Assembly (NCBI GenBank): GCA_031082225.1 | Contig: JAVHLG010000003.1 | Coordinates: forward strand, 1-64,000 | Length of the DNA: 64,000 bases | Direction: 5' to 3' | Source: Desulfovibrionaceae bacterium | GTDB lineage: Bacteria > Desulfobacterota > Desulfovibrionia > Desulfovibrionales > Desulfovibrionaceae | Shown here: in pieces, positions 1-64,000 of the stretch | How the letters are laid out: each line of letters opens with the position of its first letter | How positions within the stretch are numbered: position 1 is the first letter of the stretch | The notes under the pieces: model-generated | Told to the model about the DNA's origin: nothing | Database searches by the model: none | What the model saw: the letters and a program-made list of their open reading frames with translations, nothing else | Translations under genes and position numbers: made by a program

Positions 1-12
1 AGCCGGGTGAAG

Positions 13-42
13 GGAACCCCTTCTGTGAACAAAAGGGGTTCC
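13..42. terminator. Hairpin, possible terminator
   Basis: A perfect 10-bp inverted repeat (GGAACCCCTT with AAGGGGTTCC) encloses a 10-base loop. It lies about 70 bases past the stop of the minus-strand oxidoreductase gene. No long T-run follows on either strand, so it is a weak terminator candidate that could serve that gene or an unseen plus-strand gene to the left. Confidence 0.35.
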
Positions 43-112
43 TTTCCCCCGGACACCCATCCCTCCCCAAAACACTTTGTTGGTTTGCTGCGGCTCACAA
101 CCCAAACCTCTT

Positions 113-1813
113 CTACGGGCGTTTTGATCCCAGGTGGTCCAGGATGTAGCGGGCCGTGAGAGGAAGACCGTCGTAGCGCAGAATCTGCTGCGCGAAGGCG
201 AAGCCGGTCTCCTGCCGGATGAGCCGGGCCAGTTGTCCCGTGGAGTTGCCCTCGACCATCACGGCGCGGGGGGATTTCTCCAGGAGGGGAAGAAACTGGG
301 CGGGGACCAGGGGATAGACCTGGGAGAAATGGAGAACGGCGCAGGAGGTTCCGGAGTCGCGCAGAATCGCCGCCGCCTCCAGGGCCGCCCCCAGGGTCGT
401 GCCCCAGCAGGTGAGGAGGATATCGGCGGAGGCCTCGCCGTACAGGTCCGGTGGGACGGCGTCGGCAGATAGCCCCTGCATCTTGCGCGACCGCTTGTCC
501 TGCATGACCACCCGCACGCCCAGATCCTCGGTGATATGCCCGTCGGCGGTGTGTTCGTCGCTGTCGGCCACCACCAGATAGTCGCCGAAACCGGGAACCA
601 GCCGGGGCGAGACCCCGGAATCGGTCACGGCGTAGCGTTCGTAGACGCCGGGGCCGTCGTGGGCCGTCCCGGGCCGGGCCACAGCCGGAAGCGCCGCCAG
701 GTCGAAGGGCGCCACGCCCCGGTAGGAATCGGCCAAAAACTGGTCCGTGAGCACGAAAACAGGGCTCTGGTATTTCTCGGCCATATGCACGGATCGGTGC
801 GTCAGGTGGAAGCACTGCTCCACCGTGCCCGGCGCGAAGATGGCCCGGGGGAACTCGCCGTGCCCGGCGTAGAGCACGAGGTTCAGGTCGGCCTGCTCCG
901 TGCGCGTGGGCAGCCCGGTGGCCGGACCCGGTCGCATGGCCACCACGATGACCACCGGCGTCTCGATCATGCCCGACAGGCTTATGCCCTCGACCATCAG
1001 CGCAAAGCCGCCGCCGGAGGTGGGCACAAGCGCCGTGGCCCCGGCGAACGAGGCCCCCAGCGCCATGTTCACGGCCGCGATCTCGTCCTCGGCCTGCTCC
1101 ACCACCACCCCCATGGCCTGGGCCTTGGCGGCCAGGGTCAGGGCCACGGAGGTGCCCGGCGTCATGGGATAAAACGAGCAGAAATTGACCCCGGCGGCCA
1201 TGGCCCCAAGCGCAATGGCCTCGTTGCCGTTTAAGATAATCCGCTTGTCCGTGCGCGTGGCCGGGGCGATGCAGGTAAACGTCACCTGCTGCTGGGCCGT
1301 CCAGGCCATGGCGTCTGAGAAGACCTTGCGGTTGGCGGCCACCATCTCCTCGCCCTTTTTGGCGAAGGTGTCGTGGATGATCTTTTCGATCCATGCCGCG
1401 TCCAGGCACAAAAGCGAGCACAGAACCCCCAGGGCGGCCATGTTCTCGAAAATGGGCTTGGGGCACAGGGCCTGAAACGGCACGAGCAGGGTGCGCGGAC
1501 CGGCGGCGGACTGCCCCAGGGCCGCGTCCACGAGCACCACGGCCCGTTCGGTGAGCGCATCCCGGTGCAGGGCATACGTGGCGGCGTCCAGCGCCACCAG
1601 GATGTCCACGCCCTCGCGTGGGGCGGACACGGCCTCGGGGCTGACGCGCACGGCGTAGGTGTTGTGGCCGCCCCGTATGCGGGACATGTAGTCCTGGGTG
1701 ACCACGATCTCGTACCCGGCCCGGACCAGGGCCTTGGCCAGGAAATCGCCCACGGTGACCAGGCCCTGTCCGGCCTCGCCCCCGATGAGGATGTTGACGC
1801 TTATGTCTGACAT
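113..1813 (-). CDS. 2-oxoacid:acceptor oxidoreductase, fused gamma-alpha subunit
   Basis: The 566-residue protein fuses two subunits of a 2-oxoacid:ferredoxin oxidoreductase (KorA type). The gamma domain (residues 1-185) opens with GGEAGQG near residues 11-17. The alpha, pyrimidine-binding domain starts near residue 196 with GNEAIALGA and has the TSGGGFALM segment. The family converts a 2-oxoacid plus CoA to acyl-CoA with reduction of ferredoxin, and needs a separate thiamine-diphosphate beta subunit. The ATG at 1813 is chosen because GGAG lies 8 bases upstream; the longer frame to 1891 has no ribosome site. No beta gene is visible beside it, so the partner lies left of the window or elsewhere. 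A separate four-gene oxidoreductase lies at 59520-62480. Substrate cannot be told from the sequence. Confidence 0.9.
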   Translation of the reverse strand: MSDISVNILIGGEAGQGLVTVGDFLAKALVRAGYEIVVTQDYMSRIRGGHNTYAVRVSPEAVSAPREGVDILVALDAATYALHRDALTERAVVLVDAALGQSAAGPRTLLVPFQALCPKPIFENMAALGVLCSLLCLDAAWIEKIIHDTFAKKGEEMVAANRKVFSDAMAWTAQQQVTFTCIAPATRTDKRIILNGNEAIALGAMAAGVNFCSFYPMTPGTSVALTLAAKAQAMGVVVEQAEDEIAAVNMALGASFAGATALVPTSGGGFALMVEGISLSGMIETPVVIVVAMRPGPATGLPTRTEQADLNLVLYAGHGEFPRAIFAPGTVEQCFHLTHRSVHMAEKYQSPVFVLTDQFLADSYRGVAPFDLAALPAVARPGTAHDGPGVYERYAVTDSGVSPRLVPGFGDYLVVADSDEHTADGHITEDLGVRVVMQDKRSRKMQGLSADAVPPDLYGEASADILLTCWGTTLGAALEAAAILRDSGTSCAVLHFSQVYPLVPAQFLPLLEKSPRAVMVEGNSTGQLARLIRQETGFAFAQQILRYDGLPLTARYILDHLGSKRP

Positions 1814-1887
1814 GCACACATCTCCGGATTCTGGTTCTGCGGCTGTTCGTCCAAAGGCCGCCCCGTCCGCGAAACCGCAACGGGATG

Positions 1888-1909
1888 CCAAAGGGCTTTC
1901 GCCCTTTGG
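1888..1909. other. Hairpin upstream of the oxidoreductase gene
   Basis: A perfect 9-bp stem, CCAAAGGGC with GCCCTTTGG around a tttc loop. It is in the 308-base gap 1814-2121, which also holds the two-hairpin repeat at 2029-2109 and no gene. There is no T-run, so a role as a terminator is doubtful; an attenuation or mRNA-stability element for the gene at 113-1813 is possible. Confidence 0.5.
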
Positions 1910-2028
1910 CCCCCGGAGGGTTCACCTTGTCAGCATCGCTACCGGGCGGCGGGCTTCATGGACGAAGCCCGTTGCCCCCGCAGGGGTTCCCGCCACACTC
2001 CAGTTGCCTCGCGGGCTTGCGTGTGTCC

Positions 2029-2109
2029 TCGAAACCCGCCTATGCGGATTTCGAAAAACAAGAATGCAAGATGCTTCTTTTCTCCTAAAAAATACTGGCG
2101 TATTTTTTA
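2029..2109 (+). repeat. Two-hairpin intergenic repeat, copy A
   Basis: Two hairpins in a row. The first is GC-rich: TCGAAA and CCGC (2029-2039) pair with GCGG and TTTCGA (2044-2054) with one mismatch. The second is a pure A/T-type stem: TAAAAAATAC (2086-2095) and its exact complement (2100-2109) around a tggc loop. The same order, GC hairpin then A/T hairpin with a 4-base loop, is seen in the tandem repeat at 5276-5795. Copy A lies 13 bases past the stop of the minus-strand ferritin-like gene, so it could also act as its 3' end. Confidence 0.6.
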
Positions 2110-2121
2110 AGGGATTGGGCA

Positions 2122-2655
2122 CTAGGCCCCGTCGAGCCCCGAGCCTTCCTTTTCCAGGTGCCAACCCTGGGGATCCTCGAAATAGTAGCGGGTGTCCGAG
2201 AGCAGGACGTGAAAGCCGCGCTGATCCCGGATCATCTCCACCAGAAAGGCCTTTTCCACAGGATCCGTGACCCGGGCCAGATGGTCGTGGAAAAACCGCA
2301 GGGCCGCCAGTTCCGCGTCGATGGCCGCCGCAAGCGCCCCGACCACGGTCATGCAGGCCGCCGAGCCGGGCGGCATGCCGGGAACCAGGGTGGAAAAAAC
2401 GCCGCGCATACCTGCGGGTTCGTCGTCGCGCAGTCGGCAGGCCGCCTCCCAGTCCTTGCCGGCCTGGAGGTTCCGATAGACCTCCTCGATGTGCGCCCGC
2501 TGTTTTTTCTTGTCGGCCATCAGCCGCTCGAAGACCTCGCGGCCCAGGGCCTCGGGGCAGTCGGCCACGGCCTTGGCGTAGAACCCCACGGCCTTGTCGG
2601 CCAAATCCAGGGCCTGGCACAACATCTCTTGGGAAGGGGGGGCAGTATCCGGCAT
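2122..2655 (-). CDS. Ferritin-like (rubrerythrin-related) protein
   Basis: This 177-residue protein has two helical half-repeats of the ferritin-like or rubrerythrin kind: one around LADKAVGFYAKAV with KKKQRAHIEEV, one around AELAALRFFHDHL with RDQRGFHVLL. Each half keeps the histidine, but the glutamate of the usual ExxH iron-binding motif is not in place (KQRAH and QRGFH), so the di-iron site may be altered or absent. There is no rubredoxin-type Cys4 tail. The ATG at 2655 follows GGAGG. It lies 79 bases after ferritin and desulfoferrodoxin on the same strand and may share their transcript, which suggests a part in oxygen or iron stress. Function is inferred from fold and context only. Confidence 0.75.
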   Translation of the reverse strand: MPDTAPPSQEMLCQALDLADKAVGFYAKAVADCPEALGREVFERLMADKKKQRAHIEEVYRNLQAGKDWEAACRLRDDEPAGMRGVFSTLVPGMPPGSAACMTVVGALAAAIDAELAALRFFHDHLARVTDPVEKAFLVEMIRDQRGFHVLLSDTRYYFEDPQGWHLEKEGSGLDGA

Positions 2656-2734
2656 GGTTCCTCCGGGAAAACCGTGGGGCCGTCAGACCATCGGCGTGAC
2701 GGCCCCGTTCGGGCGGGATTGCGCAAGGCGCTTG

Positions 2735-3244
2735 TTACGGGATGACCGGCGGGGTGAACACCCGCAGGGCCAAGTCCTTATCCAGCATGAACCAGCCGCC
2801 GGGCGTGGACTCCACCAGCTTGAGCTTCTGGATGACCTCGGTGACGCTGGCCTCCTCCTCCACCTGCTCGGAAATGAACCACTGCAGGAAGGCCACCGTG
2901 GCGTGGTCCTTTTCCTTGATGGCCAGATCCATCAGGGCCCCGATACGCGCCGTGACCTTCTGCTCGTGGGCCAGGGACTCTTGGAAGACGGCCAGGGGCG
3001 AGTCCCATTTGACCGGCGGGGCGTCCAGGGCCTGGAGCACCACCCGTCCGCCGCGTTCGTTGAGGAATCTGTAGAACCGCTCGGCGTGGGCCCGTTCCTC
3101 CTGCTCCTGGATGTGCATCCAGTTGGCGAACCCGGCCAGCCCCTGTTCCTCGAAGTAGGCGGCCATGGCCAGATACAGGTAGCCGGAATAGTATTCCCAC
3201 TTGACCTGGTCGTTGAGGGTCTGCTCCATCTTTTTCGAGAGCAT
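2735..3244 (-). CDS. Ferritin
   Basis: A 169-residue bacterial non-heme ferritin, which stores iron in a 24-subunit cytoplasmic shell after oxidising Fe(II). The ferroxidase ligands are in the usual places: Glu17, Glu50 and His53 (EExxH region QEERAH), and the length is normal. The ATG at 3244 has AAAGGA 7 bases upstream. It follows desulfoferrodoxin by 3 bases, so the two are almost certainly co-transcribed; taking up iron next to a superoxide reductase limits Fenton chemistry. The A/T balance and codon use match the neighbours. Confidence 0.95.
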   Translation of the reverse strand: MLSKKMEQTLNDQVKWEYYSGYLYLAMAAYFEEQGLAGFANWMHIQEQEERAHAERFYRFLNERGGRVVLQALDAPPVKWDSPLAVFQESLAHEQKVTARIGALMDLAIKEKDHATVAFLQWFISEQVEEEASVTEVIQKLKLVESTPGGWFMLDKDLALRVFTPPVIP

Positions 3245-3247
3245 GGC

Positions 3248-3625
3248 CTAGTCCTTTTTCCACAGCCCATGGATGTTGCAATATTCCCGGGCGGAGACCG
3301 TCGTGGCCGCAATGCAGAACTCCGCCTCCGGGGCCTGGCCTGGGGCGAGGAAGGCCTTGTAGGACACGCCGTCGGCCAGAAGCTCGATCCATTCGATGTA
3401 GTGCTTCTCCTCCATGGGATGGGGCACGCCGCCGACCTTGACCTTGTAGCCGGTGGCGGTTTTCTCGATGACCGGGACGTGCTTTTCCTTGGAGGCGTCC
3501 ACCACGCCCTCCTCCATGAGTTTCATGGGCTGGCCGCAGCAGACCAGATCGCCGCCGCCGGTATGCAGCACTTCCACAATATTTCCGCAGATTTCACACT
3601 TGTAGACTTCGAGCATCTTGGTCAT
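3248..3625 (-). CDS. dfx: Desulfoferrodoxin (superoxide reductase)
   Basis: A 125-residue two-centre superoxide reductase, which reduces superoxide to peroxide without releasing oxygen. Centre I, the desulforedoxin-type Fe(Cys)4 site, is complete: Cys10, Cys13, Cys29, Cys30. Centre II ligands are His49, His69, His75, Cys116 and His119 (motif CNIHGLW). These match the known positions in Desulfovibrio proteins exactly. The ATG at 3625 is chosen because AAGGAG sits 9 bases upstream; the ATG at 3634 overlaps that site. First gene of a likely dfx-ferritin-ferritin-like operon. Confidence 0.97.
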
Positions 3626-3709
3626 GATCGTCATCTCCTTTTGGGCTTGTTTTCCGTCCTCCCCGCCCAGGCAACGCGCAATCGGCTCTGGGGAGACGCG
3701 CATACTTTC

Positions 3710-3738
3710 ACTACACCACTTCTTCCAGGCTTTCGCAA
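3710..3738 (-). promoter_or_regulatory. Likely promoter of the dfx operon
   Basis: On the minus strand TTGCGA (3733-3738) and TGTAGT (3710-3715) are separated by exactly 17 bases, about 85 bases upstream of the dfx start. The fit to sigma-70 boxes is moderate. No clear PerR- or Fur-type palindrome was found. The remainder of the 346-base gap 3626-3971 holds a short CCCC-tac-GGGG hairpin (3815-3825) and no gene. Confidence 0.4.
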
Positions 3739-3971
3739 CCCCTTCGTGTCCATCCGCCGCCAATCCCCGGTCAGCCACCCACAATGGCTTCAGGACGCCA
3801 GGGGTTGCAAACATACCCCTACGGGGCATATTTCATGTCATGCTTCCTGGGATATAAGTCGCCCACGGCCATGGGCAAGCCGTCATGGCCCATCCGGCTA
3901 AAGAAATCGCCGCGTCGGCCGATGACATAAAGGCAGGCCCTCAAGGAAACCCCGGGCCTGGGGACACGAAC

Positions 3972-4508
3972 ATGAACATACCCCGCCCGTTGTTGCTTAG
4001 CCTGGCACTGGCCACGGCCCTGAGCATGGCCGTGCCGGACACGGGGCGGGCCGAACCCGCGCCGTTTCCCACCACCATCGGCATCCGGGACGTGAGCCAG
4101 CCTCCGTCGCCGGGGCGCGACCCCGTGCCCTTTACGCCCAAGCCCCAAAAACCATCCCGGCCCGGCAGCCGGAAACCCGCCAAGCCGCAAAAAACGGCCG
4201 CCGCGAAACCGGCAGCGCCGACCCAAGCCCGGCCCCAGGTCCAGGCCGCGCCTGCGCCAGCGCCGCAACGGCCCCAGGTCCAGGCCGCGCCAGCGGCAAT
4301 CCTGCCGACGCCTGAGGAACTCAACCGGAAATATTCCGCAGTCAATGAAAGCCTGTCGCCCCTGGCCGTGGGCCCGGTTCCGGCCCCGGCCCCGGCGTCG
4401 GCCCAGGGAGCGACTCCGGCCCCGACGCCCTCTTCCGGGCAGACAACCCCGGCCGCCGCACCAGGCCCCAATATGGCGGAACCCGCTGCCACGCCGCCAT
4501 TGCCCTGA
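3972..4508 (+). CDS. Secreted proline/alanine-rich protein, unknown function
   Basis: A 178-residue protein with a clear signal peptide (residues 1-27, MNIPRPLLLSLALATALSM, cut after GRA). The mature part is low-complexity: runs rich in Pro, Ala and Lys, and a short internal duplication RPQVQAAPAPAPQ / RPQVQAAPAA encoded by a near-exact DNA repeat around 4230-4300. A more ordinary segment, LPTPEELNRKYSAVNESL, is in the middle. No domain is recognised. It may be a periplasmic spacer protein. The ATG at 3972 was chosen because it opens the signal peptide; an upstream frame from 3885 lacks one. It precedes the FlgO-like gene in the same direction. Confidence 0.65.
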   Translation: MNIPRPLLLSLALATALSMAVPDTGRAEPAPFPTTIGIRDVSQPPSPGRDPVPFTPKPQKPSRPGSRKPAKPQKTAAAKPAAPTQARPQVQAAPAPAPQRPQVQAAPAAILPTPEELNRKYSAVNESLSPLAVGPVPAPAPASAQGATPAPTPSSGQTTPAAAPGPNMAEPAATPPLP

Positions 4509-4554
4509 TGTCGCCGCCTGGAAATCCAGACATCCGGATGCTGCGATCAACACA

Positions 4555-4600
4555 ATGAAAATATGGAATTTTTGCTAATACATACGGGCATATTTTTCAT
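4555..4600 (+). repeat. A/T hairpin, possible relative of the two-hairpin repeat
   Basis: ATGAAAATATG (4555-4565) pairs with CATATTTTTCAT (4589-4600) with one extra T. The right half, ACGGGCATATTTTTCATGG, resembles the right half of the A/T hairpins at 2100-2112 and 5421-5432. It is 39 bases upstream of the FlgO-like gene and may be part of its leader or end the gene before it. Membership of the family is uncertain. Confidence 0.35.
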
Positions 4601-4639
4601 GGAACGCAACACGAGGCCATCCACACAAGGGGCATTCCC

Positions 4640-5317
4640 ATGCACAGAGTCCACACGCAACGACTCCGCGCCGTGACGCCAGCCTGCGCGGCATGCTTCG
4701 CGGCAATACTTCTGGCGATCCTCCTGGCCTCGGCCCCGGCCATAGCCAAAGGCCCGCCTCCGCCGCCTCCCCGCTATCCCGAGGTGGCCATGGCCCTGGC
4801 CGACGACCTGGACCGCCAGGCCGCGCCGCGCCTCGGGATCGGATTTCCGGACAATTCCCGGGGACTGTACTGGGTGGTGGTCACGGTTCCGGCGCAAGCC
4901 GACGATCTGGAGGCGTCCTCGGGGCTGGGGCGGCTCATGGCCCAGGAACTGTCCTGCGCCCTGGTGGCCAGGGGCTACAATGTGCAGGAGATCCGCAAGG
5001 CCTCGGAGATCGCCTTTGACCGCACCCAGGGCGAGTTCATCCTCACCCGGGACACCCGGGCCCTGGCCAGACGCCACGTCACGGCGACCCTGGTGGTGGC
5101 TGCGACCTATACGGTGTTGCCGGGGGAGGTGCGGTTCAACGTGGAGCTCATGGACGCCAGGAACAACAACATCGTGGCCATGACCAGCCGCAGTCTGGCC
5201 AAGACCCAGGAGGTGGCGGCGCTTTTGGGACGTTCCGGGCTTTCCGCCGTGGGGCCGACGGTGTCCACAGTGGATGCGGCGTCCTTCCAACGGGAGATGC
5301 TGCCCTCTCTGCGATAA
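4640..5317 (+). CDS. FlgO-like outer-membrane protein
   Basis: The 225-residue protein has a signal peptide (hydrophobic stretch about residues 18-33, cut near IAKG) and then a FlgO-type domain (about residues 45-190). In Vibrio, FlgO is an outer-membrane protein of the flagellar H-ring; many homologues have no known flagellar link. Here no flagellar gene is nearby, so the family name is as far as the evidence goes. The ATG follows AAGGGG. The last codons (ASFQREMLPSLR) form the first unit of a degenerate tandem repeat that continues for about 480 bases past the stop. Confidence 0.75.
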   Translation: MHRVHTQRLRAVTPACAACFAAILLAILLASAPAIAKGPPPPPPRYPEVAMALADDLDRQAAPRLGIGFPDNSRGLYWVVVTVPAQADDLEASSGLGRLMAQELSCALVARGYNVQEIRKASEIAFDRTQGEFILTRDTRALARRHVTATLVVAATYTVLPGEVRFNVELMDARNNNIVAMTSRSLAKTQEVAALLGRSGLSAVGPTVSTVDAASFQREMLPSLR

Positions 5318-5795
5318 CCGCCCCGCTTTCCTGCTGACGCGGGAAACGGCCGTTCCCGGAAGGATCGGCCGTTTAGCTGTTGACGAGGAGAAAACCGGTT
5401 GTTTCATTAAAAACACTGACGTGTTTTTATGGTGTGGTTTCGGCCTCCTTCCAGCGGGAGCTGCTTCCGTATCTGTGTCGCAAGATCTATTTCTCTGCTG
5501 TCACAAGAAACGTACGTTCCCGGAAGGAAGCGGCTATTTTGGCGGATTTTGAGAAGGAAACCGATTGGTTCCTCAAAATAGCGGCGTATGTTTTCTGGGG
5601 CGGGTGCGAAACCCTTTCGACGTGAACGGCCCCTTGTTGACGTTGATAGCTCTGTTTCTCTCCTGTCGCAAGAAACGACCGCCCCCGAAGGGAACGGCCG
5701 TTTCTAAGCTTCACGAGGAAGAAGGCAGCTTCCATTTAACAAAACGGACCTGTTTTTCATCACGGCTGGACGATTCCGCTTTCCAGCCGAGGCGG
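5276..5795 (+). repeat. About 165-base degenerate tandem repeat overlapping the FlgO-like gene end
   Basis: Three diverged units and the beginning of a fourth fill the 497-base gap and the last 42 bases of the FlgO-like gene. Unit starts are near 5276, 5440, 5605 and 5770. Units 1 and 2 match at 29 of 36 bases in the coding tail (5276-5311 with 5440-5475) and 20 of 22 around the GC hairpin (5343 and 5507). Each unit has a coding-tail-like part, a GC hairpin (AAACGGCCG at 5344-5352 with 5366-5374; degenerate at 5507 and 5672-5704) and an A/T hairpin (AAAAACAC at 5409-5416 with 5421-5428; then near 5575 and 5741). Later units do not keep an open frame with a start, so no gene is called. Confidence 0.8.
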
Positions 5796-5814
5796 GCACA
5801 TCGCCCCAGAGGGA

Positions 5815-6303
5815 TCAGGCCTCGAGCACCTTGCGCAGTTCATCCTCTTTGTCCTTCGTCAGGGAGGTCCGAAGGATCTTGCCCTTGCCCGCGAACGCCT
5901 TGAGGTCGTCCAGAACCTTGTCCGCCGTCATCTTGCGAACCAGGACAAACAACGCGGAATTGCCCGGTTGAAACGACCCGGCCATGTCCTTCATCATCGT
6001 ATCGTCGATGCCGATGTCCGCGAGTTTGCCGGAAACGGCCCCGGCGCCGGCCCCAACGGCCAGGCCCAACAGCGGATTGAAGAAGATCATCCCGATCAGC
6101 ATGCCCCAGAAGCCGCCGCTTAAGGCCCCCATGGCGGTCAGGTTCACGGCCTGATGCAGCTTGATCTTGCCTGCGGCGTCCTTGGTCACGACCACGACGT
6201 CATCCATCTCGATCAGATATTCCTTCTGCAGTTTGGCCAGTTCGGACCGCATCTCGAACGCGGTATGCTCGTCATCAAACAACACGGCGATCAGATCACT
6301 CAT
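5815..6303 (-). CDS. DUF1269 family protein
   Basis: A 162-residue protein of the DUF1269 group. The N-terminal 60 residues form a small alpha/beta part (DLIAVLFDDEHTAFEMRSEL), followed by a glycine-rich hydrophobic hairpin (about 70-105, with GMLIGMIFFNPLLGLAVGAG) and a C-terminal charged part ending KDKEDELRKVLEA. The glycine-zipper segment suggests membrane contact. Biochemical role unknown. The ATG at 6303 follows AAGGAG. It stands alone between repeat-rich intergenic regions. Confidence 0.8.
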   Translation of the reverse strand: MSDLIAVLFDDEHTAFEMRSELAKLQKEYLIEMDDVVVVTKDAAGKIKLHQAVNLTAMGALSGGFWGMLIGMIFFNPLLGLAVGAGAGAVSGKLADIGIDDTMMKDMAGSFQPGNSALFVLVRKMTADKVLDDLKAFAGKGKILRTSLTKDKEDELRKVLEA

Positions 6304-6382
6304 CTGTGGCTCCTTTTCGTGGGCTGACGGTTTGTCAAAACGATGCGGGCGTTGCCCTGCGCCGCCTCGCGCAATACCTACA

Positions 6383-6445
6383 GACGGACTTTGGCGGCAA
6401 CATGATGAACTCGTTCCTTTTAAAAACCGACGTCTTTTCCAAGGG
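6383..6445 (+). repeat. Degenerate two-hairpin repeat, solo copy
   Basis: This stretch aligns with the last part of unit 2 of the tandem repeat: CGGACTTTGGCGG here and CGGCTATTTTGGCGG there, then TCGTTCCTTTTAAAAACCGACG against TTGGTTCCTCAAAATAGCGGCG, both ending in a run of T and GGGGC. The hairpins are worn. It lies in the 267-base gap between lon and the DUF1269 gene, which has no gene of its own. Confidence 0.45.
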
Positions 6446-6570
6446 GCGCAATCCTCGTGTGATGTTCCACACATAAGCCTGTGTTTCGCTTGGCCGAAAG
6501 CAGTGTTTCAAAGCCCTTGCCTGGAAGCCACGACCACAGCACAATACCCCGTTATTTACAAAACGCGGCA

Positions 6571-9030
6571 TTAGTGCCGCGTCGCCGGGTTCTGGGCCTC
6601 TTTCATGAGCGTGGAGGACAGGTTCGGCGTGGTGTCCGAACGGCCGCAAAAGAGCTTTTCCGGATCGGCGCACACCAGGGCGGTTTCCAGCACCTGATCC
6701 ATGTGCGCCACGCGGATGATCTCCAGATCCTTCAGGATGGCCTCAGGCACTTCCTTCAAATCCTTTTCGTTTTCCTCGGGGATGATCACCGTGCGGATGC
6801 GGCCCCGGTGGGCGGCCAGAAGCTTCTCGCGCAGGCCGCCGATGGGCAGCACCCGGCCGCGCAGGGTGATCTCGCCGGTCATGGCCAGGTCGTTGCGCAC
6901 GGGCAGGTTGAGAAGCGCCGAGATGAGCGTGGTGGCCAGGGTAATGCCCGCCGACGGCCCGTCCTTGGGGATGGCCCCCTCAGGCACATGGATATGGATG
7001 TCGATCTCCTTGTGGAAATCGGGCTTGAGCCCGAAAAGCGCCGAGCGGGAGCGCAGGTAGCTCACAGCCGCCTTGGCCGATTCCTGCATCACGTCGCCCA
7101 GCTTGCCGGTGATCTCCACCTTGCCCGCGCCTGGCATGATCACCGCCTCCACCATGAGCATCTCGCCCCCGAGCTCGGTATAGGCCATGCCGTTGCACAG
7201 CCCCACCTGGGCCTTTTCCTCCTTCTCGCCGTGACGGAACTTGGTCACGCCGAGGTAGGATTGCAGATTCTGCTTGGTCACGGCGAAGGCCTTGTCCGGC
7301 TCCTTTCTCTCCACGAGCTTCCGGGCCACCTTGCGGCAGATGGAGGCCAGTTCGCGCTCCAGATTGCGCACGCCCGCCTCGCGGGTGTAGCGGCGCACGA
7401 TCTCCAGCATGGCGTTGTCGGAAAGCGACAGGTTGTCTTCCCGAAGCCCATGCTGCTTGAGGTTTTTGGGCATGAGGAACCGGCGGCCGATCTGCATCTT
7501 CTCGTTTTCCAGGTAACCGGGGATACGGATGATCTCCATGCGGTCCTGCAGGGGCAGGGGGATGGTGTGCAGGGCGTTGGCCGTGGTGATGAAAAAGATC
7601 TTGGACAGATCGTAGTCCAGATCCAGGTAGTGATCGTTGAAGGCCACGTTCTGCTCGGGATCCAGGACTTCGAGCAGGGCCGAGGACGGGTCGCCCCGGA
7701 AATCCGTGCTCATCTTGTCCACCTCGTCCAGGCAGAACACGGGATTGTTGAATTTGACCCGCTTCAAGGACTGGATGATCTTGCCCGGCAAGGCCCCGAC
7801 ATAGGTGCGGCGATGGCCGCGAATCTCGGCCTCGTCGCGCACCCCGCCCAGGGACAGACGCACGAACTCCCGGCCCATGGCCCGGGCGATGGACTTGGCC
7901 AGAGACGTCTTGCCCACCCCCGGAGGCCCGACCAGACAGAGGATGGGGCCCTTGAGGCTTTCCACCAGTGACTGCACGGCCAGATATTCGAGGATGCGCT
8001 GCTTGGGCTTGTCCAGGCCGTAATGATCCTCGTTCAAGATGGCCTCGGCCTGGGCCAGATCCAGGTCCGTGGGCTGCAGCACGTTCCAGGGCAGATCCAG
8101 GATCCACTCCACGTAGTTGCGCACCACGGTATATTCGGCCGAGGACGGCGGAATCTGCTTGAGCTTTTTGATCTCCCGCGTGGCCTTTTCCCGGGCCTCG
8201 TCGGACATGTCCTTGGCCCGCAGGCGCTCTTCAAACTCGGCGGCCTCGGCGGCCGGGTCGTCCTCGCGGCCCATCTCCTTGTTGATGGCCTTGAGCTGCT
8301 CGTTTAAATAATATTCCTTCTGATTCTTCTCCATCTGCTGCTTGACGCGGTTTTTGATGCGCTTTTCCAGCGAGGAGATCTCGATCTCCCCCTGCAGGAA
8401 GCCGTAGGCCTCCTCCAGCCGCTTGATGGCCGAGGTCTCTTCGAGCACGCCCTGCTTTTTGATGTAGTCCACCTTGAGGTGGGGCATGACCGCGTCGGCC
8501 AGCTTGCCCGGCAATGTGATGGAATTGATGGCTAAAATAGTCTCGGGGGCCAGCTTTTTGTTGATGCGGCCATACTGCTCCAGGGCCTCCTGGGTGGCCC
8601 GGATGAGCGCGTCGGCCTCCGCCCCGGCCATGTCCTCGTCAGGCAGCCGGGCCACGCGCACCAGCACGTTGTCGGCGTTGAACTCCTCGCTGGTGTCCTC
8701 GGGTTCCCACCGGGCCCGGTACAGGCCTTCGAAAAGCACCTTGATGGTGCCGTCGGGCAGCCGCAGCATCTGCAGAATCTTGGACACGGTGCCCACGGTG
8801 AACAGATCGTCCGGGGTGGGTCGTTCCGTCTCCGGGGCGCGTTGGGCCACCAGAAAGATTTTCTTGTCGTGGGTAGCCACGGCGTTCTCGATGGCCTTGA
8901 TGGAGGCCTCGCGGCCCACGAAAAGCGGCACGATGGAGCGCGGAAACATGACCACTTCCCGCAGGCTCATCATGGGAAGCAGGGCATCTTCAAAGGAATT
9001 CTTCTGATTATCGAACAAAAACGAGGACAT
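6571..9030 (-). CDS. lon: ATP-dependent Lon protease
   Basis: A full-length 819-residue LonA. The N-terminal substrate domain ([19 protein letters not shown]) is followed by a coiled region near residues 220-250, an AAA+ domain with Walker [10 protein letters not shown] near residue 366, and the protease domain with catalytic Ser in PKDGPSAG near residue 692 and the partner Lys later. It degrades damaged and regulatory proteins in the cytoplasm. The ATG at 9030 has GGAGG 5 bases upstream. The C-terminus carries an extra tail after ETALV of about 35 residues. It ends the tig-clpP-clpX-lon series. Confidence 0.97.
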
Positions 9031-9326
9031 AAAACCTCCATGGACTGTCGGGACTTGGGGGCGCGTCCATGAACGAACCACCGCAGCGGCTCGCATGAAG
9101 CGGATCGGGCATCTCTTCGCGGTGTCAAAGCCCGGCCCGGCAGGGTCGTACAAAGCCGGACCGGCGGGCATCGTCTCCTGGCGCGGGCCCGAAAGGAAAT
9201 CCACGCCAGGGACGAAGGTCAAGTAAGGACGGAAAACCCGTTGTCAAACCGCCCGGCGCGGAAAAGACGTCTGTCTCCCCTGGCCGCCGCTGGCGGCAGC
9301 CCATGGCGGGTCGACCATGCGGCGGA
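9031..9326 (-). promoter_or_regulatory. lon upstream region
   Basis: No gene here. On the minus strand there is an exact TTGACA (9242-9247) but only a poor -10 at the right distance (near 9220-9225). Another TTGACA (9123-9128) also lacks a good -10. A small GCCGCC-gct-GGCGGC hairpin (9283-9297) lies just after clpX. The candidates are too weak to name a heat-shock promoter. Confidence 0.25.
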
Positions 9327-10577
9327 TCAGGCGCTTTTGACCTCTTGATGATAGAAAAGCAGAGGCTCCAGGCCCTTCTCCACCACTGACTTGTTCACCA
9401 CGCATTCCTTGACCCCGCTTAAGGAGGGCAGCTTATACATGATTTCAAGCATGATGTTTTCCATGACGTTGCGCAGTCCCCGGGCCCCGGTCTTGCGCTC
9501 GATGGCCTTTTCCGCAATGGCGTCCAGGGCGTTTTTGGTGAAGCGCAGGCGCACCTTGTCCAGTTCGAAGAGCTTCTGATACTGGCGCACCAAGGCATTT
9601 TTGGGCTCGGTCAGGATGCGCACCAAGTGGTCCCGATTCAGCTCGGTCAGGCTGGTGATGATGGGAATACGGCCCACGAACTCGGGAATCAGGCCGAACT
9701 TGATGAGGTCGGCGGGATGGGCCTGGGACAGCACCACGGACAACTCGTCGTCGCGCTTGGACTCCACCTTGGCCCCGAAACCGATGCTGGTGCCGCGCAG
9801 CCGCTGCCCCACGATCTTTTCCAGGCCGATGAACGCCCCGCCCACCACGAACAGGATGTTGGAGGTGTTTAAGCGGATGAACTCCTGCTGCGGGTGCTTG
9901 CGGCCCCCCTTGGGCGGAATGTTGGCCTCGGTGCCCTCGATGATTTTCAAAAGCGCCTGCTGCACGCCCTCGCCGGACACGTCCCGGGTGATGGAGGGGC
10001 TGTCGCCCTTGCGGGCGATTTTGTCGATTTCGTCGATGTAGATGATCCCCTTGGAGGCGGACTCGATGTCGTAATCGGCGTTCTGCAGGAGTTGGACGAG
10101 GATGTTCTCCACGTCCTCGCCTACGTACCCGGCCTCGGTCAGGGTGGTGGCGTCGGCGATGGCGAACGGCACGTTCAGGATGCGGGCCAGGGTCTGGGCC
10201 AGAAGGGTCTTGCCCGAGCCCGTGGGACCGATGAGCAGGATGTTGCTCTTGTCGATCTCCACGTCGTCGGGATGCTTGGCGGCGTGGAACACGCGCTTGT
10301 AATGGTTGTGCACGGCCACGGCCAGGATCTTCTTGGCCTGGTCCTGACCGATGACGTATTCGTCCAGAAGGCGCTTGATCTCGGCCGGAGGCAGGAGCTT
10401 TCCGGCCTCGGTCTCCTCGGTGAGCGACTCCTGGGCGATGATCTCGTTGCACAACGACACGCATTCGTCGCAGATGTAGACGTCGGGACCGGCAATGAGC
10501 CTTTGCACCTCGTCCTGGCTTTTGCCGCAAAAAGAGCAGGACAGTTCGTTCGACAGGGAATTTTTCTTTTTGGTCAT
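9327..10577 (-). CDS. clpX: ClpX, ATP-binding unfoldase of the Clp protease
   Basis: A 416-residue AAA+ unfoldase that recognises tagged proteins and feeds them to ClpP. The N-terminal zinc domain has Cys14, Cys17, Cys36 and Cys39. Walker A is [13 protein letters not shown] near residue 117 and Walker B is [10 protein letters not shown]. The ClpP-binding loop lies in the mid part, as usual. Length is standard. It follows clpP by 96 bases on the same strand, the arrangement found in most Gram-negative bacteria. Confidence 0.97.
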
Positions 10578-10673
10578 ATTCGGTCACCCGTATCGGTTCC
10601 CGGCGGCTGGTCTGTGCGCCGCCGGGAATCCGGCGTTACCCCGGCAGCGGCAGGACAGGCCGCTGCAAAGGGA

Positions 10674-11282
10674 TCATTCCTCGGCCTTTTCCGGCAACGG
10701 CTCGCGCGAGGTCAAGACCTTGTCCACGATGCCGTACACCCGGGCCTCCTCGGCGCTCATGAAATAGTCGCGCTCGGTATCGGCCTGGACCTTTTCGATG
10801 TTCATCCCGGTATGCCGGGACATGATGGCGTTCAAATGCTCGCGCATGCGGATGATCTCGCGGGCATGGATGTCGATGTCCGTGGCCTGGCCCTGGAAGC
10901 CGCCCATGGGCTGATGGATGAGGATGCGGCTGTTGGGCAGGGCGTAGCGCATGCCCGGGGCCCCGGCGCACAACAGAAAGGCCCCCATGCTGGCGGCCTG
11001 CCCCATGCACAGGGTGGACACGGGCGGCAGGACGTACTGCATGGTGTCGTAGATGGCCATGCCTGCGGTCACGGAACCGCCGGGGGAGTTGATATAGAGG
11101 TTGATGGGTTTTTCCGGATCCTCGGATTCGAGAAACAAAAGCTGGGCGCAAACCAGGTTGGCCACATGGTCGTCGATGGCGCTGCCCAAAAGGATGATCC
11201 GATCCCGCAGCAGGCGGGAATAGATGTCGTAGGCCCGCTCGGTGCGGCCGGTGGTTTCAATGACAATAGGTATGGTGGACAT
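10674..11282 (-). CDS. clpP: ClpP protease, proteolytic subunit
   Basis: A 202-residue serine protease that forms the 14-mer chamber served by ClpX. Catalytic triad: Ser98 (GQAASMG), His123 (HQPMGG) and Asp172 (ERDYFMS). The ATG at 11282 gives the N-terminus MSTIPIVIE seen in related proteins; an ATG three codons upstream (11291) is too near the GAAGGA site, and a GTG at 11315 is also open. Lies between tig and clpX. Confidence 0.96.
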
Positions 11283-11398
11283 GGTCTTCATGTATCCTTC
11301 GTATACGTGAAACACAAGCTGCCGCCATGTCGGGCGGACGTGGCTGCAAAGATCGCTAGCAAAAATCGGGCCTTGTCCGCATGACGCCGCAACCGGTC

Positions 11399-12730
11399 CT
11401 AGGCCCCGGATTCCTCTTCCGAAACCGCCTCGGCGGCCTCGGCGGCAGGCACTTTTTTGACGTTGGCCTTGCTGTAGATCAGTTCCACAGCCTTGTCCGC
11501 CAAAAGCTTGTCCCGCACCGGAATGACCAGGTTGTTCTGCTCATAGTACTGCTTGAGCGTCAGCACGTCCTGGTTGGTCTTCTGGGAAAGCTGGTTGAAG
11601 TACAGGTCCATCTCCCGGGGCTCGACCTCCAGGCCTTCGACCTCGGCCACGTTCATGAGGAAAATCTGGGTGCGGGCGATGCTCTCGGCCTGATCCCGAA
11701 AATCCGTGCGCAGCCCTTCCAGGGTCTTGCCCGTGGATTCCAGGCTCTTGCCGCGCCGCTCAAGCCGCTCCACAAAGTCGTCGATCAACTGTCCCAGGTG
11801 GGTCTCCACCAGGGCGGGCGGCAGGGGGAAGTCCAGCTTGGCCAGGATGCCGTCCAACAGCTTTTTCTGGGCCGCAGCCTTGTGCAGATCCTGGCGCGAC
11901 TTCTGATACGACATGGAGATGGCCTCGCGCATGCGGTCCAGGTTCTCGAAGTTCCCGGCCTTTCGGGCCATCTCGTCATCCAGGGGCGGCAGCCGCTTTT
12001 CCTTGATGACATGCACGGCGACCTTCATGGTCACGGTCTTTCCCGCCAGACTCTGGTTGATGAAATCCTCGGGGAAGGTCATCTGCCCTTCGCTCTGCCC
12101 CCCGGAGGGCACGGTCTTCACCAGGGCCTCGAAATCCGGCAGGGCCTGGGCCTCGCCCAGGGTGAGCTGAAAATTCTCGGCCCGCACCCCCGGAACGGGA
12201 ACGCCGTCCTCAAAGGCCTCAAAACTCAAGGACACCACCTCGCCGTCCTTGGCCGGACGATTCTCGGCCAGGGGGACGAGATCGGCCAGATTTCCCCGGA
12301 TGCGGTCAATGACGGCCGCAATGTCCTTTTCGGACACCACGACCTCTTCCTCTTCCACATCAAGCCCCAGATAGGTGGGCAGTTCGAAGGCCGGGGCGTG
12401 CTCAAACTCGAAATTGTAGGTCAGGGGCTGGTCCTTGACCAATTCCACCGTGTCCACGTCAATGCGCGAGAGCGGGGACTTTTTGAGTTCGCCCATGATC
12501 TCGTTGATATGCACGTTCAAAAGCTCGTTGGTGGCCTCGCCCACGATCTCCTTGCGGAAACGGGACTCCACCACGCTCGAAGGCGCCTTGCCCTTGCGAA
12601 AGCCCTTGAAGTCCGCCTTCTGGCGGTAGATGGCCACAGTGGCGGTCAGGGCGGCGTTGGCTTCCTCGGCCGGAACCGTGACCTCAACCTTGGTCTTCAC
12701 GGGAGAAACAACGATGACGTTATATTCCAA
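11399..12730 (-). CDS. tig: Trigger factor
   Basis: A 443-residue ribosome-bound chaperone and prolyl isomerase. The N-terminal ribosome-binding domain has the signature GFRKGKAP near residue 43. The FKBP-like domain runs about 150-245 ([15 protein letters not shown]), and the rest is the C-terminal chaperone domain with an acidic tail. The start is a TTG at 12730, six bases after AGGAGG; it is the only well-placed start and gives the expected MEYNV opening. First gene of tig-clpP-clpX-lon. Confidence 0.95.
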
Positions 12731-13103
12731 GACGATCCTCCTGATGTTTCCGTCCGGATCACGGCCTGGGCCGTGTCCGGCGGGTAGCGTGCATGCATGG
12801 CCGCAGCCGATGCCCGGCAGCGGTTTCTGGCGTTTCCGAAAATGCAAATGAAGGATAATAAGGGACGATGCCCAAAAAGGGAAGACCCAGGACGGCAATC
12901 CCTTTCAATCATCTTGAAATCTTTTATGATTTTTTTAGCGTTCTCCCCCCTTCCCCTTGCGGATTCCGGGAAAGACCCAAAAAGACGGGGTGTTGACGCC
13001 CAAATGGAATCATTCTACCCCACCTCCCTGTCCGGTGCAGTCGGCAATGGGGCCGAGCGCCGCAGGCTTTCGTCGCACGGGCGACGGCAAAAGGACGGCA
13101 TCC
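12731..13103. other. Divergent gap between tig and the TauE/SafE gene
   Basis: No gene in these 373 bases. An A/T-rich island at 12890-12945 with TATGAT (12925-12930) could hold a plus-strand -10, but the -35 (CTTTCA) is poor. A TTGACG at 12993-12998 faces the permease gene, again without a good -10. A small hairpin CGTCGC-acgg-GCGACG lies near 13072-13087 just before the permease ribosome site. Confidence 0.3.
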
Positions 13104-13907
13104 ATGTTTTCCTGGATTCTCTATCCCCTTTTCGGCGCGGCGGCGGGCGTCATCGCCGGGCTTTTGGGCGTGGGCGGCGGCATCGTGGTGGTGCCTGTGC
13201 TGGTGTTTCTGTTCACCGTGCAGGGGTTTCCGCCCCAGTTCGTCATGAAGATGGCCCTTGGCACGTCGCTTGCCAGCATCATGTTCACCTCCATCTCGAG
13301 CTTTCAGGCCCACCATCGCCGGGGCGCGGTGCACTGGGACATCGTCAAGGCCATAACCCCCGGCATCCTCATCGGCACCTTCGGCGGCACCTATCTGGCC
13401 GCCGCCCTGTCAGGCACGTTCCTGACCGCCTTTTTCGCCTGTTTTCTCTATTACGTGGCCATCCAGATGCTTTTAAACCTCAAGCCCAAGCCGTCGCGCA
13501 CCATCCCCGGCGCGGCGGGCATGGTCGGCGTGGGAGGATTTATCGGCGTGATCTCAAGCCTGGTGGGGATCGGCGGTGGCACGCTGTCGGTGCCGTTCAT
13601 GACCTGGTGCAACCTGCCCATGCATCATGCCATCGGCACCTCGGCGGCCATCGGGTTTCCCATCGCCGTGGCCGGGACCGTGGGGTACATCGTCAACGGA
13701 TGGTCCGTGGCGGGACTGCCCTCCCCGTCCATCGGATACATCTCCGTCCCGGCGCTCGTCGGCATCGCGGTATTCAGCATGCTGACCGCGCCGCTTGGAG
13801 CCAGGCTGGCGCACAAGCTGCCCGTGCCGGTGCTGAAGAAAATTTTTTCCATTTTTCTCATCGGCACGGCGACCAAGATGATTTGGGGCGTACTTTTTTC
13901 ATCATAA
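13104..13907 (+). CDS. TauE/SafE family sulfite/organosulfonate-type permease
   Basis: A 267-residue integral membrane protein with about eight helices in two halves. Each half begins with the family motif: GLLGVGGGIVVVPVL near residues 17-32 and SLVGIGGGTLSVPF near residues 150-165. The family exports or imports sulfur-containing or organic anions such as sulfite, sulfoacetate or taurine-derived anions; the cargo cannot be told here. The ATG at 13104 follows AAGGA. It stands alone on the plus strand. Confidence 0.85.
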   Translation: MFSWILYPLFGAAAGVIAGLLGVGGGIVVVPVLVFLFTVQGFPPQFVMKMALGTSLASIMFTSISSFQAHHRRGAVHWDIVKAITPGILIGTFGGTYLAAALSGTFLTAFFACFLYYVAIQMLLNLKPKPSRTIPGAAGMVGVGGFIGVISSLVGIGGGTLSVPFMTWCNLPMHHAIGTSAAIGFPIAVAGTVGYIVNGWSVAGLPSPSIGYISVPALVGIAVFSMLTAPLGARLAHKLPVPVLKKIFSIFLIGTATKMIWGVLFSS

Positions 13908-14005
13908 CTACGGTATAGTGAGGACAACAAACAGCAATTCTTCCCCAACCTGTTGCGTTGAATGATCCACACCCAATTTTTCATGAACAACCACGCTCTC
14001 TGTGC

Positions 14006-14034
14006 TTGATCAAGTCAAATTCTTCGACTATTAA
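14006..14034 (+). promoter_or_regulatory. Promoter of the ion-channel gene
   Basis: TTGATC (14006-14011), a 17-base spacer, then TATTAA (14029-14034). Both boxes match sigma-70 well for this GC-rich genome, in an A/T-rich stretch 75 bases before the ATG at 14109. Confidence 0.55.
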
Positions 14035-14108
14035 CCATGCGTCCTTCATCAAAGTTCTTCCGCATCAGACATGTCATGGCTGGATGACCAGCAAAGGAAC
14101 AGGGAGGC

Positions 14109-15992
14109 ATGCATAAAATCACTGCCAGGGAAAAATTCCGCTATCAGTTTGACGCCTTCATGTCCCGGGGTTCCGGCGCCCTCATCCTGGGGCTTTTCCT
14201 GGTGTCCGCCATTATCATCGTCCTGGCGTCCATTGTGGTTGCGACCCTGGACCTGGCCCCGGAGCCACAGTCCATGCCGCTTTACATGTGGGGCAACCTC
14301 ATGCGCCTTATCGACGCCGGAACATTGGCCGGCGACAGCGGCGACTGGTCGTATCTGATGCTGATGTTGCTGGTCACGGCCGGCGGCGTCTTCATCTTCA
14401 GCAGCCTCATCGGCGTACTGACCACAGGGCTCGAAGCCAAGCTCGACGAACTGCGCAAGGGACGCTCCCTGGTGGCCGAGACAGGTCACAGCATCATCCT
14501 GGGCTGGTCGCCGCACATCTTCTCCGTGGTTTCTGAGCTGGCCTTGGCCAACGAAAGCCAGGGCTCTTTCCGCATCGTCGTCATGGCCCAGAAAGACAAG
14601 GTGGAGATGGAGGACGAGCTTCGCGACAAGATCAAACTGCCCCGGGGCGGACGCCTGGTCTGCCGCACGGGCGATCCCATGGACCCGGACGATCTGACCA
14701 TCGTCAATCCCGGTGCGGCCAAGTCCATCCTCATCATCACCAATGACGCCGACGACCCGGACGCAGCCGTTCTCAAAACCGTCCTGGCCCTGTCGCGGCG
14801 CCTGGAAGGCATAACCCCGGGGCCGCATGTGGCGGCGGTCCTGACCCAGGACCGCAACCTCTCGGCGGCGAACATCGCCGGCGCAGGCCGGGCGGTCTTT
14901 ATTCCCGCCGGCGGCATCGTGGCCCGGATCATGGCCCAGACCTGCCGACAGCCCGGACTCTCCATCGTGATCGCCGATCTCCTGGATTTCTCCGGCGACG
15001 AAATCTACATGTACGCCCACCCGCGACTGGCGGGAAAAACCTATGGGCATATCGCCCTGGGCATGGGGCACGGCGCGGCCATGGGGATTCGGACGGCCTC
15101 GGGCACAATACGGATCAATCCTCCGGCTGGGACCGTCTTCGGCCCGGACGACCTCCTGATCTGCCTCGCCGGGGACGACAGCGCGATCTCCTTGGCTGAA
15201 AACGCCCCCCCGGTGGACGAAACCATGATCGCATCCGGGAAGCTCCGGCCCGCAACACCGGAGCGCCTGCTCATACTCGGCTGGAACAACCTCGGGCCGG
15301 TTTTTCTCTCAAGCATCGACGAATACGCCGCCCCGGGATCCGAGGCCGTCATTGTCGCTTCCGGTTTCACGCCCGAAGCGCCCGTACCGGAGCGTCTGCG
15401 CGCCATGCAGGTCACGACCGACACGGCGGACGTCTCGGACCCGGAGGTTCTCGAAGGCCTGTCGCCGCAGGATTTCGACCATGTCATGGTTTTCAGCGAT
15501 CCGGGCCTGCCCCTGCAAAGCGCGGACGCAAAAACGCTGGCCATTCTCCTGCATCTGCGGGCCATCGCCGACCGGATCGGGCGGCGCTTTCCCATCACCA
15601 CCCAGATCCTCGACGACCGAAACCATTGCCTGGCCCAGGCCGCCAGGGCCGACGACTTCATCGTCAGCGACCGCCTTCTGAGCATGATGCTGGCCCAGGT
15701 CAGCGAGAATCCCCAATTGATCCAGGTTTTCAGCGAACTGTTCCGGTCCGAGGGCTCGGAATTGTATCTCAAGTCGGCCTCGGCCTATGTTCGGGAGGAC
15801 TGCCCCGTCACCTTCGCCACCGTGATCCATGCCGCCCTGAGCCGGGGCGAGACGGCGCTGGGCTGGCGCATCCTGGCGAACGCGCACGACGCAGACGCCA
15901 ACTATGGCGTGCGCCTCAACCCGGCCGGTTCGGAGACCGTGACGTTCGCCCCGGGCGACCAGGTCATCGTGCTGGCTGAAGACGAAAGCTGA
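14109..15992 (+). CDS. CASTOR/POLLUX-type ion channel with RCK-like domains
   Basis: A 627-residue protein with two predicted membrane helices (about 25-48 and 80-105) and a large cytoplasmic part with two Rossmann-like RCK/TrkA-N domains: one starting SIILGWSPHIFSVVSEL near residue 128 and one starting LLILGWNNLGPVFLSS near residue 385. This layout is that of the CASTOR/POLLUX group, known in plants as nuclear-envelope cation channels and found in scattered bacteria. The bacterial role is not settled; potassium or calcium gating is likely. The ATG has GGGAGG upstream. It has its own promoter and stands alone. Confidence 0.8.
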   Translation: MHKITAREKFRYQFDAFMSRGSGALILGLFLVSAIIIVLASIVVATLDLAPEPQSMPLYMWGNLMRLIDAGTLAGDSGDWSYLMLMLLVTAGGVFIFSSLIGVLTTGLEAKLDELRKGRSLVAETGHSIILGWSPHIFSVVSELALANESQGSFRIVVMAQKDKVEMEDELRDKIKLPRGGRLVCRTGDPMDPDDLTIVNPGAAKSILIITNDADDPDAAVLKTVLALSRRLEGITPGPHVAAVLTQDRNLSAANIAGAGRAVFIPAGGIVARIMAQTCRQPGLSIVIADLLDFSGDEIYMYAHPRLAGKTYGHIALGMGHGAAMGIRTASGTIRINPPAGTVFGPDDLLICLAGDDSAISLAENAPPVDETMIASGKLRPATPERLLILGWNNLGPVFLSSIDEYAAPGSEAVIVASGFTPEAPVPERLRAMQVTTDTADVSDPEVLEGLSPQDFDHVMVFSDPGLPLQSADAKTLAILLHLRAIADRIGRRFPITTQILDDRNHCLAQAARADDFIVSDRLLSMMLAQVSENPQLIQVFSELFRSEGSELYLKSASAYVREDCPVTFATVIHAALSRGETALGWRILANAHDADANYGVRLNPAGSETVTFAPGDQVIVLAEDES

Positions 15993-16148
15993 GGCAACGG
16001 TTTTCCCGCGACGCGGCATGGCGCGATCACCAGTCTGCGCCGCGCAGGGAGTCTTTCCGGACACGTAAGGGACCTTGGCCGACGCCATGCGCCGTTGCCG
16101 ACAGTCCGTCGCCTGCGTTTTGCCTTCCCGTTTTTTCCGGACAAAGAC

Positions 16149-16186
16149 GCCCCCCGCCCGGCCGATGGCGACCGGGTACGGGGGGC
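16149..16186. terminator. Terminator between convergent genes
   Basis: GCCCCCCG (16149-16156) pairs with CGGGGGGC (16179-16186), with CCGG/CCGG pairing inside the loop. It separates the ends of the channel gene (plus) and the acyl-CoA synthetase (minus). T-runs on either side are short, so it is called on position and stem strength. The rest of 15993-16213 holds no gene. Confidence 0.5.
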
Positions 16187-16213
16187 GCCGCGTTTTCGCG
16201 TCCCCGGAAAGGC

Positions 16214-17869
16214 TTACATATCCCGGGTCAGATCCATCTTGCGGATCTCGGCCCGTTTGATCTTGCCGCTGATGGTCTTGGGCAGCTCGGGCACGAACTC
16301 CACGATGCGCGGATATTTGTACGGCGCGGTCACGGTCTTGACATGGTTTTGCAGCTCCTTGGCCAGCTCGTCGGACGGCTCGTAGCCCGACGACAAAACC
16401 ACCGTGGCCTTCACCGCCTGACCCCGCACGTGGTCGGGAACGCCGGTCACCGCCGCCTCGACCACGGCCGGATGGGTGATCAGCGCGCTTTCCACCTCGA
16501 AGGGGCCGATGCGGTAGCCGCTGCTCTTGATCAGGTCGTCGATACGGCCCAAAAACCAGAAATAGCCGTCCTCGTCCATCCAGGCCTTGTCGCCGGTATA
16601 ATACACCCCGTCGTGCATGACGTTGGCCGTCTTCTCCGGCTCGTCCAGATAGCCTGTGAAAAGCCCCAGATTTTTGCCCGGTCCGAGTTTCAGGCAGATC
16701 TCCCCCTCCACCCCCGGCGGGCACGGCTCGCCGTGCTCGTCAAGCAGGATCAGATCCCAGCCCGGCGTGGGGCGGCCGATGGACCCGGGCTTGGGGGTCA
16801 TAAACGGGAAGGTGGCCAGTTGCAGACAGGTCTCGGTCTGTCCGTAGCCCTCGTAGATGGGCATGCCCGTGGCCTTTTTCCAGGCGTGGAACACGCTGTC
16901 GTTTAACAGCTCGCCCGCCGTGGTGCAGTGGCGCAGGTGCGAGAGTTCCCATTTGGACAGATCCTCGCGGATGAGGAAGCGGTAGACCGTGGGCGGGGCG
17001 CAAAAGGAACTGACCTTGTTGGCGGAGATAACGTCCAAAAGCTCGGCCGGGACGAACTTGCCCCGGAAATCCCACACGAAGACCACGGCCCCGGCCATCC
17101 ACTGGCCGAAGAACTTGCCCCACACGGCCTTGCCCCAGCCCGTGTCGGCCAGGGTCAGGTGGATGTCCCCCGGTTTCAGGTCGTGCCAATAGACCCCGGT
17201 GACGTAATGGCCCAGGGGATAGGCGTTGGTGTGCACCACCATCTTGGGCATGCCCGTGGTGCCGGACGAGAAGAAAATCAGAAGGGGATCGTCGCGCCGG
17301 GGGGAATCGGCCGTGCGGGGAAACGTCGTGGCCGCGGTCTTGCCGATCTCTTCATACGCGGCCCAGCCCCCGGGCAGGGGCGCATTTCCCACCTGGACCA
17401 GGACCGCCAGCCCCGGGCAGGATTGGCGGGCGGTCTCCACCCGGGGCACGACCGAGTCCTCGGCGATGACCGCCTTGATCTTGGCGTAATTGACCCGGAA
17501 CTCGATGTCGTGGGGGGTCAGGAGGTTGGGCGAGGGCACGGGCACGGCCCCGATCTTGGCCAGGGCCAGAAAGGTCACCCACCACTCCACCCGGCGGTAC
17601 AGGATGACCATGACCCGGTCGCCCTTTGTGATGCCGAGGGCGGCGAAGGCGTTGGCCATACGGCTGGATTCGCGGCTGAAATAGGCCATGTCGTAGTCGC
17701 GGCGGGTCCCCCTGGGGCCGATGTGGATCATGGCCGGACGGGCGGGATCGGCGGCGGCCACGACATCCACGAAATCGAAGGCGAAACTGTAGTCTTCCGG
17801 GACATCCAGGGAAAACGTCTCCAAAAACTCCCGGTACGAGGACGGGGTCTGTTTCTGAGGGATATTCAC
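16214..17869 (-). CDS. Acyl-CoA synthetase (AMP-forming), ACSM/acetyl-CoA synthetase-like
   Basis: A 551-residue AMP-binding ligase that joins a carboxylic acid to CoA via an acyl-adenylate. The ATP loop is FFSSGTTGMPKM; the later motifs GYGQTET and YTGDKAWMDEDGYFWFLGR are intact, and the catalytic lysine is in PKTISGKIKR near the C-terminus. The type resembles medium-chain or aryl-acid ligases; the substrate is unknown. The GTG at 17869 has GGAG six bases upstream; an ATG four codons earlier (17881) has no ribosome site but is possible. It lies 51 bases after an XRE-cupin regulator on the same strand, and mirrors the pair at 18695-20944. Confidence 0.88.
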   Translation of the reverse strand: MNIPQKQTPSSYREFLETFSLDVPEDYSFAFDFVDVVAAADPARPAMIHIGPRGTRRDYDMAYFSRESSRMANAFAALGITKGDRVMVILYRRVEWWVTFLALAKIGAVPVPSPNLLTPHDIEFRVNYAKIKAVIAEDSVVPRVETARQSCPGLAVLVQVGNAPLPGGWAAYEEIGKTAATTFPRTADSPRRDDPLLIFFSSGTTGMPKMVVHTNAYPLGHYVTGVYWHDLKPGDIHLTLADTGWGKAVWGKFFGQWMAGAVVFVWDFRGKFVPAELLDVISANKVSSFCAPPTVYRFLIREDLSKWELSHLRHCTTAGELLNDSVFHAWKKATGMPIYEGYGQTETCLQLATFPFMTPKPGSIGRPTPGWDLILLDEHGEPCPPGVEGEICLKLGPGKNLGLFTGYLDEPEKTANVMHDGVYYTGDKAWMDEDGYFWFLGRIDDLIKSSGYRIGPFEVESALITHPAVVEAAVTGVPDHVRGQAVKATVVLSSGYEPSDELAKELQNHVKTVTAPYKYPRIVEFVPELPKTISGKIKRAEIRKMDLTRDM

Positions 17870-17920
17870 GTCGGGCTCCATTTCGGTATTGGGCGGGCCA
17901 TCGGCCCATATCGTGTCGCT

Positions 17921-18481
17921 TTAAATGATCACGTCCAGGAACTCGGCCTCCTGGCCGTCCAGACCGCGCATGGCGTGGGGGGTGCGGGAATCGAAATACA
18001 GACAGTCCCCCGGCCCCATGACCACCACCTCGTCGCCCAGGCGGATCTCCAGCCGTCCCCGCAGCATGTAGACGAATTCCTCGCCCAGGTGCCGGTTGCA
18101 CTCGATGTCGGACTCGGGCTTGGGCGGCACCGTGACCAGAAACGGCTCCATGGCGGGCTTGCGGAACCGGTAGGCCAGGCTCAGGTACTTGTAGGCCTTG
18201 CGCCGGTCCACGGACAGGCCGTGTCCGGCCCGGACCAGGGAATAGGCGTGCAGATGGGCCTCGCCCCCGGTCAAAAGCGTGGTCAGATCCACGTTGCAGA
18301 CCTGGGCGACCTTGTAGAGGTAGCTGACGGGAATCTCCCGGTTGCCGGATTCATAGGCCAGGACATCAGCGGCATCGACCCCGGTCTTTTCGGCCAGGGT
18401 TTCGGGGGAAAACCCCATGACCTCGCGTATGCCGCCTAGTCGCATGGCGATGTCCTTGACCGGACCCACTTCCTCGTTCAT
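17921..18481 (-). CDS. XRE-cupin transcription regulator
   Basis: A 186-residue regulator with an N-terminal XRE helix-turn-helix (about residues 8-65, MGFSPETLAEKTGVDAADV) and a C-terminal cupin barrel (about 110-185, with HLGEEFVYMLRGRLEI and GPGDCLYFDSRTPHAM). Such proteins sense a small ligand or metal through the cupin and usually control the neighbouring metabolic gene. It is followed by an acyl-CoA synthetase and stands back to back with a second XRE-cupin gene across 213 bases. The ATG at 18481 follows GAGGTG. Confidence 0.9.
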   Translation of the reverse strand: MNEEVGPVKDIAMRLGGIREVMGFSPETLAEKTGVDAADVLAYESGNREIPVSYLYKVAQVCNVDLTTLLTGGEAHLHAYSLVRAGHGLSVDRRKAYKYLSLAYRFRKPAMEPFLVTVPPKPESDIECNRHLGEEFVYMLRGRLEIRLGDEVVVMGPGDCLYFDSRTPHAMRGLDGQEAEFLDVII

Positions 18482-18532
18482 GGCCGCACCTCGTGGCAGG
18501 CTGAATGGTTGGCGAAAAAACGAAATGATCGC

Positions 18533-18549
18533 GAAAGAGAGGCTCTTTC
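18533..18549. promoter_or_regulatory. Inverted repeat in the shared control region, operator candidate
   Basis: GAAAGAG (18533-18539) and CTCTTTC (18543-18549) are exact complements around a 3-base centre, between the two divergent XRE-cupin genes. A second, imperfect inverted repeat CCTTGTCAACGAGG lies near 18571-18584 and includes TTGACA when read on the minus strand. Binding by either regulator is inferred, not shown. Confidence 0.4.
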
Positions 18550-18694
18550 TTTTTCCGAATATTATCCCCTTGTCAACGAGGGAAATCGGAGAAAATTGGG
18601 GGGGGGAGGCAAAAAGGGACTGGAATCCCGGCGAAATATCCTGTACCGGAACCCGGGCGCATGTCGCCATCAAATCTTGACCATGAGGTGCCGT

Positions 18695-19276
18695 ATGAAA
18701 GAAAAAAAACTGGGCGCACGCATCCGGGCCTTCCGCGAACTGCAGGACATAAGCCGGGAGGACATGGCCGAACGCACGGGGTTGTCCCTGGAGTTTTTGA
18801 CCTCCCTGGAGCAGGATGACATCTCACCCTCCCTGGGCCCCCTGCTCAAGGTCTCCCGGGCCCTGGGCGTGCGTCTGGGCACCTTCATGGACGACGAGGT
18901 GGGCAGTGACTGCTGTCTGGTGCGCTGCCAGGATCTGGGGGGCGACGGCGACGTGGTGCTGCACACGGGCGCGGCCCAGAAGGGCGAGGGCCTGACCTTC
19001 CACTCCCTGGGCGCGGGCAAGTCCGACCGTCACATGGAGCCGTTTTTCATCGAGATCCAGCCCGAGGCGGAAGGGGCCGAAACATCCCTGTCCTCCCATG
19101 AAGGCGAGGAATTCATCGTGGTGGTCTCGGGCCAGGTCGAAATCGTCATGGCCAGGGAGGTCCACATCTTGAGCCCCGGCGACAGCATCTACTTCAATTC
19201 CATCGTGCCCCACCATGTGGGCTGTGCGGGAACGGAACCGGCCCAGATCTACGCCGTTCTGTATTTCCCGGAATAG
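18695..19276 (+). CDS. XRE-cupin transcription regulator
   Basis: A 193-residue regulator of the same build as the one at 17921-18481: helix-turn-helix (about residues 6-62, RELQDISREDMAERTGLSLEF) and cupin (about 105-190, HEGEEFIVVVSGQVEIVM then SPGDSIYFNSIVPHHV). The two are related but clearly diverged, so they are not a recent duplication. The ATG at 18695 has GAGG 6 bases upstream. Twelve bases separate it from the acyl-CoA synthetase that follows. Confidence 0.9.
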   Translation: MKEKKLGARIRAFRELQDISREDMAERTGLSLEFLTSLEQDDISPSLGPLLKVSRALGVRLGTFMDDEVGSDCCLVRCQDLGGDGDVVLHTGAAQKGEGLTFHSLGAGKSDRHMEPFFIEIQPEAEGAETSLSSHEGEEFIVVVSGQVEIVMAREVHILSPGDSIYFNSIVPHHVGCAGTEPAQIYAVLYFPE

Positions 19277-19288
19277 AGGACGCCGATC

Positions 19289-20944
19289 ATGTCCGACGAC
19301 ACTCCCCTGTTCGACCTGACCATGGGCCAGCTTCTGGCCCAGACGGCGGCGGCCCATCCCGACAACGAGGCCGTGGTCTATGTGGATCGCGACTTCCGCC
19401 TGACCTATGCCCAGTTCGACAGGCTCACCGACGACCTGGCCAAGGGGCTCATGGCCCTTGGCGTGCAAAAGGGCGAGAAAGTGGCCGTGTGGGCCACCAA
19501 CGTGCCCTACTGGGTGGCCTTGCAGTTCGCCACGGCCAAGATGGGGGCCATCCTGCTCACGGTGAACACCAACTACAAGCGCAACGAGCTCAAGTACCTG
19601 CTCACCAACTCCGAGTGCGAAAACATCTTCATCATCGACGGATTTCGCGACTCGGACTACCTCCAGATCCTCTACGATCTGGCCCCGGAATTGCGCACCA
19701 TGGAGCGCGGCCGCATCAAAAGCAGCACCTTCCCGCATTTGAAGCGCGTGCTTTTTTTGGGCCACGAGAAACACCGCGGCATGTACAACATCCCCGAAGT
19801 GCTGGGCCTGGCGCGCATGGTCACGGACGAGCAGTATGCCGCCCGACAGGCCACCCTGCATCCCGACGACGTGGTGAACATGCAGTACACCTCGGGCACC
19901 ACCGGCTTTCCCAAGGGGGTCATGCTCACCCACAAAAGCGTGGTCAACAACGGCTACTGGATCGGGCAGCGGCAGCGGTTTTCCCCCAAGGACCGCCTGT
20001 GCCTGACCGTGCCGCTTTTCCACTGCTTCGGGTGCGTGCTGGGGGTCATGGCCTGCGTCAACCACGGGGTGACCATGGTCATCGTGGAGGCCTTCAACCC
20101 CGTCTCCGTCATGTCCTCCATCGACCAGGAGCGCTGCACGGCCGTCTACGGCGTGCCCACCATGTTCATCGCCATGCTGGAGCACAAGCTTTTTGACAAG
20201 TTCGACTTCTCCTGCCTGCGCACGGGCATCATGGCCGGTTCCCCCTGCCCCATCCAGGTCATGCGCCAGGTCATGGACAAGATGTACATGAAGGAGATCA
20301 CCATCTGCTACGGCCTGACCGAGAACTCCCCGGTCATGACCCAGACCACCCCCGACGATCCCCTGCACTACCGGGTGGAGTCCGTGGGCAAGGCCCTGCC
20401 CCACATCGAGGTCTGCGTACGCGACCCCGAGACCGGCCTGGAAGTGGCCCATGGGGTGCAGGGCGAGGTCTGCTGCCGGGGCTATTCGCTGATGAAGGGC
20501 TACTACAACAACCCCGAGGCCACGGCCAAGGCCATCACCCCTGACGGCTGGCTCAGGTCCGGCGACCTGGGGACCATGGACGAAAACGGCTACCTGGCCA
20601 TCACCGGACGCCTCAAGGACATGATCATCCGGGGCGGCGAAAACATCTATCCCCGGGAGATCGAGGAATTCCTCTACACCATGGAGGGCGTCTCCGACGT
20701 GCAGGTGGCGGGCGTGCCCAGCCGCAAGTACGGCGAGGAGGTCGGAGCCTTCATCATCCTGAAAAAAGGCGTGAGCATGGCCCCCGAGGACGTGCGCGAC
20801 TTTTGCCGGGGCCAGATCGCCTGGCACAAGATCCCGAAATACGTGGCCTTCGTGGACAGCTACCCCATCACCGCCAGCGGCAAGATCCAGAAATACAAAC
20901 TGCGCGAGCAGGCCGCCGAGATGTTCCCCGAGGCCATGAAATAG
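19289..20944 (+). CDS. Acyl-CoA synthetase (AMP-forming), fatty-acid-CoA ligase-like
   Basis: A 551-residue AMP-binding ligase. ATP loop YTSGTTGFPKGVMLTH near residue 198, adenylate motif YGLTENSPV, hinge region GWLRSGDLG and GRLKDMIIRGGENIYP, catalytic Lys in TASGKIQKYK near the end. The pattern is that of fatty-acid or short-chain 3-oxoacid ligases of the FadD/FACS kind. The substrate is not evident. It follows an XRE-cupin regulator by 12 bases, probably one transcript, and is followed by a strong hairpin and then a symporter gene. Confidence 0.9.
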   Translation: MSDDTPLFDLTMGQLLAQTAAAHPDNEAVVYVDRDFRLTYAQFDRLTDDLAKGLMALGVQKGEKVAVWATNVPYWVALQFATAKMGAILLTVNTNYKRNELKYLLTNSECENIFIIDGFRDSDYLQILYDLAPELRTMERGRIKSSTFPHLKRVLFLGHEKHRGMYNIPEVLGLARMVTDEQYAARQATLHPDDVVNMQYTSGTTGFPKGVMLTHKSVVNNGYWIGQRQRFSPKDRLCLTVPLFHCFGCVLGVMACVNHGVTMVIVEAFNPVSVMSSIDQERCTAVYGVPTMFIAMLEHKLFDKFDFSCLRTGIMAGSPCPIQVMRQVMDKMYMKEITICYGLTENSPVMTQTTPDDPLHYRVESVGKALPHIEVCVRDPETGLEVAHGVQGEVCCRGYSLMKGYYNNPEATAKAITPDGWLRSGDLGTMDENGYLAITGRLKDMIIRGGENIYPREIEEFLYTMEGVSDVQVAGVPSRKYGEEVGAFIILKKGVSMAPEDVRDFCRGQIAWHKIPKYVAFVDSYPITASGKIQKYKLREQAAEMFPEAMK

Positions 20945-20954
20945 CATCCGCCCT

Positions 20955-20982
20955 CCCGGCCGGAAGAATCCTTCCGGCCGGG
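20955..20982 (+). terminator. Strong hairpin after acyl-CoA synthetase
   Basis: A perfect 12-bp stem (CCCGGCCGGAAG with CTTCCGGCCGGG) and a 4-base loop, starting 11 bases past the stop. There is no T-run, so it may stabilise the message 3' end or partly uncouple the symporter gene rather than fully stop transcription. Confidence 0.5.
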
Positions 20983-21046
20983 CCAACCCCCCGCCCCGCG
21001 CGAGCCGCCGCGCCGGGAGGCACAGACTCCGGGAGCGTGGCCTTTC

Positions 21047-22507
21047 ATGTTCGCCATCATCTTATTGTGCGTCTTTTTCACGTTCATGATCGGTGTCGGC
21101 GTATGGGGCATGCGCCGCACCTCGTCCCTAAACGACTTTTTCCTGGGCGGCCGCAGCATCGGCCCCTGGGTCTCGGCCGTGGCCTACGGCACGACGTATT
21201 TTTCCGCCGTGCTTTTCATCGGGTTCGCCGGGAAGCTCGGCTGGGCCTATGGTCTCAATGCCCTGTGGATCGCGGCGGGCAACGCCGTGTTCGGATCCCT
21301 TGCCGCCTGGCTGGTTCTCGGCAAACGCACCCGGCGCATGACCAAAAGCCTCGACGTCATGACCATGCCGGAGTTTTTGCAGGAGCGCTACGACGGGAAA
21401 TACCTGAAAATCATCAGCGCCCTTATCATCTTCGTCTTTCTGCTCCCCTATTCGGCCTCGGTCTTCAAGGGCCTGGGCTATCTCTTCGAGGCCAACTTCA
21501 GCATCTCCTTCGACACGGCCCTGCTTATCATGATCGGCATCACCGGCCTGTATCTGGTCCTTGGCGGCTATTTCGCCATCGCCTTCACGGATTTCGTGCA
21601 GGGCATCATCATGGTCGGCGGGTCCATGGTCATGGTCTACCTGCTGGTGCAAAAGGGCGGCGGGCTTTCCGAGGTGCTTTCCGCCATCCCGGCCAGACAC
21701 CTCCTGCACATGCCGCCTGAAAAACAACCCGGCGCGCTTTTATTGTGCGCCCTGGTGTTCATGACCTCGTTCGGAACCTGGGGACTGCCCCAGATGGTGC
21801 AGAAATTCTACGCCGTCAAGGACGAATCGGTCATCACCAAGGCCGCCGTCGCCACCTGCGTGTTTGCGCTGATCATCGGGTTTGCGGCCTATTTCACCGG
21901 GTCCATGTCGCACCTGTTCTACGACGCCCCGCCGCTTTCGCCTTCCGGCGCGGCCAACTTCGACCGGCTCATCCCGGACATGCTCAAGACGAATCTGCCC
22001 GAGGCCCTCATGGCGCTGATCCTGCTCCTGGTGCTCTCGGCCTCCATGTCCACCCTGTCCTCCCTGGTCCTGGTCTCGGCCTCGGCCGTGGCCATCGACC
22101 TGTACAAGGGCCACGTCAACCCCGAAATATCCAACAAGGCCTCGGTCCGCCTCATCCGCCTGTTGTCGGCGCTGTTCATCGTCATCTCCTACGTCATCGC
22201 CAGATACGACTTCGACATCATCATCACGCTGATGTCCCTGTCCTGGGGCGCGGTGGCCGGGGCCTTCATGGCCCCCTACATCTACGGCCTGTTCTGGAAA
22301 GGCGCCACCAAGGCCGGGGTCAAGGCGGGCATGGCCACGGGGCTTGTGGTCAACATCGGGCTCTTTTTCATCCTGGGCCCGGCCAAGTCCCCCATCGCCT
22401 CGAGCGCGGCCATGATCGCGCCCTTTGCGGTCATCCCCCTGGTGAGCCTTTTCACCCGCCCGCCTGCGCCAAGGATCATCGAGCAGGCCTTCGGCAAGAA
22501 AGGATAA
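21047..22507 (+). CDS. Sodium:solute symporter (SSS family)
   Basis: A 486-residue membrane protein with about 13 helices. Family signatures include DFFLGGRSIGPWVSAVAYG near residues 28-46 and the segment GGYFAIAFTDFVQGIIM near residues 180-197. SSS carriers bring in organic acids, sugars or amino acids with sodium. Position after an acyl-CoA synthetase suggests a carboxylate as cargo. The ATG at 21047 follows GGGAG. Probably on the same transcript as the genes before it. Confidence 0.9.
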   Translation: MFAIILLCVFFTFMIGVGVWGMRRTSSLNDFFLGGRSIGPWVSAVAYGTTYFSAVLFIGFAGKLGWAYGLNALWIAAGNAVFGSLAAWLVLGKRTRRMTKSLDVMTMPEFLQERYDGKYLKIISALIIFVFLLPYSASVFKGLGYLFEANFSISFDTALLIMIGITGLYLVLGGYFAIAFTDFVQGIIMVGGSMVMVYLLVQKGGGLSEVLSAIPARHLLHMPPEKQPGALLLCALVFMTSFGTWGLPQMVQKFYAVKDESVITKAAVATCVFALIIGFAAYFTGSMSHLFYDAPPLSPSGAANFDRLIPDMLKTNLPEALMALILLLVLSASMSTLSSLVLVSASAVAIDLYKGHVNPEISNKASVRLIRLLSALFIVISYVIARYDFDIIITLMSLSWGAVAGAFMAPYIYGLFWKGATKAGVKAGMATGLVVNIGLFFILGPAKSPIASSAAMIAPFAVIPLVSLFTRPPAPRIIEQAFGKKG

Positions 22508-22665
22508 TCCACGCCGCAAACTGACAAAACGACAGCGGACGGCCGCCTGACGTCCGGATCGCCGGATGCGCCCCTGCCCCGCCGCCTCCCGTTGGCGCAG
22601 GGGCCGCACTTGACTTTGCCTGCCCCCTTTGTTTTGACAAACCACCCCTTCGACCGGAGACGATC

Positions 22666-24123
22666 ATGCAGCTTTACAACACCCAGACCCGCTCTAAAGA
22701 GGTCTTCACCCCCCGCCTTCCAGGACAGGTCAACATGTATGTGTGCGGGATCACGGCCTACGACCTGTGCCACATCGGCCATGCCCGTTCCTGCGTGGTC
22801 TTCGACGTCCTGGTGCGCTACCTGCGAAGCCTTAGCCATGCTGTGCATTTCGTGCGCAATTTCACCGACGTGGACGACAAGATCATAAAAAAGGCCAACG
22901 CCGAGGGCATCTCTTCCGAGGCCGTGGCCGAAAAATACATCGCGGCCTTCCACGAGGACATGGACGCCCTGGGGATACTGCGGGCCGACGCCGAACCCCG
23001 GGCCACGGCCTACATCACGCCCATGCTGGATCTGGCCCAGCGCCTCATCGACAAGGGACACGCCTATGCCACCCCCTCGGGGGACGTCTATTTCCGGGTG
23101 CGATCGTTTCCGGGCTACGGCAAGCTCTCGGGCCGCGACGTGGAAGACCTGCGCTCCGGGGCCCGGGTCGCGCCCGGCGAGGAAAAGGAAGACCCTCTGG
23201 ATTTCGCCCTGTGGAAGGCGGCCAAGCCCGGCGAACCCATGTGGGACAGCCCCTTCGGAAAAGGACGTCCGGGCTGGCACCTGGAGTGTTCGGCCATGAG
23301 CGAGGGCCTTCTGGACCTGCCCCTGGACATCCATGGCGGCGGCCAGGATCTGATCTTTCCCCACCACGAAAACGAGATCGCCCAGAGCGAGGCCGCCCTG
23401 GGCCGGGAGTTCTGCCGGTTCTGGGTGCATAACGGCTTCGTGCGCATCAACACCGAAAAAATGTCCAAGTCCCTGGGCAACTTCATCACCCTGCGCGACA
23501 TATACGCCGGATACCTCCCCGAGGTGCTGCGCTTTTTCCTGGTCTCGGCCCACTACAGAAGTCCCCTGGACTATTCCCGCGAGGCCATGGACGAGGCCGA
23601 AAAGGGCATCCGTCGCGTCTATGCCTCCTTGGAATCGGCCGCCCAGGCCCTGACCCGCAGCAAGTGGTCGGGGACCGCCCTGCCCGCCGACGTCGCCGAG
23701 GAGATGGCCCGGCTGGAATCCGGCTTTACGGCGGCCATGGACGACGACCTGAACACGGCCGCCGCCCTGGGCCACGTCTTCGGCATGGCCCGGCTCGTCA
23801 ACCGGGTCTTGGAGGACAAGACCCTGGCCAAGTGCAAGGACACCCCCGACTTGTGCCGCCGCTTCCTGGACGACATGGCCGGATACGCCGCCATCCTCGG
23901 GGTCTTCGGCACGGACCCGGCCGCTTTCAAGGCCCGGCTCAAGGCCAGCCGCCTGGCCCGCACGGGCATCGACGCCGAGCGGGTGGAGGCGCTTGTGGCC
24001 GAGCGGCAGGCGGCCCGCAAGAACAAGGATTTCGCCCGCTCGGACGCCATCCGCGACGAGCTTTCGGCCCTTTGCGTGGAGGTCAAGGACACCCCGGCCG
24101 GGCCGGAGTGGGACGTAGCCTAG
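22666..24123 (+). CDS. cysS: Cysteinyl-tRNA synthetase
   Basis: A 485-residue class I aminoacyl-tRNA synthetase that loads tRNA-Cys. The first motif is CGITAYDLCHIGHAR (Cys27 is a zinc ligand, HIGH at 36-39); CGPTVYD is the commoner form. KMSKS is near residue 265, and the WHLECS/HHENE zinc ligands are present. Length is normal. The ATG follows CGGAG. Confidence 0.97.
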   Translation: MQLYNTQTRSKEVFTPRLPGQVNMYVCGITAYDLCHIGHARSCVVFDVLVRYLRSLSHAVHFVRNFTDVDDKIIKKANAEGISSEAVAEKYIAAFHEDMDALGILRADAEPRATAYITPMLDLAQRLIDKGHAYATPSGDVYFRVRSFPGYGKLSGRDVEDLRSGARVAPGEEKEDPLDFALWKAAKPGEPMWDSPFGKGRPGWHLECSAMSEGLLDLPLDIHGGGQDLIFPHHENEIAQSEAALGREFCRFWVHNGFVRINTEKMSKSLGNFITLRDIYAGYLPEVLRFFLVSAHYRSPLDYSREAMDEAEKGIRRVYASLESAAQALTRSKWSGTALPADVAEEMARLESGFTAAMDDDLNTAAALGHVFGMARLVNRVLEDKTLAKCKDTPDLCRRFLDDMAGYAAILGVFGTDPAAFKARLKASRLARTGIDAERVEALVAERQAARKNKDFARSDAIRDELSALCVEVKDTPAGPEWDVA

Positions 24124-24287
24124 CAGGGTGGCGGGCAATTTTTGGCTGATGCAGCCTGGACGCCGCGTCCATCCGGGGGCATCTCTTGGGGCACGAACCG
24201 GGAACGCGCTGCGTATCCATCACCGGGATTATTCCCAAGGCAGGCCATGATCCGTCATCCGTTCTGCACACGCCCGGGGGCCGTCCC

Positions 24288-24860
24288 ATGATCCGCCGCA
24301 TTGTCCTGGCCGCCACCGGGGCCAGCGGCATGCCCTACGCCGTGGCCCTGGCCAGGGAACTGTCCCGGGCGCCGGGCGTTGAGCTGCATCTTATCCTGTC
24401 CGATGCGGCCCGGCTGGTCCTTTCCCTGGAGTCTGCGGTCTCCGCCGCCGACCTTGCGGCCATGGCCCACACGGTCTACCGCCAAAACGAGCTGGACGCC
24501 GGTCCGGCCAGCGGTTCCTGGCGGCATGCGGGCATGGTGGTCTGCCCCTGCTCCATGGCCTCCCTGGCGGCCATCGCCACAGGCCTGGGCTCGAACCTCA
24601 TCCATCGGGCCGCCGACGTCTGTCTCAAGGAACGCCGCCCCCTGATCCTGGTACCGCGCGAAACGCCTTTCAACCGGACGCATCTCAAAAACATGCTGGC
24701 GGCGCACGAGGCCGGGGCGGAAATCCTGGCCGCCGCGCCGGGTTTTTATCACAAACCGAAAACCATCGACGACCTGGTGCATTTCGTGGTGGCCCGCATC
24801 CTGGACCGCCTGGGCATCGCCCACGACCTCATGCACGGCTGGAAAGAGGACACGCCATGA
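24288..24860 (+). CDS. ubiX: UbiX-type flavin prenyltransferase
   Basis: A 190-residue flavoprotein of the UbiX/Pad1 group, which makes prenylated FMN, the cofactor of UbiD decarboxylases. Motifs: AATGASGMPYAVALAREL at the start, the Ser-rich VVCPCSMASLAAIATGLG and RRPLILVPRETPF (with the usual Arg and Glu). The ATG at 24288 opens the Rossmann motif. No ubiD gene is in the window. It overlaps the next small gene by 4 bases (ATGA). Confidence 0.92.
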   Translation: MIRRIVLAATGASGMPYAVALARELSRAPGVELHLILSDAARLVLSLESAVSAADLAAMAHTVYRQNELDAGPASGSWRHAGMVVCPCSMASLAAIATGLGSNLIHRAADVCLKERRPLILVPRETPFNRTHLKNMLAAHEAGAEILAAAPGFYHKPKTIDDLVHFVVARILDRLGIAHDLMHGWKEDTP

Positions 24861-25108
24861 ACGACGGACAAGACGGAGACGGCTGGACGGTCATGTCCAG
24901 CTTTGACGGGCCGGGCGAGACGCGCCCGGAATTCGAGGACATGCTGCTTGAAGAGATGCAGCGATGGGAAGGCGAGGCCCGGCGGGCCGGTCTCGATCCG
25001 GCCGGTCACGTGCGCCTGTCCCGGGTGGGGACCACGGCGCTCATCGCCATAAGCCCTGAGCTTGAGGCCGCGTTCACCCCGGCCCAGACGTTATGGAAGG
25101 CGGAATAG
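24857..25108 (+). CDS. Small protein coupled to ubiX, unknown function
   Basis: An 83-residue acidic protein starting at the ATGA overlap with ubiX, which points to translational coupling. The N-terminal half is charged and probably helical (ETRPEFEDMLLEEMQRWEGEARRAG), the C-terminal half ends in LSRVGTTALIAISPELEAAF. No domain recognised, no Cys, no signal peptide. Coupling suggests it works with UbiX or its product, but this is inference. Confidence 0.65.
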   Translation: MNDGQDGDGWTVMSSFDGPGETRPEFEDMLLEEMQRWEGEARRAGLDPAGHVRLSRVGTTALIAISPELEAAFTPAQTLWKAE

Positions 25109-25230
25109 CCTTATGCGGGCGTGGCCCGTTCGTGGGGCGTCGCCCAAAAATAACGGAAGAATTCTAACGAAAAAAGTATTTCAACTTGTTGTTCCCAAAA
25201 TACGGGCGCCTGGATTTTGAGTATGCCACG

Positions 25231-25920
25231 CTAGGCCCGCACAAACCGCAGGAGCTTGCGGGGCTTCTCGTATTCGTCCCCGTTGACCTCCGAGATGGGC
25301 TCCATGCGCCAGCGCGGGGCGAAAAAGTCCCGCACGTAGTTGAGCAGATAGAACGATCCGCCCCGCACGTAGCGGTCGGTATAGATGACGCGCATGGCCT
25401 CGGGCGTGCTTCCCAGTTCCTTTTTGATCCAGTAGATCTTCTGCACCGACACGATCAGTTCCCGTTCCGAGAGCCTCTCCAGAAACCCCAGGGCCGGGGC
25501 GACCCTGTTCTCCACCACAAACGTCTTGCCGATAAACTCCACCAGCATGGCGATGTCGAAGGTGCGCGAAATCAGGCCGCAGGCCGGGTCGTCGATGTCG
25601 TGGGCCTCAAAGCTGACGGAAGCGTTAAAGTGCTGCTTTAATATCTCGCACCCCTGCAACACCCCTTTTTCGCGATCCACCCCCACCACCTGGCGGGCCC
25701 CAAGCCTGGCGGCGTAAAAGGTGAAAAATCCGAAGTTGCACCCCAGATCGACAACGCTTTTGCCTGTAAAGTCGATCCTGGAAAAGGTGTCCAGGATCTC
25801 GGCGTTGATGTCTTCCTTTCCCGGCACCAGGACACGAAGGTCTTCGTCGTACACGGTACGGTAGACATGTTCCGGCCCCACCTGGGCGGCAATCTCACGC
25901 ATTTTTTCGGCAATGGACAT
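25231..25920 (-). CDS. Class I SAM-dependent methyltransferase
   Basis: A 229-residue protein with a Rossmann SAM-binding fold: motif I VVDLGCNFGFFTFYAARLGA near residues 54-73, then the acidic end of strand 2 in VVGVDREKG. The C-terminal part is rich in aromatic and charged residues (DRYVRGGSFYLLNYVRDFF). The substrate cannot be told; tRNA, lipid and small-molecule methylases share this pattern. The ATG at 25920 follows GGGAG. It faces the end of the ubiX pair. Confidence 0.8.
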   Translation of the reverse strand: MSIAEKMREIAAQVGPEHVYRTVYDEDLRVLVPGKEDINAEILDTFSRIDFTGKSVVDLGCNFGFFTFYAARLGARQVVGVDREKGVLQGCEILKQHFNASVSFEAHDIDDPACGLISRTFDIAMLVEFIGKTFVVENRVAPALGFLERLSERELIVSVQKIYWIKKELGSTPEAMRVIYTDRYVRGGSFYLLNYVRDFFAPRWRMEPISEVNGDEYEKPRKLLRFVRA

Positions 25921-26231
25921 GAAAAAACTCCCGCTGGCATTGGAAAAAGGCGGATAGTGCATGCAACGGACAGAGAAATCAACGCTTTTGCGCGCCTTAC
26001 CACGGGGGAGGGCCGCATTTCCGGGAAAAATGCCTCCACCCCGTCCCGGCCAACCCCAGGTCGGGGCAAAGACTTGGCCGTACCCCGTCTTCCCACCCCG
26101 ACCTCGTCGCAGGCGAAAAAACTGTTAACAGATATCAAGCAATCGAACAAGAACGAACCCGTGGCCGCACGGCGCGCCGCCCGGGCAGGCAGGGCACGCC
26201 AGGGCCGTCGTGACAGGCGTCCGGCCGAGCC
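25921..26231 (-). other. Upstream region of the methyltransferase with a promoter candidate
   Basis: No gene in these 311 bases. On the minus strand TTGTTC (26145-26150), a 17-base spacer and TAACAG (26122-26127) form a moderate promoter, 200 bases upstream of the methyltransferase. The -10 lies in an exact 10-base palindrome CTGTTAACAG (26122-26131). A long GC-rich 5' leader would follow. Confidence 0.35.
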
Positions 26232-26513
26232 CTACCGCTTTCCCCTGCCGAAAACAACCTTCATGACCACCATGGCCAGGGACAGCACCAGCCCCACGCT
26301 GTTGGCGGCCACCACGGGACCGGAACCGACAAGCAGGCCATGGATCAGCCAGAAAGCGATCCCCACAGAGAAGATGACGTACATGGCCAGGGAGATGTCC
26401 GTGGCGGAACGCGACCGATAGGTTTTGAGCACCTGCGGCAAAAAGGCCACGGTGGTCAGAATCCCGGCCGCATAGCCGAAGAGATCGGAAAAAAAGGGGT
26501 CGGACACAGGCAT
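26232..26513 (-). CDS. SemiSWEET sugar transporter
   Basis: A 93-residue three-helix membrane protein of the PQ-loop family. Helix 1 has the signature GYAAGILTTVAFLPQVLKTY (Pro-Gln at about 26-27); helix 2 is YVIFSVGIAFWLIHG; helix 3 is AANSVGLVLSLAMVVMKVVF. SemiSWEETs work as dimers that pass sugars through the membrane. The ATG overlaps the stop of the gene upstream by one base (TGATG), which indicates coupling. Confidence 0.88.
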   Translation of the reverse strand: MPVSDPFFSDLFGYAAGILTTVAFLPQVLKTYRSRSATDISLAMYVIFSVGIAFWLIHGLLVGSGPVVAANSVGLVLSLAMVVMKVVFGRGKR

Positions 26514-27220
26514 CAGGGGGCCTTCCCGCCCAATGTCACGGCCGGGACCGCCGGACTGCCCGGCGGGCGGGGGCCGGAAGCGCCGGAGAGGTCGCCAGAC
26601 CTTCCTGACCCGCCCGGTTTGGCGGCGGGCGTCCCGGCAGGGGTCACGGGTTTGGCGAAATCCACGGAAAAACGGCGCAACGCGTCAGCGGTCTGGCGGA
26701 AATCCGAGGCAGCGGCGGCGAGGTCGCCAGCTACCGGCTGTCCGTTCAGGTTTTTAAGCGTCACATCGAGCCACTGCAGTTCCTTTTCGATCTTACCGGA
26801 CACCACGGACAATCCGGTCCGCATCAAGGCCCCCACATCCTTTACGGATTTTTCACAGGACGGATCGAGGCGGTCATAGATGTACACCATGTCCCCGGCG
26901 TTCAAAAACAGCTCCCAACAGGCCACAAGCGTCCCCCGGGCGGCCAGCATGTCCTTCATGGGCCCCACCGCGCCGCGTCGGGAATAATCGGCATAGGCGG
27001 CCGCCACCTTGCCCAGATGTCCATGCAGGGTCTTGCTCTGGGCCGCATAGTAGGCATTGAAGGCGGCCGTGTCGATTTTACCGCCTGCCGCGCCCGCTCC
27101 CGCCGGGGTCAGGAAAAACGCCGCCAATAGAAGGCACGGCAACGCCCACCGCCCACCGACGCCCGGACCTCGGGGGCGGCGGCGCGCTGCTGAAAAAAAT
27201 ACCGGAAAGAAATACACCAT
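26513..27220 (-). CDS. Secreted protein of unknown function
   Basis: A 235-residue protein with a signal peptide (hydrophobic ALPCLLLAAFFLTPAGAGA, about residues 25-43). The mature part is helical (FNAYYAAQSKTLHGHLGKVAAAYADYSRRGAVG, and later DVTLKNLNGQP), with two cysteines (CWELF and CEKSV) that may bond. The last 50 residues are a Pro/Gly/Ala-rich tail. No family recognised. The ATG at 27220 is uncertain; one four codons upstream is possible. The stop overlaps the SemiSWEET start. Confidence 0.65.
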   Translation of the reverse strand: MVYFFPVFFSAARRRPRGPGVGGRWALPCLLLAAFFLTPAGAGAAGGKIDTAAFNAYYAAQSKTLHGHLGKVAAAYADYSRRGAVGPMKDMLAARGTLVACWELFLNAGDMVYIYDRLDPSCEKSVKDVGALMRTGLSVVSGKIEKELQWLDVTLKNLNGQPVAGDLAAAASDFRQTADALRRFSVDFAKPVTPAGTPAAKPGGSGRSGDLSGASGPRPPGSPAVPAVTLGGKAP

Positions 27221-27309
27221 GTTCCCATCCATGCCTCGAATGCAAAGACCGCCGCAAGGCCAGGCGACATCTGCCCGTCCCAGGCGGCGGTCCGGCATGA
27301 TACGTGCCT

Positions 27310-27891
27310 TTAGCGCGGCGCGGCCGCCCGCCCCAGGCTCCAGTCCGTGGCCATCTTCTGCGCCGAGGCCAGATGCTTTGCGGACAACTCTTTCTCCCCC
27401 GCCGTCATCATCTTCACGGCCAACTGCCGGTCCTGGTCGGGGATGTCCTGGCTGGACGCCGCCAGGGAGGCCCAGAACCAGGTCCGGAAAGGATCGGAGG
27501 GGGTGGTCCCGAATCCCTGGCTGTACAGCCCGGCCAGCAGGAACTGGGCATGGGAGAACCCGGCGTTCCCCGCCCGGTACAGCCAGGCCAGGCCCTCCGG
27601 ATAGTCCCGGGGCACGCCCTGGCCGTTGACGTAGAACACGCCGACGTTGCACTGGGCCTCAAGGTCTCCGGCCCGGGCCTTTTCCATCCACTGAAAAAAC
27701 GTCAGTTCCTCGACCGGGGCGGGCGCTGCCTCCGCAGGCGTTTCGGGCTGGGCCTCGGGCGTCCCCTCCGGGACGGCCGACGCCGTCGCCGTGCCCTGGA
27801 GTCCGCCGGAAAGACCAACCGCCGTTGTCGCCAGCATGCCCCAGAGGGCAACGGCCGCCGCCAAGCGGCCGATTCGAGACCAGCACTCCAT
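27310..27891 (-). CDS. Exported Sel1-repeat protein
   Basis: A 193-residue protein with a signal peptide (residues 1-38), a Pro/Ala/Glu linker, and two to three Sel1-like helical repeats: AQCNVGVFYVNGQGVPRDYPEGLAWLYRAG and AQFLLAGLYSQGFGTTPSDPFRTWFWASLAA. Sel1 repeats serve as protein-binding scaffolds, often in the periplasm. The ATG at 27891 follows GGAGG. Partner unknown. Lies between the ilv genes and the secreted unknown protein. Confidence 0.8.
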   Translation of the reverse strand: MECWSRIGRLAAAVALWGMLATTAVGLSGGLQGTATASAVPEGTPEAQPETPAEAAPAPVEELTFFQWMEKARAGDLEAQCNVGVFYVNGQGVPRDYPEGLAWLYRAGNAGFSHAQFLLAGLYSQGFGTTPSDPFRTWFWASLAASSQDIPDQDRQLAVKMMTAGEKELSAKHLASAQKMATDWSLGRAAAPR

Positions 27892-27939
27892 GGCGCCCCT
27901 CCAAGGCCGGGCCGCCAGGCCCGGCCCGCGTTGTCGAGC

Positions 27940-28944
<1,005 letters not shown>

Positions 28945-29006
28945 TCATGTCGCGGCCGACGGGGCACAAGCCCTCCGGTCACGAAAATTGTCTGTGAACT
29001 CATACT

Positions 29007-29028
29007 GATGCGGATAAAACCCCGCATC
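29007..29028 (-). other. Hairpin in the ilvN-ilvC gap
   Basis: GATGCGG (29007-29013) and CCGCATC (29022-29028) form a 7-bp stem with an A/T-rich 8-base loop, about 78 bases upstream of ilvC. It might be a processing or attenuation element. No leader peptide rich in Leu, Val or Ile was seen. Confidence 0.35.
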
Positions 29029-29113
29029 CTCCCATATCAAAACCAGCCGATTCACGCCTCCGGGTCGGCCGGTCTTCCCGTAAACATCGAACCTGTTTCC
29101 CGGAAAGCGTCCC

Positions 29114-29596
29114 TTATCCCTGCATCCCCCGGCGCAAGGCCACGGCCCCGGTGCGGGCCACTTCCTTGATGCCGTAGCGCTGCAGCAGATTGATAAGCGC
29201 CGTCAGCTTCCCCTGTTCCCCGGTGACCTCGATGATGAGTTCGTCGGGGCTGACGTCCACCACCTTGCACCGGAAGATGTCCACGATGCGAAGTATCTCG
29301 GCCCGTTTGGTTCCCTCGGCATCCACCCGCAGGAGCATCATCTCCCGCTCCACGGAACTGGCCTCGCTCAAATCCACGACCTTCAGGGTGGTCACCAGCT
29401 TCCTGAGCTGCTTGATGATCTGCTCGATGATCTGCTCGTCGCCGTGGGTGGTGATGGTCATGATCGAGAGCCCGGGCGTCAGCGTGGGGGCCACGTTGAG
29501 GGTCTCGATGTTGAAGCCCCGGCCGCTGAAAAGTCCGGCCACCCGGGACAGCACGCCCGGCTCGTTCTCCACGAGGATGGAAATGATGTGTCGCAT
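29114..29596 (-). CDS. ilvN: Acetolactate synthase small subunit
   Basis: A 160-residue regulatory subunit with an N-terminal ACT domain (HIISILVENEPGVLSRVAGLFSGRGFNIETL), which binds valine for feedback control, and a C-terminal ACT-like part (IEVTGEQGKLTALINLLQRYGI). It activates the catalytic subunit next to it. Spaced 13 bases from ilvB. Confidence 0.96.
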   Translation of the reverse strand: MRHIISILVENEPGVLSRVAGLFSGRGFNIETLNVAPTLTPGLSIMTITTHGDEQIIEQIIKQLRKLVTTLKVVDLSEASSVEREMMLLRVDAEGTKRAEILRIVDIFRCKVVDVSPDELIIEVTGEQGKLTALINLLQRYGIKEVARTGAVALRRGMQG

Positions 29597-29609
29597 GGCG
29601 TGGCCCCCC

Positions 29610-31301
29610 CTAGACCAGGAGCATTTCGGTTAAGGGCTTTCCGGCCGGGACCATGGGATAGACGTTCTCCTCCCGGTCCACGACGATGTCCACGATGACC
29701 GTCCGGGGCAGGGCGAAGGCCTCCTTGAGGGTCTTCTCCACCTCGGACGGGTCCGTGACCCGGTATCCCGCAGCGCCGTAGGCTTCGGCCAGCTTCACGA
29801 AGTCCGGGGCCACCTCCAGGCAGGTGGCGCAGTAGTTCTTGGCATAAAAAAGTTCCTGCCACTGCCGCACCATGCCCAGATAGCCGTTGTTTAAGATCAC
29901 GATCTTCACGGGCAGACCGTAGCACACGGCCGTGGCCAGCTCCTGAATGCACATCTGGATGGAGCCGTCCCCGGCGATGTCGATGACCAGCTTGTCCGGA
30001 AAGGCCATCTGGGCCCCGATGGCCGCCGGAAACCCGTAGCCCATGGTGCCCAGCCCCCCGGAACTCAAAAACGTGCGCGGGGTGTGGTAGCGGAAAAACT
30101 GGGCCGCCCACATCTGGTTCTGGCCTACCTCCGTGGTGATGATGGCCTTGCCCCCGGTCAGCCTGTAGATGGTCTCCACCACGGCCTGGGGTTTTATGGC
30201 CGTCCCCTCATGGGAATAGGTGACCGGGTGCTCGCTGGCCCACTCGCCCACCTGGGTCAGCCACTTGTCGTGGGAGGGCGATGCCGTGCCCTCGTCCAGA
30301 CGGGGGGCCAGTTCCCGGTTGAGCGCCAAAAGGAAGGCCCGGCAGTCCGAGACCACGGGCACGTGCACCAGGACGTTTTTCTGAATCGACGTGGGGTCCA
30401 CGTCGATATGCACGATGGTGGCTTTTTTGGCGAATTCGCTGATCTTGCCCGTGACCCGGTCGTCGAAGCGCGACCCGATGGCCAGGATGAGGTCGGCGTT
30501 GTTGATGGCGTGGTTGGCCGCAAACGTGCCGTGCATGCCGAGCATCCCCAGCCACAGGGGGTCGTCGCCGGGAAAGCAGCCCAGGCCCATGAGCGTGGCC
30601 GTGACCGGAATCTTCAGGGTGCGCGCCAGCCAGATCAGTTCCTCGTGGGCATTGGAGGAGATGACCCCGCCCCCGGCGTAGATGATGGGCTTTTTGGCCT
30701 TGGCGATGAGGTCGGCCACCTTGCGAACCTGTTTGATATTGGGTTCGATGGTGGGGTTGTAGCTGCGCATCTTGATGGTTTTCGGATACTTGTATTCGGT
30801 CACGGCCTGCTGCACGTCTTTGGGGATATCCACCAAAACCGGCCCCGGACGTCCTGAGGAGGCCAGGTAGAAGGCCTCCTTGATGGTGTGGGCCAGCTTG
30901 GTCACGTCCTTGACCAGGTAGTTGTGCTTGGTACAGGAGCGGGTGATGCCCACGATGTCCACTTCCTGAAACGCGTCGTTGCCAATAAGCGGGGTGGGGA
31001 CCTGTCCGGTGAAAATCACCACCGGAATGGAATCCATGTAGGCGGTGGCGATGCCCGTCACCGTGTTGGTGGCCCCGGGGCCGGAGGTTACCAGACAGAC
31101 GCCTACCTTGCCCGAGGCCCGGGCATAGCCGTCGGCGGCATGAATGGCCCCCTGCTCGTGCCGCACCAGCACATGCTTGATCGGATAGTTCGGCAACTGG
31201 TGATAAATGTCGATCACCGCGCCGCCGGGAAACCCGAAGACGACATCAACCCCTTCCCTGCGCAAGGATTCCAAAAGGATTTGCGCCCCGCTCAATTCCA
31301 T
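29610..31301 (-). CDS. ilvB: Acetolactate synthase large subunit
   Basis: A 563-residue thiamine-diphosphate enzyme that makes acetolactate or acetohydroxybutyrate from pyruvate. The catalytic Glu is in [17 protein letters not shown] near residue 48; the cofactor motif runs from GDGSIQM to LNNGYLGM near residues 447-475. Starts at ATG 31301 after GAGAA. It lies in a run with YdcH 17 bases upstream and ilvN 13 bases downstream. Confidence 0.97.
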
Positions 31302-31318
31302 AGTCCGTTCTCCTCGGA

Positions 31319-31537
31319 TTATCTGTATTTCGTGAGGATCGTTTCCATCTTGGTCTTCCCGGCCAGCTTCTTCTTTTTGATCTCCTTGACTTCCAGATTC
31401 TCGGCCGGGGTCAGATAGGGTTTGCTCTCCAGTTTCTCCAGGATCTTCTCGTACGATACGTGCTCCTCGTACAGGGCCTTGAGTTCCGCGTCAGTCTCGC
31501 CGTGAATGGAAATGAGTTCCAGATCGCGCGCTTCCAT
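31319..31537 (-). CDS. YdcH/DUF465 family small protein
   Basis: A 72-residue, mostly helical, highly charged protein. The pattern [26 protein letters not shown] with the KKKKL segment after it is that of DUF465. Function is unknown in all organisms. The ATG follows GGGAGA. It is tied to ilvB by a 17-base gap. Confidence 0.85.
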
Positions 31538-31582
31538 GGTCCTGTCTCCCTTTCCGCTTGAAGTTGCGAAGTGCTCCCGGCC

Positions 31583-31882
31583 TCAGGCCAGGACGCCCCA
31601 GTCGGGTTCCTCCGGGGACGTGACCGCCACCGTCTTGCGACGGCAGGTACGCCCCGACACCACTTCCACCTGTCTGGCCCGAAGTCCCAGGCGCTCGGCC
31701 AAAACGGCCGCGACCGCCTGGTTGGCCTTGTTGTCCACGGCCTTGGCCCGAACCTTGACCATAAGCCGCCCGTCCAGGACGCCGTCCACGGCGTCCACCG
31801 ACCCGCCGGGCTTGGCCCAGACCAGGACGGTCCATCTGCCCGGCCCCTGCCGGGACACAAACGTCGGCGCGATACCGCTCAC
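31583..31882 (-). CDS. DUF167/YggU family protein
   Basis: A 99-residue protein of the YggU family. The core VKVRAKAVDNKANQAVAAVLAERLGLRARQVEVVSG holds the conserved Ala-Asn-x-Ala stretch. Role unknown, although the family often neighbours yggT, as here. The start is a GTG at 31882 that overlaps the DivIVA stop by 4 bases (GTGA). Confidence 0.88.
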   Translation of the reverse strand: MSGIAPTFVSRQGPGRWTVLVWAKPGGSVDAVDGVLDGRLMVKVRAKAVDNKANQAVAAVLAERLGLRARQVEVVSGRTCRRKTVAVTSPEEPDWGVLA

Positions 31883-32424
31883 GCCGTTTCCTCGCCAAAC
31901 ACGAAATCGCCGCCCGCCGTGTCTTTGCCCTGCTCCCCGGCCAAGACACGGGCCGTGTCCAGAACCTCCCGCTCCCGGCCATCATCCGGGGCGTTCAGCA
32001 ACCGGGCATGTGTCAGGAGCAGGTCGCGCATCTGCTGCTCGAAGCGTTCGCGCTGTCGATACAACGCCTCGAGGCGGACGTTTTCCACGGCGACCCGGCG
32101 TCTGGCCTCCTCAAGCAACGTCCCGGCCTGTCGCCTGGCGTCGTCCACCAGGGCCACGGCCTCGGTGCGGGCCTTTTCCTTCATGTCCCCCACAATGGTC
32201 TGGGTGGTCATGAGGGTGTCGCGCAAGGTGGCCTCGCGATCCTTGAATTCGCGCAGATCCCGCTCCATCTCTGCGACCCGGCGCAAAAGTTCGGCACGCT
32301 CCCCTGCCAGACGGTCCAGGGTTTCGGCCGCCTCGCGCAGGGTCGCTTCGACCTCTGCAGGCCGATAACCGAACAGTTTTTTCGAAAACGTGTGGGTCAG
32401 CAGATCGTTTTTGGAGATGGTCAC
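31879..32424 (-). CDS. DivIVA-domain coiled-coil protein
   Basis: A 181-residue protein with the DivIVA N-terminal membrane-curvature domain (DLLTHTFSKKLFGYRPAEVEATL, residues 6-30) followed by a long coiled coil up to about residue 150 and a disordered acidic tail. DivIVA proteins sit at curved membranes and recruit growth or division factors; in this lineage their job is not settled. The start is a GTG at 32424 after AGGGGA. Placed between YggT and YggU. Confidence 0.88.
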   Translation of the reverse strand: MTISKNDLLTHTFSKKLFGYRPAEVEATLREAAETLDRLAGERAELLRRVAEMERDLREFKDREATLRDTLMTTQTIVGDMKEKARTEAVALVDDARRQAGTLLEEARRRVAVENVRLEALYRQRERFEQQMRDLLLTHARLLNAPDDGREREVLDTARVLAGEQGKDTAGGDFVFGEETA

Positions 32425-32439
32425 GTCGCGTGCGTCCCC

Positions 32440-32748
32440 TTACATGGGCGGCCCGGACGACCCCACGACCATCAGGGCCGGCACCAGGAAGCTGCGCAAG
32501 AACTGAATGGCCAAAATCACCACGATGGGCGTCAGGTCGAAGCCTCCTACCACCAGAAAGGGCGCCAGGCGACGGATGCGGTAATAGACCGGCTCGGTGA
32601 TGGCGTAGAGAAATCGGACGATGGGATTGTAGGGATCGGGCTTGACCCAGGACAACAGGGCCGAGATGATCACCACCCAGAAATACAGCATGAGCACGGT
32701 GTCGAGGATAAGCGCCACCGCCCGGAAAAAAAGGCCAACGATCTGCAT
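32440..32748 (-). CDS. YggT family membrane protein
   Basis: A 102-residue protein with two or three hydrophobic helices (about 5-28 and 66-92) and the conserved loop WVKPDPYNPIVRFLYAITEPV. YggT proteins are linked to osmotic tolerance and cell-envelope work in other bacteria. The ATG at 32748 follows AAGGAG. It begins the tight run YggT-DivIVA-YggU-YdcH-ilvBN. The 211-base gap upstream contains a CTGTTGG/CCAACAG hairpin (32917-32949 region) and no gene. Confidence 0.88.
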   Translation of the reverse strand: MQIVGLFFRAVALILDTVLMLYFWVVIISALLSWVKPDPYNPIVRFLYAITEPVYYRIRRLAPFLVVGGFDLTPIVVILAIQFLRSFLVPALMVVGSSGPPM

Positions 32749-32959
32749 TGCCGCTCCTTTCAATCACGCGTTTTGCTTCGAACGCGCCCTCTGCCTGAAA
32801 GGTGGCACAGCACACCCGGCAAATCAAGGGGATTTTTCATCCGCCATGCGCGGCATGCCCCCCGTCCGTCCGGCCCTGGTTCCCTGCCACCGGGGCCCCG
32901 GCTGTTGGGCAATGCCCCATGGCCAACAGACGGGGGCCTGCGACGTCCCGGAGGCCGTC

Positions 32960-33643
32960 TCAGGCCCCGGGATCGGGCAGAACCTTCTGCAGGCACTGGC
33001 GCAGGCTGTCGTAGTCCGGGATATGCATGGCGGCCAGAAGGGCCGGATTCTTGTAGGCCCAAAACGGCACCCCGGCCGCCCGGGCGGCCCGCTCGTCCAG
33101 GGCGGTGTCCCCGATGTAGGCCACCTGCGACTTGGAAAGCTCCCAGGCGGACAGGATGCGATGCAGGCCCTCGGGGCAGGGTTTGGGATGGCTGATGCGC
33201 CCGGCGGTGACCACCGGAGAGAAGAACAGGGACAGGTCGAAGGTTTCCAGCACCAGTTCCATGGTGGTGGTGCGGTTGGTCAAAATCCCCAGGCGGACGT
33301 TCTTGTGGCGCAAAAAGACCAAAAACTCCCGCAGGCCCGGCTCCAGATAGACATAGGGCATGATGTCCCGATAGTCGAAATGCCCACGGATGGCGTGGGC
33401 CTCCTCCAGGCGGTCCGCCGGGATGATCCGGGCCAGGGACAGGGTCACGGAATGGGCGTGGACGTAGTCCTCTTCCTCGGGGGTCATGGACAAAAGCCCC
33501 ATGCGCTCGCGGATGAGGTTGTAGTACATGCGGTTGGCGTCGCGGGAATCCACCAGGACGCCGTCACAGTCGAAGACGATGCCGCGAATGGCCGACAGTC
33601 CGGCCGGAACGGACAGGGGCGAGCACACGTAGCGCACGATCAT
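32960..33643 (-). CDS. HAD-superfamily phosphatase
   Basis: A 227-residue hydrolase with the phosphatase motif DCDGVLVDS (nucleophile Asp near residue 25), motif II TNRT, motif III Lys in KPCPEG and motif IV GDTALDERAARAAG. The cap is of the helical kind, as in phosphoglycolate phosphatase. Substrate not known. The ATG at 33643 overlaps the previous stop (ATGA) but is only one base from GGAGG; a GTG two codons in (33637) has better spacing and could be the true start. Confidence 0.88.
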   Translation of the reverse strand: MIVRYVCSPLSVPAGLSAIRGIVFDCDGVLVDSRDANRMYYNLIRERMGLLSMTPEEEDYVHAHSVTLSLARIIPADRLEEAHAIRGHFDYRDIMPYVYLEPGLREFLVFLRHKNVRLGILTNRTTTMELVLETFDLSLFFSPVVTAGRISHPKPCPEGLHRILSAWELSKSQVAYIGDTALDERAARAAGVPFWAYKNPALLAAMHIPDYDSLRQCLQKVLPDPGA

Positions 33644-34509
33644 TCCTCCCAGGTCACGGGGACGAGGACGGTTCGCGGGACGTCAAGCCAGGGGGACTCG
33701 GGGCGCGGCCGGTTGCCCAGAAGCAGCCGCCAGCCGGGCAGGACCAGGGTGGCGAACAGGTCGGCACATGCCTCGGGGACAAAGGCCCCGGCCCCGGAGG
33801 GCGGATCGCCCGCGGCCCACAGGCCCGCCTCGGCATAGGCCTCGGCCACCCGGGCGTCGGTGACCACAAGGGCCATGTCCGTGGGCAAAAACCGCAGCAT
33901 GGCGTCCAAAAGCGGCCGCCAAGGACCACGGAACTCGCCGATCAAGGTGTTGGTATCCGTTAGCCCGGTCCCTTCCAGAAGCCCCGGGGGCAGCTCATCC
34001 GCATCCTCGTCGGACAGGCCGAGGTTCTCGGCGAATTCGCGCATCGACCGGTCCACCCCGCCGCCAAGACCGGACAACTCCAGAATCTTCTCCTCCATCC
34101 GCCAGGCCAGACACAGCCCGAGCTGGGCCTTGACGGCCCCGGCCCGGGAGGCCTTGGGGCGGCCGGGGGTCATCCGGTCGCGCAGGGCGTCCTCGATGCC
34201 CCGGGAGCTTTCGGGAAAGCTATCCTCGAACCGGGTGGAAAAAAAGGCGTCCAGTTCACGGGGGTTTTTGACCTCCCGCTCCAGGGCCTCATATTGCCGG
34301 ATGGCGGCCATCAATGCGGCCTGATCCAGGGGGAGGTCCGCCGGACGATACGGCGCGTCCCCGGATTCCGGGTCGGCCGCAGCCAGCCCCGGATCGAAAA
34401 AGGCGGCGGCCCCGGCCAGGCGCGTGGGCAGCAGCCCGGCGTGCATGCAGGGAAAATAGACGCTTGACGCAGGGGCGTGGGAATCATGTGTGGGCACGGC
34501 GTCATCCAT
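33640..34509 (-). CDS. Conserved unknown protein
   Basis: A 289-residue, acidic, soluble-looking protein with no signal peptide. It has a stretch of helices (QAALMAAIRQYEALEREVKNPRELDAFF... region, residues 60-100), a middle part with AWRMEEKILELSGLGGGVD, and a C-terminal part that reads DMALVVTDARVAEAYAEAGL. It overlaps the Cys-rich gene upstream by 8 bases and the HAD gene downstream by 4, so the three form an operon. No family recognised. Confidence 0.7.
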   Translation of the reverse strand: MDDAVPTHDSHAPASSVYFPCMHAGLLPTRLAGAAAFFDPGLAAADPESGDAPYRPADLPLDQAALMAAIRQYEALEREVKNPRELDAFFSTRFEDSFPESSRGIEDALRDRMTPGRPKASRAGAVKAQLGLCLAWRMEEKILELSGLGGGVDRSMREFAENLGLSDEDADELPPGLLEGTGLTDTNTLIGEFRGPWRPLLDAMLRFLPTDMALVVTDARVAEAYAEAGLWAAGDPPSGAGAFVPEACADLFATLVLPGWRLLLGNRPRPESPWLDVPRTVLVPVTWEE

Positions 34510-34888
34510 TGGTCAAGGGTTCGCGGGAAAGGACATACCGGGGACACTGGCCGGGGCACGGCGGCATGGCCCGCAGGCAGATGTCGCCCTCGGCATGCGC
34601 GCACCCGAGAAAGGCGTCACTATCACCGGGTTGGTAATCCCGGCAACAGGCTTTCCGGTCCAAAAGCCGGGGAAAACGCTCATTCCAGATGCGGGCGGCG
34701 GCGGCCTCGTCCAGCCCGAAGGCGTCGGAACGCTGCACGTGGGCGTCGAACGCCTCGCACAGACGCAAAAACACGCCGCAGCGCACGGCCTGGTCAAGGC
34801 CGGGATTGCGGTGTTCCTCAAGAAAGCAACGTCCCCGGACATAATGTCGACATTGACGTCCGGGAAGCATGCGCACCATGCCGCGCAT
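34502..34888 (-). CDS. Cysteine-rich small protein, unknown function
   Basis: A 128-residue protein with ten cysteines, several grouped: [13 protein letters not shown] near the N-terminus, [30 protein letters not shown] near the C-terminus. This spacing suggests zinc or Fe-S binding. The ATG at 34888 is four bases after GGAGGG. It begins the operon with the unknown gene and the HAD phosphatase. A different frame of nearly the same length (34513-34899) is also Cys-rich but has no ribosome site. Confidence 0.65.
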
Positions 34889-35000
34889 GAGCCCTCCATG
34901 TCACCCCGCCCGGGGAGACGCCACGTCCCCGGGAGGATTTCTTGACCTGCCGGAATGGCGCGTGTATAGCCAGCCTCACGTCAGACGCTGGAGGCGCAGC

Positions 35001-35192
35001 ATGTTTGGAATCGGCATCCCGGAACTGCTCATCATCCTGGTCATCATTTTGGTCATTTTCGGTGCGAACAAGTTGCCCGAGATCGGCGCGGGCATGGGCA
35101 AGGCCATCAAGAACTTCAAGAAGGCCACCACCGAACCCGAAGAGATCGACGTGACCCCGAAAAAAGACGACGAACCCGCCGAAAAGAAATAA
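35001..35192 (+). CDS. tatA: Twin-arginine translocase subunit TatA/E
   Basis: A 63-residue protein with one N-terminal membrane helix ([23 protein letters not shown]) and an amphipathic helix after the [10 protein letters not shown] hinge, the TatA pattern; the tail is charged. TatA multimers form the passage for folded proteins with twin-arginine signals. The ATG follows GGAGG. tatB and tatC are not in the window. The Tat-signal amidase at 35997-37223 would be a client. Confidence 0.93.
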
Positions 35193-35215
35193 TCCATCCG
35201 TGACAATGACCGCCT

Positions 35216-35249
35216 GAAAAGCCCTTGACCACGCGTCGAGGGCTTTTTT
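35216..35249 (+). terminator. Rho-independent terminator of tatA
   Basis: AAAAGCCCTTGA pairs with TCGAGGGCTTTT (one mispaired position) and is followed by a T-run, 24 bases past the tatA stop. Confidence 0.8.
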
Positions 35250-35288
35250 ACGTCTCCCGGCCCCGAAACCATGGAAACGGCGACAGAC

Positions 35289-35885
35289 CTATCCGCCGTT
35301 GCCGTTTCTGCCGTCCGAGGGAAACGCGCCGAACCACTTGTAGATGTAGAGACTGCCGGAGACCACGCTAAGGACGGCCACAAGCCCGACCAGGACGTTG
35401 CGGGAGATGACGAGCACCGGTTCCCCGCCGTTGCCGAAATAGGCCCGGCCGCCAAGCACGACCAGGATCAACAGCATCTGCACCAGGGTGTTGATCTTGC
35501 TGATCAGGATCGGATGGATGCGCTCCCTCACGTCGACACCGGAGAACGACAGCACCGCCAGCCCGCCCACGATGATCACGTCCCGGCTGACCACCACCAC
35601 GGCCAGCCAGCCAGGGATCCACCCCTTGATGGCCAGACAGATAAAGGACGTGACGAGCAGGATCTTGTCCGCCAGGGGATCGAGCATGGCTCCCAGCCGG
35701 GAGCGTTGATGCAAAACGCGGGCGATGGTCCCGTCCAGGGCGTCGGTGAGGCCGGCCGCGCCAAAGGTCAGAAGCGCCGAATACAGCCGCTCCTGCATGA
35801 AAAGCACCACGAACACAGGCGTCAGCAGCACCCTGAAGATGGTCAGCAGATTGGGGATGGTCCAGTTTTTCTCGCCTATGGCCAT
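35289..35885 (-). CDS. CDP-alcohol phosphatidyltransferase
   Basis: A 198-residue membrane protein with about five helices. The family site DALDGTIARVLHQRSRLGAMLDPLAD (D-x2-DG-x2-AR-x8-G-x3-D-x3-D) is intact near residues 47-72. It makes a phospholipid from CDP-diacylglycerol and an alcohol, most often phosphatidylglycerol phosphate. A second family member, more like classic PgsA, is at 51863-52414, so this one may use another alcohol. The ATG at 35885 has AAAGGG 7 bases upstream. Ends near the convergent tatA terminator. Confidence 0.85.
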   Translation of the reverse strand: MAIGEKNWTIPNLLTIFRVLLTPVFVVLFMQERLYSALLTFGAAGLTDALDGTIARVLHQRSRLGAMLDPLADKILLVTSFICLAIKGWIPGWLAVVVVSRDVIIVGGLAVLSFSGVDVRERIHPILISKINTLVQMLLILVVLGGRAYFGNGGEPVLVISRNVLVGLVAVLSVVSGSLYIYKWFGAFPSDGRNGNGG

Positions 35886-35996
35886 GCGCACGCCCTTTCG
35901 TACATTTGCTGCAATGTAGCCTCATGGGAAAATACAGGCAAGGGCTTGACTTCTTTTCGCACTTCACCCTTGCGGGACGTGGCGGGCCAGAGTTCG

Positions 35997-37223
35997 TCAG
36001 AGGCTGGGGGAGACGTCCGGGGGGCCGCCTCCGGCGTCGCGAACGATCTCCAAAATCCCCCGGGCCAGGGATTCCGCCAGGTCGCGGCGGCGCTGGGCAT
36101 CGGCCAAAACGGCCTCGTCCCCGGTGTTGGACAAAAACCCCGTGGCCGCAAACACCGCCGGGGCGTCCACAGCGGACAAAAGCGACAACCCGGCGGTTCC
36201 CACGCCGCCCTGGCCGGAAAATGGACCCACCCCGTGACTTTTTCCCAGGATGGCGGCATATCGGGCGCTTTGCCCGGCGAACCGTCCGAGCATCCCCCCC
36301 CGCAACATCCCGGCCTCCACCCCGTGCCGCCCGGCCCGGGAAAATCCCGGCATGGCCCCGGCCAACCGGTTCTCGAACCCGGCCACGGCCCGGGCCACGG
36401 CATCTTGCCCACCCCCCGTCTCCAGGGAGAAAAGATACATCCCGGATACGGAGGCATCGTCCACAAACGGGGCATGCAGGGAGAAAAACAGGTCCGCCCC
36501 GTACAGGTCGGCGCAGGCCCCCCGGGCCGCCAGGGACAGGGGAACGTCCGACAGCCTGGTCAGAAAGACCGCCACGCCCGGGCCCGAGCCCTGAATCTTC
36601 CGGGCCGTCTGCAGCGCCAGATCCAGGGCCACGTCCTTTTCCCGAAGCCCGGAGGCCCCGACGCCTCCGACATCCGGGCCGCCATGCCCGGCGTCGATCA
36701 CCAGCCGGAACGGCCCCTTCCCCGGAGGCAGCCTGCCCTGCCCGGCCGCAAACGCCTCCCGCTCGGCCAGGGCGGCCTTTTCCTGGCGTGAGGCCCCGTG
36801 CCGCCCGCCCTTGTCCCGGCTGGCGGTCTCCCCGGGCAGGGGACGCTGGGCCAGGATGTCCGCCAGCATGCGGGTGTGGGTGTCGGCGGGATTGATGCGC
36901 AGGGCCGCGCGGAAGGCCGCCAGGGCCTGGGCGGGATGGTCGGCCTGGGCCCAGGCCCGGCCAAGAAGGATGAAGGCCCGCTCGTTGCGGGGGTCGTCGA
37001 CCGTGATGCGCCGCAGCATGGACACGGCCTCTTCGAACTTTCCGGCATCGATCAGGTGCTGGGCGGTGGCCAGGGGATCGGCGGCAGCCAGGGCCAGGGA
37101 CAGGGGCGAGATGGCGGATACGGCGGCGATCCCCGCCAGACGGACCAGAAACCGCCTGCGGTTCATGCCGGACCGTGCGACAGGCGTCGCTTTTCCCGGA
37201 TGGGATTTTGGGATATCGGACAT
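35997..37223 (-). CDS. Tat-exported N-acetylmuramoyl-L-alanine amidase with TPR segment
   Basis: A 408-residue protein. A twin-arginine signal (NRRRFLVRLAG near residues 20-30, then a hydrophobic stretch) precedes a short TPR-like part (AERAFILLGRAWAQADHPAQALAAF region) and an amidase_3 domain: LVIDAGHGGPDVGG (zinc His) near residue 165, EKDVALDLAL (zinc Glu), SLHAPF (zinc His). It trims peptides from peptidoglycan in the periplasm. Start uncertain: 37223 is used because a long n-region is common in Tat signals; 37253 and 37166 are other options. Confidence 0.82.
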   Translation of the reverse strand: MSDIPKSHPGKATPVARSGMNRRRFLVRLAGIAAVSAISPLSLALAAADPLATAQHLIDAGKFEEAVSMLRRITVDDPRNERAFILLGRAWAQADHPAQALAAFRAALRINPADTHTRMLADILAQRPLPGETASRDKGGRHGASRQEKAALAEREAFAAGQGRLPPGKGPFRLVIDAGHGGPDVGGVGASGLREKDVALDLALQTARKIQGSGPGVAVFLTRLSDVPLSLAARGACADLYGADLFFSLHAPFVDDASVSGMYLFSLETGGGQDAVARAVAGFENRLAGAMPGFSRAGRHGVEAGMLRGGMLGRFAGQSARYAAILGKSHGVGPFSGQGGVGTAGLSLLSAVDAPAVFAATGFLSNTGDEAVLADAQRRRDLAESLARGILEIVRDAGGGPPDVSPSL

Positions 37224-37251
37224 GGGCGTGCTGTTTTTTATGGAGGCGGTC

Positions 37252-37743
37252 ATGGATGTCTATCTTATGCGGTCAGGGGCCGGCTTGCCAAGCGACGTGG
37301 ACCAGGCCCGGCCGCTCTCGCCCGTGGCCCGGGGGCAGGTCCAGACCGCGGCCAGGGTCTTTGTCCGTCTGGGCGTGACGCTTGACGCCGTTGTCTGCGC
37401 CCGCACCCTGCGCGCCGCCCAGACAGCCGAAATCATGGCCCAGGCCTTGAGTTTTCCGGGCAAATCCATCCTGGCCGACGCGTCCTTTGCGGGCAGGGGA
37501 CAGGTGGACGCAGCCATGGACTTTCTGGCCGGTCTGGCCCCGGCCCGTTCGATGTTGTGCTGCGGCCATGCGCCGCTCCTCGAACACCTGGCCTCCACCC
37601 TGGTCTGCGGCGGCCCGGCGGCCCGCATCCATTTCGAACCCGGCGGGATCGGCCACTTCGAGGCGCCCGAACTGCCCACCCGGGCAGCAGTCCTGCACTG
37701 GCTCCTGGGACCGGCCCAACTGCGGCTTTTGGCCGCACCCTGA
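37252..37743 (+). CDS. SixA-like histidine-phosphatase-fold protein without the catalytic His
   Basis: A 163-residue protein of the SixA branch of the histidine phosphatase superfamily, whose members remove phosphate from phosphohistidine (SixA acts on HPt/phosphocarrier proteins). The second catalytic His is in CCGHAPLL (His106) and Arg51/Arg54 (ARTLRAAQTAE) are in place. The nucleophile motif RHG reads RSG (Ser8, codon TCA at 37273-37275), so the usual phosphohistidine intermediate cannot form. It could be a pseudo-enzyme or use another residue. The ATG at 37252 follows GGAGG; it is divergent from the amidase. Confidence 0.8.
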   Translation: MDVYLMRSGAGLPSDVDQARPLSPVARGQVQTAARVFVRLGVTLDAVVCARTLRAAQTAEIMAQALSFPGKSILADASFAGRGQVDAAMDFLAGLAPARSMLCCGHAPLLEHLASTLVCGGPAARIHFEPGGIGHFEAPELPTRAAVLHWLLGPAQLRLLAAP

Positions 37744-37745
37744 AC

Positions 37746-38666
37746 TCACCCCCCGCCCAGGCGGGTTTGCACCAGCCGCGTCATGCCCTGGTGGTCGTCC
37801 GGGGCGAACCAGGACACGCCGGGTTCCTTGCGAAACCAGGTCATCTGGCGTTTGGCGTAGGCCCGGGTGTTTTTGAGCCACAGGGCCATGGCCGCGTCAA
37901 GATCCAGTTCCCCGGACAGGTGGCGTAAAATCTCGGCGCAGCCGATGCCGCTGAGGCCCCACGCCCCGGGCGCATGCCTCGCAGCCGCCCGGGCCACCTC
38001 GGCCACGGCCCCCTGTTCGACCATAGCCGCAATGCGCCGGGCAAGGCGTCCGGCATAGCCGGGTTCCGGGAGCGCACATCCGATCTTCACGGCGTCGTAT
38101 TCCGGCTGTGCGGCCGTCTCCTGGCTATGCCAGTCCGTAAGCGTGCGGCCCGTGGCGGCATACACCTCAAGGGCCCGGGTGACGCGCTGCCGGTCGGCCG
38201 GGGCGATGCGGGCGGCGCTGGCCGGATCCACGGCCAGAAGCCGGGCATGGAGCGTATGCGGACCCGCCCGGTCGCACTCCGCCTGGATGTCGGCCCGCAG
38301 GGCGGCCGGGATGTCCGGGATGGGGGCCAGCCCGGAGAGGATGGCCCGCAGATACAGCCCCGTGCCGCCGACCAGGATGGGCAGGCGGCCCCGTTCCCGC
38401 ACCCGCCCTGCCACGGCATGGACCAGCCGGGCATAGCTCCCCGCGCCGCGCCGCGAACATGCAGGCAAAAATCCGTACAGGTGGTGCGGGCAGCAGGCCC
38501 GCTCCTCCCGGGCGGGTTGGGCGGTGACGATGGGCAACTCCCGGTAGATCTGGCGGGAGTCGAAATTGATCACCTCGCCGTCAAAGGCCTGGGCCAGCCG
38601 GATGGCCGCCTCGGTCTTGCCCGTGCCGGTGGCCCCCAGCAGACAGACGAGGGGAATGGGGGTCAT
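37746..38666 (-). CDS. miaA: tRNA dimethylallyltransferase
   Basis: A 306-residue enzyme that adds the isopentenyl group to A37 of tRNAs that read codons beginning with U. P-loop GATGTGKT at residues 11-18, then DSRQIYREL, and the RAYAKRQMTWFRKEP segment near the C-terminus. Length normal. Runs 10 bases after coaD. The 3' end comes two bases from the convergent SixA-like gene. Confidence 0.95.
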   Translation of the reverse strand: MTPIPLVCLLGATGTGKTEAAIRLAQAFDGEVINFDSRQIYRELPIVTAQPAREERACCPHHLYGFLPACSRRGAGSYARLVHAVAGRVRERGRLPILVGGTGLYLRAILSGLAPIPDIPAALRADIQAECDRAGPHTLHARLLAVDPASAARIAPADRQRVTRALEVYAATGRTLTDWHSQETAAQPEYDAVKIGCALPEPGYAGRLARRIAAMVEQGAVAEVARAAARHAPGAWGLSGIGCAEILRHLSGELDLDAAMALWLKNTRAYAKRQMTWFRKEPGVSWFAPDDHQGMTRLVQTRLGGG

Positions 38667-38676
38667 GGCCGCGATC

Positions 38677-39210
38677 CTAGACCCCTTCCCCGTCGGCACG
38701 GGGACCGTGGGGCACGGGCACGCCATAGCGGCCGCACAGCCGCTCCAGGACCAGGGGCGGCACCAATCCCCGGATGTCGCCGCCGAGCCGGGCGGCCTCC
38801 TTGATGATGGTGGAGGAGATGTACAGCCAGCGGTAGTCGGTCATGATGAACACGGTCTCAATGTGCCGCTTGAGGCGGCGGTTCATGAGCGCCAACTGGA
38901 ATTCGTATTCGAAATCGGACACGGCCCGCAGCCCGCGCACGATGACGTCCGCGCGCCGTCTCTCCACATAGTCCACGAGCAGGCCGTCGAATCCCTCGAC
39001 CATGACCTGGGGTTCGTCGGCAAAGACCGTTTCGGCGATGGCCACCCGCTCCTCCCTGGTAAACAGGGGGGTTTTTCCGGAGTCCGCCGCCACGGCCACG
39101 ATGATGGTGCCGAAGATCTTCAGGGCCCGGCGCACCAGCGAGACGTGGCCGTTGGTCAGGGGATCGAAGGTTCCGGGGTAGATTGCCACGCATCCGTTGG
39201 GATTCGCCAT
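38677..39210 (-). CDS. coaD: Phosphopantetheine adenylyltransferase
   Basis: A 177-residue enzyme of CoA synthesis, making dephospho-CoA from phosphopantetheine and ATP. The nucleotidyltransferase motif YPGTFDPLTNGH is at residues 11-22, and ISSTIIKE near residue 130. The ATG at 39210 has AAGGA 7 bases upstream. Its first 55 bases lie inside the 3' end of rsmD in another frame. Confidence 0.96.
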   Translation of the reverse strand: MANPNGCVAIYPGTFDPLTNGHVSLVRRALKIFGTIIVAVAADSGKTPLFTREERVAIAETVFADEPQVMVEGFDGLLVDYVERRRADVIVRGLRAVSDFEYEFQLALMNRRLKRHIETVFIMTDYRWLYISSTIIKEAARLGGDIRGLVPPLVLERLCGRYGVPVPHGPRADGEGV

Positions 39211-39761
39211 ATCATGATCCTTGTTTGGCCGAAAAGACGGTCGGTTGCACAGGAAAGTCCGGGCAGGCAGGCAAGTCCGGAGACGTCCAGCCCGGCCTCG
39301 ATCTCGGCCACCGCCAGCCCCTGGGTGGTCAGATAGCCGTTGCCCGTCATCCGGGCAAGGGCCGGGGGCAGCAGGTCCAGACCGTAGGGCGGGTCGGCGA
39401 ACACCACCTGGTACGGCGTCCGGGGCGTTTTGGCCAGAAAGGCCAACACGTCGGCCACGACCACGCGGCATCGGTCGCGCCCGATCCCCAGGGCCGCCGC
39501 ATTGTCCCGCAACAGCGCCGCCAGCCGGGGATTTTTCTCCACGAACACCGCCTCGGCGGCGCCCCGGCTGAGGGCCTCGAAACCCACGCTGCCGCTTCCG
39601 GCGAAAAGGTCCAGCACCCGGCAGGACGGCCAGTCCACCCCCATTGAGGCAAGAATGGAAAAAAGCGATTCGCGCACCCGCCCCGTGGCCGGGCGACAGC
39701 CCTTGGCCTCGGCGGTTTTGAGCAGCCGTCCCTTGTATGCGCCCCCGGTGAGCCGCAGCAT
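39156..39761 (-). CDS. rsmD: 16S rRNA (guanine966-N2)-methyltransferase
   Basis: A 201-residue methylase. Motif I is VLDLFAGSGSVGFEALSRGA near residues 50-69 and the catalytic motif is FADPPYGL. It methylates G966 of 16S rRNA. The usual end of the family is near FGQTRIMIW; here the frame continues 16 residues, overlapping coaD by 55 bases. The start is the ATG at 39761, just after a GAGGGGAGG run, and overlaps the acyltransferase stop by one base. Confidence 0.94.
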   Translation of the reverse strand: MLRLTGGAYKGRLLKTAEAKGCRPATGRVRESLFSILASMGVDWPSCRVLDLFAGSGSVGFEALSRGAAEAVFVEKNPRLAALLRDNAAALGIGRDRCRVVVADVLAFLAKTPRTPYQVVFADPPYGLDLLPPALARMTGNGYLTTQGLAVAEIEAGLDVSGLACLPGLSCATDRLFGQTRIMIWRIPTDAWQSTPEPSIP

Positions 39762-40867
39762 CACGCCCCCCTCCCCTCACTCCCAGCCGCCCCGCAAGTC
39801 CGCGCCGGATATCGGAATCCCGTCAGGAATCCATACACCGCCGGGGCATGGCTGACCAGAAGGACTCCCGTCCAAAGCACCAGGGCCACGGTCACCGCGG
39901 CCGTGGACAGATACAGGAAGAGTCCGCCGAACGTTCCGGCAGGCACGAACACGAATCTGGAAAGATAGATGATGAGGGACAGGGTCGGTTCATGCAGCAG
40001 GTAGAGAAAAACGGCATATCCGGACAGGGCGGCCAAGACGCGGCTGTCCCGGAGGGCAGGAATGGCGGACAGCCGCCAGAAAAAGGGAACGCCCAGAAGC
40101 GCTCCGACGTTTTTGACGACATATGCCGCATAGTCCGGGGCGCCCTCCACATCCATATATGTTCCGCAGACAAGCAGCAGGACATAGGCCACGCCTATGG
40201 CCGCCGACGCGCCCTGCGCCATGTCCAACCGGGACCGGGTCGCGGCCAGGACGTATCCGGCGAAAAAGAAAAACACGCCCCGGGTCTCGAGTCCGCCGAG
40301 ATACGCCCCGAAAGGCAGGTTCCACACCAGGAAAACGGCCGCAAGACCGGCCAGGGGGACGCGCCCCGCCAGGAACCGGAACAGGGGGCTCAAGGCGAAT
40401 AAAAACAGCAGATCACGGAGAAACCACAGGGGGGAGATGATGGGCAGGCCGCCGATGCCCGTGATCAGACTGAAAATTCCCCGCTCCTCCAGGGTATGAA
40501 TATCGCCGATGTACGGAAACTTCCGAAACGCCAGGATGATGAGCACGGCCAGGGTGTTGAAGAACAGATAGGGCAGCCCTATGGTGCTCAGCTTCCTGCC
40601 CAGCATGCGCAGATATTCCCTCAAACCCGGGGATGGGGAGGACGTGGCGAACAGGAAGCCGGAAATGACGAACAACATCGGTACGCACACCTGGAGGAGA
40701 TTCCACCCGAGAAAGGTGTTCACCACGCGCAGGGCCAGCCCGGGATCGGGCATGTAGGCATGAATGGCGCGTTCGGCATGGATCAGGACGACCCCGACCA
40801 CCAGCAGGAATTTGAGGAGGTCAAGACGCCGCGAGATCTCTGGATCGATGCGGGAGCTGGTATCCAT
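39761..40867 (-). CDS. Acyltransferase 3 family membrane protein
   Basis: A 368-residue membrane protein with about ten helices, of the OafA/YrhL acyltransferase 3 family. The family opening is RRLDLLKFLLVVGVVLIHAERA (with the conserved His near residue 30) and a later SPLWFLRDLLFLFALSPL segment. It moves acyl groups onto sugars or other envelope molecules; acceptor unknown. Coupled to rsmD by TGATG. Its neighbours are housekeeping genes, so a link to a surface-polysaccharide locus is not evident. Confidence 0.88.
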   Translation of the reverse strand: MDTSSRIDPEISRRLDLLKFLLVVGVVLIHAERAIHAYMPDPGLALRVVNTFLGWNLLQVCVPMLFVISGFLFATSSPSPGLREYLRMLGRKLSTIGLPYLFFNTLAVLIILAFRKFPYIGDIHTLEERGIFSLITGIGGLPIISPLWFLRDLLFLFALSPLFRFLAGRVPLAGLAAVFLVWNLPFGAYLGGLETRGVFFFFAGYVLAATRSRLDMAQGASAAIGVAYVLLLVCGTYMDVEGAPDYAAYVVKNVGALLGVPFFWRLSAIPALRDSRVLAALSGYAVFLYLLHEPTLSLIIYLSRFVFVPAGTFGGLFLYLSTAAVTVALVLWTGVLLVSHAPAVYGFLTGFRYPARTCGAAGSEGRGA

Positions 40868-40972
40868 GCGGACCTGGCCCGGCGTTCACTCAGCCTCATG
40901 AGGTTCAGAAAAAAACAGTGCTGCAGCCATGCCTCGCTGCATTTCCCGTTCATTGGCCGCACCGGGGCGGCC

Positions 40973-43024
40973 TTAATCAAGGACGTCGAACTTGGAGAAT
41001 TTCATGACCATGCCCGCCCGCCCCTGGGTGGCCGAACGCAATTTGGTGGAGAATCCGAAGAGCCGCCGCAGGGGGGCCAGGGCCTGGACGATCTTCATGC
41101 CCGCCCGGTCGAACATGTTCTCGATCTTGGCCCCGCATGAGCCCAAAAGTCCGGCCACATCGCCCACAAACTGGTCGGAGACGGATATCTCCAGAACCAT
41201 GATGGGCTCAAGGAGCCTCGGTCCGGCGGCGGCCAAGGCGTTTTTCAGGGCCTGGGCGGCGGCCATGCGATAGCCCACGGCCGAAGACCTGCCCTCCATG
41301 GTCTTGACTCCCGACACCCGCACCCGGACATCCTGGACCGGATAGCCGCGCACCACCCCGGCCTGCAACCCGTCCTCCAGGCCCTCGACCACGGCATCCA
41401 TCCAGGCCGCAGGATATCCTGCCCTGTCGATCTCGAAGCCCACGTCACGCCCGGACTCCCGTGGCAGGGGCGACACCCGCACGGACACCTGGCCGTAGTG
41501 CTCCTTCTCGGCCAGCTCCCGCAAAAACTCCGCCTCCCCCAAGCCCTCGCCCGCCACCGTCTCCTGATAGACCACCTGGGGATTGCCCGAGCGCGGCGAC
41601 AAGCCGTATTCCCGGCGCACCCGTTCCAGCACCACCTCCAGGTGCAGCTCGCCCATGCCCGAAAGAATGATCTGATCCGTCTCCTGGTCGTGCTCCAGGG
41701 CCAGGGTGGGGTCTTCCTGCAACAGCCTTCCCAGAACCTCCTTGAGCCGGTCGGACTCCTCCACGTTGCGCGGCTCCAGGGCCAGGGAGATGACCGGTTT
41801 GTATCCGGCGATGCTTTCGAGCAGGATGGGATCGGCGGCATGGCACAGGGTGTCGCCGGTCTTGGCGAAACGCATGCCCGCCGCCAGAACGATGTCCCCG
41901 GCCACGGCCGTGTCGATCTTTTCCCGATGGCTGGCGTGCATGGAAAATAGCCGGGCCGCACGTTCGTTCTCCCCCCGGGTGGCGTTTCGCACCTCCTCCC
42001 CGGCCGTGAGGCGGCCTGAAAACACCCGCACGAACACATGGCGGCGGCCCGTCTCCATGCTCACCTTGAAGACCAGGGCCGCCAGGGGCGCGTCCGGCGA
42101 GGGCGGAAAGGTCTTTTCCAGGCCCGTGTCCGGGTCCGTGCCCACGGCCCCGCCGCGATCCTCGGGGCTTGGCAGAAAGTCGCACACCGCGTCAAGAAGG
42201 GGCTGCACCCCGATATTGCGCAACGCCGATCCGCACAAGACCGGCACCATGCCCCGGACCAGGGTGGCCGTGCGGATGGCCGCGCGCAGGCGGTCCAGGG
42301 ACGGCTCCACGCCGCCCAGGTAGTCCTCCATGACGGACTCGTCGTATTCGCAGGCGGCCTCGACCATGGCCTCCCGCCAGGGTGCGGCCAGGGCCGCCTC
42401 GGCCTCGGAAAGGGGCTGGCGATCATGGCGCTCGCCCTGGGTGGACTGGTCGAAGTGCAGTTTCTCCATGGTCAACAGATCGATGATCCCGGAAAAATCC
42501 TGCCCTTCGCCAAGGGGTATCTGCACGGGGACCACCGGGGCCTTGAGGATGGTGCGCATGGCCGCCACGGCGGCTGAAAAATCCGCGCCCAGGCGGTCCA
42601 TCTTGTTCACGAAGGCCAGTTTGGGCACGCCATACGACTCGGACTGCCGCCACACGGTCTCGGACTGGGGCTCCACCCCGGCCACGGCGCAAAAAACGCC
42701 CACGGCCCCATCCAAGACCCGGAGGGAACGCTCCACCTCGATGGTGAAATCCACATGCCCCGGGGTGTCGATGATGTTGATGCGATGGCCGCGCCAGGGA
42801 CAGGTGGTGCAGGCCGAGGCGATGGTGATGCCGCGTTCCTGCTCTTCAGGCATGAAATCCATGGTGGCCGTGCCGTCGTGCACCTCGCCCATGCGGTGAA
42901 TCTTACCGGAATAATACAGGATGCGCTCGGTAAGGGTGGTCTTCCCGGCGTCGATGTGGGCGATGACGCCGATGTTGCGGATGGCGGACAGACCACTTTT
43001 CCTGCCGCCTTTCTTGGCGCTCAT
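40973..43024 (-). CDS. Elongation factor G paralogue (FusA2 type)
   Basis: A 683-residue GTPase of the EF-G family. GTP loop AHIDAGKTTLTERIL near residues 23-37, switch II DTPGHVDFTIEVERSL, NKMD motif, then domains II-V. The switch I neighbourhood reads MDFMPEEQERGITIASACTTC, the form seen in EF-G paralogues (EF-G2) rather than the main str-operon FusA. No ribosomal-protein genes are nearby. It may act in special translation or ribosome recycling. The ATG at 43024 follows GGGAGGGG and overlaps the upstream stop (ATGA). Confidence 0.9.
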   Translation of the reverse strand: MSAKKGGRKSGLSAIRNIGVIAHIDAGKTTLTERILYYSGKIHRMGEVHDGTATMDFMPEEQERGITIASACTTCPWRGHRINIIDTPGHVDFTIEVERSLRVLDGAVGVFCAVAGVEPQSETVWRQSESYGVPKLAFVNKMDRLGADFSAAVAAMRTILKAPVVPVQIPLGEGQDFSGIIDLLTMEKLHFDQSTQGERHDRQPLSEAEAALAAPWREAMVEAACEYDESVMEDYLGGVEPSLDRLRAAIRTATLVRGMVPVLCGSALRNIGVQPLLDAVCDFLPSPEDRGGAVGTDPDTGLEKTFPPSPDAPLAALVFKVSMETGRRHVFVRVFSGRLTAGEEVRNATRGENERAARLFSMHASHREKIDTAVAGDIVLAAGMRFAKTGDTLCHAADPILLESIAGYKPVISLALEPRNVEESDRLKEVLGRLLQEDPTLALEHDQETDQIILSGMGELHLEVVLERVRREYGLSPRSGNPQVVYQETVAGEGLGEAEFLRELAEKEHYGQVSVRVSPLPRESGRDVGFEIDRAGYPAAWMDAVVEGLEDGLQAGVVRGYPVQDVRVRVSGVKTMEGRSSAVGYRMAAAQALKNALAAAGPRLLEPIMVLEISVSDQFVGDVAGLLGSCGAKIENMFDRAGMKIVQALAPLRRLFGFSTKLRSATQGRAGMVMKFSKFDVLD

Positions 43025-43938
43025 ACGCCCCTCCCGGCGTGTTGCGGCCGCGCCGCGTAGGCGGTGCGGCCATGCACGAAGGCCGCGACCGTCACCTGCG
43101 GGAAGGCCCAAAAACATTCCATGCCCGGACCAAGCACAAGATCCGGCCCGGACGCGGCGCCCAGCGCGGCCTCCATCCTGCCCCGGGGCACGAACACCGC
43201 CTCGTACCCCTTGGCCAGGAAATCCGCGAAATCCCCCTCCCCGGCCGCCATGCCCTCGGGGAGGCTTCCGGCCTTGCCCCATACCGTCACCCGGGAACCC
43301 GCCTGGGCAAAGGCCAGGGCCTCCAGATCAAAGCCCCGGGCCGAGGTCCGCCAGACCCCGATGTCCCCGGACGGGTTCACGGACAGGCCCTGCGGGAACG
43401 GGGACGACCGGTCTGCGCCCGCAAAATCCACAACCAAGCCCCGGGGGTGCGTCTCGCGCAGTTCTGAAAATAGGCGAGCCATGTCTTTGGACGCAAGGGA
43501 AAACGCCGCCTCCACCCCGCACAGTTCCAGGGCGGCCAGCAGCGGTTTCGGCCACGGGCTATCCGCATCCGCCCGCACGACGCCCACCAGGGGCGTCCGG
43601 GCCAGCAGGGCGGGCAGACAGGCGGCCAAAAGGCGAGACGGCGAGGCGAACCCCGCCCCGATGACCACCAGGCCGAAGGGCCGTGGGCACAGGCGGGTCA
43701 TGGCCAGGCCATCCGGATCGAAGCCGAGCGTGACGCTGTGCGCCATGGCCCCGCCTGGATGGTGTGCGGCGAACATCCTGGCCAACGTCTGCTTGATGCG
43801 GGACCGCTCCAGGGCGGACAGGGCGTCGTGGGCGGCGGCAAAGGCCTCGTCCCCCATGGCCTGGCCATGGAGCCACTCCGGCCAATCCGGCAGGCTGCCC
43901 GAGGTGTCGTCGCAGTACGGCGCAAAGGGGTCGCTCAT
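43021..43938 (-). CDS. Unknown protein coupled to the EF-G paralogue
   Basis: A 305-residue soluble protein. A middle segment PFGLVVIGAGFASPSRLLAA then ALLARTPLVGVVRADADSPW and PLLAALELCGVEAAFSLAS has a distant look of the NAD(P)-binding aldehyde- or histidinol-dehydrogenase fold, but no catalytic motif is recognisable. The ATG at 43938 has AAGGA 8 bases upstream. Four-base overlap with the EF-G paralogue suggests joint expression. Function unknown. Confidence 0.65.
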   Translation of the reverse strand: MSDPFAPYCDDTSGSLPDWPEWLHGQAMGDEAFAAAHDALSALERSRIKQTLARMFAAHHPGGAMAHSVTLGFDPDGLAMTRLCPRPFGLVVIGAGFASPSRLLAACLPALLARTPLVGVVRADADSPWPKPLLAALELCGVEAAFSLASKDMARLFSELRETHPRGLVVDFAGADRSSPFPQGLSVNPSGDIGVWRTSARGFDLEALAFAQAGSRVTVWGKAGSLPEGMAAGEGDFADFLAKGYEAVFVPRGRMEAALGAASGPDLVLGPGMECFWAFPQVTVAAFVHGRTAYAARPQHAGRGV

Positions 43939-43961
43939 GGTTGTTGTCCTTGGTGGTGCAT

Positions 43962-43992
43962 ACAAAAAGGCGGCCCCACGGAGGGCCGCCTT
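43962..43992 (-). terminator. Rho-independent terminator of bamD
   Basis: An exact 10-bp stem (AAGGCGGCCC with GGGCCGCCTT, loop of 6) is followed on the minus strand by TTTTTGT. It lies about 107 bases past bamD and just upstream of the unknown gene at 43021-43938, whose ribosome site is close by. Confidence 0.75.
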
Positions 43993-44098
43993 CCAACGCG
44001 ATATGCGGCGCGGTTCTTCGACGAGGCGGTCCGGTCCACGGGAACGCCCCGGTGAAAGACACGGCCCGGGACCGGGAATACGGCCCTTCCTGCGGGTG

Positions 44099-44833
44099 CT
44101 AGAGCCAACTCCTCAGCCACAGTTTCCAACTGCCCTCGATCTTCATGCGCTCTTCCTCGCTGATGGTCTTCTGGTATTCCAGATAGGAGAGCTGGGCGCG
44201 CAGATTGGCGTATTCCTGGACTTCGGGAAGTTCCTTGAAATTGTCGAGAACGTACATGTAACGCTTCCATGCAGCGCCATACTGGTCGGTGCGCCAGTAG
44301 AAATCGGCAACGAACAATTCATGCTCGGCAAGGCGCTTGCGGCATTTGAGAATGTATTCCGCCCCTTCTTTTCCATATTCCGTGTCCGGGAAATTGGCCA
44401 CAAGGACATGGAACGTATCCAAAGCCTCGTACATGGTGTCCTGGGGCTTGTCGATGGAGTCGGAACGTTTGTAGTTGGAAACGCCCAACTGGTACAACAC
44501 GTAGGGTATCTCCTCATGGCGAGGATGCATGGTCTCGAATTCCTCGTAGGCTGCGGCCGCCTCGGCGTAGTCCTCTTCGAGAAAATAGGCGTCGCCCAGG
44601 GCGATGAGGCCGGCCGGGGTGTAGGGGCTGAACGGATAGCGGTCTTTGAGTTTGCTGAAGTACTCGACGGCGTCGTAATACTTCTTTGCCGCCATGGCCT
44701 CACGCCCGGCCTCGTACAGTTCCTGGGCGGTGTCTTCCGGGGGGGGCAGAAAATAGTAGTCGATGATCCCGCACCCGGACAGCAGGAGGATCAGCATGCA
44801 GGGGGAGGCCAGTCGAAACAAGGTTTTTTTCAT
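44099..44833 (-). CDS. bamD: Outer-membrane assembly lipoprotein BamD
   Basis: A 244-residue lipoprotein (signal ends at LLSGC, Cys21) with about five TPR units (for example ELYEAGREAMAAKKYYDAVEYFSKLKDRYP). BamD binds BamA at the inner face of the outer membrane and helps insert beta-barrel proteins. Length and repeat pattern match. It stands alone with its own promoter and terminator. Confidence 0.93.
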   Translation of the reverse strand: MKKTLFRLASPCMLILLLSGCGIIDYYFLPPPEDTAQELYEAGREAMAAKKYYDAVEYFSKLKDRYPFSPYTPAGLIALGDAYFLEEDYAEAAAAYEEFETMHPRHEEIPYVLYQLGVSNYKRSDSIDKPQDTMYEALDTFHVLVANFPDTEYGKEGAEYILKCRKRLAEHELFVADFYWRTDQYGAAWKRYMYVLDNFKELPEVQEYANLRAQLSYLEYQKTISEEERMKIEGSWKLWLRSWL

Positions 44834-44963
44834 ATCATGTTCCGGGGAAAACAGTTAGCGGTCGAAATACGAAAACCGTGGGAATTGATGCTTTCACGCC
44901 GCACAGGGCCATGTCCAGGCCTGGGAGGCGACATGCCGTCGCAGCCACGGCATGCAGGGGGGC

Positions 44964-44992
44964 GTTATAGCAGACCGGCATCACGGGCACAA
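44964..44992 (-). promoter_or_regulatory. Promoter of bamD
   Basis: On the minus strand TTGTGC (44987-44992), exactly 17 bases, then TATAAC (44964-44969), with the start codon 130 bases downstream. The remainder of the 445-base gap 44834-45278 shows no gene; a GACCGG/CCGGTC short stem after trxB is the only hint of a trxB terminator. Confidence 0.55.
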
Positions 44993-45278
44993 CGGAAAAA
45001 AGCCTTGAAAAATCGACCTGCCGGGAGGGGACAGGAAGGCGCACGGTCGCCGGATTTCCGACCGGTGGCGACCCGCCGCGACCCGTGTCGCAGCCCGAGG
45101 CCGAGGGGGCTTTCATCGGGGCAAGGGCAGGATGCGGCGCGGCAGAGACGCCGCAGACCACACCGGGACAGGGGAGAAAACGGACGGATACCGAGGCCTC
45201 CCCTGCCCGCGGCTGAAAATGACCGCCAAAAGGCGCTTCGAGGGGGAAACGGACCGGAGCCTCTGGCCTTCCCCGGTC

Positions 45279-46205
45279 TCAGGAATGGGGAAGGGACTCC
45301 AGATAGGCCAGGGCGGCGTGGGCCGCCGCCGCACCCTCGCCCACGGCGGTGGCCACCTGGCGGCACTCCTTGGACCGGATGTCGCCTGCGGCGTACAACC
45401 CCGGGAGATTGGTCTGCATGGAGGCGTCGGTCACCACGAATCCCCCCGGATCGCGTTCCAGCCCGGCCGGATAGAAATCGCCCTGGGGCTCGAATCCCAC
45501 GAAGACGAACACGCCGTCCACGGGAAGGGCCTTGGTCTGACCGGTTTTTTTATTCTCCACCAGGATGCCGGTGACCTTGTCCGTCCCCTGGATCTCCGCG
45601 ACCACGCTGGACCGCAGGATCTCGATGACCGGACTCACCTCGCACTTGTCCTGGTAGCATCTCTGCCCCCGGAACTCGTCGCGACGATGGATGAGATAGA
45701 GCTTTTTGACCAGGCGGCTCAAATAGAGGGATTCCTCCAGGGCGGAGTTCCCCCCGCCGATGACCGCCACCACCTGGTTGCGGAAAAAATTCCCGTCGCA
45801 CAGGGCGCAATAGGAAACGCCCTTTCCCAACAGTTCCTTCTCCCCCGGGATGCCCATCCGCTTGTAGCGGGCGCCGGTGCACAGGATCACCACGGCGGCC
45901 TCGATCCACTCCCCGCCGACCCGGATGCGGTGTCCGCCGGGAACCGGCTCCATGGCCGTGACCTCGTCGGCGATCTTCTCGTGGGGATACCTGTCCACAT
46001 GGGCGGCCATGGCGTCGGCCAGCTTCCAGCCCTCGATGCCGTCGGGAAAGCCGGGATAGTTCTCGATCATGTGGGTCATGAGCATCTGTCCGCCGGGGGA
46101 CAGCTTCTCCACCACCGCGACCGAAATCTGGGAGCGCAGGAGATAAAGGGCGGCCGTCATTCCGGCGGGACCGCCCCCAATGACCACGGCGTCAAAGCGC
46201 TTCAT
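45279..46205 (-). CDS. trxB: Thioredoxin reductase
   Basis: A 308-residue flavoprotein that uses NAD(P)H to reduce thioredoxin. FAD motif GGGPAGMTAALYLLR near residue 10, NAD(P) motif VIGGGNSALEE, redox-active CxxC reads CALC (usual form CATC), FAD end motif AAGDIRSKE. The Ala-Leu variant keeps both cysteines. Starts 3 bases after trxA; the two make one electron-transfer unit. Confidence 0.95.
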   Translation of the reverse strand: MKRFDAVVIGGGPAGMTAALYLLRSQISVAVVEKLSPGGQMLMTHMIENYPGFPDGIEGWKLADAMAAHVDRYPHEKIADEVTAMEPVPGGHRIRVGGEWIEAAVVILCTGARYKRMGIPGEKELLGKGVSYCALCDGNFFRNQVVAVIGGGNSALEESLYLSRLVKKLYLIHRRDEFRGQRCYQDKCEVSPVIEILRSSVVAEIQGTDKVTGILVENKKTGQTKALPVDGVFVFVGFEPQGDFYPAGLERDPGGFVVTDASMQTNLPGLYAAGDIRSKECRQVATAVGEGAAAAHAALAYLESLPHS

Positions 46206-46208
46206 GGA

Positions 46209-46529
46209 TTACAAGGCCTTTTGGCTAATCATTTCCTTGATGCTGCTTTTGGACACGGCGCCGGTGATCTGCTCCACCACCTCGCCGCCCTTGAACAGGA
46301 TCAGGGTGGGGATGGCCCGGATGCCGTACTTGCTCGGGGTGCTGGGATTCTCATCCACATTCATCTTGGCCACCTTGACCTGCCCGGCATATTCATTGGT
46401 CAATTCGTCGATGACCGGTCCCATGGCACGGCACGGGCCACACCAGGGGGCCCAGAAATCCACCAGAACCGGCAGGTCGCACTGCAGCACCTCGGCCTCG
46501 AACGCGCCGTCACTCAGCTGTATGGCCAT
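46209..46529 (-). CDS. trxA: Thioredoxin
   Basis: A 106-residue thioredoxin with the active site WCGPC (Cys30, Cys33) and the cis-Pro in AIPTLILF. It keeps cytoplasmic thiols reduced and feeds ribonucleotide reductase and peroxidases. The ATG follows GGAGA. First gene of trxA-trxB; the 200-base gap upstream (46530-46729) is A/T-rich near 46590-46615 but has no clear promoter boxes. Confidence 0.97.
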   Translation of the reverse strand: MAIQLSDGAFEAEVLQCDLPVLVDFWAPWCGPCRAMGPVIDELTNEYAGQVKVAKMNVDENPSTPSKYGIRAIPTLILFKGGEVVEQITGAVSKSSIKEMISQKAL

Positions 46530-46729
46530 CGTTTCTCTCCTTTTTCCCGAAGCCGGTGCAAAAACCGCCGACCCGGGAATGCTGTTTTGCTCAAAATAAA
46601 AGAAACATTACGTACAATTCCCTGTGAAGGCAAGAGGAAACGGGAATCCTTCCGCCCCGCTCACACCGCCCAGAGGTAGGGACAGGGCATACCTCTGTCA
46701 ACCTGCGGCGTTGCACCCTGTGCGTCACT

Positions 46730-47800
46730 TCAGGCTAACGCAATATAATCCCACGGGATTTTTTTCCCACGAGGAATCGCGTCCACGGAAAGCCCGTGAA
46801 AAAACCCGGCCAGGGCCAGTTTCCTGCCCATATGGGCGATCATGGTCCCATTGTCGGAACACAAGACCAGGGGAGGCAGACGCAGGTCAAGCCGCAGGCG
46901 GTCGGCCAGTTCGGCAGCCATGTCCCGCACGCGGGAATTGGCGGCCACCCCTCCAGCCACCACCAGGGAGATAAACGGCCCGTGCAGCCTGGCGGCCCGG
47001 GTCAGTTTGATGCGCAGGGTGTCGGCCACGGCCCAGTTGAGGGAGGCGCAGGCCACCCGGGTTTCGGTCCCGGCCAGCCCGGGATCGAAGGGTTCCCCGG
47101 GGGTGGGTATGTTCGCCGCCCGCAGGCCGGGATTTTTCCGCACATGTTCGGCCACGGCGGTTTTCAAGCCGCTGAAGCTGAAATCAAGCCCGGGATCGTC
47201 AAGATGGGGACGGGGATAGAGCGCATGGTCCGGGGCCACGCCCTGGCCCAAAAGGTCGATGTACCGGCCGCCGGGATAGGGCAGGTTGAGCGTCTTGGCG
47301 GTCTTGTCGAAGGCCTCCCCGGCGGCGTCGTCCAGAGTGCGGCCAAGCAGGGTGAATTCCAGGTCCGACTCCATGCGCCAGATCTGGGTATGGCCGCCGG
47401 ACACCAGGAGCCCCAGGGCCGGATAGGCGATGTCCCGGTCGATCCCGGCGGCCAGAAGGTGGGCGTGCAGGTGGTTGACCCCGACCAGCGGCGCACCCGT
47501 GGACAGACACAACCCCTTGGCCAGCCCCATGCCGACGAGCAGGCTGCCCAAAAGTCCCGGACCACGGGCCACGGCCACGGCCCCCAGATCTTTCGGAGAC
47601 ACGCCCGATTGGGACAAAAGCGCCCGGCACAAGGGGCCAAGGAGCCTTTGGTGCTCCCTGGAGGCCAGTTCCGGCACCACCCCGCCGAACAGGGAATGCA
47701 CGTCCTCCTGCAGGGCGGTCTTTTCCAGAATCGGCCCCTTTGGGCCGACCAGGGCCACGCTGGTCTCGTCGCAGGAGGTCTCGACGCCCAGGACGATCAT
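46730..47800 (-). CDS. tsaD: tRNA threonylcarbamoyladenosine synthase subunit TsaD
   Basis: A 356-residue ASKHA-fold protein that transfers threonylcarbamoyl to A37 of tRNAs decoding ANN codons. Metal-binding His in the [10 protein letters not shown] region, [23 protein letters not shown], and the C-terminal [12 protein letters not shown] are present. The start ATG overlaps the fbp stop (ATGA). Confidence 0.96.
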
Positions 47801-48807
47801 GCGCGATGTTTGGCGTAAATCTCGGACACCTTGCGCACGTCGTTTTTGCTGCCGATGAAAAGCGGCACCCGCTGATGCAGCTCCTGGGGTTCGATGTCCA
47901 GGATGTCGCCCTCCCCGTCCGTGGCCGCGCCGCCCGCCTGCTGGCACACGAAGGCCAGGGGCGAGGCCTCGCACAAAAGCCTGAGCTTCCCGGCGGGCTT
48001 TTTGGGGTCGCGATAGTCGGCGGGGTACAGGAAGATGCCCCCGTAGAGGAGATTGCGGTGAAAGTCCGCCACCAGGGAGCCGATGTAGCGCAGGCTGTAG
48101 GGCTTGCCCCGGGCGTTTTCCGGGCTCTTGAAATAGGCCACGGCCTCGCGGGTGGCGTCGTCCCAGTAGTGCCAATAGGCCTCGTTGACCGAATAGACCC
48201 TGCCGGTCTCCGGGATGCGGATATCGGGATGGGAAAGCAGGAACTCGCCCACGCTCGGGTCCATGGTGAAGCCGTGCACCCCGGAACCCGTGGTGTAGAC
48301 CATCATGGTCGAGGTGCCGTAGAGGAAGTATCCCGCCGCCACCTGTTCGGAACCCTTCTGAAGCAGGTCGCTTAAGCGTTCCCCGTTGCCGGAATCCTTG
48401 GTCCGGTAGATGGAGAAGATGGTGCCCACATTGACGTTGGCGTCGATGTTGGACGAGCCGTCCAGGGGGTCGAAGATGAGAAAATATTCGCCCTTGGGAA
48501 AGACGTCGGGAATGCGAATGAGGTCGGCGTTCTCCTCGGAGGCGATGGCGCACAACACCCCGGCCCGCTGCATGCGATGGATGAGCACCTTGTTGGCGTA
48601 CTCGTCAAGCTTTTGCACCTTCTCGCCCTGGACGTTGACCTCGCCGGTGAATCCCAGGACGTCCACCAGCCCGGCCTTGTTCACCTCCCGGGAGATGATC
48701 TTGGCCGACAAAATGAGTTCGTTTAGAAGCCGGGTGAAGCGCCCGGTGGCCATGGGCGATTCCTTCTGGTGCAACAGCAGGTGTTCGATGACCGTGATCT
48801 GGGGCAT
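47797..48807 (-). CDS. fbp: Fructose-1,6-bisphosphatase class I
   Basis: A 336-residue enzyme of gluconeogenesis, removing the C1 phosphate from fructose-1,6-bisphosphate. The metal site [16 protein letters not shown] near residues 113-130 and the sugar-binding part ([13 protein letters not shown] as [13 protein letters not shown]) are present. The ATG follows GGAG. Coupled to tsaD by a 4-base overlap. Confidence 0.96.
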
Positions 48808-48875
48808 GTCGCTTCTCCATGGCGGCCTGTTGGGCCGCGGCGATCATTTTGCCGGAAAAAGTCCGAAGGACGCCA

Positions 48876-49787
48876 TTACAACGACGGCGGCGGGGTTACC
48901 GTCTCCGGCGGCAGCTCCGTGCCGACGGCGGTGTCCTGCGGAGGCTCTTCCGTGATGGAGGCCTCGGCGGCCTGGCCGATTTCGGCGGCCTGGGCCTTCG
49001 CTTCCTTGGCCTGTGCGCCGGTTGGAGCCTGGGTCAGGTACAGGATGGGCATCTGTCCGATGTAACGCGACTGCCAGACGTACAGGCCCCCGCCGATCTG
49101 ACGCTCGCCCTGCACTTCCGTCTTGAGGATCTCCGTCCAGTTGGCGGACAAAAGCCCCTGCCCCGCTCCCTCGCCGTCCTGCCCCGTGGGCCACAACACG
49201 GCCTCGGGCTGGAGCATGAACAGTTCGTCGGGGGCAGGCGAGGCCTCCACGATGACGCGGGGTTCGAACCAGGTCACGATGGCTCCGGCATATTCGTTGT
49301 TTTCGAAGAAGGGCGCACCCACGTAGACGAGCGGTCCCAGGTCGTCGACGCTGGCCGAGGCGGCCAGGCCGCGTTTGGAATAGCGGTTCTCATTGTCCAG
49401 GATCGGGCCAAACTCGAGCTGGCGCATGGAGATCAGGGGCTGCTGCATGCGGATGGAGCCGTCCTTGTTGACCACGGCCACGCCCGAAATCCAGGGGAAA
49501 TCCTGTTTGAGTTGTTCGCACCATTCGGGTTCGGGAGGATTGTCCTGGGTGTAGTAAACGCGGATGAACTTTTCCAACTGCTGGTCCACAGGGCCAAAGA
49601 GCCGGGCCAGCTTCTGCAGGCCGGGATCCGTGATCCCCTCATCGGTCAGATCGACGCTGGGGTCGGTATCGACATATTCCTTGTATAATTTTTTCGTGTC
49701 CTTCCAAGTGTTGCGAACCGTGGAACATCCGGACGCAAGGCCAAGGCAAAGGGCCGCGACCGCGAGAAGTACTGTCGTGCGTTTCAA
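48876..49787 (-). CDS. Lipoprotein with PDC/Cache-like domain, unknown function
   Basis: A 303-residue lipoprotein (lipobox LASGC, Cys21). The central part (FPWISGVAVVNKDGSIRMQQP, then LGPLVYVGAPFFENNEYAGAIVTWF) has the look of a PDC or Cache-type small-ligand sensor fold but lacks any attached output domain. The C-terminal 45 residues are rich in Ala, Glu, Pro and Thr. The start is a TTG at 49787, 7 bases after AAAAGGA. A good promoter lies 145 bases upstream. Confidence 0.72.
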   Translation of the reverse strand: MKRTTVLLAVAALCLGLASGCSTVRNTWKDTKKLYKEYVDTDPSVDLTDEGITDPGLQKLARLFGPVDQQLEKFIRVYYTQDNPPEPEWCEQLKQDFPWISGVAVVNKDGSIRMQQPLISMRQLEFGPILDNENRYSKRGLAASASVDDLGPLVYVGAPFFENNEYAGAIVTWFEPRVIVEASPAPDELFMLQPEAVLWPTGQDGEGAGQGLLSANWTEILKTEVQGERQIGGGLYVWQSRYIGQMPILYLTQAPTGAQAKEAKAQAAEIGQAAEASITEEPPQDTAVGTELPPETVTPPPSL

Positions 49788-49932
49788 CGTGTTGTCCTTT
49801 TGCGGGAGTTCCGGCAGACGCCGCCGTCGGGAGTGGTGCCGTCCCGACCCGGCCGCGCCTGGAATCCGAAGTGGTTGTCGCGTTTCGTCCTCTCCGCCGG
49901 GCATAAGAAGGCGGGAGGCTCGGCGGGGAGAC

Positions 49933-49961
49933 ATTAAAGCCCAAAGAGAAAGGGAGGTCAA
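49933..49961 (-). promoter_or_regulatory. Promoter of the lipoprotein gene
   Basis: On the minus strand TTGACC (49956-49961), 17 bases, then TTTAAT (49933-49938). Confidence 0.55.
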
Positions 49962-50018
49962 CGGTCGTCTCAATTCCGGCCCGGGGCGCAGGGTCGCGCG
50001 TGCCCGGAGTCCCCGGCG

Positions 50019-51131
50019 TCAGGCCCCGGAACGGGCCTCCAGGCGACCCGCCAGGGCGTCCAGCAGGCCCATGAGCCTGGCCTTTCCCCTGGGCTTGGCC
50101 GGAGTCGCCACGGATTGCGGCTCGTGGACGGGTTTTCGCGCGAACGGCGCAGGCCCGCCCGTGGGCAGTTCGGCGATCCTGGCCTCGATCTCGACCCGTT
50201 CGGGACCGGACGGCAGATGGACAAGCAATTCGCGATATATGTCCAACGCGCCCTGGGCATCCCCCTGGGCGGCCAGAAGCGAGGCCATGGTCCGGGTCCG
50301 GATGCCCATGTCCGGAATCTGAACGGTTTTGACCTGGGCAACGGCGGGCACGACGTCGGGCATATCAGCGGCCTGGGCCGCATCCCCCTGCGCAAGCGCC
50401 GCGTCCTCCTCGGCCATTCCCAGCACCCCGGCCAGCTCCAGCACCTCCTGCGCGCCGCGCAGGGGCATGGACATCTCCCCTTCGCCGTCCGGGACGGCCT
50501 CTTCGGGAAGTCCAGCGGCGGCGTCACGGGAGGCCTCCGGCCTGGATTCAACGGCAGGGGCACGGCCTTCGGCCTGGTCAGGCGGCGACGGGGCCGCTTC
50601 GGGCTTCGCGGCAGGTGCGTGCGCCACGCTCTCCAGGATCGTCGCCGCTGTGTCGGACGCAGGCGGCTCGGTTTCCGGGGTCGCCGCCTCCACGACAGGC
50701 TGCGCCGGAGATGGAGCGGCCACAGGGGCCCCGGCCAAGGCCTCCAGGCCCTTTTCCAGCACCCCGGCAAAGGTCAGGCCCGGATCGCGGAAAAACTGGG
50801 CCAAAAAAGACAGGGCCACAATCGGATCGCGCGAGGAAAACGCGGCGTGCCGCGCCCACAGACGCCACACGGCGGGATAGCGGACAAGGCTGTCCTGCAC
50901 TCCGGCAAACACCCGGACGGCATCCCCCTCCCGGTCCTGGTCCGTGTAGAGTTCGACGAGGAGGAACTTCGCCTCCAGGTGGTCCGGATGAAATCCGATG
51001 CCGGTTTCCAGCACGGCCACGGCCTCATCCAGTCGGCCCGATTCGGCCAGGGCCCTGGCCAAAGGAAAAAACGCCTTGGAATTGGGCTCGATGGCCAACA
51101 CTTCCCGGAACAGCTCAATTTTGTCGATCAT
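50019..51131 (-). CDS. TPR-repeat protein with disordered middle
   Basis: A 370-residue protein. N-terminal TPR units (residues 1-110: EVLAIEPNSKAFFPLARALAESGRLDEAVAVL) and a later TPR (ALDIYRELLVHLPSGPERVE near 300) enclose a Pro/Ala/Glu-rich, probably disordered, linker of 100 residues. No signal peptide or membrane helix. It follows ftsB by 4 bases, so a scaffold role in division or the envelope is possible. The ATG follows GGAGGG. Confidence 0.8.
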   Translation of the reverse strand: MIDKIELFREVLAIEPNSKAFFPLARALAESGRLDEAVAVLETGIGFHPDHLEAKFLLVELYTDQDREGDAVRVFAGVQDSLVRYPAVWRLWARHAAFSSRDPIVALSFLAQFFRDPGLTFAGVLEKGLEALAGAPVAAPSPAQPVVEAATPETEPPASDTAATILESVAHAPAAKPEAAPSPPDQAEGRAPAVESRPEASRDAAAGLPEEAVPDGEGEMSMPLRGAQEVLELAGVLGMAEEDAALAQGDAAQAADMPDVVPAVAQVKTVQIPDMGIRTRTMASLLAAQGDAQGALDIYRELLVHLPSGPERVEIEARIAELPTGGPAPFARKPVHEPQSVATPAKPRGKARLMGLLDALAGRLEARSGA

Positions 51132-51135
51132 CGGG

Positions 51136-51441
51136 TTACGGTCCCTCCGTGTTCCCTGTCGCGTCCTTGGGAAACTGGTAGAGGATCTCGTTGTCCTTGA
51201 GATAATTCATCCGCGCCCGGGCCATTTTTTCCGTGAAGGTCCGGTCGGACTTGAGCCACCGGATCTCCTGGCTCAAATCCAGGGACTTCTCCTCGACGGT
51301 CTCAAGTTTTTTCACGAGCTGGGCGTGGTGGGATTTCAGATCAAGATACGCGAAGATGCCGTTTTCGCTCCACACCAGATTGTAGAGCAGAAACAGGTTG
51401 AAGACGACGAGCGCCGTAAGGAGTATTCTTCGCCAGAGCAT
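51136..51441 (-). CDS. ftsB: FtsB/DivIC-type septum formation initiator
   Basis: A 101-residue protein with one membrane helix (residues 5-24, RILLTALVVFNLFLLYNLVW) and a coiled coil (HAQLVKKLETVEEKSLDLSQEIRWL). FtsB joins FtsL and FtsQ in activating septal cell-wall synthesis. The ATG overlaps the previous stop by one base (TGATG). Confidence 0.88.
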   Translation of the reverse strand: MLWRRILLTALVVFNLFLLYNLVWSENGIFAYLDLKSHHAQLVKKLETVEEKSLDLSQEIRWLKSDRTFTEKMARARMNYLKDNEILYQFPKDATGNTEGP

Positions 51442-51794
51442 CAGTGTACGATATATTTCCTGATCCGTTCAAGTTCCACAAGCGCAAGCGGGGTCTTCAA
51501 CTCGCGCAGAAAATTTTCCGTAGCCGTCTCGATCCGGGCGACGTCGCTTTCCTCAATGTCGATCCGGTCCATGCGGGCCAGAAACGTCTTGAGAATCTGG
51601 AATTCCCTGATCAGCACATGCCCAAGCCGCAAACGCTCCAAATCCGGCTCCAGATCCAAAATGGTCTGCAAACAGTTGGAGATGCGTGCCGAAAGGTTCT
51701 CGGTATCCTGGCCGTTCATGGGCATGTCATGCCGTTTTTTGAGGCTGACCACGGCATTTCGCCGCGCCAGACACGTTTTTTTCCTTTTTTTCAT
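51441..51794 (-). CDS. Small unknown protein upstream of ftsB
   Basis: A 117-residue helical protein. The body (ENLSARISNCLQTILDLEPDLERLRLGHVLIREF and later VARIETATENFLRELKTPLALVELERIRKYIV) looks like a coiled coil or helical bundle. The start is unclear: 51794 is used (MKKRKKT), 51848 and 51725 are open too, none with a good ribosome site. Placed between pgsA and ftsB in one run. Confidence 0.55.
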   Translation of the reverse strand: MKKRKKTCLARRNAVVSLKKRHDMPMNGQDTENLSARISNCLQTILDLEPDLERLRLGHVLIREFQILKTFLARMDRIDIEESDVARIETATENFLRELKTPLALVELERIRKYIVH

Positions 51795-51862
51795 ACCCTG
51801 CCGACCGGTGGAAGGCAATGCGATTCTCCACCAGGGAATTTTCAGCATTCCTCAACGTGACG

Positions 51863-52414
51863 TCATCTGGCGCCCCTGGTCACGACCCCGTAGAAATTTG
51901 AAAAATAGTTTATACCCGATCCCACGGTCAGCACAAGGGCCACATACAAAAGAACCGTGCCCAGCGGCTGCGGATCAAGACCGTACCATGGATAATGCAG
52001 AATCAGCGGACACAGGGCCACCGCCTGCATCACGGTCTTGAGCTTGCCGAAGGCGTCGGCGGCGATGACCACCCCCATGTCCGCCGCCACGGCCCGCAGG
52101 CCCGTGACCGCGATCTCCCGGCCGATGATCACCACGGCCACCCAGGCCGGAATAAACCCCTGCCCGGCCAGCATGATGAGCGTGGAGGCCACCAGAAGCT
52201 TGTCGGCCAGGGGATCCAGAAACTTGCCCAGGGTGGTGACCAGATTGAACCGCCGGGCGATGTATCCGTCGAAAATATCCGTGACGGCGGCCGCGATGAA
52301 CACCAGCATGGCCGCCAGGCACATGATCCTTCCCGGATACGACAGCATGACCACCAAAAGCGGCACCACGCCGATACGGGCCAGGGTGAGGTTGTTGGCC
52401 GAATTAAAAAGCAT
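51863..52414 (-). CDS. pgsA: Phosphatidylglycerophosphate synthase
   Basis: A 183-residue membrane enzyme with the CDP-alcohol phosphotransferase site DIFDGYIARRFNLVTTLGKFLDPLAD near residues 46-71 and NNLTLARIGVVPLLV at the start, both typical of PgsA, which makes phosphatidylglycerophosphate. The ATG at 52414 has GGGAA upstream. See the paralogue at 35289-35885. Confidence 0.92.
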   Translation of the reverse strand: MLFNSANNLTLARIGVVPLLVVMLSYPGRIMCLAAMLVFIAAAVTDIFDGYIARRFNLVTTLGKFLDPLADKLLVASTLIMLAGQGFIPAWVAVVIIGREIAVTGLRAVAADMGVVIAADAFGKLKTVMQAVALCPLILHYPWYGLDPQPLGTVLLYVALVLTVGSGINYFSNFYGVVTRGAR

Positions 52415-52519
52415 CCGAAAGTTCCCGTTCGCGCTCACGGCGTCCTCAGTCTGCACACTGTTCCGGCATCCTCACGAACCGACGGATGCCGGGCTGCATC
52501 GCCAGACACGGCCGTCCCC

Positions 52520-53431
52520 TCAGGGACGCATGCTGACATGGGCCTCCAGGCTCGACTGGGCGGCATCGGCCACGGCGTCGGCCAGGATCGTGAACGCCCG
52601 CTTCACCGGGCTGTCCGTGTCAAGCATGACCACGGGCTTGCCCATATCCCCGGCCACCACCGTCACCGGATCAAGGGGCACGGCCCCCAGAAAGGGGATG
52701 CCGTACTTTTCCGCCAAAAGCCGACCGCCGCCCTTTTTGAACAGTTCGATCTCCTGGCGGCAATGCGGGCACACCAGCCCGCTCATGTTCTCCACCACGC
52801 CAAGGATGTTGGCCTGGGCGTATTGCAAGAAATTCACGGCCTTACGCACATCGGCCAGGGAAACCTCCTGGGGCGTGGTGACCACCACGCACAGGGCGTC
52901 GGGGATGATCTTGAGCACGGTCATGTGCTCGTCGCCCGTGCCCGGAGGCGAGTCGATCACCAGAAAATCCAGTTCCCCCCATTCCACGTCGGCGATGAAC
53001 TGACGGATGGCCGTGGTCTTCATGGGACCGCGCCACAGGACGGCCTGGTCCGGATCGGTCAACAGGGATTCCATGGACACCACAAACAGGTTGTCCCCGA
53101 ACTTCTTGGGAACCACGCACCCCCGCTCCACCTCCAGGTTCCCGGTCAGGCCCAGCATGCGCGGCACGCTGGGGCCGTGGATGTCCACGTCCATGATGCC
53201 CACCTTGTAGCCGCGAAGGGCCAGGGCGCAGGCCATGTTCACGGCCACGGAGCTCTTGCCCACGCCGCCCTTGCCGCTCATGACGAAAATCTTGTAGCGG
53301 ATCTTCTCCAGCGTCGAGGTGATGAGCACGTCACGCATGGCCTCAGAGGCGTCGCCACGCCCGCCGCACGATCCCTCGGCCCCGGAGGCCGAAGAGCATG
53401 ATCCACAGGATGATTCGTTTTTTTCGGACAT
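52520..53431 (-). CDS. Mrp/NBP35 family Fe-S cluster carrier ATPase
   Basis: A 303-residue P-loop ATPase that carries or inserts [4Fe-4S] clusters. Deviant Walker A MSGKGGVGKSS near residue 51, CPHC pair near residue 226 that holds the bridging cluster, and an N-terminal Cys-rich segment (CGSCSSASGAEGSC) that may hold another. Many Fe-S enzymes around it (oxidoreductases, ferredoxin) would be clients. The ATG at 53431 follows AAGGA. Confidence 0.94.
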   Translation of the reverse strand: MSEKNESSCGSCSSASGAEGSCGGRGDASEAMRDVLITSTLEKIRYKIFVMSGKGGVGKSSVAVNMACALALRGYKVGIMDVDIHGPSVPRMLGLTGNLEVERGCVVPKKFGDNLFVVSMESLLTDPDQAVLWRGPMKTTAIRQFIADVEWGELDFLVIDSPPGTGDEHMTVLKIIPDALCVVVTTPQEVSLADVRKAVNFLQYAQANILGVVENMSGLVCPHCRQEIELFKKGGGRLLAEKYGIPFLGAVPLDPVTVVAGDMGKPVVMLDTDSPVKRAFTILADAVADAAQSSLEAHVSMRP

Positions 53432-53484
53432 GAATCCTTCCGCCTTTCTCACGATCTGTAGTGTATGCGCGTTTGGCGGCCGAC

Positions 53485-54129
53485 CTACCAGCCGTGCCTG
53501 CCGACCAGATCCACGAACATCACGCCGCCCATGTCCCTGGTGACGACCCGCCCATTGTTTTTTTCCACCAAAAGAAGCGTCTGCCCGCGTTTCGACGGCC
53601 CCACGGGAAGGACCATCTTGCCCGGGTCGGCCAGTTGGGCCACCAGGGGATCGGGAACCACCGGGCCCGCCGCCGTGACCAGGATGCGGTCAAACGGGGC
53701 TTCATCGGGCCAGCCCAGGGTGCCGTCGTCGATCTTGAAGCGGACCTGGGAAAAGCGCAGGGCCGCAAGCCTGGCCTTGGCCGCCTCCTGCAGGGCGGCC
53801 ACCCGCTCCACGGTATAGACGCGGGCCCCCATTTCCGCCAGGACCGCCGCCTGATATCCCGAGCCGGTGCCGATCTCCAGCACCTTCATGTCCGGGGATA
53901 TGTCGCACAGGGCGGTCATCCAGGCCACCACATAGGGCTGGGAGATGGTCTGGCCATGCCCCAGCGGCAGGGGATGATCCTCGTAGGCCTGGGGGATGAG
54001 CGCCTCCTCCACGAAAAGATGGCGGGGAACGGAACGCATGGCCCGCACCACGGCCGGGTCGTGAATTCCCCGGGCCTCGATCTGTTCGCGGACCATGCGA
54101 TCCCTGTTTCTCCGCAAATCGATTCGCAC
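53485..54129 (-). CDS. pcm: Protein-L-isoaspartate O-methyltransferase
   Basis: A 214-residue repair enzyme that methylates isoaspartyl residues in aged proteins. Motif [21 protein letters not shown] near residues 82-101 and the N-terminal [17 protein letters not shown] are typical. The start is a GTG at 54129 with GGAGG six bases upstream. Divergent from the CBS gene; the shared gap holds an imperfect 18-base palindrome at 54209-54226 (GGGCAAGT/ACTCGCCC). Confidence 0.93.
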
Positions 54130-54313
54130 CGTCCGCCTCCCCTGGCCCGTTCTGCACGCATCGAACCGAATTGATCCGATTTTTGCTGGTGAAAATCAGA
54201 ATTCCCCGGGCAAGTCAACTCGCCCGCCGCTCCGGGAGATGCCCCAGGCCCGACGCGACCTTGACAGGCATACGCCCCCGGTGCGAAGAAAAAAAGCGAA
54301 AAAGGAGACCACC

Positions 54314-54763
54314 ATGCTCATCGTCCGGGACATCATGACCGACAAGCTTGTGGCCCTGGCTGCCGCCGACACCCTGCTGGCGGCGCGCCAGCTCATGGAT
54401 ATGGCCCGCATCAGGCATGTGCCCATTGTTGACGACGAAGGACAGTTCGTCGGACTCGTGACCCACCGGGATCTGCTGTCGGCCACCGTGTCCAAGCTGG
54501 CCGACATCGACGCCGCCACCCAGGACGAGATCTACGCGGGGATCCCCGTCGGCGAGATCATGCGCGTCGACGTCAAACAGACCACCCCCGGGGCCTCCCT
54601 GCGCGACGCCGCCCAAAGCCTGCTTACCCATAAATACGGCTGCCTGCCTGTGGTCGACGGCAAAAAGCTGGTGGGCATCCTGACCGAATCCGATTTCATC
54701 CGGCTGGCCATCGTGCTCATGGACGCCCTGGACAATGTCGAGGCCGAACCTCCCTTGGAATGA
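54314..54763 (+). CDS. CBS-pair protein
   Basis: A 149-residue protein made of two CBS motifs (residues 1-60 VRDIMTDKLVALAAADTLLAARQLM, and 78-140 VGEIMRVDVKQTTPGASLRDAAQSL). CBS pairs bind adenine nucleotides and often report energy state, either alone or with a partner. The partner is not evident. The ATG follows AAGGAG. Confidence 0.88.
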   Translation: MLIVRDIMTDKLVALAAADTLLAARQLMDMARIRHVPIVDDEGQFVGLVTHRDLLSATVSKLADIDAATQDEIYAGIPVGEIMRVDVKQTTPGASLRDAAQSLLTHKYGCLPVVDGKKLVGILTESDFIRLAIVLMDALDNVEAEPPLE

Positions 54764-54831
54764 CCCTCTGCCGACAGCGTCCGGACCGGAAAACTGCGGC
54801 TGCCGACACACCGCTTTGGCTGTTTTTTTTA

Positions 54832-54860
54832 TTGACTTTGCCTTTGTGAAATTTTACGCT
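54832..54860 (+). promoter_or_regulatory. Promoter of cytochrome c3
   Basis: TTGACT (54832-54837), 17 bases, TACGCT (54855-54860), in an A/T-rich stretch. A TATTCT (54865-54870) is a second -10 option. The start codon is 133 bases downstream, so a long leader is implied. Confidence 0.45.
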
Positions 54861-54992
54861 TGGTTATTCTGTGTGCCGCGAAAAGGGCCGTTCGCCCGAC
54901 TCGACACGGCTCGTTGATCGTTCGGCAAGAGGCCGCTTTTTTTTTCGAGTTACGGATTCCCCGGAGCCCCCGGAGCCCAAGGAGGAGATTTG

Positions 54993-55460
54993 ATGCGCTC
55001 GAAGGTTATGTACCTGGCATTGCTCGGCATGGCCCTTTCCCTGGCCCTCGCGCCGATGGCGTTTTCTGAAAACGCCGGATTCAGCAAATTCGTCGAGGCC
55101 AAATCCACCATCTGTTTTCCGCTCGAACTCACCTTCAAGCGGCCCTCGGGAGTCATCGCCACAAAACTGCCCGCCGTCACCTTCTCCCACGGCCAGCACG
55201 CCACCCTGGCCTGCGCCGACTGTCATCACATGTGGGACGGCAAGGGCCCGGTGGAATCCTGCAACGCCGACGGCTGTCACGACGTCATGGATTCCCGTCA
55301 GGACTCCATGTCCTATTTCAAGGCCTACCACAGCAAGGACGCCGATTACAGCTGCATGGGCTGCCACATGAAGATGAACCAGGAGCGCAAGGAACACGGC
55401 AAGGAAACCCTGAAGCTGTCGCCTTGCTCCAACAACATCTGCCACGTGGCCCAGAAGTAA
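54993..55460 (+). CDS. Tetraheme cytochrome c3 (class III)
   Basis: A 155-residue periplasmic cytochrome: a signal peptide (residues 1-25, MRSKVMYLALLGMALSLAL) and four heme sites in the order CADCH, CNADGCH, CMGCH, CSNNICH (CxxCH, CxxxxCH, CxxCH, CxxxxCH), the class III type I pattern, with additional histidines for axial ligation. It carries electrons from periplasmic hydrogenases to membrane complexes in sulfate reducers. The ATG follows GGAGGAG, a strong site fitting high expression; own promoter and terminator. Confidence 0.97.
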   Translation: MRSKVMYLALLGMALSLALAPMAFSENAGFSKFVEAKSTICFPLELTFKRPSGVIATKLPAVTFSHGQHATLACADCHHMWDGKGPVESCNADGCHDVMDSRQDSMSYFKAYHSKDADYSCMGCHMKMNQERKEHGKETLKLSPCSNNICHVAQK

Positions 55461-55482
55461 CGTCACACCGCTTCGCGACACC

Positions 55483-55515
55483 AAAGCCCCTGCCTCGTGC
55501 GGGGGCTTTTTTTTT
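55483..55515 (+). terminator. Terminator of cytochrome c3
   Basis: AAAGCCCC pairs with GGGGCTTT around a short loop and nine T follow; 22 bases past the stop. Confidence 0.85.
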
Positions 55516-55686
55516 CGCCCGTCGCGACCCCCGCCCCATGATCTTTCGACCTTCCAAGGAACGGTCCGGCCGGAGGCCGCCATCCAGGGCCCAGGCCAGG
55601 TTGTCAAATCCCGCCCCGCGCCGTACATCCTGACAGCCCGGTCAGTTCCCGGCCGGAACCACCACAACGACGAGCCGAGGTGAACC

Positions 55687-56076
55687 ATGTCCGACGCCTA
55701 CACGACCCACGGCGCCTTCAGTTGGAGCGAACTTATGACCACCGATCCCGGGAAGGCCAAGGCGTTTTACGCCGCCCTCCTGGGCTGGACGCTGGAAGAA
55801 GCGCCCATGGGGCACACGCACTACACCCTCATCAAGGTGGGGGAGACGCCCGTGGGCGGGATCATGGGCATCCCGCCCGGGGCCCCGGAGGGCATGCCGC
55901 CCAACTGGGGCGTCTACGTGACCGTGGACGATGTGGACGCGGCAGCCAAAAAGGCCGCCGAACTCGGCGGAAACGTCTGCGTCCCGCCCACGGACATTGC
56001 GGGCGTGGGCCGGTTCTGCGTCATTGCCGACCCCCAGGGCGCGGTGGTGTCGCTGATCACCTACGCCGCAAAATAA
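55687..56076 (+). CDS. VOC (glyoxalase/bleomycin-resistance fold) protein
   Basis: A 129-residue protein of the vicinal-oxygen-chelate superfamily. Two babab units: FSWSELMTTDPGKAKAFYAALLGWTLEE and VYVTVDDVDAAAKKAAELGG ending VIADPQGAVVSLI. The YDPxG region and metal-ligand positions are only partly clear, so the activity cannot be named. Confidence 0.85.
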   Translation: MSDAYTTHGAFSWSELMTTDPGKAKAFYAALLGWTLEEAPMGHTHYTLIKVGETPVGGIMGIPPGAPEGMPPNWGVYVTVDDVDAAAKKAAELGGNVCVPPTDIAGVGRFCVIADPQGAVVSLITYAAK

Positions 56077-56088
56077 TCCGCATCATGC

Positions 56089-56128
56089 GCGCGTGGCGGT
56101 CCGTCCGTGCGGCCGTCCCGCCACGCGC
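56089..56128. terminator. Long-stem hairpin between convergent genes
   Basis: GCGCGTGGCGG (56089-56099) pairs exactly with CCGCCACGCGC (56118-56128). Between the ends of the VOC gene and the isochorismatase gene; no T-run. Confidence 0.45.
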
Positions 56129-56148
56129 CGGACCTCCCTGCCCGTCCT

Positions 56149-56172
56149 CCCGGCCTGAGGCCTCAGGCCGGG
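56149..56172. repeat. 24-base perfect palindrome at the isochorismatase stop
   Basis: CCCGGCCTGAGG (56149-56160) followed directly by its exact reverse complement, 56161-56172. It covers the stop codon of the isochorismatase gene. It may fold as a terminator stem, or be a protein site. With the hairpin 21 bases away it makes a compact two-stem end for convergent genes. Confidence 0.6.
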
Positions 56173-56726
56173 GGAACCTCCTGGTCCAGGAACTCCCGGG
56201 TGGGCAGGATCCGGGCGTAGACCATCCCCAGGGCGGCCAGAAACGCCCCATGCACGGCCTGGGCCGGGATGTCCAGATCCCCGAAACGCAGGGCGCGGGC
56301 CGCGCAGGCGTCATGGACGACGTCCAGTTCATAGCCCAGGTCGAAGGCCGCCCGAACCGTGGCGTCCACGCACATGAGCGTCATCATCCCGGCCACGACC
56401 AGACGCCGCGTCCCCAGCCGGTCCAGCTCCATCTGAAGACCGGTCTCCCGGAAGGCATTGGGAAACGTCTTGCGCAGCACCGGTTCACCGGGCAGCGGCG
56501 CCACCAGGGGGTGGATGTCCGCTCCCGGGCTGCCGGGCAAAAAAAAGGTCGATCCCGGCCGCAGGGACTCGTGCCGGATGTGGACCACCGGCCGCCCCGC
56601 GTCACGGAAACGGTCCAGGAGCAGGCGGGCGTTGCGCCCGGCAGCCTCGGCGCCGTCCAGCTCGAAGGCCCCGCCGGGGAAATAGTCGTTTTGGATGTCG
56701 ATAAGCAGAAGCGTTTCTTTTTTCAT
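56163..56726 (-). CDS. Isochorismatase-family cysteine hydrolase
   Basis: A 187-residue hydrolase with the catalytic triad Asp10 (LLLIDIQND), Lys86 (LRKTFPNAF) and Cys119 (MMTLMCVDAT). Family members split amide or ether bonds of small molecules such as nicotinamide or isochorismate. The substrate is not evident. The ATG follows GGGAG. Confidence 0.88.
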   Translation of the reverse strand: MKKETLLLIDIQNDYFPGGAFELDGAEAAGRNARLLLDRFRDAGRPVVHIRHESLRPGSTFFLPGSPGADIHPLVAPLPGEPVLRKTFPNAFRETGLQMELDRLGTRRLVVAGMMTLMCVDATVRAAFDLGYELDVVHDACAARALRFGDLDIPAQAVHGAFLAALGMVYARILPTREFLDQEVPPA

Positions 56727-56849
56727 GCGTGAGCTCCCGTGCCGTGCAGTCCGCTCCAGGGCGGGAAGTGGTCTCGACGTGGAGGGAAGGCATACGGATG
56801 CCCCAGAGCGGACTGGACAGGCCCGGCCGCTCGCCGCTTCAGGCCCGCG

Positions 56850-57701
56850 TCAGTTGGCGTCCTGAAGCAGGATGCTCGTGGCCGCCGTGCTGCCGCCCGG
56901 AAAAAAATATTCGGCGTTGGGGGTCACGGATTTGACCGTGACCGTGGAGCCGCCCCGGATGACGAATTCCGAAAGCCCCACGGTGGTGGCCGGATTGCCG
57001 TAGTCGTAGGTGTAGCCCAGGGCGGTCCAGGGAAAGGGAGGCGTGGCGGTATAGATGGTGTCCCGGCGGGTGGTGTACCAGTCCGGATAGCTGTAGGCCA
57101 CGGGAACCCCGTTCACCCGCTCGGTGATGGTCACGGTCGTGCTGTAGGGAATAAGCGGATTGGCGCGCAATTCGAGTTCGGCCTCGTGGTCGGTGATCTC
57201 GGGGTCGGCGCTGGGACGGTAGAGGTCCTGGGGGTTGACCCACATCTCCACGAAATCCGTCTGGCCATATTGCTGGGGCAACCCCAGGAGCTCTTCCACC
57301 CGGCTGACGGAGACCTCGGCGGAATGGGCCGACAGCCAGCCGGACAACTGCGGAACGGCCGTGACCCACAGGTTGCGGAACACGTCCAGGGTGTAGTCCT
57401 TGCCGATGTAGGGCCGGTAGTACTGGCCGTTGGTCCAGCACAGCACAAGCACCCGGGATGCCCCGGGAGTTCCTTCCCAGACCAGATCCAGGTTGTCGTT
57501 GTATTTGCTTACGGCCACAAGATCCTTGGAAATTTTGGCAGGAGTCAGGGTCTTGGCGTCGTTGACGGCGGCCTGGTATTCGGGGGTGATGACGTAGGCC
57601 CGGCCAAGGCCCGGCAGGACGAAAAGGACCAGAAGCACGAGCAGGCGCATGGCCAGGGCCGACGGACGCACTGGTTTGGGCGACGACGCGAACGGAAACA
57701 T
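56850..57701 (-). CDS. Exported unknown protein
   Basis: A 283-residue protein with a signal peptide (about residues 17-36, MRLLVLLVLFVLPGLGRA). The mature part is rich in Tyr, Trp, Pro and Thr (for example NGQYYRPYIGKDYTLDVF and YDYGNPATTVGL), and seems beta-strand rich in its second half. One Cys only. No family recognised. The ATG at 57701 follows AGGAGA. Confidence 0.7.
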   Translation of the reverse strand: MFPFASSPKPVRPSALAMRLLVLLVLFVLPGLGRAYVITPEYQAAVNDAKTLTPAKISKDLVAVSKYNDNLDLVWEGTPGASRVLVLCWTNGQYYRPYIGKDYTLDVFRNLWVTAVPQLSGWLSAHSAEVSVSRVEELLGLPQQYGQTDFVEMWVNPQDLYRPSADPEITDHEAELELRANPLIPYSTTVTITERVNGVPVAYSYPDWYTTRRDTIYTATPPFPWTALGYTYDYGNPATTVGLSEFVIRGGSTVTVKSVTPNAEYFFPGGSTAATSILLQDAN

Positions 57702-57823
57702 GCGGCTCTCTCCTCGTTTGTTTGACTGCGGCGGAAAAACTCCCATTTCCGCCGTTGCCTAGCATTGCGCCATCCCCTTATGCAAGGGCCGCCGCCCGGT
57801 GACAACCCTGGCGGGCGCACACG

Positions 57824-57859
57824 AAAAAAAGCGCCCCGGGACGATCATCCCGGGGCGCT
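57824..57859 (-). terminator. Terminator of the cyclophilin gene
   Basis: An exact 12-bp stem AGCGCCCCGGGA (57830-57841) with TCCCGGGGCGCT (57848-57859), and seven T on the minus strand after it, 23 bases past the stop. Confidence 0.9.
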
Positions 57860-57882
57860 GCATACCTGATGGCGTAAAAAAG

Positions 57883-58497
57883 CTACGGCTCGACCACCAC
57901 GGCCTTGATGATCTTCACCGGCATGACCGGCACGTTCTCGTGGAAACCCTTGGTCATGGTGGGAACCTTCTTGATGGCGTCCACCACGTCCTGGCCCTCG
58001 ATGACCTTGCCGAACACGGCATAGCCCCAGCCCTGGGGGGTCTTGCCCTTGTGGTTCAGAAAATCATTGCTCGCCACATTGATGAAAAACTGGGCCGTAG
58101 CCGAATCCGGATCCGAGGTGCGGGCCATGGCCAGGGTGTAGGCGTCGTTTTTCAGGCCGTTGTCGGCCTCGTTTTTGATGGGGTCATGGGTCTTTTTCTC
58201 TTTCATGGACTCGTCCATGCCGCCGCCCTGGATCATAAATCCGTTGATCACGCGGTGAAAGACCAGGCCGTCGTAGAAGCCTTCCTTGACGTAGGTCAGG
58301 AAGTTCTCGGCGGTCACCGGCGCCTTTTCCGTGTCCACTTCGATGACGATATTTCCCTTGCTCGTTTCCAGTCTGACCACAGGTTTGCTCCCTTGGGCCC
58401 GGGCCGGGGATGTCCAGCCCAGGGTTGCGCCCACGACCAGCCAGGCCGCGAGAACACCCAGGGCCAGCCGCATAAGGCCTTTTCGTTTCGTATTCAT
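57883..58497 (-). CDS. Periplasmic cyclophilin-type peptidyl-prolyl isomerase
   Basis: A 204-residue protein with a signal peptide (residues 1-35, cut at ARAQ) and a cyclophilin domain: [15 protein letters not shown] near residue 80, [18 protein letters not shown], and [13 protein letters not shown]. It aids folding in the periplasm. The Arg and Phe/Met active-site residues are kept. The ATG at 58497 follows GGGAGGA. Confidence 0.92.
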
Positions 58498-58694
58498 GGA
58501 AATTCCTCCCAAAAAAATTTTCTTATCCCATTCCCGGCCCGTCGTCGAGGGTCGGGACAGGCCGTTTGGGGACGCCGCTTGCGGTTTGGCGCCTTGCGAA
58601 TGTCAACCGAAGACAAGACCTCCGGAAAACCGTTGCCGCTGGCGGAGCCAGGGCATGGCATCAAGGAACGCCCGTCCCGGAAATCCGGGACGGA

Positions 58695-59039
58695 TCATTC
58701 GTCTTTGAGTTGTTCGGGTTCGACGCCAAGTGCCCGGGCGATGCGGGACCGTGTCGAATAGCGAAGGATTCTCCCCGGTTGTTCGAATCCGGCATAGGTC
58801 GGCTGGGCCACGCCCATCCGCCGGGCGACCTCTTCCTGGGTCAATCCGAGATGCTCCCGCCAGGCCCGGACAAGGCCCCATTTCTCCAACAAGGAGAGCT
58901 TGACGACCTCCAGGGGCAGTGTGACTTCGTTATCGGGCCGCTCCCGGGACTCCATATACTCGTCGTAGGGGAGCACCACATATTGGGGCGTCCCATCCGG
59001 CCCCCGGATGATCTGCGGATTATTGATAGGTTCGTTCAT
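58695..59039 (-). CDS. Antitoxin with Phd-like N-terminus and XRE HTH
   Basis: A 114-residue protein: the N-terminal part GTPQYVVLPYDEYMES looks like a Phd/YefM-type segment, and the C-terminal part is an XRE helix-turn-helix (LTQEEVARRMGVAQPTYAGFEQPGRI and RIARALGVEPEQL). It should bind the toxin encoded just upstream and repress the operon. The ATG at 59039 lies within the 3' end of the toxin gene (20-base overlap). Confidence 0.85.
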   Translation of the reverse strand: MNEPINNPQIIRGPDGTPQYVVLPYDEYMESRERPDNEVTLPLEVVKLSLLEKWGLVRAWREHLGLTQEEVARRMGVAQPTYAGFEQPGRILRYSTRSRIARALGVEPEQLKDE

Positions 59040-59280
59040 CACGTTTTTTCACCTCTTCCACGGAGATGACGACAGGATTCTGATCGGCATCGACCGTAAA
59101 AAGCACCCGGTAGAGGCCCACCCGGAGCCGATAGCCGCTGCGATCCGTGAGCGCCTTGACCGCGCGACAGGCGGGCCAGTTTCCAAGCCCCGTGATCGCC
59201 GCGAGAACGGCGGCCTGGTCGCGCTCCGGCAGCCGGGCGAGTTGTTTGTACGCCTTCCGTTTGACTTCCACCCGGACCAT
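59020..59280 (-). CDS. RelE/ParE-type toxin
   Basis: An 86-residue small basic protein of the RelE/ParE fold: VEVKRKAYKQLARLPERDQAAVLAAITGL, GYRLRVGLYRVLFTV and the C-terminal KKRDERTYQ. RelE members cut mRNA on the ribosome and ParE members block gyrase; the basic C-terminus is nearer RelE, without certainty. Toxin-first order as in HigBA. The ATG at 59280 follows the -10 box by only 6 bases and has no ribosome site. A TTG nine codons upstream lies between the promoter boxes and is excluded if this promoter is right. Confidence 0.85.
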   Translation of the reverse strand: MVRVEVKRKAYKQLARLPERDQAAVLAAITGLGNWPACRAVKALTDRSGYRLRVGLYRVLFTVDADQNPVVISVEEVKKRDERTYQ

Positions 59281-59286
59281 GGACAA

Positions 59287-59315
59287 TTTATACTGATTAA
59301 AAGCCAAAAAGACAA
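59287..59315 (-). promoter_or_regulatory. Toxin-antitoxin promoter, probably giving a leaderless mRNA
   Basis: On the minus strand TTGTCT (59310-59315), exactly 17 bases, TATAAA (59287-59292). The A of the toxin ATG (59280) is 7 bases after the -10, the normal place for transcription to begin. The rest of the divergent gap 59316-59519 has no clear plus-strand promoter beyond TATATT near 59336. Confidence 0.55.
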
Positions 59316-59519
59316 GAATAATTACGATAAAAACCTATATTACACGTGGCGCGCCCTACGGATGACAGTCAGCGGGGACGGATCGACATGTCTGTCGTCC
59401 CTGACGCGTCCCGTACTCCCGGCGCGGACCCGACGTATTCCGGTAATCGCTTGCCATGTCCTTGTAACCCTGGTAAATTTGTCGGAATTTATCCGCAACA
59501 TCCAACCAGGCCTTCCTCC

Positions 59520-59849
59520 ATGACCGCGAAACGAAAACAATTGTACAATGTTGTCATTTATCCTGACTGGTGCAAGGGCTGCGGCATCTGCGCCGCATTC
59601 TGTCCCAAAAAGGTGCTGCGCATCGACCACCAGGGCAAGGCCCGGGCAGACCGCGAGGACGAATGCGTGAATTGCGGTTTTTGTGAATTGCACTGTCCGG
59701 ACTTCGCCATCGTGGTCCGCCCCCGGAACGGCTTGGCCTCGTCCATGTCCGGACCGACCCCTGAAACGGCCGACCCGCCGTCCGCCGCATCGGGCGCGGC
59801 CTCCCCCCTGTCTGCCGCCAGCCAATCCCCGGAACCAAAACGAGCGTAG
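59520..59849 (+). CDS. 2[4Fe-4S] ferredoxin subunit of 2-oxoacid oxidoreductase (KorD-like)
   Basis: A 109-residue protein with two clusters: CKGCGICAAFCP and CVNCGFCELHCP. The Pro/Ser/Ala-rich C-terminal 35 residues look disordered. It is the delta subunit that hands electrons from the thiamine enzyme to free ferredoxin. Six bases separate it from the alpha subunit gene. The ATG at 59520 lacks a strong ribosome site; an upstream start is possible. Confidence 0.92.
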   Translation: MTAKRKQLYNVVIYPDWCKGCGICAAFCPKKVLRIDHQGKARADREDECVNCGFCELHCPDFAIVVRPRNGLASSMSGPTPETADPPSAASGAASPLSAASQSPEPKRA

Positions 59850-59855
59850 GTCATC

Positions 59856-61001
59856 ATGAGCGCCATGCAGCGAAAAAAACGAACCGAGGCCTTCCTGCTC
59901 GGCAACGAGGCCGTGGCCGAAGGTGCGCTTCTGGCCGGGTGCACGTTTTTTGCGGGCTATCCCATCACCCCGTCCACGGAAATCATGGAGGTCATGGCCA
60001 GACGCCTGCCCCACGTCGAGAACGGGGTGTTTCTCCAGATGGAGGACGAGATCGCCTCGGCCGGGGCCATCATCGGCGCGTCCCTGGCCGGGCGCAAGGC
60101 CATGACCGCCACCTCCGGCCCTGGATTCTCGCTCATGCAGGAGCAGATCGGCTACGCCTGCATGACCGAAACCCCGCTGGTCATCGTCAACGTCATGCGC
60201 GGCGGTTCAAGCACCGGACTGCCCACCTCCCCGGGCCAGGGCGACGTGCAGCAGGCCCGCTGGGGGGCCCACGGCGACCACCCCATCATCGTCTTCTCGG
60301 CCTCCGACGTGCGCGAATGCCTGGAGATGGCCATCACCGCCTTCAACTACGCCGAAAAATACCGCACTCCGGTCATCCTGCTCCTCGACGAGATCACGGC
60401 CCACACCCGGGAAAAAATCGAGATCCCCCGGCCCGGCGAGTTCGAGGTGCTAAGCCGCCTTCTGCCCACCATGCCCCCGGAATGGTACAAGCCCTACGAG
60501 GAGACCGTGCGCGGCGTGCCGCCCATGCCGCCCATCGGCACGGGCTACCGCTTCCACGTCACGGGGCTGACCCACGACCCCTTGGGCTTCCCCACCTCGC
60601 GTCCGGACGAGGTCAAGGCCGTCACCGAGCGGATGTTCCGCAAGATCGACCGCTTTTTCCACGACATCCAGATCGTGGACCACGACCTGACCGAGGACTG
60701 CGACACCCTGGTCATCGCCTACGGCTCCGTGGCCCGCTCGGCCCGTCTGGCCGTGCGCCAGGCCCGGGAGGCCGGGGTCAAGGCCGGGCTTTTGTCCTTA
60801 AAGACCCTTTTTCCCTTCCCCAGGCCCCAGGTGGAGAAGCTCCTGCGGACCTGCAAACTGGTCCTGGTCCCCGAGATGAACATGGGACAGATCTCGCGTG
60901 AGGTCAAACGGGTCAACAGCGGCATCACCACCATCCGGACCCTCAACCGCGTCGACGGCCAGATCATCACCCCGTCGCAAATACTTAAGGAAATCGCGTG
61001 A
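59856..61001 (+). CDS. 2-oxoacid:ferredoxin oxidoreductase alpha subunit (KorA-like)
   Basis: A 381-residue subunit carrying the pyrimidine-binding and transketolase C-like domains: GNEAVAEGALLAGCTFFAGYPITPSTE near residue 16, TSGPGFSLMQEQIGYA, and MRGGSSTGLPT. The pattern fits 2-oxoglutarate or branched-chain 2-oxoacid enzymes. Works with the beta, gamma and delta genes beside it. Confidence 0.94.
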   Translation: MSAMQRKKRTEAFLLGNEAVAEGALLAGCTFFAGYPITPSTEIMEVMARRLPHVENGVFLQMEDEIASAGAIIGASLAGRKAMTATSGPGFSLMQEQIGYACMTETPLVIVNVMRGGSSTGLPTSPGQGDVQQARWGAHGDHPIIVFSASDVRECLEMAITAFNYAEKYRTPVILLLDEITAHTREKIEIPRPGEFEVLSRLLPTMPPEWYKPYEETVRGVPPMPPIGTGYRFHVTGLTHDPLGFPTSRPDEVKAVTERMFRKIDRFFHDIQIVDHDLTEDCDTLVIAYGSVARSARLAVRQAREAGVKAGLLSLKTLFPFPRPQVEKLLRTCKLVLVPEMNMGQISREVKRVNSGITTIRTLNRVDGQIITPSQILKEIA

Positions 61002-61005
61002 CGCC

Positions 61006-61842
61006 ATGGCCGAAGTCACCCAGCTCATCCACCAGTATCTGCGCCACAACAAGAAGTTCCCCCTGGTCTTCTGTCCAGGCTGCGGCATCGGCATCGTCCT
61101 GGGGTCGCTGGTGCGCAGCGTCCACGCCCTGGACATCCCCAAAGACGACATGGTGGTGGTGGCCGGCATCGGCTGCTCGGGCCGCATCGCCGCCTATGTG
61201 GATTTCAACACCGTGCACGCCACCCACGGCCGGGCCCTGACCCTGGCCACGGGCATCAAGATGGCCAGCCCCCACCTGCGGGTGCTCACGGTCATGGGCG
61301 ACGGCGACGCCCTGTCCATCGGCGGCAACCACCTGATCCACGCCGCACGCCGCAACATCGGGGTCACGGCCCTGGTCGTAAACAACTTCATCTACGGCAT
61401 GACCGGCGGCCAGTGCTCCCCCACCACCCCCTTCGGTTCCTACACCCACACCAGCCCCCAGGGACAGATGGAAAAATCCTTTGACGTGGTGGAGATGGCC
61501 AGGGCCGCCGGGGCCAACGGGGTCTACCGGGGTTCGGTCTTCCACGCCAAGGCCCTGGACGGCCTTGTGCAACGGGCCATGAGCCGTCCCGGCTTCAACC
61601 TGGTGGAGGTCATGACCCCGTGCTTCACCCAGTACGGCCGGGGCAACAGGTTCCGCTCGCCGGTGGAGATGTTTCAGTGGCTCAAAGACACCATGACCCC
61701 GCGCGAGGTCTATGAAAAGCTCGAGGACAAAACCGGGAAACTGCCCATGGGCGTCTTCGTGGAGCATGACGAGCCAGGCCTGGAACAGCGCCATGCGGCC
61801 ATGCGCCAGGCCCTGGCCGACAAGGGAGGAGCCGGATCATGA
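61006..61842 (+). CDS. 2-oxoacid:ferredoxin oxidoreductase beta subunit (KorB-like)
   Basis: A 278-residue thiamine-diphosphate subunit: CPGCGIGIVLGSLVRSV near residue 23, the GIGCSGR segment, and the cofactor motif GDGDALSIGGNHLIHAARRN ending NNFIYGMTGGQ. The ATG at 61006 lies 4 bases after the alpha stop. Confidence 0.95.
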   Translation: MAEVTQLIHQYLRHNKKFPLVFCPGCGIGIVLGSLVRSVHALDIPKDDMVVVAGIGCSGRIAAYVDFNTVHATHGRALTLATGIKMASPHLRVLTVMGDGDALSIGGNHLIHAARRNIGVTALVVNNFIYGMTGGQCSPTTPFGSYTHTSPQGQMEKSFDVVEMARAAGANGVYRGSVFHAKALDGLVQRAMSRPGFNLVEVMTPCFTQYGRGNRFRSPVEMFQWLKDTMTPREVYEKLEDKTGKLPMGVFVEHDEPGLEQRHAAMRQALADKGGAGS

Positions 61843-62480
61843 AGGAACAGATCACCCTTGACCGATTCGAGATCCGGCTTTCGGGCCTGGGCGGCCAGGG
61901 CATCCTGACCCTGGGCAAGCTTCTGGGCCACGCCCTGGCCCTGGGCCACGGCTATCAGGTGACCCAGACCCAAAGCTACGGCCCCGAGGCCCGGGGCGGG
62001 GCCAGCCGGGCCGATCTGGTGGTCAGCTCCCACCCCATCAGCTATCCCAAGACCGAACGCCTGGACCTGCTCGTGGCCTTAAGCCAGGAGGCCTGCAACA
62101 GCTACCACCACCTGCTCAAAAAAAGCGGCGTGCTCCTGGTGGACACGGGGCTGGTCAAACAGACCCCCACCAACGTCTTTCTGGGCCTGCCGTTCACGGA
62201 TTTGGCCCTGACACGGGTGAAGGTTCCCCAGGCCATGAATACGGTGGTGCTTGGCGCGGTGACCTTTCTCATGCCGTTCGCCAAGCGCGACGTGATGCGC
62301 AAAAGCCTTCTGGCCAACCTGCCGGAAAAAATCCACAAGGCGAACCTCAAGGCCTTTTCCCTGGGCTATGACCAGGCCCGGCGGCTCCTTACCCAGCCCA
62401 TCGCGTTGTGGACCGGCGAGGACGAGGACACGGCCAAACGCGGCGACATGAACCTGACCGACATCATGGTCGAGGATTGA
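61839..62480 (+). CDS. 2-oxoacid:ferredoxin oxidoreductase gamma subunit (KorC-like)
   Basis: A 213-residue subunit with the gamma domain motif SGLGGQGILTLGKLLGHAL near residue 15 and SYGPEARGGASRADLVVS. The ATG overlaps the beta stop (ATGA). It completes the delta-alpha-beta-gamma set. The C-terminal tail after residue 185 is charged. Confidence 0.94.
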   Translation: MKEQITLDRFEIRLSGLGGQGILTLGKLLGHALALGHGYQVTQTQSYGPEARGGASRADLVVSSHPISYPKTERLDLLVALSQEACNSYHHLLKKSGVLLVDTGLVKQTPTNVFLGLPFTDLALTRVKVPQAMNTVVLGAVTFLMPFAKRDVMRKSLLANLPEKIHKANLKAFSLGYDQARRLLTQPIALWTGEDEDTAKRGDMNLTDIMVED

Positions 62481-62492
62481 CCCGGAGGCCTC

Positions 62493-64000
62493 ATGCGGCT
62501 TTGCGAGCATGCCAGCAAGCTGATTTTCGCCATGGCGGGCATCCCCGTGCCGCCGGGGATCCTGATCCATCCCGGGCAGTCGGCCGCCCCGCCCTTCCCC
62601 CCTCCCTGGCGCCTCAAGTCCCAGGTGGCGGCCGGGGGCCGGGGCAAGGCCGGGGGCATCGTGCACATCGAAAAGCCGCAGGAGCTTGATGCGGCGGCGC
62701 GCCGACTTTTCGACCTGCCCATCGCCGGGAAAAAGCCGCCTTTTCTGCGCCTGGAACCGGCCGTAGCCATCGAGCGGGAGATGTACCTGTCCCTGGCCGT
62801 GTCCCGCGCCCGCCGCTCCCTGGCCCTGACCGCAGGCCGACACGGCGGGATGGACGTGGAGCGCCAGGCCGGGGGGAGCCACATCCTCGTCCAGGACGTG
62901 CGCCTGCCGGGCGGCCCTTCCCCCTTCCAGACCCGCTCGGCCTTCTTCCACCTGGGCCTGCCCCATTCCCTGTGGCCGGACTTCGCGGCCCTGGTGAAAA
63001 ACCTGTTCGCGGCCGTTACCGGCCAGGGCCTGCTCCTGGCCGAGATCAACCCCCTGGCGCTGACCACGGACGGGATGCTTGCGGTCCTGGACGGCAAGGC
63101 GGAGATCGACGACAACGCCGCTTCCCTCCTGTCCCCGGCAACACGCCCGGAGATTCCCGGAGACCTGGATCCGGTGGAGACCCTGGCCAGGTCGCGGGGG
63201 CTGTCGCTCATCAAGCTGCCGGGATTCGTGGGACTTCTGGCCAACGGCGCAGGCCTGGCCATGGCCACCATGGACCGCCTCAATTTCGCCGGGTTCCCGG
63301 CCGCCAACTTCCTGGACGTGGGCGGGGCCGCCGACGAGGCCGGACTGTCCGCCGCCCTGTCCATCCTGTTCGACGATCCGGCCGTGCGGGTGGTGCTCAT
63401 CAACCTCTACGGCGGCATCCTGTCCTGCGAAAAGGTGGCTGTGGCCCTGGGCCGGGTGCTCGGCGGCAGGGAGCCGTCCAAACCCATGGTGGCCCGGCTG
63501 GCCGGGAACGGGGCCGCCGAGGGGCTTACCGTCCTGCACGGGCTGGCCCTGCACGGGCTTGAGGTGGTCCCGGACATGGATGCGGCCATGACGGCCCTGG
63601 CCGGACTGTGTCCGCGAGAAAAACCTGCCGCCAGGCCTGACGAAAATGCGGTCTCGCCGGGATCGCCCCTGCCCGGCGTCATGGCCCGCCCGGCCGCCTC
63701 CCGGCACCCCCTGTCCATCCCGGGCCGGGATGGCCTGCCGCCGCTTGTGCCGCCCGAGGTGGCAGCAGGCGTTCGCCCCATGCGGATCATGATCCAGGGC
63801 ATAACCGGCAAAACCGCCCGCCTGCATGCCGGGCTCATGGCCGCCTACGGCGCGGCGAACGCCGGGCAGGTGGTGTGCGGGGTGACGCCGTTTCGGGGCG
63901 GCCAGGACGTGGACGGCGTGCCGGTCTACGACAGCGTGCACCAGGCCCTGGCCGACCACGAGGTCGATATCAGCGTGGTTTTCGTTCCGGCGGCCCATGC
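62493..64000 (+). CDS. Succinyl-CoA synthetase-like beta-alpha fusion, partial
   Basis: The open frame runs off the window after 502 codons. Residues 1-400 are a SucC-type beta subunit: ATP-grasp part with GGRGKAGG at residues 48-55, EINPLAL near residue 190, and the ligase part FLDVGGAADEAG and INLYGGILSCEKVA. After a Pro-rich linker, a SucD-type alpha subunit starts near residue 430 (MRIMIQGITGKTARLH). The order is beta then alpha, opposite to that in ADP-forming acetyl-CoA synthetase fusions. The ATG has GGAGG 5 bases upstream. Its place after the oxidoreductase points to acyl-CoA made there being turned into acid plus ATP. Confidence 0.9.
   Translation, partial: MRLCEHASKLIFAMAGIPVPPGILIHPGQSAAPPFPPPWRLKSQVAAGGRGKAGGIVHIEKPQELDAAARRLFDLPIAGKKPPFLRLEPAVAIEREMYLSLAVSRARRSLALTAGRHGGMDVERQAGGSHILVQDVRLPGGPSPFQTRSAFFHLGLPHSLWPDFAALVKNLFAAVTGQGLLLAEINPLALTTDGMLAVLDGKAEIDDNAASLLSPATRPEIPGDLDPVETLARSRGLSLIKLPGFVGLLANGAGLAMATMDRLNFAGFPAANFLDVGGAADEAGLSAALSILFDDPAVRVVLINLYGGILSCEKVAVALGRVLGGREPSKPMVARLAGNGAAEGLTVLHGLALHGLEVVPDMDAAMTALAGLCPREKPAARPDENAVSPGSPLPGVMARPAASRHPLSIPGRDGLPPLVPPEVAAGVRPMRIMIQGITGKTARLHAGLMAAYGAANAGQVVCGVTPFRGGQDVDGVPVYDSVHQALADHEVDISVVFVPAAH

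Follow-up and report, generated by a model that had tools for sequence, protein, structure and literature searches.

Why should the last codons of a protein-coding gene recur several times in the DNA behind it? The question is raised by a FlgO-like gene at 4640–5317 (plus strand) of the window, by which we mean the whole stretch of 64,000 nucleotides from a Desulfovibrionaceae bacterium that was analysed here. The gene is an open reading frame of 225 amino acids with a Pfam FlgO domain (PF17680, E = 2.3e-25) and a signal-peptide-like N terminus, and the repeat derives from its 3′ end. An initial annotation had described a worn tandem repeat with a fixed period of about 165 bases, beginning within the last codons of this gene and carrying two hairpins per unit.

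A tandem repeat that begins inside the FlgO-like gene

The array at the FlgO-like gene is a true repeat. It spans 5270–5764 and has three units of 164–166 bp, all on the plus strand and delimited by alignments. Unit 1 (5270–5433) consists of the last ~14 codons of the gene with the stop codon, a GC hairpin and an A/T hairpin element. Unit 2 (5434–5598) has a copy of the gene tail that lost the stop codon. Unit 3 (5599–5764) is the most worn. A copy of the FlgO coding tail, with about 48 nt of coding sequence, is present in every unit. Whole-length alignments between units gave local scores of 134.5, 86.5 and 110, compared with shuffled means of 26–28 (maximum 44–54; z = 22, 13 and 15), and the pairwise identities were 66%, 56% and 60%. 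The fixed period was borne out by a comparison of the array with itself, where identity peaked at offsets 164, 165 and 329. Similarly, a repeat search returned three 55-nt copies spaced by 164 and 165 nt. Tandem Repeats Finder did not detect the array in the window, because the units are too degenerate. A search of the same genome for the array elsewhere returned the FlgO-like locus only.

Part of a fourth unit had also been proposed for the window. We found instead that the DNA after 5764 is single-copy and is followed by a convergent DUF1269 gene (5815–6303, minus strand; PF06897, E = 7.1e-38), which bounds the array. A fourth unit exists in the sister species.

Hairpins within the array

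The GC hairpin of unit 1 lies at 5344–5374 (plus strand; AAACGGCCGTTCC/GGATCGGCCGTTT). Its predicted folding energy was −20.8 kcal/mol in unit 1 and −16.9 kcal/mol in unit 3, whereas unit 2 has lost it. The A/T hairpin element of unit 1 (5383–5434, plus strand) has its stem-loop at 5409–5428 and a G-rich right flank. An nhmmer model built from other loci, with the FlgO copies left out, placed this element in a dispersed family (E = 2.2e-6) and still recognized the decayed element of unit 2 (5569–5604, plus strand; E = 0.022). It had no match at E ≤ 10 to the relic at the end of unit 3 (5737–5766, plus strand), which was identified by a column-by-column match. Only unit 1 retains an intact A/T hairpin; those of units 2 and 3 fold no better than shuffled sequence. 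The two hairpins per unit of the initial annotation were thus confirmed in unit 1, while unit 2 has neither intact and unit 3 keeps the GC hairpin only.

The initial annotation offered three interpretations: a remnant of gene-end amplification, a transcript-stabilising array or a small-RNA source. The last two would make the array a selected 3′-end device, i.e. a series of terminators or transcript stabilisers placed between convergent genes, or a source of small RNA. In favour of such a device, the array lies between convergent genes, the predicted fold of its 498-nt region is more stable than that of shuffles (z = −4.5), units 1 and 3 and the last unit of the sister species each have a strong GC hairpin, and the A/T hairpin covaries across its family. 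However, the hairpins of unit 2 have decayed in both species, as have most of the older hairpins. The covariation of the GC hairpin did not exceed that of shuffles, so selection on this hairpin was rejected. A terminator-consensus scan gave no site at the array. An intrinsic terminator has a GC stem followed by a T run, whereas only three T follow the GC hairpin in window units 1 and 3. Rfam covariance models had no match at E ≤ 1 within 4500–6500, and a known RNA family was rejected as the identity of the array. We consider a selected device quite unlikely; the remaining hairpins may end transcripts incidentally.

We also rejected the GC hairpin as a common terminator of the genus: in the 0.86 Mb sampled, intergenic ACGGCC..GGCCGT near gene 3′ ends occurred only in this array. 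A hairpin resembling that of unit 1 sits just 3′ of an open reading frame in another genus (L035).

The same locus in related genomes

When related genomes were searched downstream of FlgO-like genes, as the initial annotation had proposed, the array was found at the same place in the sister species, a congener (G002). There it has four units and is 83% identical to that of the window. Units 1 and 2 of the sister are 96% identical over 98 nt, and its units 3 and 4 correspond to window units 2 and 3 (86% and 84%). A tree of the units paired these orthologues (W2-S3 and W3-S4) and joined S1 with S2. The sister genome is in two contigs, which argues against assembly error as the source of the arrays. 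The third congener (G001) has a FlgO-like gene with a single tail, no repeat, no hairpin and a different downstream gene; the empty state at FlgO is that of this one relative, which differs in 22% of FlgO residues. Our sample of the genus comprised these three genomes. The array was found in two of the 247 family genomes searched, both in this genus. No comparable repeat was present in the FlgO neighbourhoods counted for other genera (minus-strand L005, L006, L009, L018 and L020 were left out of the count).

It seems that at least three units predate the split between the window and sister species. Most simply, the sister would later have gained a fourth unit beside the gene; otherwise, the window species would have lost the equivalent unit. 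The worn copies are gene-distal and the fresh copies gene-proximal, which suggests that the array grows at the gene side. This order, with the youngest unit proximal, has a chance of about 1 in 6 under random duplication.

Orthologous units are 81–86% identical between the two species, about the same as the fourfold-degenerate sites of neighbouring genes (78–85%). The array thus evolves at about the neutral rate, which also speaks against a selected device. It has fewer indels than some intergenic regions nearby.

One could suppose that the array is what remains of whole tandem FlgO copies deleted down to their ends, as FlgO coding sequence opens each unit. However, the coding sequence in each unit goes back no further than the last ~14 codons, both species have a fixed period of 162–166 bp, and six unrelated genes have the same pattern. 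We rejected a whole-gene remnant on account of the fixed period and the absent upstream coding sequence, and regard it as practically excluded.

The same layout at other genes

We surveyed tandem repeats overlapping gene ends in 2.4 Mb of the sister genome and in the window. Among 1665 gene ends tested for a downstream copy of their last 75 nt, 12 exceeded the 99.9% background level, compared with 1.7 expected. Six further genes share one layout with the FlgO-like gene: gene tail with stop codon, short spacer, A/T hairpin, G-rich flank and the gene tail again. They are an AcrB-type pump, a glycosyltransferase, dapB, a protein kinase with an Lcl_C domain, mrpF and one gene of no assigned identity on contig C95. 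Names were given by Pfam. The pump, glycosyltransferase, dapB and kinase arrays were read base by base in the window genome and the sister; the mrpF array is in both species and the C95 array in the window genome. Gene-end copying around a short hairpin occurs at at least seven places in the genus, FlgO included. The six other genes uphold the claim that a hairpin element and the 3′ end of the FlgO-like gene were duplicated jointly, and gene-end amplification proved the best of the three interpretations offered. This core of the earlier interpretation stood, and the sequence gave no support to its transcript-stabilising and small-RNA options.

The number of gene ends varies between species. 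The window genome, the sister and the third congener have three, four and one at FlgO, two, three and one at the pump, three, three and one at the glycosyltransferase, five, two and one at dapB, and three, two and one at the kinase, respectively. There are three in each of the two species at mrpF and three in the window genome at C95. The third congener has a single tail without a hairpin at all four non-FlgO sites compared (pump, glycosyltransferase, dapB and kinase). Gene tails at the array loci are 24–125 bp long and the units 73–177 bp. In six of the seven loci, n tails go with n−1 hairpins, and the last tail passes into the native DNA downstream; the exception is FlgO, which has a hairpin relic after the last tail.

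The mrpF array (L266 and L270, around 1400–1650) separates mrpF from the next Mrp antiporter gene in both species, apparently within an operon. A strong terminator at this position would do harm, which is a further point against a 3′-end device. Repeats were what drew attention to five of the seven loci. The mrpF arrays of both species, the C95 array and an array at 1758 kb of the sister genome came from a hairpin pattern search that was blind to tails and repeats.

A dispersed hairpin family with two classes

The element of the arrays is about 45–55 bp long and comprises an AT-rich arm, the stem-loop AAAAAYAC-NNNN-GTRTTTTT and then about (C)ATGGGGCGG. A pattern search for the stem-loop with its G-rich flank returned 13–17 matches per genome, compared with 0–2 for the reversed pattern. 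Within the family the stem shows covariation (24 double-changed cells versus 6.6 in shuffles; 0 of 500 shuffles). Its pairing has thus been maintained there, though it is decaying inside the old FlgO units.

By reading the flanks, we assigned the hairpins to two classes. Class I has CTT..AAGGGACG flanks and includes most of the dispersed relatives. They are MITE-like, and the clearest copies are AT-rich elements of ~110–120 bp with inverted ends TGTCGCGTCC/GGACGTGACA and flanking CTAG. Class II, the array type, has CAT..ATGGGG-type flanks and lacks the class I inverted ends. DNA to the left of the hairpin was repeated on its right above background in 13 of 15 class II hairpins and in none of 17 class I hairpins. 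A Fisher test (5e-9) was based on labels made by hand and included orthologous loci twice; the direct test of flanking duplication is the better one.

Class I copies do occur alone 3′ of genes. The window has the right end of one at 2071–2125 (plus strand; nhmmer E = 1e-8, three mismatches to the CTAG-ended form), outside any repeat and without flanking duplication. The MITE-like form had no match in plasmids or phages. A scan of 2.46 Mb for a parent insertion sequence with matching ends gave weak pairs only.

Several minor observations concern this family. Weak candidates for hairpin relatives were seen in the window at 4582–4603 and 6419–6449. The intergenic regions 1892–2121, 4509–4639 and 6304–6570, which hold hairpin relatives, are largely absent in the sister, as mobile insertions would be. 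A class I copy in another genus of the family lies directly at the TAG stop codon of a DUF1269 homologue (L118, 1390–1480), and its position suggests that class I elements are drawn to gene ends by CTAG at the stop codon. The 1758-kb array of the sister (L232; G002, 1758.27–1758.53 kb) has three tandem MITE-like elements at ~103-bp spacing; their right flanks are of class II, and the last of them has a CTAG end.

Origin and spread of the arrays

We think it probable, with some reserve, that the FlgO array goes back to an old gene-end duplication associated with a hairpin, that it was later enlarged by slippage or unequal exchange under near-neutral evolution, and that events of this kind have recurred in the genus. 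A short hairpin element would come to sit just 3′ of a gene, between direct copies of the last 24–125 bp of that gene. The gene tail and the element would then act as a tandem unit, and copies would be gained and lost by unequal recombination or replication slippage. As the upstream copy leaves the protein intact, the array would be tolerated. Most likely, the array itself is a by-product whose evolution is close to neutral.

We infer that the element arrived and the first duplication formed in one event, and that changes in copy number thereafter were due to unequal exchange or slippage between units. The count of n tails and n−1 hairpins agrees with insertion in a single step, accompanied by a long flanking duplication. 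The array-type hairpin could in that case be a mobile element related to the CTAG-targeting MITE, which inserts near gene ends, copies 24–125 bp to both sides and multiplies in place. We regard such a mobile element as rather unlikely. If true, this would mean that bacteria have a new kind of insertion process, in which a DNA hairpin integrates with target duplications of this length.

Ordinary microhomology slippage would need no special insertion step. A hairpin, either a MITE remnant or a terminator, would first lie 3′ of each gene; replication would pause at it, the nascent G-rich end (GGGGCGG) would re-anneal with G-rich sequence close to the gene end, and the interval would be recopied. 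Slippage is promoted by hairpins, as is generally known, and MITE-type hairpins are found alone 3′ of genes. Moreover, the right flank of the element and the start of the gene copy share G-rich similarity at the junction, as in the pump (CCATGGGGAC/CCGTGAGGGC) and dapB (GGGGCGG). However, duplicating a tail together with its hairpin predicts equal numbers of both, whereas six loci are one hairpin short and their last tail runs into native DNA. The absence of duplication at all 17 MITE-type hairpins is also unexpected. This origin is possible but doubtful, and hairpin-associated duplication remains the explanation that we prefer.

Comparison with known repeats

Most known bacterial repeats of gene 3′ ends follow a tRNA or rRNA gene. 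These tRNA-linked repeats (TLRs), whose function was long unknown, repeat 18–19 bp of the tRNA or rRNA gene, as in the 178-bp repeat of E. coli tyrT and the rrn TLRs (PMC8144298). We confirmed the 178-bp spacing of the tyrT array. The TLRs of E. coli are the closest in layout: there too a gene 3′ end and a spacer recur downstream in tandem, and tyrT is similar in scale and copy number. As in TLRs, the repeat includes the 3′ end of the preceding gene, with a tail in every unit. In contrast to TLRs, the genes here encode proteins, the tails are 24–125 bp long (~48 nt of coding tail in FlgO) rather than 18–19 bp, and each unit carries a common hairpin element.

MIRUs are repetitive sequences of 40–100 bp over 41 locations in Mycobacterium (PMC2734929). 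Like MIRU-VNTRs, the arrays are intergenic tandem units of variable copy number (3 and 4 at FlgO, 5 and 2 at dapB, 2 and 3 at the pump, 3 and 2 at the kinase). Compared by their description, MIRUs have the same repeat at dispersed loci, whereas here only the hairpin of ~50 bp is common, and the bulk of each unit is the tail of the local gene, which differs from locus to locus. Prokaryotic MITEs (PMC10969869) resemble the class I relatives, which are ~110–120 bp long and AT-rich with terminal inverted repeats (TGTCGCGTCC...GGACGTGACA) and flanking CTAG. The array-type elements lack terminal inverted repeats and are flanked by host duplications of 24–125 bp instead of short target-site duplications. 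MITEs thus cover class I and not class II.

In the open-access literature, we found no description of this combination of gene end and hairpin. A TLR-like layout behind protein genes occurs at seven loci of one genus with one type of hairpin. The empty site in a congener and the change of copy number between the sister species make the origin of gene-end repeats testable: whether hairpin or duplication came first, and whether an enzyme took part. The variable loci could serve for strain typing, and the tail copies are a warning for annotation, as they could be mistaken for gene fragments.

CRISPR arrays also have n repeats with n−1 inserts and grow by duplication of the target. The likeness is one of topology only, and we claim no homology: the inserts here are one hairpin family and the repeats are gene ends.

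Other repeats

At least two genes of the sister genome have tails duplicated downstream without an A/T hairpin: a MoaA-like gene (L154, 12185–12336) and another gene (L144, near 1360–1511). Tail duplication can thus happen otherwise in the genus. At L108 (5832–6063), two 104-bp copies, 97% identical, lie 3′ of a gene and have a related A/T hairpin inside, with no copy of the gene tail. In the first sample of strong tandem repeats from the sister genome, most of the others are within coding sequence. A repeat of about six 141-bp units with 80% identity (L161, 7142–7954) was called non-coding by a simple gene finder; it probably encodes a repeat protein, because its period is a multiple of three.
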